Shown in pieces: positions 1 through 33,844 of a stretch of 33,844 bases of DNA. Each line of letters begins with the position of its first letter. The stretch's first letter is position 1. This DNA is from Colwellia sp. D2M02 (GTDB lineage Bacteria; Pseudomonadota; Gammaproteobacteria; Enterobacterales; Alteromonadaceae). The notes under the pieces are model-generated. The model was not told where the DNA came from. It worked only from the letters and a program-made list of their open reading frames with translations, and did no database searches. Both the position numbers and the translations under genes were made by a program. The stretch lies in the NCBI RefSeq assembly GCF_018860755.1, contig NZ_JAHKPW010000060.1, positions 29,537-63,380 on the forward strand, read 5' to 3'.

Positions 1-73
1 AACACACTGTCCGCCGCGATTAAAACGCTTTTATCTCGAACGAAATTTAACCGCGAAAGTTCAATAGCCCCTA
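1..73 (-). repeat. End of a small inverted-repeat (MITE-like) element, cut by the window edge
   Basis: Read on the minus strand, these 73 bases match 24156-24228 with 5 substitutions and no gaps. They begin with the same terminal inverted repeat, TAGGGGCTATTGAACTTTCG. The right half of the element, if present, lies outside the window. It could therefore be a second copy of the short element at 24156-24300 or the end of a full insertion sequence with the same ends. No coding sequence is seen in this part. Confidence 0.75.
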
Positions 74-424
74 GTAATAAATATAAATAAATATTTTCTT
101 TTATAACTACCGTTTTAGGAGAAAATGGTTATTAAAGAGGTACTCTAACTTCACTTAGCAGCTAATAAAGGGTTATGGGGACTTATGTCACTAATTAGTA
201 AGACAGATACCAACCTTATTGCTTAAACATAAAATCCGCTATGAATATCTTATTGATTTAGTTAAGAGAAATTAAAAAGAGGCTTATATGCAGCTTAAAT
301 TATGCCGTTACTCTGAGTAATATGAAAAACGGCTTTTAATCGCCGTTTTCGAACCGACTTGTGGAGTATTCTTACGCAAAGCTTTTTTCGTTACATAAAA
401 ATCCCCACAATAAGTGGAAGAAAC
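74..424. other. Non-coding stretch downstream of the DEAD-box helicase gene
   Basis: There is no convincing open reading frame on either strand; the longest ATG-initiated frames on the plus strand are about 13 codons and lack ribosome binding sites. The only structured element seen is the hairpin at 326-349, a candidate terminator for the helicase gene. The rest is AT-rich sequence with no recognised RNA family. Confidence 0.6.
326..349 (-). terminator. Candidate terminator of the DEAD-box helicase gene
   Basis: AAAACGGC (326-333) pairs with GCCGTTTT (342-349) around an 8-nt loop. On the minus strand the stem is followed by a short run of T. It lies about 75 nt beyond the helicase stop codon. 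The A/T flanks make it look usable in both directions. Confidence 0.55.
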
Positions 425-1732
425 CTACTCAGGCTCAGAGTATCCAGCCCAAATATCGGCATTGATTGTGATTTTCTTTTTACGCTTTTTCTTTCCGCTA
501 CCTTCGGGTTTTGCCATAGGTTTAGCTGGGGCTAAAATAGAGTCCTTGGTAATCTCATCTGCCTCAAAACCTTTAACTTGTTCACGCTCTAAACGAATTT
601 TATTTTTCTTTTCAATTACTTTAAAGTGATGAAAATCTTCATGATCAATTAAAGATAATGCTAAGCCGACTTCGCCTGCTCGACCACTTCGACCAATACG
701 GTGCATATAATCAGCAGGACTTCGAGGTAAATTGAAGTTTATCACAACGGGTAGCTTTTCAATATCTAAACCACGCGCAGCAATATCTGTGGCAATTAAC
801 ATTGCTATTTCACCCGATTTAAACCCCTCAAGTACTCGCGTACGCTCGGTTTGTCCTTTATCACCATGAAATACTTCTGCGCTAATACCACGCTTTGATA
901 ACTTTTGCGCTAAATGCTCACAGTGATTTTTAGCGTTAACAAAAATCAATGCTTGTCGCCATTGGTGTTGCTCAATTAAATGCGCTAAAACTGCCGTTTT
1001 TTCACCTTGATTAACGGTAAAAACACGCTGTACTAAAGTGCTAGCATCGCTGCTTTGCACTTGTATTTCAACTGGATTATTAAGTAATTCTTGTGTTAAA
1101 GCTTGTACTTGTTCAGGAAATGTTGCTGAAAACAATAGTGTTTGTTTAGTTTTAGGGGTTAACGCTAATAACGCAGAAAGCTCTTCAGTAAAACCTAGGC
1201 TTAACATACGATCGGCTTCATCAAGCACTAAGGTATTAACTAAATCGAGTTTAATAGCATTACTTGAAATTAAATCAAGTAATCGCCCAGGAGTTGCCAC
1301 TAAAATATCACAGCCGCCACGTAACGTGAGCATTTGCGTATTCACTGAAACGCCACCAAAAACCGCAACGGTTTTAATTGCACCATTTAAATGTGCCGCA
1401 TAAGATTTTATGCTATCGGCAACTTGCTTGGCTAATTCTCGCGTCGGCACCAAAATAAGCCCAGCAACATAATTACCGTTATGCTGTTTTGTATTTTTTA
1501 CTGAAGCTAACTTTTCAGTGTGCAACTTTTGCAGTAACGGTAAAGCAAAAGTTGCTGTTTTACCTGAGCCCGTATTTGCGCCAGCAATTAGGTCACGTCC
1601 AGATAATACACTTGGAATAGCCTTTTCCTGAATGGGGGTTGCTCGCAGATATTCCAGCTCTGTTAGTCGTGTTAATAAAGGCGATATTAGCCCAAGATCA
1701 GTAAAATTGATTGGTGTTTTGGCTGAGGTCAT
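425..1732 (-). CDS. DEAD-box ATP-dependent RNA helicase, RhlE-like
   Basis: This is a 435-residue cytoplasmic RNA helicase, expected to unwind or remodel RNA duplexes in ribosome assembly, RNA decay or cold adaptation. The superfamily 2 motifs run in order: Q-motif region with TPIQ (32-35), Walker A ANTGSGKT (52-59), PTREL (96-100), TPGR (147-150), DEAD (171-174), SAT, and HRIGRSGRAG near residue 350. The C-terminus ends in a lysine-rich stretch (KKKRKKK) and a short acidic tail, typical of RNA-binding extensions in the RhlE/CshA/DeaD group. The N-terminal sequence around SGRDLIAGANTGSGKT most resembles RhlE. It has Asn where Gln is usual in the AxTGSGKT motif. It is transcribed divergently from the SNF2 gene. 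No clear Shine-Dalgarno precedes the ATG. The general function is firm, the exact subfamily less so. Confidence 0.9.
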   Translation of the reverse strand: MTSAKTPINFTDLGLISPLLTRLTELEYLRATPIQEKAIPSVLSGRDLIAGANTGSGKTATFALPLLQKLHTEKLASVKNTKQHNGNYVAGLILVPTRELAKQVADSIKSYAAHLNGAIKTVAVFGGVSVNTQMLTLRGGCDILVATPGRLLDLISSNAIKLDLVNTLVLDEADRMLSLGFTEELSALLALTPKTKQTLLFSATFPEQVQALTQELLNNPVEIQVQSSDASTLVQRVFTVNQGEKTAVLAHLIEQHQWRQALIFVNAKNHCEHLAQKLSKRGISAEVFHGDKGQTERTRVLEGFKSGEIAMLIATDIAARGLDIEKLPVVINFNLPRSPADYMHRIGRSGRAGEVGLALSLIDHEDFHHFKVIEKKNKIRLEREQVKGFEADEITKDSILAPAKPMAKPEGSGKKKRKKKITINADIWAGYSEPE

Positions 1733-1992
1733 TAAATTATTAGGTTCAAAACAAAAAGGTATAGCACATTTTAGCGTATTTCTGCCTCGCTCAGTTAGTA
1801 AATTCGCTAAAACGCTACATTGAAGCTTTCATGACGCAGTGTTATTATTCAATAACATGATAAATAAATTCAATTAATGGCATTAAATAACAAACTCACA
1901 TATCAGTATATTTGTTATTACAGCTCTACTTATTTTCTATTCTCTTGCTTATACGCTCACTAAACTATTTGAATGCTAACTAATTAAAACTT

Positions 1993-4900
1993 ATGACCAA
2001 AAACACCTTTACCCCTGAATTACTTGAAAAACACTTTAGTAAAAATGAATGGAAAAAAGGCACAAGAATTTTTCAGGACAAAGGCGTTAACACTTGCGCC
2101 CTTGATGGCGGCATAATTAGGGGAGTAGTATTAAGTGAGCGTTCACGCCAATCGAGTTACTTAACAAGATTAGTGTTAAATATTAAACACGATGGCATGG
2201 CGAGTTATTGCGACTGTTACGTTGGGCGAAATTGTAAACATGCGGCTGCCTTAGCACAGCATTTTATTAATGAACATTTTGATCATAATAGCATCGCCTC
2301 TTCTGAAAAAACCGTTGATAAGTGGTTAAGCCGTTTTCAAGCTCAACCTAGTAGATACCAGCCAAACATCCAACAAAAATCTTTATTATATTTTTTAAAG
2401 CCTAACAGTTATGTTGACGGGGATTATTTCACCTTAACAATTAAGTCAACCAAACCTAAAAAAAGCGGTGGTTGGAGTAGCACACTTGGCAGCGAACACT
2501 CTCCTAGCTCGTTAATTAATAGTGCCTATGCAACAAGCGATGATGTATTAATTATTACCGAACTCATGCGCACCAACCAATATGGCGACAATATTAAATA
2601 CTTTGACTTATTTGAACGTATTATTAAAAGTAATCGCTGCTTTTGGCATAATAATTACAATTTAAACGACGCCATTACATTGGGTGAGCCTATAGAAGCC
2701 CAGTGGCAATGGATAGCGCTTGGTAACCATTTACACAAGTTACAGTTAATTTTACCTGAGCCCTCAAGCAGTATTCATATAATTAAAGCCCAACCTCTTT
2801 GTTATTATGATGAAGAACAAAACAGCTTTGGCAAGCTCAACACCAATACTCAATGTGACTTTGAAGCCGATTTACTCAACTCCCCTATTTTTGAAGAAGA
2901 TAAACTGCCTTGGATAATGAATAAGCTCTCAATGTCGCTAGGCGATGCCGTAAAACGGTTGCCTAAACCTAAGACTGAGTTTTCACAAACCTTAAGCACA
3001 CCCGAAGTGCACTTGCACTTTTCAACATCGCTAGAAAAAGATCCGCAATCAGGCTACGTAAAAGTTAACTTTTCCTACCAAGGAAATTTAGTTAACCCAC
3101 ACAATGACAGTGTTACTATTACGCCCAAAACTTTAGATGATGATGGTAATACAATAAAAATTTATCGTGATTTGGCTTTCGAGCAAACTGTTATTGATAA
3201 GCTTATGACCTTAAAGTTTAGCCCGCAGCCTAAAGCGAAACGTTATACCTTTACTAATGAAGATTACTTGAATAAAAACAAAGATCCTAAATATTCAATG
3301 CTGCTGCAAGGTCGCTATTTATGGCATCACTTTTTAGATCAAGAATTACCACTACTTAATGATTTAGGTTGGCATATAAGTTTTGCTGATAATTTTTACT
3401 ACAAAGCACTTGCTACCAATAGTGTTTTTGATGCCGAAATTATTGAGACTGACGACCATGATTTTTTCTCGCTGGGGTTAAACTTAACCATTGATGGCAA
3501 AAAAATGCCTGCATTTCCTATTTTATTAGGCGCTATTGAGCAATTACCTAAAGCTGTACTTCTTGATCGTGAAAAAGAAACACAAATTCCTGCAGATTTA
3601 CCTATTTATGTTGACTTAGATAAAGGCAACTTTGTTGCCCTACGCTACCAAAGCGTACAGCCTATATTAAAACAATTTATTGAACTGTTTATGCCTAATG
3701 CCTTAACGAAAGATGGCACCATGGAGCTATCTCGATTTCAAGGGCATCAAACCTTATCTATGTTAGACGATCAAGGCATGGTAGCAACGGGAACAAGTAA
3801 ACTCAGAACGCTAGCGAATAAATTAAAAAACTTTCAACAAGTAACCACCGTTGCCATACCTGAAGGCTTAAAAGCAACATTACGCACCTATCAACATCAA
3901 GGGTTAAATTGGTTACAGTTTTTACGTGAATATCAATTAAACGGTATTTTGGCCGATGATATGGGCTTAGGTAAAACAATTCAAACCTTGGCTCATTTAT
4001 TAATTGAGAAACAGCAAGGTCGGCTTAACAAGCCCGTATTAATTGTTGCACCAACCAGCGTTATTTTTAACTGGGCCAATGAAATTGAAAAATTTACTCC
4101 GCAGCTTTCTTATCAGGTATTACACGGTAGTAAGCGTAAAGAGCATTTTGACTGCCTTGAAGGTGCTAATGGCATTGAACGCCAAGTTGATATTATTATT
4201 ACCAGTTATGCGTTAATCGCAAAAGATTTACCACATTACTGTGAGCAACAATTTTATTACCTTATTCTTGATGAAGCTCATTATATAAAAAACACCAAAA
4301 CCAAATTGTATCAAGCCTTTATGGCCCTTAAAGCACAACATAAATTGTGTTTAACCGGTACGCCAATGGAAAACCATTTAGGTGAGTTTTGGGCACAATT
4401 TAACTTTTTATTACCCGGATTTTTAGGCGGACAAAGACAATTTAGTAAACTCTTTAGAACCCCTATTGAAAAGCACGGCGATCAAGAACGTAAACAATTA
4501 CTCAACCAACGTATTAAGCCTTTTATATTACGACGAACCAAAGACAAAATAGCCACAGAGTTACCGCCAAAAACTGAAATTATTCAAACACTACGTATTG
4601 AAGGGCAACAGGCGGAGTTATATGAATCGGTACGTTTAGCTATGGATAGTCGCTTAAAAGATATTATTGCCGACAAAGGCTTAAAGCGTAGCCAAATTGA
4701 AGTGTTAGATGCGCTATTAAAGCTAAGACAAGTTTGTAACCATCCAAAACTATTATCACTTGATGGCGCTAAAAAGGTAAATCAGTCAGCTAAACTTGAC
4801 TATTTAATGGAAACTTTACCTGAGCAAATTGATGAAGGACGTAAAATATTAATATTTTCGCAATTTACCAGTATGCTCTCTTTAATTGAAGAAGCACTTA

Positions 4901-5301
4901 TCGCGGATAATATTGGTTATGTTAAGTTAACTGGATCAACAACAAACCGACAAGAAGTGGTAGACAAGTTTCAGCAAGGTGAAGTACCAGTATTTTTAAT
5001 TAGTTTACGCGCTGGTGGTGTTGGTTTGAACTTAACCGCCGCAGATACCGTTATTCATTTTGATCCTTGGTGGAACCCTGCGGTAGAAAATCAAGCAACC
5101 GACAGAGCTTACCGTATTGGGCAAGACAAACCCGTATTTGTTTACAAATATATTATTGAGAACTCAATAGAAGAAAAAATTCAGAAAATACAACAAAATA
5201 AAGCTGAGCTTGCCAAAGCACTATTATCAGAAGAGGTCAGTGACAATAAACTCAGCTTAACCGATGATATTTTAGACTCGTTACTTGCCCCATTAAGCTA
5301 G
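1993..5301 (+). CDS. SWIM zinc finger / SNF2-family ATPase (bacterial Swi2/Snf2, HepA-like helicase domain)
   Basis: This 1102-residue protein has three parts. An N-terminal SWIM zinc finger has ligands C73, C75, C81 and H83 (CxC...CxH). A long middle region has no motif I recognise. The C-terminal SNF2 motor runs from about residue 625: Walker A DDMGLGKT near residue 655, DEAH near 760, LTGTPMEN, and the second RecA lobe ending in QATDRAYRIGQ near 1035. Such proteins translocate on double-stranded DNA and remodel protein-DNA or polymerase complexes; the cellular role of this bacterial class is poorly known. The architecture matches the large SWIM+SNF2 proteins common in bacteria and is longer than RapA-type regulators. 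The ATG at 1993 has no obvious Shine-Dalgarno, but no in-frame alternative is better. It is divergent from the DEAD-box gene, with a 260-bp gap that must hold both promoters. Confidence 0.9.
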   Translation: MTKNTFTPELLEKHFSKNEWKKGTRIFQDKGVNTCALDGGIIRGVVLSERSRQSSYLTRLVLNIKHDGMASYCDCYVGRNCKHAAALAQHFINEHFDHNSIASSEKTVDKWLSRFQAQPSRYQPNIQQKSLLYFLKPNSYVDGDYFTLTIKSTKPKKSGGWSSTLGSEHSPSSLINSAYATSDDVLIITELMRTNQYGDNIKYFDLFERIIKSNRCFWHNNYNLNDAITLGEPIEAQWQWIALGNHLHKLQLILPEPSSSIHIIKAQPLCYYDEEQNSFGKLNTNTQCDFEADLLNSPIFEEDKLPWIMNKLSMSLGDAVKRLPKPKTEFSQTLSTPEVHLHFSTSLEKDPQSGYVKVNFSYQGNLVNPHNDSVTITPKTLDDDGNTIKIYRDLAFEQTVIDKLMTLKFSPQPKAKRYTFTNEDYLNKNKDPKYSMLLQGRYLWHHFLDQELPLLNDLGWHISFADNFYYKALATNSVFDAEIIETDDHDFFSLGLNLTIDGKKMPAFPILLGAIEQLPKAVLLDREKETQIPADLPIYVDLDKGNFVALRYQSVQPILKQFIELFMPNALTKDGTMELSRFQGHQTLSMLDDQGMVATGTSKLRTLANKLKNFQQVTTVAIPEGLKATLRTYQHQGLNWLQFLREYQLNGILADDMGLGKTIQTLAHLLIEKQQGRLNKPVLIVAPTSVIFNWANEIEKFTPQLSYQVLHGSKRKEHFDCLEGANGIERQVDIIITSYALIAKDLPHYCEQQFYYLILDEAHYIKNTKTKLYQAFMALKAQHKLCLTGTPMENHLGEFWAQFNFLLPGFLGGQRQFSKLFRTPIEKHGDQERKQLLNQRIKPFILRRTKDKIATELPPKTEIIQTLRIEGQQAELYESVRLAMDSRLKDIIADKGLKRSQIEVLDALLKLRQVCNHPKLLSLDGAKKVNQSAKLDYLMETLPEQIDEGRKILIFSQFTSMLSLIEEALIADNIGYVKLTGSTTNRQEVVDKFQQGEVPVFLISLRAGGVGLNLTAADTVIHFDPWWNPAVENQATDRAYRIGQDKPVFVYKYIIENSIEEKIQKIQQNKAELAKALLSEEVSDNKLSLTDDILDSLLAPLS

Positions 5302-5327
5302 TTTAGTCACTGTTACAGTGTAATCCC

Positions 5328-5356
5328 CAGAGCGTTTAAAGTCGTTAAACGCTCTG
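5328..5356. terminator. Perfect 12-bp hairpin between convergent genes
   Basis: CAGAGCGTTTAA (5328-5339) pairs with TTAAACGCTCTG (5345-5356) around a 5-nt loop. It lies 27 nt after the SNF2 stop and about 100 nt beyond the oxygenase stop on the other strand. Neither side has a U-tract, so it is either a 3'-end stabilising hairpin or a non-canonical bidirectional terminator. Confidence 0.5.
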
Positions 5357-5460
5357 TAAAGCAACTGAGCACGATAAAAAACAATATCCATCACTCAGCT
5401 TTTCTTAACTTACTTATTGTTAATATATGTTGTAGCGGCGCTAACAATGCATACTATTTA

Positions 5461-6252
5461 TTAATAGAGGGTATCTCCCCTTTTAGCGGCAATGGTATTT
5501 ATTAAAAGTTTAGGGTTGTCAATTTTTTCAAGCATAGCTTGATCAGGTAAACAGTCATCGTCAACATAATCTGCAAAGTCAGCGGCTGAATCAAAAACTA
5601 AAATATCGAGTGCCAGCCTATCTAAGCCATATAAACCACGGTGGATCATATCTGCAGAAAATACTAATAAATCACCTGCTGCAAGTGGTATTTTCACCCC
5701 GTAGGTTAAATCTTCGCTACTATTTCGCCCTTTTTCTTCCTGCCTTACATTATGCTCTTCTTCATTGTCCCAACGTTGGTGTGTACCAGGTACTAACTCC
5801 ATTCCTAACTCGTCAAATAAAGGGACACGTAAATGGACGACTTGTGTTTCTTGAATCGCTTTTTGTTGTCCTGCCAAGTCATGATCATACTGACAATCTC
5901 GGTGCCAAAAATCTTTTTGCTCGGGGTTAACAGGGTTAAAAAATAATTGAGTATTCATAAAGGCAGGCTGTTCAGGGATAAGCGCCTCAACAACCTCCAT
6001 TACTTTTTTAGAGCAGATAAAGTTAAATAACTTAATACGATCATCTGCCTTTAAATATTCGCTGCCGGTAATGAGTGAAGAGTTAAACGCCTCTTCTTGA
6101 TAAAAAGTTTCATTGTCTTTTTTCCATGCTTGATGAAACTTTAATACGGTTTTTCGAAGTGCGGCTATTTCAAGCTCATCAAAGTAGTCTCGAATAACAA
6201 AATATCCTTGGCTATTATATTCGCTACGGTATTGCTGGTAATTAATTGACAT
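5461..6252 (-). CDS. Phytanoyl-CoA dioxygenase (PhyH) family Fe(II)/2-oxoglutarate oxygenase
   Basis: This 263-residue protein has the PhyH-type double-stranded beta-helix signature. The metal-binding HxD is H117-R118-D119 in FWHRDCQ, the distal His is H204 in DMIHRG, and R212 is a plausible 2-oxoglutarate anchor. The VPGTHQRW segment (154-161) is the usual family motif before the second half of the barrel. Such enzymes hydroxylate small molecules (fatty acyl-CoA, ectoine, halogenated or amino-acid substrates); nothing here fixes the substrate. It lies alone between two hairpins, convergent with the SNF2 gene and downstream of the terminator that closes the tpiA-secG-tRNA unit, so it should have its own promoter. 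Family assignment is good; specificity is unknown. Confidence 0.85.
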   Translation of the reverse strand: MSINYQQYRSEYNSQGYFVIRDYFDELEIAALRKTVLKFHQAWKKDNETFYQEEAFNSSLITGSEYLKADDRIKLFNFICSKKVMEVVEALIPEQPAFMNTQLFFNPVNPEQKDFWHRDCQYDHDLAGQQKAIQETQVVHLRVPLFDELGMELVPGTHQRWDNEEEHNVRQEEKGRNSSEDLTYGVKIPLAAGDLLVFSADMIHRGLYGLDRLALDILVFDSAADFADYVDDDCLPDQAMLEKIDNPKLLINTIAAKRGDTLY

Positions 6253-6341
6253 AGATTACAAACGCTTCACTGGTTATATAAATTATGAGACAAAAATACG
6301 GGTTACGGTGCAAGCTGCTTTAAAATACAAACAACAGACAT

Positions 6342-6380
6342 AAAAAAACCGAAACACCTTAATTAAGGTTATTTCGGTTT
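6342..6380 (-). terminator. Rho-independent terminator of the tpiA-secG-tRNA-Leu unit
   Basis: AAACCGAAA (6346-6354) pairs with TTTCGGTTT (6372-6380). An inner palindromic stem (CCTTAA/TTAAGG, 6357-6368) extends the hairpin. On the minus strand the stem runs into seven T residues (complement of 6342-6348). It lies 27 nt beyond the encoded CCA end of the tRNA. Confidence 0.85.
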
Positions 6381-6406
6381 ATTATTTTTTATAGTATATG
6401 ATTTAG

Positions 6407-6491
6407 TGGTGCGGATGGGGGGACTTGAACCCCCACGACCTAAGTCACCAGCCCCTCAAGCTGGCGCGTCTACCAATTCCGCCACATCCGC
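6407..6491 (-). tRNA. leuU: tRNA-Leu (anticodon GAG)
   Basis: This is an 85-nt class II tRNA on the minus strand with encoded CCA (6407-6409). The acceptor stem is GCGGATG (complement of 6485-6491) paired with CATCCGC (complement of 6411-6417). The anticodon arm is CCAGC-TTGAGGG-GCTGG, with anticodon GAG at 6457-6455. The T arm contains GGTTCAAGTCC, and a long variable arm is present, as expected for leucine. It reads CUC/CUU codons. Its place directly after secG matches the secG-leuU arrangement of E. coli, so it is probably cut from the tpiA-secG transcript. Confidence 0.95.
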
Positions 6492-6582
6492 GCAAAACTA
6501 AATCTTATTATTCACTTTAACATTAATTTATTTAAATGATGCAATACTGAGGAAGTATTAACTTCAATAAATTAACTGACGA

Positions 6583-6972
6583 CTAGTTTGGTACGTCGCT
6601 TTCTTGTTCTTTTTTAGCTGGAGCTGAAGCCGGTACATCACTGTTTAATGTTGCAGGTTCAATACTTTCAGCCGGAATAGCATCAACAGCTTGTTCAGCA
6701 GGAACACTTAAGTTGTTCCATTCATCAACCGCTTTAGTACGGTTAGCTGTTAAGTTACCTAAAATTAGGCTGATTGCAAAAAATGCTACCGCTAAGTAGG
6801 TAGTACTTGTTGTTAAGAAGTTACCTGAACCACCAGAGCCAAATACTGTCGCTGAAGAGCCAGCACCAAATGATGCTCCCATATCAGCGCCCTTTCCTTG
6901 TTGAATTAATACTAAACCGATTAAGGCTAAAGCAATTAATACATAGGCAATAATTAAAACTTGATACAACAT
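6583..6972 (-). CDS. secG: Protein translocase subunit SecG
   Basis: This 129-residue inner-membrane protein is the small SecYEG subunit that aids SecA-driven export. The first transmembrane helix spans about residues 3-23 and is followed by LIQQGKGADMGASFG, the family hallmark loop. The GSGGSGNFLTTST segment precedes the second helix (about 56-75). The C-terminal tail of about 50 residues is Pro/Ala/Glu-rich and is the variable part of the family. The start codon lies one base after the tpiA stop, so translation is probably coupled. The tRNA-Leu gene follows at about 90 nt. It is complete and of normal length for gammaproteobacteria. Confidence 0.95.
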   Translation of the reverse strand: MLYQVLIIAYVLIALALIGLVLIQQGKGADMGASFGAGSSATVFGSGGSGNFLTTSTTYLAVAFFAISLILGNLTANRTKAVDEWNNLSVPAEQAVDAIPAESIEPATLNSDVPASAPAKKEQESDVPN

Positions 6973-6973
6973 T

Positions 6974-7744
6974 TTATTTTCCTTTCGCTGCTGAACAAAT
7001 TACGCTGAATTCGTCAACTTTTAAACTAGCACCACCAATAAGACCACCGTCAATATCAGCTTGTGCGAATAATGCTTCACAGTTAGAAGCATTGACGCTT
7101 CCACCATATAATAAAGGCACTTTATTCGCTATTTCAGCATCACATTGCGCTAAAAACTGACGAATAAATTGATGTGTTTCTTGTGCCATTTCTTTAGAGG
7201 CTGTTTTACCTGTACCTATTGCCCAAACAGGCTCGTACGCTATAACAACATCTTTAAATTTTTCTATGCCAATTTCATCAATAACTGGCTGCAGTTGAGA
7301 TGATAATACCACCTCTGTTTGCTCAGTTGCACGTTCACTTTCACTTTCGCCTATACATAATATAGGGGTTAAGCCCGCATTTAATACTGTTGCAACTTTA
7401 TGAGCAACTTGCGTTGATGTTTCTTTGTAAAGCTCTCTACGTTCAGAGTGACCTACAATAACAAACTTAACTGAGCACTCTTGTAGCATATCGGTAGATA
7501 CTTCACCGGTAAATGCACCGCTAGCTTTATCACTAACATTTTGAGCACCGAGCGCGATTGTGTTTTCTAAGCTATTTTCTTTTAACTTATGGGCAAGTTC
7601 AGATAAATAAACAAAACTTGGACAAATTACCACATCAACATTGTCTGATAAGCTAATGTTATGTAAACCACTTACCATAGTATCGACTAGGGCTGAATTA
7701 CCGTTCATTTTCCAATTTGCGGCAACAATTGCTCGTCTATTCAT
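6974..7744 (-). CDS. tpiA: Triosephosphate isomerase
   Basis: This 256-residue cytosolic TIM-barrel enzyme interconverts dihydroxyacetone phosphate and glyceraldehyde 3-phosphate. Catalytic residues are in place: K12 in AANWKMN, H99 in VGHSERR and E171 in AYEPVWAIGTG. The phosphate-binding LLYGGSV segment lies near the C-terminus. The start is backed by GAGG at a good distance from the ATG, and a strong promoter lies at 7796-7824. secG follows after a single base. The tpiA gene sits between glmM and secG, where E. coli has none; this is a known arrangement in related genera as far as I recall. Confidence 0.97.
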   Translation of the reverse strand: MNRRAIVAANWKMNGNSALVDTMVSGLHNISLSDNVDVVICPSFVYLSELAHKLKENSLENTIALGAQNVSDKASGAFTGEVSTDMLQECSVKFVIVGHSERRELYKETSTQVAHKVATVLNAGLTPILCIGESESERATEQTEVVLSSQLQPVIDEIGIEKFKDVVIAYEPVWAIGTGKTASKEMAQETHQFIRQFLAQCDAEIANKVPLLYGGSVNASNCEALFAQADIDGGLIGGASLKVDEFSVICSAAKGK

Positions 7745-7795
7745 ACTTACCTCATAATTTATGCTATCAAATCATTGCTAAAATGAAGCCGCGAG

Positions 7796-7824
7796 ATAGT
7801 AACTAACCTACGCAAAAGATACAA
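7796..7824 (-). promoter_or_regulatory. Sigma70 promoter of tpiA-secG-tRNA-Leu
   Basis: On the minus strand, TTGTAT (7824-7819) and TACTAT (7801-7796) are separated by exactly 17 nt. They lie about 50 nt upstream of the tpiA start. This gives the unit its own promoter, separate from glmM. Confidence 0.65.
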
Positions 7825-8002
7825 GTATTTAAGTGAATATCTTTTACTGATTGCAGCTTATTTGTACGTAATTAATTACCGCGGGCTTTTCATTGTTAAA
7901 ATTGCCGCGACGAGCGCCTCATGAAACCAGATTAACAAGGGCTTGGCACAATAAATACCTTATCAAGTCGAAGCGAGCTACAGGTGACTGCGCTACTTTA
8001 GC

Positions 8003-8032
8003 AACCCAAGCAGCGATAACGCTGCTTGGGTT
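8003..8032 (-). terminator. Long GC-rich hairpin after glmM
   Basis: A 13-bp perfect stem (8003-8015 with 8020-8032, arms AACCCAAGCAGCG and CGCTGCTTGGGTT) has a 4-nt loop. It begins 9 nt beyond the glmM stop codon on the minus strand. The run of T after the stem is only two bases, so termination may be inefficient or factor-assisted. The 7825-8000 stretch beyond it contains no supported gene. Confidence 0.7.
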
Positions 8033-8041
8033 TAGCTCATA

Positions 8042-9379
8042 TTACTTAACTACTTTTACTAGGTCGGCAATTTGGTTAGCTAAACTCGTAACTTCGTCTA
8101 ACTCAGGCCCTTCTACCATAACGCGAATTAAAGGCTCAGTTCCCGACTTTCTTAAAAGTACGCGACCACGTCCTGATAACGTATCATTAACCTTAGCCAC
8201 TTCGGCTTGTACGTCGTTATCTTTTAATGGGTTGTTTTTGCCAGAAAAACGTACGTTAACTAATACTTGTGGCAGCATCGTAATGCCTTGGCGTAAATCG
8301 TATAGCGATTTATTACTTTGACAAACCGCAGTTAATACATTTAACGCAGCAATAACGCCATCACCCGTTGAGGTATGATTTAGGTTAATTATATGTCCTG
8401 AGTTTTCAGCGCCTAACTGCCAACCTTTTTCTCTTAGCAGTTCCATAACATATCTGTCGCCAACATTACTACGGGCAAATGGTACATCAAGTGCCTCTAA
8501 TGCTAACTCTAACCCCATATTACTCATTAGGGTGCCAACAACGCCACCTTGCAGATTACCCGACTTCAAATCATTACTAGCAATAATATAAACCGCTTCA
8601 TCACCGTCGATAACGTAGCCGGTATGATCTACCATCATTAGTCGGTCGCCGTCACCATCAAGAGCTATACCTAAGTCAGCCTCGTGTTCAACCACAGCTT
8701 TACTGATCATATCCATTGAAGTCGCACCACAGCCGTCATTAATATTAGTGCCGTTCGGTGAACAAGCTAACTCAATAACTGTTGCGCCGAGCTCTCGAAA
8801 AACATTTGGCGCAATATGATATGTAGCCCCGTTAGCGCAATCGACAACAATTTTTAATCCTTGTAGCGATAATTGACTTGGGAAGTTACTTTTACAGAAC
8901 TCAATATAACGGCCAGCCGCATCACCAATTCGGCTCGCTTTACCTAAACTAGCTGACTCTACACAACCCATAGGCTCGTCGAGTAAGGCCTCAATAGCAA
9001 GCTCAACTTCATCGGGAAGTTTTTGACCGTCTTGTGAGAAAAACTTAATGCCATTATCATAAAATGGATTATGTGACGCACTAATAACAATACCCGCTTC
9101 GGCGCGAAATGTTTTAGTTAAATAAGCAATACCTGGTGTTGGCATAGGCCCTAAAAGACCAATATCAATACCTGCAGCTGAAAAACCCGCTTCAAGAGCA
9201 GACTCAAGCATATAACCAGAAATACGTGTATCTTTACCGATTAAAACTTTTTTTGTTCCTTGCGCCGCAAGCACTTTACCAGCAGCATAGCCTAACTTCA
9301 TGACAAACTCAGGAGTTATTGGGTATTGTCCCACTAAGCCTCGCACCCCATCGGTGCCAAAATATTTTCGATTAGACAT
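8042..9379 (-). CDS. glmM: Phosphoglucosamine mutase
   Basis: This 445-residue enzyme converts glucosamine-6-phosphate to glucosamine-1-phosphate, supplying UDP-GlcNAc for peptidoglycan and LPS. The phosphorylated serine is S102 in ISASHNP, the same position as in E. coli GlmM. The metal-binding loop DGDGDR gives D241, D243 and D245. The C-terminal [15 protein letters not shown] phosphate-binding loop is intact. It lies 44 nt downstream of folP on the same strand and is very probably co-transcribed with it. It ends at a strong hairpin. Confidence 0.97.
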
Positions 9380-9423
9380 GGTTAATCCTTATAAATTAAA
9401 CTTTTGTTGTCGTTATTTTTGTA

Positions 9424-10254
9424 TCAATTTAATACGTGATAATTATTGGTTGCTTTTAAAATATTGAGCGCATCAACCGTTTCTTTAACATCATGCACTC
9501 GAATTATACTTGCCCCTTGCTGCATTGCGATAATCGCTGTGGTTAAACTTCCCGCAAGACGCTCTGTTACCTCGCATGATAATAAATTGCCAATCATTGA
9601 TTTACGAGAAGTACCCGACAAAATAGGCAAACCTAACGCTTTAAACGCTGATAGTTGATTAAGTAATTGATAATTTTGCGATAGTGTTTTCCCAAAGCCA
9701 AAGCCGGGATCTAAAATTAAACGTTCGCGTGCAATACCTGCCGTCAAGCAAGCATCAATACGTTGCTTGAAAAAGTCACTAATGTCGCCAATAAGATCAT
9801 TATATTTGGGGGCCTGTTGCATCGTCCGAGGCAAACCTTGCATATGCATTAAACATATAGGCACAGTACTATTGGCCATAACATTTAAACAGTTGTCATT
9901 TTGCAGTGCTCGCACATCATTGATGATATCAGCGCCATAACTGATAGCTTGCTCCATAACGCCAGCTTTACTGGTATCAATAGACACTTCAACCGTAAAG
10001 TTTTCTTTGATCGCTTTTAATAGCGGAATAACTCGCGCTAATTCGTCAGTTTCACTAACCTCAGCAGCACCCGGTCTGGTTGACTCGCCGCCTATATCAA
10101 TAATAGTGGCACCATCGTTTATCATCGCTTCAACTTGCTGCAACGCTAAGTCGGTATGCAAGAATTTACCGCCATCGGAGAATGAATCAGGCGTAACATT
10201 TAAAATTCCCATGATTTTAACTACGGATAAGTTTATTGCAGAGTTTACAGTCAT
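9424..10254 (-). CDS. folP: Dihydropteroate synthase
   Basis: This 276-residue TIM-barrel enzyme condenses 6-hydroxymethyl-dihydropterin pyrophosphate with p-aminobenzoate in folate synthesis; it is the sulfonamide target. Signatures: MGILNVTPDSFSDGG (15-29), GGESTRPGA, a DIINDVRAL strand, DPGFGFGK, the SGTSRKS loop and the C-terminal RVHDVKE. All are standard and nothing suggests a resistance-type allele. glmM follows directly. Upstream, a strong terminator separates it from ftsH, so a promoter in the 75-nt gap or read-through must drive it. A TATAAT-like -10 lies just after the terminator stem, but no good -35 was found. Confidence 0.97.
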   Translation of the reverse strand: MTVNSAINLSVVKIMGILNVTPDSFSDGGKFLHTDLALQQVEAMINDGATIIDIGGESTRPGAAEVSETDELARVIPLLKAIKENFTVEVSIDTSKAGVMEQAISYGADIINDVRALQNDNCLNVMANSTVPICLMHMQGLPRTMQQAPKYNDLIGDISDFFKQRIDACLTAGIARERLILDPGFGFGKTLSQNYQLLNQLSAFKALGLPILSGTSRKSMIGNLLSCEVTERLAGSLTTAIIAMQQGASIIRVHDVKETVDALNILKATNNYHVLN

Positions 10255-10324
10255 AATATTAATTGTATTTCTTAGTTTTTGAATAAACGTATTTTTTACT
10301 GATGCTAGTTTACATCATTATATA

Positions 10325-10361
10325 CAATAAAGCCTCGGTGTTTACTCAACACCGAGGCTTT
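10325..10361 (-). terminator. Rho-independent terminator of rlmE-ftsH
   Basis: A 14-bp perfect stem (10329-10342 with 10348-10361; arms AAAGCCTCGGTGTT and AACACCGAGGCTTT) has a 5-nt loop. On the minus strand it is followed by a T-rich tail. It lies 23 nt beyond the ftsH stop codon, between ftsH and folP. Confidence 0.85.
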
Positions 10362-10383
10362 ACATTAAGTTAACAAGTAAGGC

Positions 10384-12363
10384 TTAACTTGTTGATGAAT
10401 TGCCTTCTGGTTTAGTTAAATCAGGTGTTTCATCTGATTTACTTTCAGCACTTTCACTATTAGTCGTTTCTTCTGCTTTTTCACCACCGCCTTTATTAGC
10501 ACGATTATCAGGTGATGAATCACTGCTGTTATCGTCCCAATCAGCTGGAGCTCTTACATCAGTACGTGCCATTAAGTCATCAATTTGTAGTGCATCAATC
10601 GTTTCATACTTCATTAAAGCATCTTTCATGGCATGTAAAACATCCATATTTTCTTTAATCAAGCTTTCAGCGCGTTGATAGTTACGGTTAATAACCGCTT
10701 TAATCTCATCATCAATAGCTCTTGCCGTTTCATCAGACATATGTAAAGACTTGGCAGACGTTCTTCCTAAGAATACTTCACCTTCTTCTTCTGCAAACAG
10801 CATAGGCCCCATTTTTTCAGATAAGCCCCATTGAGTAACCATTTTACGAGCAATATTAGTTGCACGTTCAATATCATTTGAAGCACCCGTTGAGACTTTA
10901 TCACTGCCATAAATAACATCTTCTGCAATACGACCACCGTAAAGTGATGATATGTTGCTTTCTAAATGTTGCTTAGAGTGACTAAAGCGGTCTTGTTCAG
11001 GTAAGTACATCGTGACACCTAAAGCGCGACCACGAGGAATAATACTCACTTTGTAAACAGGATCATGGTCTGGCACTAAACGTCCAACAATAGCATGCCC
11101 TGCTTCATGGTAAGCAGTCATTTCTCTTTCTGACTCACTCATCACCATAGTTTTGCGCTCTGAGCCCATCATGATTTTGTCTTTCGCTTTATCAAACTCG
11201 TACATACCCACTAAGCGTCGTGATGTACGTGCAGACCATAACGCAGCTTCATTGACTAAGTTGGCTAAATCAGCACCAGAAAAACCAGGAGTACCTCGCG
11301 CAATAACCGATGCATTTACATCGTCAGCTAATGGCACTTTACGCATATGAACTTTTAAAATTTGCTCACGACCACGGATATCAGGTAAACCAACCGTGAC
11401 TTGACGGTCAAAACGACCTGGTCTAAGTAATGCTGGATCTAATACGTCTGGACGGTTAGTTGCGGCAATAACAATAACGCCTTCATTACCTTCAAAACCA
11501 TCCATTTCTACTAACATTTGGTTTAATGTTTGCTCACGTTCATCATGACCGCCACCCATACCAGCACCACGTTGGCGACCTACGGCATCAATTTCATCAA
11601 TAAAGATAATACAAGGGGCTGCTTTTTTCGCTTGCTCAAACATATCACGTACACGAGACGCACCAACACCAACAAACATTTCGACAAAGTCTGAACCAGA
11701 AATGGTGAAGAACGGTACTTTCGCCTCACCAGCAATGGCTTTTGCTAATAATGTTTTACCGGTACCAGGCTGGCCTACTAATAAAATACCCGATGGAATA
11801 CGACCACCGAGTTTTTGAAAGCGAGTAGGCTCTTTTAAGTAATCAACTAACTCTGCAACTTCTGCTTTTGCTTCATCACAACCAGCAACATCTGCAAAGG
11901 TTGTTTTAATTTGCTCTTCGGTTAACTGGCGTGCTTTACTTTTGCCAAACGACATAGCACCTTTACCGCCACCGCCTTGCATTTGACGCATGAAGAAAAT
12001 CCACACACCAATAAGAAGGATGAACGGGAACCAAGATACAAAAATAGTCGTTAAGAAGCTTGTTTCTTCTGGTAATTTACCTTCAGCGCGAACACCTTGC
12101 TTAACTAAGTCGTTAATTAAGTCGCGATCAAAACCACCGGGTATGGTGGTAACGTAAGCTTCACCGCTTCTTTTTTCGCCGGTGATCACACCATTTCGAT
12201 CAACTTTCGCATCACGAATCTGTCCTTGGCGGACATCTTGAATAAAGCGGGTATAATCCATTTGCTGTTCTTGAGCTGTATTTGGAGAAAAACTCTGAAA
12301 TACACTCATTAAAACAACCGCAATAACTAACCATAAAATAAGATTTTTTGCCATATCGCTCAA
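10384..12363 (-). CDS. ftsH: ATP-dependent zinc metalloprotease FtsH
   Basis: This 659-residue inner-membrane AAA+ protease degrades misassembled membrane proteins and short-lived regulators such as LpxC and the heat-shock sigma factor. Two transmembrane segments (about 7-23 and 105-126) flank a periplasmic domain. Walker A is GQPGTGKT (197-204), Walker B ends in DEID (256-259), and the zinc site is HEAGH (419-423). The C-terminal 45 residues are Ser/Asp/Glu-rich. The ribosome binding site decides the start: GAGG lies 8 nt before a TTG at 12363-12361, giving MSDMAKN, but 17 nt before the ATG that would match E. coli. I therefore keep TTG; an ATG start at 12354 is the alternative. Gln at the second position of Walker A replaces the commoner Pro. 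It lies 189 nt downstream of rlmE. Confidence 0.97.
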
Positions 12364-12552
12364 CTTAATGACCTCTTGTGGTGCGTGATAATTTATTAAA
12401 AAAAGTTTTAATAATGTTAATTGTGTTTAATTTACTACAATTCAAGTCTAGTCGCCATTTAACTTTAGCAACAAGTTACAACTGGTTACAACTTGCCTAA
12501 TTAATTGGCGTTAACTCAATGGAGTAATTAATAGGTTAGCTAAGAAAATAAA

Positions 12553-13182
12553 TTAACCTTTATATCCTGTAGCTACTAAATAAACTTCTCTTGAACGTGC
12601 TCTTGATGATTCAGGCTTACGGGTTTTAACGGTTTTAAAAACAGCTCTAACATCTTTCATGTATTGCTCAAAGCCAGCCCCTTGGAATACTTTCACCACG
12701 AAAGCACCATTAGGCTTTAATACTTCACTACACATATCTAGTGCAAGTTCAACTAAGTACATACTACGTGCAGAGTCAGCACTTTCGTTACCTGTCATAT
12801 TTGCGGCCATGTCAGACATAACGACGTCAATATTTTTCCCGCTAATGCGCTCAAGTAATGCTTCTAATACCGCCTCTTCTCGAAAGTCACCTTCTAAGAA
12901 ATCAACACCTGCAATGGCATCCATAGGTAATATGTCGCATGCAACTACTTGCCCTTTATCGCCAACGGCTTTTACCGCATATTCAGACCAACCTCCTGGC
13001 GCAGCACCTAGATCAACCACTTTCATACCAGGTTTAATTAATTTATCTTTATTATTTATTTCTTCTATTTTAAAAACAGCACGAGAGCGTAAACCTAAAC
13101 GCTGCGCTTTTTTAACATATTCATCTTCAAAGTGCTCATCAAGCCAGCGCTGGCTACTTACTTTGTGTTTTTTATTCGTCAT
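12553..13182 (-). CDS. rlmE: 23S rRNA 2'-O-ribose U2552 methyltransferase RlmE (FtsJ/RrmJ)
   Basis: This 209-residue SAM-dependent enzyme methylates U2552 of 23S rRNA in the A-loop during late 50S assembly. The SAM-binding motif is [11 protein letters not shown] (56-66). The catalytic tetrad K38, D124, K164 and E199 falls at the same numbers as in the E. coli protein, which confirms the start codon. It is followed by ftsH, as in E. coli, where the pair is heat-inducible. It is divergent from yhbY across 212 bp that hold a heat-shock-like and an extended -10 promoter candidate. Confidence 0.97.
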
Positions 13183-13219
13183 GTTTGCTTACTCATTAAA
13201 AGCACATTAATTTATTAAG

Positions 13220-13228
13220 ATTATACCA
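13220..13228 (-). promoter_or_regulatory. Extended -10 promoter candidate for rlmE
   Basis: On the minus strand, TGGTATAAT provides a TGn-extended, perfect -10 hexamer about 40 nt upstream of the rlmE start. A TTGGCT at a 19-nt spacing is a poor -35, consistent with an extended -10 promoter. Confidence 0.5.
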
Positions 13229-13342
13229 TTAGGATTGAGGAAGTAGCCAAAGTCGGCTGTAATAAATTTTATCAGATGACTTAAAGCGACTCATTTATAA
13301 CAGATTATAAAATTAGTGCGATTGGTATTAGTATTAATTACT

Positions 13343-13371
13343 AGATAAGGGTAAAATAGCGTCAATTCAAG
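13343..13371 (-). promoter_or_regulatory. Candidate heat-shock (sigma32) promoter for rlmE-ftsH
   Basis: On the minus strand, CTTGAA (13371-13366) is followed after 14 nt by CCCTTATCT (13351-13343), close to the CTTGAA-N(13-17)-CCCCATnT pattern of RpoH promoters. It lies about 160 nt upstream of rlmE. In E. coli, ftsJ-ftsH is under sigma32 control, which fits. The match is imperfect and overlaps the yhbY promoter region on the other strand. Confidence 0.4.
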
Positions 13372-13394
13372 CCAACAGATAATGAAATTGAGTA

Positions 13395-13691
13395 ATGAGC
13401 TTAAACAAAAAACAAATTCAACACCTTAAAGGTGTAGCGCACCCTTTAAAACCAGTGGTTTTACTTGGTAGTAATGGTTTAACTGAGGCCGTTGTTGCTG
13501 AAATTGATTATGCCTTAAATCATCATGAATTAATTAAAGTAAAAATTCCAACAGATGACAGAGAAACAAAGGCATTAATTGTTGAAGCAATTTGTCGTGA
13601 AACTAATGCAACCCAAGTACAAGTTATTGGTAAAACATTAGTCATTTATCGTCAAAGTGCTGAGAAAAAGATCCATATTCCTAAGATCTAA
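13395..13691 (+). CDS. yhbY: Ribosome assembly RNA-binding protein YhbY (CRM domain)
   Basis: This 98-residue protein is a single CRM (CRS1-YhbY) domain that associates with pre-50S particles. The start MSLNKKQIQHLKGVAHPLKPVV and the loop LLGSNGLTE (the GxxG RNA-binding loop, about residues 24-32) are diagnostic. The LIKVKIP strand and the C-terminal IGKTLVIYRQS also match the family. It is divergent from rlmE, as in E. coli, linking two large-subunit maturation factors. A hairpin follows the stop codon. The protein is complete. Confidence 0.95.
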   Translation: MSLNKKQIQHLKGVAHPLKPVVLLGSNGLTEAVVAEIDYALNHHELIKVKIPTDDRETKALIVEAICRETNATQVQVIGKTLVIYRQSAEKKIHIPKI

Positions 13692-13714
13692 TACTATTGC
13701 TGAGCCGATAATAG

Positions 13715-13748
13715 CTTTGCGCGAAATTGTAAAATATTTCGCGCAAAG
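13715..13748. terminator. 12-bp hairpin between convergent yhbY and the RHH gene
   Basis: CTTTGCGCGAAA (13715-13726) pairs with TTTCGCGCAAAG (13737-13748) around a 10-nt loop. It lies 23 nt past yhbY and 21 nt past the small gene on the other strand. Neither side has a U-tract, so it may act as a bidirectional 3'-end hairpin. Confidence 0.55.
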
Positions 13749-13769
13749 TATGAAATAACATGTAAAGCA

Positions 13770-13970
13770 TTATTCTTCTTTAGCCGTGTTATCCTCCACA
13801 ATGGTAATAACTTTTTCAACCAGCTTTACTCTACCTGAGTCAACAAGCGCCTTTCTTAATACATACTCTATTTGTGCATTAACACTACGTAACTCATCGT
13901 CAGACCAACGCTGCATTGCAGCAAGAACCTCTGGATTAATTCTTAAAGGGTAGCTTTTTTTAGCTGCCAT
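13770..13970 (-). CDS. Small ribbon-helix-helix (Arc/MetJ-like) DNA-binding protein
   Basis: This 66-residue protein has the Arc-type layout. A short beta strand, KSYPLRIN (about 5-12), is followed by helix A, PEVLAAMQRWSDDE, a turn, and helix B, SVNAQIEYVLRKAL (about 29-42). The PLRINPEV...SVNAQIEYVLRKAL pattern is typical of Arc-like repressors that bind DNA as dimers through the beta strand. A strong Shine-Dalgarno (GAGGAGT) precedes the ATG. It lies 88 nt downstream of the SPFH gene with no terminator seen between, so the two may be co-transcribed. No toxin-like partner is adjacent, so an antitoxin role is not supported; a local regulator of the SPFH operon is a reasonable guess. Confidence 0.8.
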   Translation of the reverse strand: MAAKKSYPLRINPEVLAAMQRWSDDELRSVNAQIEYVLRKALVDSGRVKLVEKVITIVEDNTAKEE

Positions 13971-14058
13971 TATTACTCCTCTGCTGATGTTTGATCACTT
14001 ATCACAAATAATAAACCTAAGGCTATAAAAGTAATCTATTTACTTAAGTTGCACATGA

Positions 14059-14904
14059 TTAATACAAACTACCAGTATTAACAACGGGTTGCGTACTTTT
14101 ATCACTACACAATACTACAAGTAAGTTACTCACCATTGCCGCTTTTCGTTCTTCATCTAACTCGACAATATGCTTCGCTGAAAGCTGGCTTAATGCCATT
14201 TCAACCATACCAACTGCACCATCAACAATCATACTTCGTGCGGCGATAATAGCTGATGCCTGCTGCCTTTGTAACATCGCGTTGGCTATTTCGGGGGCAT
14301 AAGCTAAGTGGCTAATACGTGCTTCGTGAACTTTCATACCTGCTTTACCTAAACGTTGTTGAATTTCTTCTTTTAGCGCTTGAGATATTTCCTGCGGATG
14401 GCTTCGCAAGGCAATTTCATCACCTTCATGTTGATCATAAGGATAACTAATCGCCATATTACGCAGTGCTGATTCACTTTGAATATTAACAAAACTAAGG
14501 TAGTCATCGACTTCAAAGAAAGCTTCAGCGGTATCATCAACTGACCAAACAACCACAGTTGCAATTTCAATAGGGTTACCATGGTAGTCGTTAACTTTCA
14601 TTTGGTTAGATTCAAAATTGCGAATACGCAAAGAAATGCTTTTGCGAATAAACAAAGGAATTGTCCATTGTAAGCCGTTTGATTTAACCGTTCCGACGTA
14701 GCTGCCAAAAAACGTCATCACCATAGCCTGATTAGGTTGTACCATAAAGAAACCAGGAATAGCCAGTACCGCTAGAATTGCAACAATAACAGTAGCAATA
14801 TTGATGTTATTAGTTGCCGCTTGACTCAAAACAAAGCCTGCAATGACTAACAATATTACAAAAACTGCATAACCATTTAATGAAAAACCTTTTTTCTCTT
14901 GCAT
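14059..14904 (-). CDS. SPFH/Band 7 (stomatin/prohibitin) domain membrane protein
   Basis: This 281-residue protein has two hydrophobic segments near the N-terminus (about 10-29 and 36-56) and then an SPFH/Band 7 domain: [18 protein letters not shown], a GLQWTIP strand, and the [22 protein letters not shown] region. A charged helical part contains [23 protein letters not shown], typical of band-7 oligomers. Such proteins form membrane-microdomain scaffolds and often modulate membrane proteases; FtsH-HflKC is the known precedent, but a link to ftsH here is only inference. The start is placed at the ATG at 14904 because GAGG lies 5 nt upstream of it; a GTG two codons earlier overlaps that site. 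A near-consensus promoter precedes it. Confidence 0.88.
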
Positions 14905-14921
14905 AAACACCTCGGATAAAG

Positions 14922-14940
14922 TGATATCAAAAAGATATCA
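14922..14940 (-). promoter_or_regulatory. Palindrome in the SPFH leader, candidate operator
   Basis: TGATATC (14922-14928) and GATATCA (14934-14940) form a perfect 7-bp inverted repeat around AAAAA. It lies between the -10 of the SPFH promoter and its Shine-Dalgarno, that is, just downstream of the predicted transcription start. The position suits a repressor site, possibly for the ribbon-helix-helix protein encoded behind the SPFH gene, or a short RNA hairpin. Confidence 0.45.
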
Positions 14941-14955
14941 TTTAGAATGACTTTA

Positions 14956-14983
14956 ATTATATTGTCTTTTGTTATTTTGTCAA
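14956..14983 (-). promoter_or_regulatory. Near-consensus sigma70 promoter of the SPFH gene
   Basis: On the minus strand, a perfect TTGACA (14983-14978) and a perfect TATAAT (14961-14956) are separated by 16 nt. This predicts strong transcription starting near 14949, about 45 nt upstream of the start codon. Confidence 0.8.
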
Positions 14984-15007
14984 TAACAGCCCTAGTTCAA
15001 AGCAATA

Positions 15008-15041
15008 AAAAACCCCATACTCAAAAGAGTATGGGGTTTTT
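15008..15041 (-). terminator. Strong terminator of greA
   Basis: A 15-bp perfect stem (15008-15022 with 15027-15041, core ACCCCATACTC) with an AAAA loop is flanked by A and T runs, so it can work in both directions. It lies about 70 nt beyond the greA stop codon and just upstream of the SPFH promoter, insulating the two genes. Confidence 0.9.
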
Positions 15042-15109
15042 ATTTTCAATCGAGTTAGCTAGTTCTATCAATTAACTCGAGCAATTGACTCGATTAACTA
15101 ACGGGTAAA

Positions 15110-15586
15110 CTAAATGTGATCAACGGCAATAATTTCGTATTCAACAACGCCGCCAGGGGTTGTTATTTCAATTTCGCTATCAACCATTTTACCAATTAAA
15201 CCACGGGCAATAGGTGAACTAATTGATATACGGTTTTGCTTAATATCTGCTTCATCATCACCAACGATTTGATAAGTAACTTCAGCTTCTGTTTCAATAT
15301 TAAGTAATGTAACTGTTGTACCAAATAACACTTTACCTGTATTGGTAATTTTTGATACATCAATAATTTGAGCGTTGCCCAACTTACCTTCAATATCTTG
15401 AATTCGTCCTTCACAGAAGCCTTGTTGCTCACGCGCTGCATGGTATTCTGCATTTTCTTTCAAGTCACCATGCTCACGAGCATCGGCAATTGCAGCAACA
15501 ATTTCTGGACGTTTTACTGTTTTCAACTGGTTTAGCTCTTCACGCAATCTATCTGCGCCTTGAACTGTCATTGGATATTGGCTCAT
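15110..15586 (-). CDS. greA: Transcription elongation factor GreA
   Basis: This 158-residue factor enters the secondary channel of RNA polymerase and stimulates cleavage of backtracked RNA. The N-terminal coiled coil carries the acidic tip residues D41 and E44 in [15 protein letters not shown], at the same numbers as in E. coli GreA. The C-terminal globular domain has the usual [13 protein letters not shown] segment. It lies 154 nt downstream of carB, after a hairpin, and has its own leader containing a terminator-like hairpin (15605-15632). Confidence 0.97.
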
Positions 15587-15604
15587 AATCTCTTCTTTTT
15601 AAAG

Positions 15605-15632
15605 AAAAAAGTTGTTAAAAAACAACTTTTTT
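15605..15632 (-). promoter_or_regulatory. Terminator-like hairpin in the greA leader (GraL-like attenuator candidate)
   Basis: On the minus strand, AAAAAAGTTGTT, a TTTT loop and AACAACTTTTTT form a 12-bp stem ending in a run of six T. It ends 18 nt upstream of the greA ATG, so it is inside the leader rather than at a gene end. E. coli greA has a leader terminator that yields the GraL short RNAs; this element has the same position and logic. The stem is mostly A-U, so it may be weak. Confidence 0.5.
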
Positions 15633-15689
15633 ATTTTGATCCGCGTCTATTCTTTTTACAATAATAAGAACCTAGTCATACTTAACTAG

Positions 15690-15724
15690 CCTTGAAATAA
15701 CGTTTTTAAGCCGTTATTTCAAGG
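15690..15724 (-). terminator. 13-bp hairpin after carB
   Basis: CCTTGAAATAACG (15690-15702) pairs with CGTTATTTCAAGG (15712-15724) around a 9-nt loop, starting 16 nt after the carB stop codon on the minus strand. There is no U-tract after it. It is a likely 3' end or processing hairpin of the carAB message. Confidence 0.55.
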
Positions 15725-15740
15725 TGACAATTAGAATACT

Positions 15741-18700
15741 TTATTTACAACGTGTATGTAGTTCTTGAATTGATGTTACCGTATTACGGTCATCAGCGGC
15801 ATGCGACATACAAGCAGCGAACGCAGCATTTAACGTTGTAGTGTAAGCTACTTTATAACGTAATGCCCCGCCACGTAAAACTTTTGAATCCTCAATCGCT
15901 TTACGGCCTTCTGTTGTATTAATAATGTAGCTGTACTCACTATTTTTGATTCTATCAAGAATATGTGGACGACCTTCATGTACTTTATTAACGCGGCGAA
16001 CTGGCACACCTGCTTCACGTAAAATAATCTCTGTGCCGTGCGTTGCATCAAGCTCATAACCTAAATCAACCATGATTTTAGCTAACTCTAATACTCGCTC
16101 TTTATCACTATCACGAACAGAAATTAACGCGCGACCTTCTTTAGGTACTGATACACCAGCGCCTAAGTTAGCTTTAGCGTAAGCTTCTTCAAAAGTATTA
16201 CCAACACCCATTACTTCACCTGTTGAGCGCATTTCTGGGCCAACAAGCGGGTCGCTACCGTGGAACTTGTTAAAAGGAATAACAACTTCTTTAACAGAGA
16301 AGTATGGTGGAATAACTTCTTCAACAATACCCTGCTCTTTTAGAGATTTTCCTGCCATAACACGCGCACCAACTTTGGCTAAAGGTACAGATGTAGCTTT
16401 AGAGACAAATGGAATAGTACGTGCTGCACGAGGATTTACTTCAATTAAGTAAACTTTGCCATCTTTAACCGCCATTTGCGTATTCATTAAGCCAATAACA
16501 CCTAGCTCAAACGCTAAATCGGTTACTTGCTTACGCATAATATCTTGTACTTCTTGACTTAAACTGTACGCAGGAAGTGAACATGCACTATCACCCGAGT
16601 GAACGCCTGCTTGTTCAATGTGCTGCATAATACCGCCAACAACAACATCGGTACCATCACATACTACGTCAATATCAACTTCAATGGCATCATCAAGGAA
16701 ATGATCAAGTAATACTGGTGAGTCATTTGATACACTTACCGCTTCTGTCATATAGCGACGTAAGTCTTCTAAGTCGTAAACGATTTCCATCGCACGACCA
16801 CCTAATACATAAGATGGGCGAACAACTAATGGGAAGCCAATACTTTCGGCTTTTGCCATTGCTTCATCAAGTGAAGTAACCGTTGCATTTTCTGGTTGTA
16901 GTAAACCTAAACGGTCAACCGCTTGTTGAAAACGCTCACGATCTTCCGCACGGTCAATAGCATCTGGTGAGGTACCAATAATTGGTACTCCTGCCGCTTC
17001 TAAAGCACGGGCTAGCTTAAGTGGTGTTTGACCACCGTACTGTACGATAACGCCTTTAGGCTTTTCAATACGAACAATTTCAAGTACGTCTTCAAAAGTA
17101 ATTGACTCAAAGTATAAACGATCTGATGTATCGTAATCGGTAGAAACTGTTTCAGGGTTACAGTTAACCATAATAGTTTCATAACCGTCTTCACGTAATG
17201 CTAAAGCTGCATGTACACAGCAGTAATCAAATTCAATACCTTGACCAATACGGTTTGGACCACCACCTAAAATCATGATTTTGTCACGATTACTCGGGTT
17301 AGCTTCACACTCTTCATCATAAGTAGAGTACATGTAAGCGGTATCTGAGCTAAACTCAGCCGCACAGGTATCAACACGCTTATACACAGGGTAAATATCT
17401 GCAGCATGGCGCTTTTTACGAATTTCAGTTTCACTAACACCAATAACACTAGCAAGGCGAGAGTCAGCAAAACCTTTACGTTTAAGTTTACGTAAGTAAT
17501 CGGGGGTTAATACTTTTAAACCACCATCAGCAACATTTGCTTCTTCTTTGATGATATCTTCAATTTGAACTAAGAACCAACGGTCAATCTTAGTAGCGTT
17601 AAAAATGTCTTCTACCGTTAAACCTAAACGGAATGCATCCGCAATGTACCAAATACGGTCTGCACCTGCTTCTTGAAGCTCATGCATGATTTTGGTTTTA
17701 GCGCCTGGTTGGCTCACATCAACAATTGGATCAAAACCGTTAACGCCAACTTCTAAGCCGCGTAACGCTTTTTGCATTGACTCTTGTTGGTTACGGCCAA
17801 TAGCCATGACTTCACCAACAGATTTCATTTGCGTCGTTAAACGGTCTTCTGAGCCTGCGAATTTTTCAAAGTTAAAACGTGGGATCTTAGTTACAACGTA
17901 ATCTATTGTTGGTTCAAATGATGCTGGTGTTTTTCCGCCAGTAATATCATTAGATAACTCATCAAGTGTGTAACCTACCGCAAGTTTTGCCGCAATTTTA
18001 GCAATTGGGAAACCAGTTGCCTTTGATGCTAACGCTGATGAGCGAGATACACGTGGGTTCATTTCGATAATAACCATACGGCCTGTATCTGGACAAATAC
18101 CAAACTGTACGTTTGAACCACCAGTTTCAACACCAATTTCACGTAATACCGCTAATGAAGCGTTACGCATGATTTGGTATTCTTTATCTGTTAACGTTTG
18201 TGCTGGTGCTACGGTAATTGAGTCACCCGTATGAATACCCATAGGGTCAAAGTTTTCGATAGAACAAATAATGATACAGTTATCATTTTTGTCACGAACT
18301 ACTTCCATTTCATACTCTTTCCAACCAATTAATGATTCATCAATCAATAGTTCATTAGTTGGTGATAAATCTAAACCACGAGTACAGATTTCATCAAACT
18401 CTTCAATGTTATAAGCGATACCACCACCGGTACCACCCATAGTAAATGAAGGGCGAATAATACATGGGAAGCCAATGCGCTTTGATGTTTCATGCGCTTC
18501 TTCAATGGTATGTACGATTTCTGCACGTGGACATTCTAAACCAATGTTTTTCATTGCTTGGTCAAAACGTTCACGGTTTTCTGCTTTGTCAATTGCATCA
18601 GCTGTAGCGCCAATCATTTCAACATTAAACTCTTTTAATACGCCTTTAGCTTCAAGTTCTAGCGCACAGTTTAATGCAGTTTGACCACCCATTGTTGGCA

Positions 18701-18959
18701 ATACTGCACATGGGCGTTCTTTTTCAATAATTTTACGAACAACTTCCCAATGAATTGGCTCAATGTAAGTAGCATCGGCCATCTCTGGGTCAGTCATAAT
18801 TGTTGCAGGGTTAGAGTTAACTAAAATAACTCGATAGCCTTCTTCGCGAAGGGCTTTACACGCTTGTGCACCTGAATAATCAAACTCACAGGCTTGGCCA
18901 ATAACGATTGGTCCTGCGCCTAAGATCAAGATACTTTTTAAATCAGTTCTTTTTGCCAT
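15741..18959 (-). CDS. carB: Carbamoyl-phosphate synthase large subunit
   Basis: This 1072-residue protein (E. coli 1073) carries two ATP-grasp halves that make carbamoyl phosphate from bicarbonate, ammonia and 2 ATP for arginine and pyrimidine synthesis. The first half opens with [20 protein letters not shown] and the second with [18 protein letters not shown] (about residue 555), showing the internal duplication. The C-terminal allosteric MGS-like domain ([21 protein letters not shown]) is present. The ATG is 28 nt after carA on the same strand, forming carAB. The gene is intact. Confidence 0.98.
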
Positions 18960-18987
18960 GGTTGTCTTTCTCTCTTGTCTTGTGAGT

Positions 18988-20163
18988 TTATTGGTTTTCT
19001 TTAAATACTTTAATTAAATCAATAAAGTGATCAAATAATGGTGCCGCATCATGTGGTCCAGGGCTTGCTTCAGGGTGGCCTTGGAAGCTAAATGCTGGCT
19101 TATCGGTTAAATGAATACCTTGAATTGAGCCATCAAATAATGAAGTATGCGTCACTTTAATGTTAGCTGGAATGTTAGCTTCATCAATTGCAAAACCATG
19201 GTTTTGTGAAGTTATCATTACCACATCGCGCGCATGATCTTTTACTGGGTGGTTAGCGCCGTGGTGACCAAACTTCATTTTTAATGTAGTTGCACCGCTC
19301 GCTAAACCTAATAATTGATGACCTAAACAAATACCAAATACTGGAATATCTGTTGTTAAGAACTCTTTAATTGCCGTAATTGCGTAGTCACATGGCTCTG
19401 GGTCACCTGGGCCATTAGATAGGAAAATACCATCTGGATTCATCGCAAGTACTTCGCTAGCAGGTGTTTGAGCTGGCACAACGGTTAACTTACAACCACG
19501 GTCTACTAACATGCGTAATATGTTACTTTTTGCGCCAAAGTCATAAGCGACAACATGGTAATCGTAACTCGCTGGTTTAGTGAAACCGGTACCTTCACCA
19601 TCGGCTACTTTCAGTGTCCAGCTACCTTCGTCCCATTGATATTGTTCTTTAGTTGAAACAACTTTGGCTAAGTCCATGCCTTTAAGGCCTGGAAATGATT
19701 TAGCTTGCGCTAAGGCTTTTTCTTGCTCTGCTACTAAGCTTTCTTCATCGCTATCTGATACATTCACGATACAACCGTTTTGTGCGCCTTTCTCACGTAA
19801 AATACGTGTTAATTTACGCGTATCAATATCAGCTATACCTAAAATGTTATGCGCTATTAGGTACTCACTTAAGCTTTGCTCATTACGGAAGTTACTTGCT
19901 AGTAAAGGTAAATCACGAATAACTAACCCTTTAGCTACAATACTATTCGATTCTTTATCTTCGCTATTTGTACCTGTATTACCAATATGTGGGTAAGTTA
20001 GGGTAATAATTTGCTCTGCGTAAGAGGGGTCGGTTAGAATTTCTTGATAACCTGTCATTGAGGTATTAAATACCACCTCACCAACAGCCGATCCTTTTGC
20101 ACCAATTGCGGTGCCTTTAAACACAGTGCCGTCTTCAAGCACTAAAATAGCAGATGTAGCCAA
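18988..20163 (-). CDS. carA: Carbamoyl-phosphate synthase small (glutaminase) subunit
   Basis: This 391-residue glutamine amidotransferase subunit passes ammonia to CarB. The class I GATase site is C279 in [11 protein letters not shown], and the partner His is in the C-terminal [14 protein letters not shown] place the start at a TTG (20163-20161), preceded by TTTGGAGG with a 5-nt gap, giving [12 protein letters not shown], which matches the E. coli start in position. The longer frame opening with a GTG at 20205 has no ribosome binding site and adds 14 residues foreign to the family. carB follows. The 259-bp region upstream, shared with the dapB 3' end, holds hairpins but no clear promoter that I can fix. 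Confidence 0.95.
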
Positions 20164-20295
20164 TGTAACCTCCAAAGGAAGAAAAAATAAACGCAAAATT
20201 TGCACATAAAAAATGTCAAAAACTTAAATTCCTCTAAATTTTTGACAAAATCCACTTATTTTACGCTTGTAGTATTATTTCGTCTAGTAATAAAT

Positions 20296-20347
20296 CATAA
20301 AAAACAGCTCTTTTAGGTGATTTTGTTTTCAAACCGTCAAAAAGAGC
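20296..20347 (-). terminator. Hairpin plus T-run between dapB and carA
   Basis: On the minus strand, GCTCTTTT (20347-20340) pairs with AAAAGAGC (20314-20307) around a 25-nt internal part, then TGTTTTTTATG follows. It lies 76 nt past the dapB stop codon and about 140 nt before the carA start. It is most simply the dapB terminator; a carA leader attenuator is the alternative. Confidence 0.5.
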
Positions 20348-20422
20348 ACTTATCTTCGTTATAACATCCTAAAAACAAGTTAAAAATTATAATCAGGATG
20401 GTTTTATCAACCTTTTAGCTTT

Positions 20423-21229
20423 TTAATCCTTTAACCCTAAAACGTCTTGCATATCATAAAAACCATTGTCTGCATTTTGCAGCCAAAAAGCAGCTCGCAT
20501 TGCACCTAGTGCAAAAGTCATACGAGAACTAGCTTTATGGGTTATTTCAAGGCGCTCACCTAAATCAGCAAAAAAAGCAGTATGCTCACCAACAATATCG
20601 CCGGCTCTTACTGTCGCAAAACCAATGGTTTCTTTTTTACGTTCTTCGGTGATGCCTTCTCGGCCATAAACCGCGACGTCATTAAGGCTTCGCCCTAATT
20701 CATCGGCAATCACTTGTCCCATTTTTACCGCAGTACCTGACGGTGCATCCTTCTTAAAACGGTGATGGGCTTCAAAAATTTCTATATCAGTATAGTCACC
20801 AATCGCTTTTGCGGTAATTTGTAGCAATTTAAACATTAGGTTTACACCAACACTGGTGTTAGGCGCTAAAATTACCGGCATAGTGTTACCGGCGTTTTTA
20901 ATGGTAGCAACTTGTTCGTCGCTAAAGCCTGTAGTGCCTATCACTAAGGCTTTTTGATGTTCGTTACACCAAGCTAAGTTTTCTAACGTGGTTTCTATTG
21001 AAGTAAAATCAATAAACACGTCGGCATGACTTAACTGTGTTAATGATGTTGAAGTTTTTAGACCAATTGCGCCGATACCTGCTAATTCACCTAAATCAAA
21101 ATCAACAAAAGATGAACTTTCACGCACACTACCACCCACTAGCTCAATGCTTTCGTGTTCATGTGCCGCTTGTATTAAATTACGTCCCATGCGGCCGCTA
21201 CAACCTAAAATAGCTACTTTTACTTTCAT
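20423..21229 (-). CDS. dapB: 4-hydroxy-tetrahydrodipicolinate reductase
   Basis: This 268-residue NAD(P)H-dependent reductase acts in the diaminopimelate/lysine pathway. The Rossmann signature GCSGRMGRN is at 9-17. The catalytic and substrate-binding segment [15 protein letters not shown] (about 153-167) has H155 and K159, equivalent to E. coli H159 and K163. APNTSVGVN (122-130) is the conserved hinge. It lies upstream of carA on the same strand, the usual dapB-carA-carB order. Its own leader follows a hairpin at 21254-21286. Confidence 0.97.
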
Positions 21230-21253
21230 ACTTTTCTCTTTGAGTTTTCTTTA

Positions 21254-21286
21254 AAAGGCAATTTAAAAAATAGTTAAATTGCCTTT
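21254..21286 (-). terminator. Terminator candidate after the 142-residue gene
   Basis: A 12-bp perfect stem (21254-21265 with 21275-21286, arms AAAGGCAATTTA and TAAATTGCCTTT) has a 9-nt loop and a short T-run on the minus strand. It lies 46 nt beyond the stop of the small upstream gene and 25 nt before dapB. Confidence 0.6.
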
Positions 21287-21331
21287 AATAGTTTTTAATT
21301 GATGCTGTTTAATATATTAAGGTGCCATTAA

Positions 21332-21760
21332 TTAAGCAGTAACCGATATTGAGAATGAATGCTCTAGTGATAATGAATTACTAAGCTCATGAGAAATGAC
21401 ATTCATTATTTTTAATTCATCAGCTACAACTAACACATGATATAGCGCAGTAAAATCAGCAAAAATCTGCTGATTACCATCGAAAAAGTCCCAATCAATG
21501 CTCACTAAAAAAACCGTTTCGTCTATTTGTTGGTAACTGGCTTTTCTCACTACTATAGTAGAGGTTTCAGCTTCTTTTAGCTGGGTAAATATTTCCCCTA
21601 GTGCTGCATGGCATTCTTGCTCATTAACAACAAGCGTTAACTTATCAGGCGTATTTAATGTACAAGGTAAGTGATAGCAACTAGCAATCCCCGCTAAGTT
21701 GTACGTTTTAAAGTACTGCAAGTAACGAGTAAAAAGATTAGTTATTTTGTTAGTATTCAT
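21332..21760 (-). CDS. Unknown protein, possibly NTF2/SnoaL-like fold
   Basis: This 142-residue soluble protein has no signal peptide or membrane segment. The N-terminus FTRYLQYFKTYNLAGIASCYHLPCTLNTPDK looks like the opening helix and first strands of an NTF2-like cone. SIDWDFFDGNQQIFADFTALYHVLV and ELKIMNVISHEL then look like later strands. The fold suggestion is from pattern only; no catalytic residues can be assigned. It lies between a terminator after the FKBP gene and dapB, and both are flanked by hairpins, so it may be transcribed alone or by read-through. The Shine-Dalgarno is weak. Confidence 0.65.
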   Translation of the reverse strand: MNTNKITNLFTRYLQYFKTYNLAGIASCYHLPCTLNTPDKLTLVVNEQECHAALGEIFTQLKEAETSTIVVRKASYQQIDETVFLVSIDWDFFDGNQQIFADFTALYHVLVVADELKIMNVISHELSNSLSLEHSFSISVTA

Positions 21761-21774
21761 TCTTAATATCAGTT

Positions 21775-21802
21775 CAATAAAAAGCCCTCAACGGAGGGCT
21801 TT
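21775..21802 (-). terminator. Rho-independent terminator of the FKBP gene
   Basis: AAAGCCCTC (21781-21789) pairs with GAGGGCTTT (21794-21802) around a 4-nt loop. On the minus strand the stem is followed by TTTATT. It begins 9 nt past the stop codon of the isomerase gene. Confidence 0.85.
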
Positions 21803-21811
21803 AAAAATAAC

Positions 21812-22423
21812 TTACTTAATGCTTAATAACTCAACATCAAATACTAACGTTGCATAAGGAGGAATAGCACCTTGTGAACCACGTTCGCCGTAAGCTAAGT
21901 TATAAGGAATAGCTAAACGCCATTTTGAACCTTCAGTCATTAACTGTAATGCTTCAGTCCAGCCAGCAATAACACCATTTACTGGGAATTCAGCAGGTTG
22001 TCCACGCTCTACAGAGCTATCAAATACATCGCCATTTGCAAATGTACCATGGTAATGAACACTTACTGTGCTATCTGCTGCTGGCTTTTCGCCTTCACCA
22101 GTAGTAATTACTTCGTATTGTAAACCTGATTCAGTTACAGTGACTTCTGCACGTTGAGCATTTTCAGCTAAAAAGGCTTCACCTGCAGCTGCTGCTTCTT
22201 TGGCTGCAGCTTGCTCTAGTTCCTGTAATTTTTTAGAAACAACAGTAAATGCTTCATTTAAATCTTCATCCGATACTTGGCTTGCAGCATCAGCTAATGC
22301 ATCAGCAATACCTGCTTGTACTGCCGTAATATCAAACTCTTTAAAAGGGTTGTTACGTAATTGGTCACCTAGTTGACGACCTACACCATAGCTTACACGT
22401 TGTTCAATTGTTTCAAATGACAT
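21812..22423 (-). CDS. fklB: FKBP-type peptidyl-prolyl cis-trans isomerase, FklB-like
   Basis: This 203-residue protein has an N-terminal helical dimerisation domain (about 1-90) starting MSFETIEQRVSYGVGRQLGDQ. A C-terminal FKBP domain follows, with GLQYEVITTGEGEKPA, VSVHYHGTFANGDVFDSS, the VIAGWTEALQLM strand and GSQGAIPPYATLVFDVELL. There is no signal peptide, so it is cytoplasmic like FklB rather than periplasmic FkpA. It would catalyse proline isomerisation and act as a chaperone. GGAG lies 10 nt before the ATG. It is divergent from the antiporter gene. Confidence 0.92.
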   Translation of the reverse strand: MSFETIEQRVSYGVGRQLGDQLRNNPFKEFDITAVQAGIADALADAASQVSDEDLNEAFTVVSKKLQELEQAAAKEAAAAGEAFLAENAQRAEVTVTESGLQYEVITTGEGEKPAADSTVSVHYHGTFANGDVFDSSVERGQPAEFPVNGVIAGWTEALQLMTEGSKWRLAIPYNLAYGERGSQGAIPPYATLVFDVELLSIK

Positions 22424-22729
22424 TATTCACTAACTCCAGATATTATCAGCCATTCATAGACTGAATATTTTTAGATAGGGTTTAAAATTTGTCGGATTTT
22501 ATCATAAATCTTTACGTCACTGTAGTGTAGTAACAAAGTAAATCGTAATAAATTATAAGATGGCTTAATAAAGCTATTATTAAAGCACTCTATTTCTTTA
22601 TGGTCGTAATAAAGCGCATTAATCTTTACATAATGATCTCAAATCCATTTAGCCATCTAAACATCTATATTGACAGTTTCTGTTATGCTTTTATAATGCA
22701 CTCTATTGTTGATAATACAGAACATTACT
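22424..22729. other. Divergent intergenic region, FKBP gene / antiporter gene
   Basis: About 306 bp with no supported gene. It carries the near-consensus plus-strand promoter at 22670-22697 and must hold the minus-strand promoter of the FKBP gene, which I could not place confidently. A 14-codon frame at 22696-22740 overlaps the antiporter start but begins upstream of the predicted transcription start, so it is not called. Confidence 0.6.
22670..22697 (+). promoter_or_regulatory. Near-consensus sigma70 promoter of the antiporter gene
   Basis: A perfect TTGACA (22670-22675) and a perfect TATAAT (22692-22697) are separated by 16 nt. They predict a transcription start near 22704, about 26 nt before the ATG at 22730. 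This argues for that ATG rather than the TTG at 22706. Confidence 0.8.
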
Positions 22730-24091
22730 ATGAATCATGAAGAACAACCTTCACCTACATTTACTAAGCCAAGTTTAATTACTCCAAAACTCAGTGCGTT
22801 ATTACCTTTTGCGGTGTTTTTAAGCCTATTTTTAGGTACCGGCATTATATTAACGTTACAAGGTGTCGATTTTGCCTTTTATCAATTACCTGCAAGTATT
22901 GCTATCATTCCAGCGATCTTGGTAGCGATATACGCCGGTATGCGAATAGGTACAGGCTCACTTAACCAACAAATTGCTCAATTTATCTCTGGTGCCGGTA
23001 ATAGCAACATTACTACCATGTGTGTTATTTACTTATTAGCAGGTGCTTTTGCGGTGGTAGCAAAAGCGACAGGCAGTGTTGATGCAAGTGTAGAGTTAGG
23101 GCTAGCCATTTTTCCAGATTATCTACTACTGCCCGGTTTGTTTCTGGTTGCTGCTCTTTTATCTACGGCTATGGGCACATCAATGGGAACCATTGCCGCA
23201 ATCGCTCCCATTGCACTTGGATTTATCGACTCAGCGCAGCTTGATGCAGCGCTTGTTGCTGGTTGTATTGTTTCAGGTGCAATTTTTGGCGATAACTTAT
23301 CTATCATTTCAGATACCACGATAGCCTCAACGCGCAGTCAAGGCGCACATATGAAAGATAAGTTTAAAGTAAATTTTAAATTTGCCGTACCTGCAGCGTT
23401 AATCTGTTTGGTGGCTTTTGCTATTTTAGGCGGAGAGGTCAATCATAGTATTAGCAGTGATGCTTCGTTAATTGGCCTGCTCCCTTACGCGGTTATTTTA
23501 GTTCTAGCTTTGATGGGGGTTAATGTTTTTGCCGTATTAGTTGCAGGAATAATACTCGCCGCTGTTATAGGTATGTTAACGAGTGATTATCAAGTATCCG
23601 CTTGGGTAAACGACATTAATAGTGGTTTTGCAAGCATGCAAGATATATTCATTTTATCTTTATTTATTGGTGGGTTAAGTGAGTTAGTAAGACAACAAGG
23701 TGGTTTAGCTGCATTAACAAAGGCAATAGAGTCACTCGCTAGAAAATTAAGTCCAAGTAATAATAAGCGTGCCGCTGGTTTTGGTATTTCCGGTCTAGCT
23801 TTTCTGTGTAATTTTTTTACTGCTAATAATACCGTATCAATTATAGTGACCGGCGACACCGCTAAAAACCTCGCCACTGACGGCGAATTAAGTCCGGCAG
23901 AATCAGCGAGTTTGTTAGACGTTTTTGCTTGTATCAACCAAGGGTTATTGCCTTATGGCGCTCAAGCTTTATTATTAGGGGCTACCTTAAAGATTTCACC
24001 TATCGAGGTGGCAAGCCACGCTTTCTATCCTATGGTATTATTTTTTGTTGCCGGCTTTTCTTTTTGGCGATTAACCCGAAAAAACAACTAA
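22730..24091 (+). CDS. Na+/H+ antiporter NhaC-family membrane protein
   Basis: This 453-residue inner-membrane transporter has roughly eleven hydrophobic segments. The motif GTSMGTIAAIAPIALGF in the fourth to fifth segments and FGDNLSIISDTTIAST soon after are characteristic of NhaC-type exchangers. A repeat-like second half contains FLCNFFTANNTVSIIVTGDTAK. It probably exports Na+ (or another small substrate) against protons, fitting a marine cell, though some NhaC-like proteins carry organic acids or amino acids. The start at 22730 follows from the promoter position; a TTG 8 codons earlier would be almost at the transcription start. The Shine-Dalgarno is weak. A loose hairpin with a T-run lies after the stop. 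Confidence 0.82.
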   Translation: MNHEEQPSPTFTKPSLITPKLSALLPFAVFLSLFLGTGIILTLQGVDFAFYQLPASIAIIPAILVAIYAGMRIGTGSLNQQIAQFISGAGNSNITTMCVIYLLAGAFAVVAKATGSVDASVELGLAIFPDYLLLPGLFLVAALLSTAMGTSMGTIAAIAPIALGFIDSAQLDAALVAGCIVSGAIFGDNLSIISDTTIASTRSQGAHMKDKFKVNFKFAVPAALICLVAFAILGGEVNHSISSDASLIGLLPYAVILVLALMGVNVFAVLVAGIILAAVIGMLTSDYQVSAWVNDINSGFASMQDIFILSLFIGGLSELVRQQGGLAALTKAIESLARKLSPSNNKRAAGFGISGLAFLCNFFTANNTVSIIVTGDTAKNLATDGELSPAESASLLDVFACINQGLLPYGAQALLLGATLKISPIEVASHAFYPMVLFFVAGFSFWRLTRKNN

Positions 24092-24095
24092 CTTC

Positions 24096-24145
24096 ATGCT
24101 ATGATCAATAAATGATTAAAGTATTTTGTATCAAAAGCATTTTTT
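24096..24145 (+). terminator. Weak terminator candidate after the antiporter gene
   Basis: ATGCT near 24096 can pair with AGCAT near 24140, helped by an inner TGAT/ATCA, and is followed by five T residues. The loop is large and the stem imperfect, so this is tentative. Confidence 0.35.
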
Positions 24146-24155
24146 AAGTGAAGAC

Positions 24156-24300
24156 TAGGGGCTGTTGAACTTTCGCGATTAAATTTTGTTCGAGATAAAA
24201 GCGTTTTAATCGCGGCAGACAGTATGTTGCCTAGTCACTCTAAGTAAATACTGTTCAACAAAGAGCTGCAAAAACAATCTCGAAAGTTCAACAGTCCCTA
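24156..24300 (+). mobile_element. MITE-like element with 25-bp terminal inverted repeats
   Basis: This 145-bp element begins TAGGGGCTGTTGAACTTTCG and ends with its inverse, TAGGGACTGTTGAACTTTCG on the minus strand; the repeats match 23 of 25 bases (24156-24180 and 24276-24300). The terminal TA on each side could be a target duplication, as for IS630- or some IS5-type transposases, but the parent element is not in the window. An internal 10-bp stem (24174-24183 with 24205-24214) gives it a folded left half. It has no coding capacity. A partial second copy lies at 1-73 in the opposite orientation. It sits 16 nt upstream of the next gene. Confidence 0.75.
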
Positions 24301-24316
24301 AGGTAATAACATACGG

Positions 24317-24712
24317 ATGAAACTTTACTGCTCCCCCGACTTATTCCACCTAATTGCCCAACGATTTTTATCCTTTCGCTGGCGTTTATTAGGCTGGAGT
24401 GCTCCTTTGCTTATATTATTCACGTTAATACAAGCACAAATTAACGCCAACACACCAACGCTGCTAGTTTGGTTAGCCTTTTTGATTTTGTTTAGTGGTT
24501 TGCAGTTGCTGGTATTTAGCGCTTTTATTTGGTTTTTTCAGCAACTTCCCTCGAAAAAAGAAGCGGCTAAAATATCTTCGGAAAAAAGTAAATCGCCCAG
24601 TTATTGGTTTAAACTTTACCGAGCAGTTGAGTGGTGCGAAGCGGTATTATTTTTTATTTTATTACCAATGCCAACGTTGATATTTTTATACGCGATCATT
24701 GTCGTCGGCTAA
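24317..24712 (+). CDS. Unknown small membrane protein
   Basis: This 131-residue protein has about three transmembrane segments (near 26-42, 46-75 and 108-130), separated by a charged loop around 76-100 (PSKKEAAKISSEKSKS). I do not recognise a family. It lies alone between the MITE-like element and a convergent operon end. The element comes to within 16 nt of the start codon, so transcription may begin in or beyond it; the short GG-containing sequence before the ATG is a poor ribosome binding site. Codon use looks like that of the neighbours. It is plausible as a real gene because of its length and coherent hydrophobic pattern, but no homolog is named. Confidence 0.65.
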   Translation: MKLYCSPDLFHLIAQRFLSFRWRLLGWSAPLLILFTLIQAQINANTPTLLVWLAFLILFSGLQLLVFSAFIWFFQQLPSKKEAAKISSEKSKSPSYWFKLYRAVEWCEAVLFFILLPMPTLIFLYAIIVVG

Positions 24713-24734
24713 CCCCTCCATTAAGCCAACAACA

Positions 24735-24791
24735 CAATAAAATAAAATAAAATAAAATAAAACACATTAGCTATTATGTCGGCTAATGTGT
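24735..24791 (-). terminator. Terminator of zipA-ligA-DUF3392, with tail made of an AAAAT repeat
   Basis: ACACATTAGC (24762-24771) pairs with GCTAATGTGT (24782-24791) around a 10-nt loop, 11 nt past the stop codon of the small membrane gene. On the minus strand the tail is TTTTATTTTATTTT, formed by about five copies of an AAAAT pentamer (24736-24761). Confidence 0.75.
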
Positions 24792-24802
24792 ATTTGTTAC
24801 GC

Positions 24803-27198
<2,396 letters not shown>

Positions 27199-27377
27199 TC
27201 AATAAGGCTATAGAAAAAGAATAAAATAAGTGGTGATAATACTAAGAGTTATATGGGTTAATTAGAAACCATTTGACGACTTTTTAACGGTAAGCTGGCT
27301 CAAAACACTATAATTACCAACACACAACCTAAGCAGTAATAGAGCTTGTATATTGGTAATTATTATTCGTTATTATT

Positions 27378-28466
27378 TTAAGCGGAAGCTATACGGTTTA
27401 AGCGATCGAACTCACGAATTTTACTCATATAATGCTGCTCTGTTTGTTGAGTCATGACATTTCTTTTATCATCGAGAATTTGCGCATTAAACTCTGCAGC
27501 TAACTGTTTGGCAGCATTAAGCATTTGCTCAAAAACAACAAAAGGATCGCCGTGGTTAGGTAGCATCATAAACAAACTAACCCCAGCTGTTGCAAAGGTT
27601 TCCATGCTATCTAAATCAAACGATCCCGGCTGCATCATGTTCGCTAAGCTGAAAGTAACATCACCATTACCGGCGTTATCTTGATGACGATGAAAAATAT
27701 TCATTTCGCCATATTTAAGCCCTAAAGTTAATAAGCTTGGTAACAGTGCGGCACCTAACATTTGTTGATTGGCAGGCATAACTACTGATAAGACAATAAC
27801 CTGTGGCTCAACTTTTTCAGCGGTTTGGCTAACGGTGTCTACCGTACTTTGAGTATCGCTCACTTGTTCTGTATTAGTTTCTTGTACTGGCTCAGCAAAG
27901 TTAATTTCCATTTGTTCACGCTTTACAGGCTCTTTATTAACAGGAGGTTTAACACGAGACGGTTTTGCTTTAATTACGGGTTGCTGATAAACGGGCTCTC
28001 TTTTTACTTTTGTGTTTTCTTTAGCTAGTTCTAGCTCGGGTTCAGTTTGAGTCTCGCTTGTTGCCACTTGTTGCGTTAAAACAAGATCGTCTCCTAATTC
28101 TTCTTTACTAAAGGTTTTAGGAGGCCCTTCATTAAACCAGTCACTATTTTGGGCTGAATCAAGCTCGGTATTAATTAAAGCTTCACTTTCATTAATCGAT
28201 GTATGCTCTTCTTCGAAGCTATTTTCAACTGGCTGGTTTGTTGTATCTTGCCAGGTTGGCTGTTTTTTAACAGTCACTTGGCCAACGCCATCTTGATCAA
28301 AACCGCTACCATCGAAATCACGAGAAACAGGCTCAACCCTAGCTTTTGTGGCTTTGAGCTTATAAGGGTTCTTCTGTTTACGAATAGTCCATAAACCGTG
28401 CACAAAAATAGCGCCAATCACAAGGACACTAATAATAATTAATACATTTCTAAAGTTATCTTCCAT
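27378..28466 (-). CDS. zipA: Cell division protein ZipA
   Basis: This 362-residue inner-membrane protein tethers FtsZ to the membrane. It has a single N-terminal transmembrane helix (about 7-25), then a basic stretch, a long Pro/Glu/Gln/Lys-rich linker (about 40-220), and the C-terminal FtsZ-binding domain (about 225-355) with VVMPANQQMLGAALLPSLL and GDPFVVFEQMLNAAKQLA. The linker is acidic and repetitive, as is usual for ZipA. It is divergent from cysZ and upstream of ligA, the conserved cysZ/zipA-ligA layout. Confidence 0.95.
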   Translation of the reverse strand: MEDNFRNVLIIISVLVIGAIFVHGLWTIRKQKNPYKLKATKARVEPVSRDFDGSGFDQDGVGQVTVKKQPTWQDTTNQPVENSFEEEHTSINESEALINTELDSAQNSDWFNEGPPKTFSKEELGDDLVLTQQVATSETQTEPELELAKENTKVKREPVYQQPVIKAKPSRVKPPVNKEPVKREQMEINFAEPVQETNTEQVSDTQSTVDTVSQTAEKVEPQVIVLSVVMPANQQMLGAALLPSLLTLGLKYGEMNIFHRHQDNAGNGDVTFSLANMMQPGSFDLDSMETFATAGVSLFMMLPNHGDPFVVFEQMLNAAKQLAAEFNAQILDDKRNVMTQQTEQHYMSKIREFDRLNRIASA

Positions 28467-28650
28467 TTTTAAGCCTGTTTACTAACCGTGTTGATTATTG
28501 CATACACTATTCGTTACGATTTACGTAACATTATATCAGTCAACTTTATCAGAAACTTTGGTATTTTGTAACAAGTTAGTGCTGTTATTACACTTAGGCA
28601 CAATTTATACTGTATCATCGTTTTTAATACGCTAACGCCCTTATTTAATT

Positions 28651-29430
28651 ATGAAAAAACACACATCAACGACAACACCTATTCGCGCATTACCCGTGAC
28701 CTCTAATGGAGCCCGTTATTTTTTTCGTGGCTTGGAATTGATCACTCATAAAAGCTTAAGAAAGTTTGTCTTTATCCCGCTTCTGATTAACATTATGCTA
28801 TTTTCTACCGCATTATATTTTATGGTATTAGAGCTTGACCACTATATGAATGTATTACTTGGTTGGCTACCTAGCTGGCTTGATTGGTTAAGTATGGTGT
28901 TATGGCCGTTTGCGGTGCTCACAATTCTAGTAGTGTTTTCTTTTATATTTAGTAGCGCAGCAAATTGGTTAGCAGCACCATTCAATGGTTTGTTGTCCGA
29001 AAAGGTTGAAGCACTTTTATCTGGTGATAAGCCTCCTGAAGAAGGCGCCTTTGCTGTTATTAAAGATATTCCTAGAACATTAAAACGTGAAGCTAGCAAA
29101 CTTTATTATTACTTACCAAGAGCTATAGGCTTTTTTATCATTATGTGGTTTTTACCCGTAATAGGCCAAATCATTTGGTTTTTATTTGTTACTTGGATGA
29201 TGGCTATTCAATACAAGGATTACCCGTTTGATAACCATAAAGTGCCGTTTAATGAAATGAAAGTAGCATTAAAACAAAAGCAAGGCTTAAGCTATAGTTT
29301 TGGGGCAACCATCGCTATATTCTCTATGTTACCAATTATCAATTTTATCGTAATGCCTGTTGCTATTTGCGGTGCAACAGCGATATGGGTAGATCACTAT
29401 AAAAATAATTTTGTCACTCGAACATACTAA
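28651..29430 (+). CDS. cysZ: Sulfate transporter CysZ
   Basis: This 259-residue inner-membrane protein mediates sulfate uptake for cysteine synthesis. The hallmark start GARYFFRGLELITHKSLRKFVFIPLLIN (broken here by residue positions 22-49) leads into four hydrophobic stretches. The conserved ANWLAAPFNGLLSEKVE and MMAIQYKDYPFDNH segments follow. Its place next to zipA supports the call. No clear Shine-Dalgarno precedes the ATG. An imperfect inverted repeat (TTTTTATC/GATAAAAA, 29496-29519) follows the gene. Confidence 0.93.
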   Translation: MKKHTSTTTPIRALPVTSNGARYFFRGLELITHKSLRKFVFIPLLINIMLFSTALYFMVLELDHYMNVLLGWLPSWLDWLSMVLWPFAVLTILVVFSFIFSSAANWLAAPFNGLLSEKVEALLSGDKPPEEGAFAVIKDIPRTLKREASKLYYYLPRAIGFFIIMWFLPVIGQIIWFLFVTWMMAIQYKDYPFDNHKVPFNEMKVALKQKQGLSYSFGATIAIFSMLPIINFIVMPVAICGATAIWVDHYKNNFVTRTY

Positions 29431-29528
29431 TTTTTATTTAAGCAACTTTCATTTATTCTTTAAACAAATTGTTGATGTTACCAACAAAAACAGGCTTTTT
29501 ATCGCCTAAGTGATAAAAATCGGATATA

Positions 29529-29556
29529 TTGAAATAAACCTATAAAGTAAGATATT
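29529..29556 (+). promoter_or_regulatory. Promoter candidate for the secreted protein / borosin-like operon
   Basis: TTGAAA (29529-29534) and GATATT (29551-29556) are separated by 16 nt and lie about 23 nt upstream of the ATG at 29579. The -10 matches only 4 of 6 consensus bases. No terminator is seen until after 31991, so it could drive four genes. Confidence 0.35.
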
Positions 29557-29578
29557 TAACAGCAGGAAGTTACCACAA

Positions 29579-30175
29579 ATGAAAGTATTACAACAACCGC
29601 CACTAACTATCGTTTTGACAGTGATTTATGCCAGCATCAGTTTTTCTGCTACGGCAAACACTAGCCAAAGCACAAGTTCCGATCATCCTAAAGCGATGAT
29701 GAGTGGTGCTGCTTACAAGTTTACGGTTAATGAAGAGCCTGATGTTGTTATTCCAAAACTATCAACACCTGATATTGTTAATGCCAAAAACTCTGACAAT
29801 AGTCCAGATGATACCTCCGCTACTGAACCTCGTACAGCAAAACCTTTAGCAAGTAACCCTACACTATTTTTGGAACACATCACCAAAAGTGAGAACCAGT
29901 TTATTCCTGTAATACAAGACGCTATTATTTTCGCTAATTTTGGTGATGAACTGCCCGCTATTGTTAACTATTATACTTTTGCAAACCAAGCTCATATTAT
30001 CAAGTTTTATCAAGAGGCTTATGGAGAGTTAGTGAGTCAGGATACTCAGTACGGTCGTTTGACGTTGCACTTTCGTGCTAATGAACAGCAAATACGGGTG
30101 ATTATTTCACCACAAGATAAAAAACAACAAGTTGACGTTATTGTCACTTTATTAGATAAAAACACGCTTCTGTAG
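29579..30175 (+). CDS. Unknown secreted (periplasmic) protein
   Basis: This 198-residue protein has a Sec-type signal peptide (about 1-27, cleavage likely after SATA). A low-complexity Ser/Thr/Asp-rich linker (about 28-95) follows, then a compact C-terminal domain (about 98-198) beginning LFLEHITKSENQFIPVIQDAI and containing FYQEAYGEL. I do not recognise the family. AGGAAG lies 9 nt before the ATG. It is followed after 25 nt by the GNAT gene on the same strand, so it may be the first gene of the operon that ends with the borosin-like pair, though a functional link is only positional. Confidence 0.75.
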   Translation: MKVLQQPPLTIVLTVIYASISFSATANTSQSTSSDHPKAMMSGAAYKFTVNEEPDVVIPKLSTPDIVNAKNSDNSPDDTSATEPRTAKPLASNPTLFLEHITKSENQFIPVIQDAIIFANFGDELPAIVNYYTFANQAHIIKFYQEAYGELVSQDTQYGRLTLHFRANEQQIRVIISPQDKKQQVDVIVTLLDKNTLL

Positions 30176-30200
30176 TTAGTTTTCTCAATTTAATAACTCA

Positions 30201-30794
30201 ATGTTATCAATATCCACTGAGCGGCTTACTTTGCGGCCGCTCATCGCTGCTGATCAAGACATGTTTTGTCAGCTATACACTAGTAAGCATACCATGGCTT
30301 ATATGTCAGCTCCCTATAGCGCAGAAAAAGCTAAAAAGACTTTCTATAGCGCTCTACATTTTAATAAAAACCAAAACCGCGTCATTAACACTTGGGCTAT
30401 TACTTTGAAGTGCTTAAACGCTCCTTATACAGCGACAAATATGAGTTTTGGTATTGTCATGGTATACGATGAATGGAAGCAAGAAAGACTCGCTAATATT
30501 GAGGTTGGCGTATTGCTCTTACCTGAAGTAACTAAACAAGGGTTTGCTAAAGAAGCATTAATGGGTTTATTAGGTTATTGCTTTAACAGGCTATCTTTAC
30601 CCCAAGTTAACATTCGCTTTCATCAAGACAATAACTTAATGCAAATTATTGCTAGAAAGTTAGGTTTTACATCACTCGCTCACAAATTGCCTAACAATTT
30701 ATCGCTCAGTAAAAGCAAATCGACACTTAAGAGTAAAAATGCCATGTTAGTGCAGCAATTAACTGCACAACAATGGCAAGCCGGTCATGTTTAA
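30201..30794 (+). CDS. GNAT-family N-acetyltransferase, RimJ/RimL-like
   Basis: This 197-residue protein has the N-terminal ISTERLTLRPLIAADQDMF typical of RimJ/RimL-type acetyltransferases. The central strand and acetyl-CoA loop read EVGVLLLPEVTKQGFAKEAL (101-120), followed by a helix and the usual late ARKLGFTS motif. The acetyl-CoA loop is slightly degenerate: the residue normally Gln or Arg three places before the first Gly is T111. The substrate is unknown; it could be a protein N-terminus, a ribosomal protein or a peptide. It lies between the secreted protein (25 nt) and the borosin-like methyltransferase (38 nt), all on one strand, so a tailoring role on the peptide is possible but unproven. 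Confidence 0.85.
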   Translation: MLSISTERLTLRPLIAADQDMFCQLYTSKHTMAYMSAPYSAEKAKKTFYSALHFNKNQNRVINTWAITLKCLNAPYTATNMSFGIVMVYDEWKQERLANIEVGVLLLPEVTKQGFAKEALMGLLGYCFNRLSLPQVNIRFHQDNNLMQIIARKLGFTSLAHKLPNNLSLSKSKSTLKSKNAMLVQQLTAQQWQAGHV

Positions 30795-30832
30795 AATCAT
30801 TAAAATAGGCGCACACGCGTAGAAGGAATATT

Positions 30833-31639
30833 ATGAAGGGGAGTTTAATTTGCGTAGGTACTGGCATGATGCTTGGTGCTCATATCAGCCCTATTTGTCA
30901 AAGCCATATAGAACATGCCGATGTGGTTTTCTCTTTAATGGCCTCTGCAATTACTGAGCGCTGGTTAGCAGAAAAAAATAATGATGTACGTAGCTTACAA
31001 AGCTTTTATCAAGAAGGTAAAAACCGCAACCACAGTTACAATGAAATGGTTAACGCCATTATTGATGAAGTAAAAGCAGGTAAAAAAGTAGTGGCAGCTT
31101 TTTATGGTCACCCAGGAGTTTTTGCTTGTGTTGCTCACCGTGCAATAAAAATAGCTCATATTGAAGGGTTTAATGCTCACATGGAGCCAGGAATATCTGC
31201 TGAATCATGCTTATATGCAGATTTATCGATAGACCCAGGTACCTATGGCTGCGCTCACTTTGAAGCGAGTCAATTTTTATTTTATCAACGCCAGATAGAT
31301 ACCAGTGCATATTTAGTACTATGGCAAGTAGGTTTTACTGGTGACAGGTCATTAACAAAATTTAATACTGATAAAGCTTATAAACAAGTTTTAGTGGACT
31401 TATTAACGACATTTTATCCTGATGATCATCTCGTAATATTATATCAAGCAAAAGTACTACCAATAGAAACAGTGCGAGCCGATAAAGTGCCTTTACATGA
31501 GCTAGCAAGTCATAAAATTTATCAACATACTACACTGGTCATTCCACCAACAAAGAAAATGCTAGTAAATCAAGTCATACTTGATAAACTCGAAGGCTTA
31601 GGGCGAAAAAGTAACCAGCCCAAACTTAAATTAGTTTAA
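30833..31639 (+). CDS. Tetrapyrrole-methylase-fold SAM enzyme, probable borosin peptide alpha-N-methyltransferase (SonM/OphMA-like)
   Basis: This 268-residue protein has the class III (tetrapyrrole methylase) fold but resembles peptide backbone N-methyltransferases far more than cobalamin or siroheme enzymes. GSL-x-x-VGTG (3-11) opens the SAM site. FYQEGKNRNHSY (58-69) holds Y59, R65 and Y69, which align without gaps to Y66, R72 and Y76 of OphMA, the catalytic set of borosin enzymes. AFYGHPGVF (89-97), PGISAESCLYADLSIDPG (119-136) and YLVLWQVGF also match that family. Unlike fungal OphMA, no core peptide is fused to the C-terminus, so it is a split enzyme like SonM of Shewanella. AAGGA lies 6 nt before the ATG. 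The adjacent small gene is the likely substrate. A different TP-methylase function is possible but less likely. Confidence 0.85.
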   Translation: MKGSLICVGTGMMLGAHISPICQSHIEHADVVFSLMASAITERWLAEKNNDVRSLQSFYQEGKNRNHSYNEMVNAIIDEVKAGKKVVAAFYGHPGVFACVAHRAIKIAHIEGFNAHMEPGISAESCLYADLSIDPGTYGCAHFEASQFLFYQRQIDTSAYLVLWQVGFTGDRSLTKFNTDKAYKQVLVDLLTTFYPDDHLVILYQAKVLPIETVRADKVPLHELASHKIYQHTTLVIPPTKKMLVNQVILDKLEGLGRKSNQPKLKLV

Positions 31640-31667
31640 CGCTTAATTATAAAAACAAGGATATTCT

Positions 31668-31991
31668 ATGAAAAGTAACACTGTTAACAATCTCATTACT
31701 GATGCCGAAAAAAATACGATTAAATTAATTGAACAACTGGCGACACAGTCGACACTTCAAGAGTTACAACCTAAAAGTCATGCGATTAAAAGTACAGACA
31801 TCACATGCGAATTAAAGAAAGCACTACTTGAGCAAGATATTTCGAGTTTAGAAGCTCAACTTAACCTTAGTGGTAACATAAAGTGTGTCGGAATTTTTCC
31901 AGCTGAAGACGAAGAAGAGCAAACAGATGAGCAAGAAGGTGATCAAGAAGATAACAAAGAAGCACAAAGCCTCATAAAATTTGCCATTTAA
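31668..31991 (+). CDS. Probable split borosin precursor peptide (SonA-like) with acidic tail
   Basis: This 107-residue protein starts 28 nt after the methyltransferase with a matching AAGGA ribosome binding site. Residues 5-66 look all-helical. DITCELKKALLEQDISSLEAQL (44-65, quoted in parts) has the AL..xD...L pattern of borosin-binding domains in OphMA and SonA. A short hydrophobic strip follows, CVGIF (73-77) ending in PAED, which is where methylated core residues would lie. Next comes a very acidic stretch (about 80-98) and a hydrophobic C-terminus SLIKFAI. There is no signal peptide. There are two Cys residues (C47 and C73). The 30-residue acidic extension is longer than I recall for SonA. 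The domain match is by eye. Confidence 0.75.
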   Translation: MKSNTVNNLITDAEKNTIKLIEQLATQSTLQELQPKSHAIKSTDITCELKKALLEQDISSLEAQLNLSGNIKCVGIFPAEDEEEQTDEQEGDQEDNKEAQSLIKFAI

Positions 31992-32011
31992 CTTACTCAT
32001 TGACCAAATAA

Positions 32012-32032
32012 GCCGAGTAACTATTACTCGGC
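32012..32032 (+). terminator. 9-bp hairpin between the precursor gene and the GGDEF gene
   Basis: GCCGAGTAA (32012-32020) pairs perfectly with TTACTCGGC (32024-32032) around a 3-nt loop, 20 nt after the precursor stop codon. There is no U-tract, so it may protect the 3' end of the precursor message or set its ratio to the downstream gene rather than terminate fully. Confidence 0.5.
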
Positions 32033-32047
32033 AGTTATAAAATTAAT

Positions 32048-33829
32048 ATGTTGATAAATCTCTCTCATAAATACAATTTTTTACATAAGCTTTATTTAGG
32101 CTTATTTTATGCGCTTTTTATACTGTGTAGTCACGCTAGTTATGCCACTCAAGGTGTTAGTGAAAATAACCTTTTAAATATCGATAGTATGCTAATTGAG
32201 GCTGATAAACTACGTAGCCATGCTCCTGCTTTAGGGCAAGAGATCATTACCAAACTAGAGAATAATATTACTAAGTTAAGCGAGTCTCAACGCCATCATT
32301 TAACTTACCTTAGTGCTTCCAAATCAATTTATCAGGGAAATTACCTTGAAGGCGAAAAAAAATTCTTAGCTTTATTAACCTCGAACACCAGTGAGTTAAT
32401 CAAATTCAGAGCAAACTATAGTTTGATAAATCTATATACGTTACAACAACGTTGGCAAGAAGGTTTACAGCAAGTAGCCAAGGTACTGACAACCAGAAAG
32501 AGTATTGAAGGGGATGAACACTTTAAATTAGCACTTGTGTCAGTAATAGCCTTCTATAACCAAATTGAGCAATACCAGTTAGCTCTTGATTATAGTGAGC
32601 AGCTATTACACAACATCAGTGAAAAAAGAACTCATTGTATAGTTAATCAATTGGTATTATTGGCTAAATTAGAAACTCAAAAACTATCTATTAAAAGCAA
32701 TGAATTAACAAAAGGCATTGAAGTTTGCCAACAAGCCAATGAACCGATTTTTACTGGAATTATTCGAAGTTATCAAGCTCGCTTGCATTTAAATGAGAAA
32801 AACGCAGATGATGCGATTAATGCCTTACTACCACATTTAAATGCTGTTAAGTCTACCCATTATAAAGTTTTGATTAGCTTAACTTATAATTTATTAGCAC
32901 AGGCATATCATTTGAAAAGTGATATAGATAAGACAAAAGAATATGCTCTTTTAGCTGAAGATGTAGGCGGTGGTTTAACAAAAAATAAAGAGATTGCGGC
33001 AACTTACAAACTACTTTTTCAAATTGCGGAGCAAGAAGGTAACTTTGAGCAGGCTTTATATTTTCATAAAAAATATAGCCAAGCGACGCAAAAACACCTC
33101 GATGAAGTGCAGGCAAAACAAATCGCATTCCAATTAGCTAAACACAATGATTACGCGAATAAACAGCGTATAGAGCAACAAAATCAGCAAATTGATTTAC
33201 TTAGTGTTCAACATCTATTAACTAAAAAACAAGCCGAAAACTCATTACTTTTGATTATGCTTTTAATCGTATTTTTAATGGCGCTTGCTTTATGGGCTTA
33301 TAAATCATGGTTAGTTCAGCAACGTTTAAAACAGTTAACTGAGTATGACAGTTTAACCAAGGTACATAGCAGAGGTCACTTTATTCAGCTCGCAAAAAGT
33401 TCCTTAAAGCACTGTCAAAAAACAGAGCAGCCATTAACTTGTGTATTATTTGATTTAGATAATTTCAAACGCATTAATGATAACTACGGTCATGCTATAG
33501 GCGATAAAACCTTAAAAGAAGTCGCGAGAGTCTGTAGAAAAATTGGTCGGCAAAATGATATTTTAGGTCGCTTAGGTGGCGAGGAGTTCGCCTATATATT
33601 ACCAGGGTGTAGCGTTATTATCGCCGAAGATATAGCCCAACGATGTCGATTAAGTATTCAACAAATTGACTATAAGGCTTTAGGTCTTAATGATCCCATA
33701 ACGGCAAGCTTTGGTATAAGTGATGTTGCTATATCTGGCTTTGAGTTAACTGACTTACTCGGTGATGCTGATAGTGCGATGTATGCTTCTAAAGAACACG
33801 GAAGAAATTGCGTTAATACTTTTAGATAG
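32048..33829 (+). CDS. Membrane diguanylate cyclase with periplasmic TPR-like sensor and GGDEF domain
   Basis: This 593-residue protein has a signal peptide or anchor (about 1-33, SYA before the mature part). A helical TPR-like periplasmic region spans about 45-350, then a coiled coil (about 355-397), a transmembrane helix (399-418) and a cytoplasmic GGDEF domain (about 430-593). The active site is GGEEF (510-514), the FDLDNFKRIND metal site is intact, and an RxxD inhibitory site (RQND, 501-504) lies exactly five residues upstream. It should make cyclic di-GMP and be feedback-inhibited. No Shine-Dalgarno precedes the ATG. It lies 56 nt after the borosin precursor gene with a hairpin between, so joint transcription is possible. 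The stop codon is 15 nt from the window end. Confidence 0.92.
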   Translation: MLINLSHKYNFLHKLYLGLFYALFILCSHASYATQGVSENNLLNIDSMLIEADKLRSHAPALGQEIITKLENNITKLSESQRHHLTYLSASKSIYQGNYLEGEKKFLALLTSNTSELIKFRANYSLINLYTLQQRWQEGLQQVAKVLTTRKSIEGDEHFKLALVSVIAFYNQIEQYQLALDYSEQLLHNISEKRTHCIVNQLVLLAKLETQKLSIKSNELTKGIEVCQQANEPIFTGIIRSYQARLHLNEKNADDAINALLPHLNAVKSTHYKVLISLTYNLLAQAYHLKSDIDKTKEYALLAEDVGGGLTKNKEIAATYKLLFQIAEQEGNFEQALYFHKKYSQATQKHLDEVQAKQIAFQLAKHNDYANKQRIEQQNQQIDLLSVQHLLTKKQAENSLLLIMLLIVFLMALALWAYKSWLVQQRLKQLTEYDSLTKVHSRGHFIQLAKSSLKHCQKTEQPLTCVLFDLDNFKRINDNYGHAIGDKTLKEVARVCRKIGRQNDILGRLGGEEFAYILPGCSVIIAEDIAQRCRLSIQQIDYKALGLNDPITASFGISDVAISGFELTDLLGDADSAMYASKEHGRNCVNTFR

Positions 33830-33844
33830 TACTTTTAGAGAGTA

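Follow-up and report, generated by a model that had tools for sequence, protein, structure and literature searches.

The window analysed here, a stretch of 33,844 nt from Colwellia sp. D2M02, encodes a split borosin pair, and the predicted N-methylated peptide made from it is probably (we would put the probability at about 0.58) the ligand of the adjacent TPR sensor, setting cyclic-di-GMP synthesis. Comparison of sequences establishes the supports for this reading: the enzyme family and its catalytic residues, the precursor, a recurrent gene order, an intact GGDEF motif, co-occurrence, and co-diversification within the genus. The borosin pair itself is of a known kind; the novelty is the precursor-sensor cassette, which extends just outside the coordinates of a preliminary description of this DNA, and it is the adjoining TPR sensor gene that offers a testable purpose for the peptide. 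Confidence in the ligand reading was slightly lowered because the N-terminal segment of the window cyclase is weak and because sensors that are not partners of a precursor also match the TPR-TM profile described below. The features of the locus are as follows.

30201..30794, + strand: GNAT acetyltransferase (Acetyltransf_3), the third recurrent gene of acidic-tail cassettes (Pfam, region survey)
30833..31639, + strand: SonM-type peptide backbone N-methyltransferase, 268 aa (homology to SonM, Pfam, catalytic residues)
31668..31991, + strand: split-borosin precursor, 107 aa, with leader, core, acidic spacer and short hydrophobic C-terminal tail (homology, alignment)
31707..31865, + strand: leader, predicted borosin binding domain, precursor residues 14-66 (alignment with genus relatives, SonA ranking)
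31881..31910, + strand: predicted core KCVGIFPAED, residues 72-81, with predicted N-methyl sites V74 and I76 (SonA-like spacing from the leader)
31905..31988, + strand: precursor residues 80-107, comprising the acidic spacer and the hydrophobic C-terminal tail (alignment with genus relatives)
32012..32032, no strand assigned: 9-bp hairpin between the precursor and cyclase genes (z -4.2 against shuffles)
32048..33829, + strand: TPR diguanylate cyclase, 593 aa, with a TPR array, one transmembrane helix and a GGDEF domain (Pfam, hydropathy, model)
32168..33037, + strand: TPR sensor array, approximately residues 41-330, predicted periplasmic (model mf0d7253305bb, pLDDT 93, pTM 0.82)
33242..33298, + strand: predicted transmembrane helix, cyclase residues 399-417 (hydropathy)
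33311..33817, + strand: GGDEF domain with GGEEF motif and RxxD I-site (Pfam, motif search)

The preliminary description had proposed a split borosin locus of the SonM/SonA type, and an ORF check returned both of its genes in the places and sizes it gave, the enzyme of 268 aa being followed after 28 nt by a separately encoded precursor of 107 aa. The nearest solved protein to the enzyme is SonM (E 1e-82, query residues 3-257), with fungal OphM-type enzymes as the next matches (residues 3-256, E 5e-49 to 5e-45). The alignment with SonM contains one 3-residue gap and, counted by hand, places Y59, R65 and Y69, the residues picked out earlier, opposite SonM Y58, R67 and Y71, which the excerpted text of PMC8429565 names as catalytic; all three are invariant across 17 relatives. 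Pfam recognizes only the TP-methylase fold. A tetrapyrrole (cobalamin or siroheme) methylase was considered and rejected, with cobI_cbiL scoring 21.7 against a cut-off of 163.25 bits and cobM_cbiF scoring 20.5 against a curated equivalog cut-off of 259.65 bits. With SonM nearest and the cobalamin-type models far under their cut-offs, the split-borosin proposal is upheld, and by homology the enzyme and precursor are a type IV split borosin pair, ordinary for its family.

Some variants of the enzyme gene were seen elsewhere. The methyltransferase domain lies inside longer ORFs of 638 and 1174 aa (L199:600-2516 and L234, respectively), which are possible fused borosin architectures, and at L062:8020-8840 (oriented on the enzyme strand) the gene is interrupted, or contains a sequencing error, while the adjoining precursor and sensor genes are open.

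Members of the same precursor family recur in genus relatives as small genes downstream of the enzyme, with an intervening gene in a few genomes. Their alignment displays a leader, a short hydrophobic core, in most cases an acidic spacer, and a short tail; residues 1-13 of the window precursor are an extension absent from most genus relatives, and the majority of the 41 genus precursors fall below 100 aa. Searched alone at E ≤ 0.001 against 5.8 billion proteins, the window precursor retrieved itself only (three candidates scored, shared 5-residue words being required); it had no match in the PDB, no family in Pfam or PADLOC, and only a chance-level match in NCBIfam (E 0.098). A profile of 38 genus precursors, built without members of the family to which the near-SonA locus L103 belongs, ranked SonA chains in all of the top seven places among 177,635 PDB sequences, at weak E values of 0.07-0.1, and the link to SonA was otherwise made only via iterated profiles. 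The precursor may be helical, by a homology to SonA that is suggestive and not significant by profile.

The earlier placement of the core at residues 72-80 fits an ungapped count from the leader Asp (D57 in the window, D46 in SonA), which carries L63 and I65, the methylated residues of SonA according to the excerpt from PMC8429565, onto V74 and I76. The corresponding positions, +17 and +19 from the Asp, carry hydrophobic residues in 92% and 74% of the 38 genus precursors; since +14 and +16 do likewise (89% and 95%), the exact core register is not proved, and N-methylation at V74 and I76 is offered as a prediction. The hairpin downstream of the precursor (32012-32032) scored as terminator-like on the minus strand only.

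There are several unusual precursor genes that the reader may wish to note. A 146-aa protein beside a second methyltransferase (L053:6431-6871) carries five similar copies of a short segment (HKAxxxANDGQEF-like) and looks like a multi-core precursor, on a weak profile match (E 0.0099). At L051:8536-9615, four tandem precursor genes without a sensor of their own follow one methyltransferase, and a fifth precursor with a sensor comes after them. Precursor-like genes with a duplicated KLLLL segment also lie beside a second methyltransferase, with no large neighbor called (L093:7799-8062, L106:9100-9303 and L115:7858-8061).

The cyclase gene begins 56 nt after the precursor. Its N-terminal hydrophobic stretch is visible by eye and falls under the hydropathy cut-off. 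The pattern GG[DE]EF is the active-site motif of active diguanylate cyclases; it is present in the window protein as RQNDILGRLGGEEF, and the RxxD I-site pattern is present too. Folding the entire cyclase from its single sequence gave a poor model (pLDDT 50.5), and the sensor part was modelled from an alignment in its place; in one VIA-align structural comparison of this TPR model, the Rap/NprR pheromone receptors ranked first. Two other roles were looked for and rejected: PADLOC gave only a weak match to a '2TM' effector of anti-phage systems (E 0.0008, cyclase residues 332-411), and plasmid or phage carriage of the locus gave no match. Farther upstream, positions 29579-30175 encode a protein of 198 aa whose start looks, by eye, like a signal peptide; it matched nothing in Pfam or NCBIfam, and the other regions contain no relative of it.

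How regularly such a sensor accompanies the precursor was assessed in 153 regions surrounding enzyme relatives (152 retrieved, plus the window; two contig-edge pieces of genome G429 are left out of the count), which are related by descent, so that the counts are not independent events. These contained 174 called precursors, five regions having none. A GGDEF gene is next on the same strand for 124 of the 174; 123 of these genes follow directly, at a median gap of 6 nt (quartiles -1 and 13), and one lies across a second precursor. Because the window's genome holds 43 GGDEF domains in 4.0 Mb, such adjacency is far from chance, even though the regions are related. Another large gene is next for 37 precursors (28 directly, nine with the enzyme between), and the remaining 13 lack such a neighbor. 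Among the 37 other partners, TPR_12 was detected in 35, a kinase ATPase domain in 20, HisKA in 19, receivers in six and Hpt in three.

Pfam TPR models are less sensitive and detect repeats in only part of the sensors (TPR_12 in 53/90 at E ≤ 0.01); a separate TPR-TM profile was made for that reason. Built from the genus only and applied outside it (E < 1e-5), it matches 85/86 GGDEF partners and 23/37 other partners, as well as 12/20 GGDEF ORFs in those regions that do not adjoin a precursor. Homology between the kinase partner at L058 and the window cyclase spans the full TPR-TM part (29%, E 6e-43) and stops there. In most cases, therefore, the precursor is accompanied by a TPR sensor; it is the sensor that recurs, and its output varies. 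Label-free clustering of the larger ORFs in the 153 regions gave this ranking again, with the enzyme family in 150, the sensor family in 149 (an upper figure, given single linkage), the GNAT in 58 and a pepsin-like protease in 33.

Outside the 153-region count, three loci (L031, L032 and L035) have a precursor and then a TPR-GGDEF gene; L033, where the profile called no precursor, has a TPR-GGDEF gene downstream of the enzyme, and L034 has a precursor followed by a 216-aa ORF near a contig end. Among the seven weaker loci L193-L199, also outside the count, L196 reads precursor-GGDEF-enzyme, and GGDEF was not found in the other six. Outside the order, only 4/11 loci have a GGDEF neighbor, and our claim is therefore limited to this clade rather than extended to all bacterial borosins. 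In nine loci (L098, L108, L116, L118, L119, L125, L130, L151 and L159) the enzyme is of another type and stands between the precursor, which comes first, and a protein of 351-391 aa; the one such protein scanned singly, that of L098, is TPR-only, and L098 and its relatives have a gene of the glycine dehydrogenase family upstream.

Within the genus, the enzyme is present in 24 of 39 genomes (one copy, in G009, being interrupted). The precursor was found in 24/24 genomes with the enzyme and 1/15 without it, and the sensor (E ≤ 1e-60) in 24/24 and 2/15; the profiles were built from these same cassettes, so presence was bound to be found and it is the absence elsewhere that is informative. The exceptions are G001, where a single short contig carries both precursor and sensor, and G024, with a sensor alone.

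One might expect the same picture from an ordinary borosin natural-product cluster in which the cyclase or kinase only regulates the timing of production and the sensor reads some other signal. Regulators are, as a matter of general knowledge, frequent in RiPP clusters. As of 2021, moreover, there was no type IV borosin pathway with a final natural product, according to the excerpt from PMC8429565. This account is, we believe, unlikely, for it is the precursor-sensor pair that behaves as the unit, duplicating around one enzyme and occurring without a nearby enzyme. Twelve regions have two or three precursors followed by GGDEF genes; in 11 of them these form two or three distinct pairs, almost always grouped around a single enzyme, and the other, L111, has two precursors before one cyclase. 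Three GNAT-precursor-GGDEF-GGDEF groups (L189:3345-8298, L190:3177-7952 and L191:6599-11567) lack an enzyme gene in the 14 kb retrieved, which would require the methyltransferase to work in trans; each of the three genomes has a methyltransferase elsewhere.

A second argument against a mere timing device is that, in the genus, the TPR part of the sensor tracks the precursor and not the enzyme. Across pairwise distances for 37 genus cassettes, the precursor core correlates with the TPR part (r 0.605) and scarcely with the GGDEF domain of the same proteins (0.192) or with the enzyme (0.027). Removing GGDEF and enzyme leaves a core-TPR partial correlation of 0.585 (p 0.0005), and removing the leader too leaves 0.385 (p 0.0005). 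The correlation stays even across the TPR region (0.40-0.62, residues 30-390) and drops to 0.13-0.27 in GGDEF, which is not what gradual loss of linkage would give; the GGDEF signal is nevertheless lowered by the greater conservation of that part. Per-column covariation singled out no TPR helix face. Outside the genus, 35 cassettes of the short type gave 0.342 for TPR and 0.21 for GGDEF, and 38 of the acidic type gave 0.317 and 0.37, respectively, the TPR preference being weaker in the former and absent in the latter. That precursor and sensor descended together as a unit has good support from these distances, and specific recognition between them has moderate support.

The leader correlates with the TPR part more strongly than the core does (0.681). 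Such a pattern would suit a whole precursor, methylated or not, that binds the TPR domain as a protein subunit with no small peptide released, as RcbA does on RcbB in Vibrio vulnificus, RcbB being a TPR-GGDEF enzyme that is de-repressed by a partner protein (PMC12282931, in excerpt). We consider this quite improbable: the TPR domain is predicted to be periplasmic, whereas the methyltransferase, and hence the precursor, should be cytoplasmic, and many cassettes include a pepsin-like protease and an acetyltransferase, which suggests processing.

These processing genes are associated with acidic-tail precursors, defined as having five or more D/E in ten tail residues. A GNAT lies near the precursor in 61/72 regions with an acidic-tail precursor versus 0/76 with only other precursors; counted per precursor, the figures are 69/85 and 9/89. 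The pepsin-like A1 aspartic protease occurs in 33/153 regions, always upstream on the enzyme's strand and together with a GNAT and an acidic-tail precursor, and within 1.1 kb of the enzyme in 29/33 (e.g., L036:3772-5097, minus strand); two D[TS]G motifs are present in 32/33 and a D[TS]GA motif in 28/33. Full-length copies exist in 15 genus genomes (one with an internal stop), each at a borosin locus or, in G001, beside the precursor and sensor without the enzyme, and fragments alone exist in five further genomes. No pepsin-like protease was found in the window's genome, and a GNAT is present in the window. We infer that the protease cuts and the GNAT caps the peptide.

Shared ancestry of a fixed gene neighborhood, with no functional linkage, would explain why most genus loci have other flanking genes in common (PrmA family, 20/24 regions), but it is highly improbable given that the window's own flanks (ligA, zipA, cysZ and hyp198) were matched in 0/37 related regions, that the enzyme may stand before or after the precursor-sensor pair, that the arrangement also occurs outside the order, and that enzyme, precursor and sensor coincide in their presence and absence in the genus.

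Returning to the peptide as ligand, the methyltransferase would methylate the precursor core at V74 and I76 in a SonM-like manner, and the peptide would be released, in many relatives probably by the pepsin-like protease, and capped by the GNAT. It would then pass to the periplasm, N-methylation perhaps helping; no peptide exporter was identified. The predicted periplasmic TPR domain would bind the peptide in its groove, and the binding signal would cross the membrane and change the activity of the GGDEF cyclase. In relatives with histidine-kinase sensors, a peptide of this kind would act through phosphorelay signalling.

A wider and more tentative proposal, to which we would give somewhat less than even odds, is that in this clade the split borosins act as peptide pheromones. 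A single methyltransferase would serve several precursor-receptor cassettes, and each N-methylated peptide (the acidic-tail types probably pepsin-cut and acetyl-capped) would have a dedicated RRNPP-like TPR receptor in the periplasm, with cyclic-di-GMP or a histidine kinase as its output. The tie between precursor and TPR sensor turns the question of peptide function into binding and deletion tests that a laboratory strain allows. If true, it would add a ribosomal backbone-methylated peptide signal and a class of transmembrane TPR receptor to bacterial signalling, supply a Gram-negative counterpart of Gram-positive peptide quorum sensing and a function for bacterial borosins, and provide a substrate for a family of bacterial pepsins.

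Among known systems, the window shares with SonM/SonA of Shewanella oneidensis (PMC8429565, in excerpt) the enzyme family, catalytic residues, separate precursor and core spacing. SonA is 71 aa long, compared with the 107 aa of the window precursor with its acidic spacer and hydrophobic tail. At L103, the precursor's match to SonA covers the full 71 residues (E 2e-38), with a GGDEF gene beginning 0 nt downstream; the excerpted PMC8429565 text on SonM/SonA contains no occurrence of GGDEF or diguanylate. A borosin type is drawn with a GGDEF domain in Figure 1 of PMC11395268, going by an abbreviation in its legend, so some borosin-GGDEF link has already been noticed; the passages of that paper that were consulted state no signalling role for it, and in the literature covered, partly in excerpt and short of key bacterial-borosin papers, the link appears only as that abbreviation. 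The pepsin-like proteases share the A1 aspartic protease family with the shewasins, of which Shewasin D, a characterized bacterial pepsin, accumulates mainly in the cytoplasm (PMC4814920, in part).

RcbB shares with the window cyclase the layout in which a TPR domain controls a GGDEF domain; RcbB is predicted to be cytoplasmic with a protein partner, whereas the neighbor of the window cyclase is a RiPP precursor, and cyclases of V. parahaemolyticus with predicted periplasmic TPR domains are mentioned in the same excerpt (PMC12282931). The RRNPP receptors described in the passages of PMC10075063 are intracellular proteins of 250-500 aa from Firmicutes and their mobile elements, with propeptides of 10-100 aa that are exported by Sec, whereas the window sensor has 593 aa, a predicted transmembrane helix and a GGDEF domain, its precursor has 107 aa, and its peptide, unlike theirs, is predicted to be N-methylated. 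The TPR superhelix is nonetheless similar by VIA-align, and in Rap-Phr, NprR-NprX and AimR, as here, a small propeptide gene lies directly beside the gene for a TPR receptor (PMC10075063).
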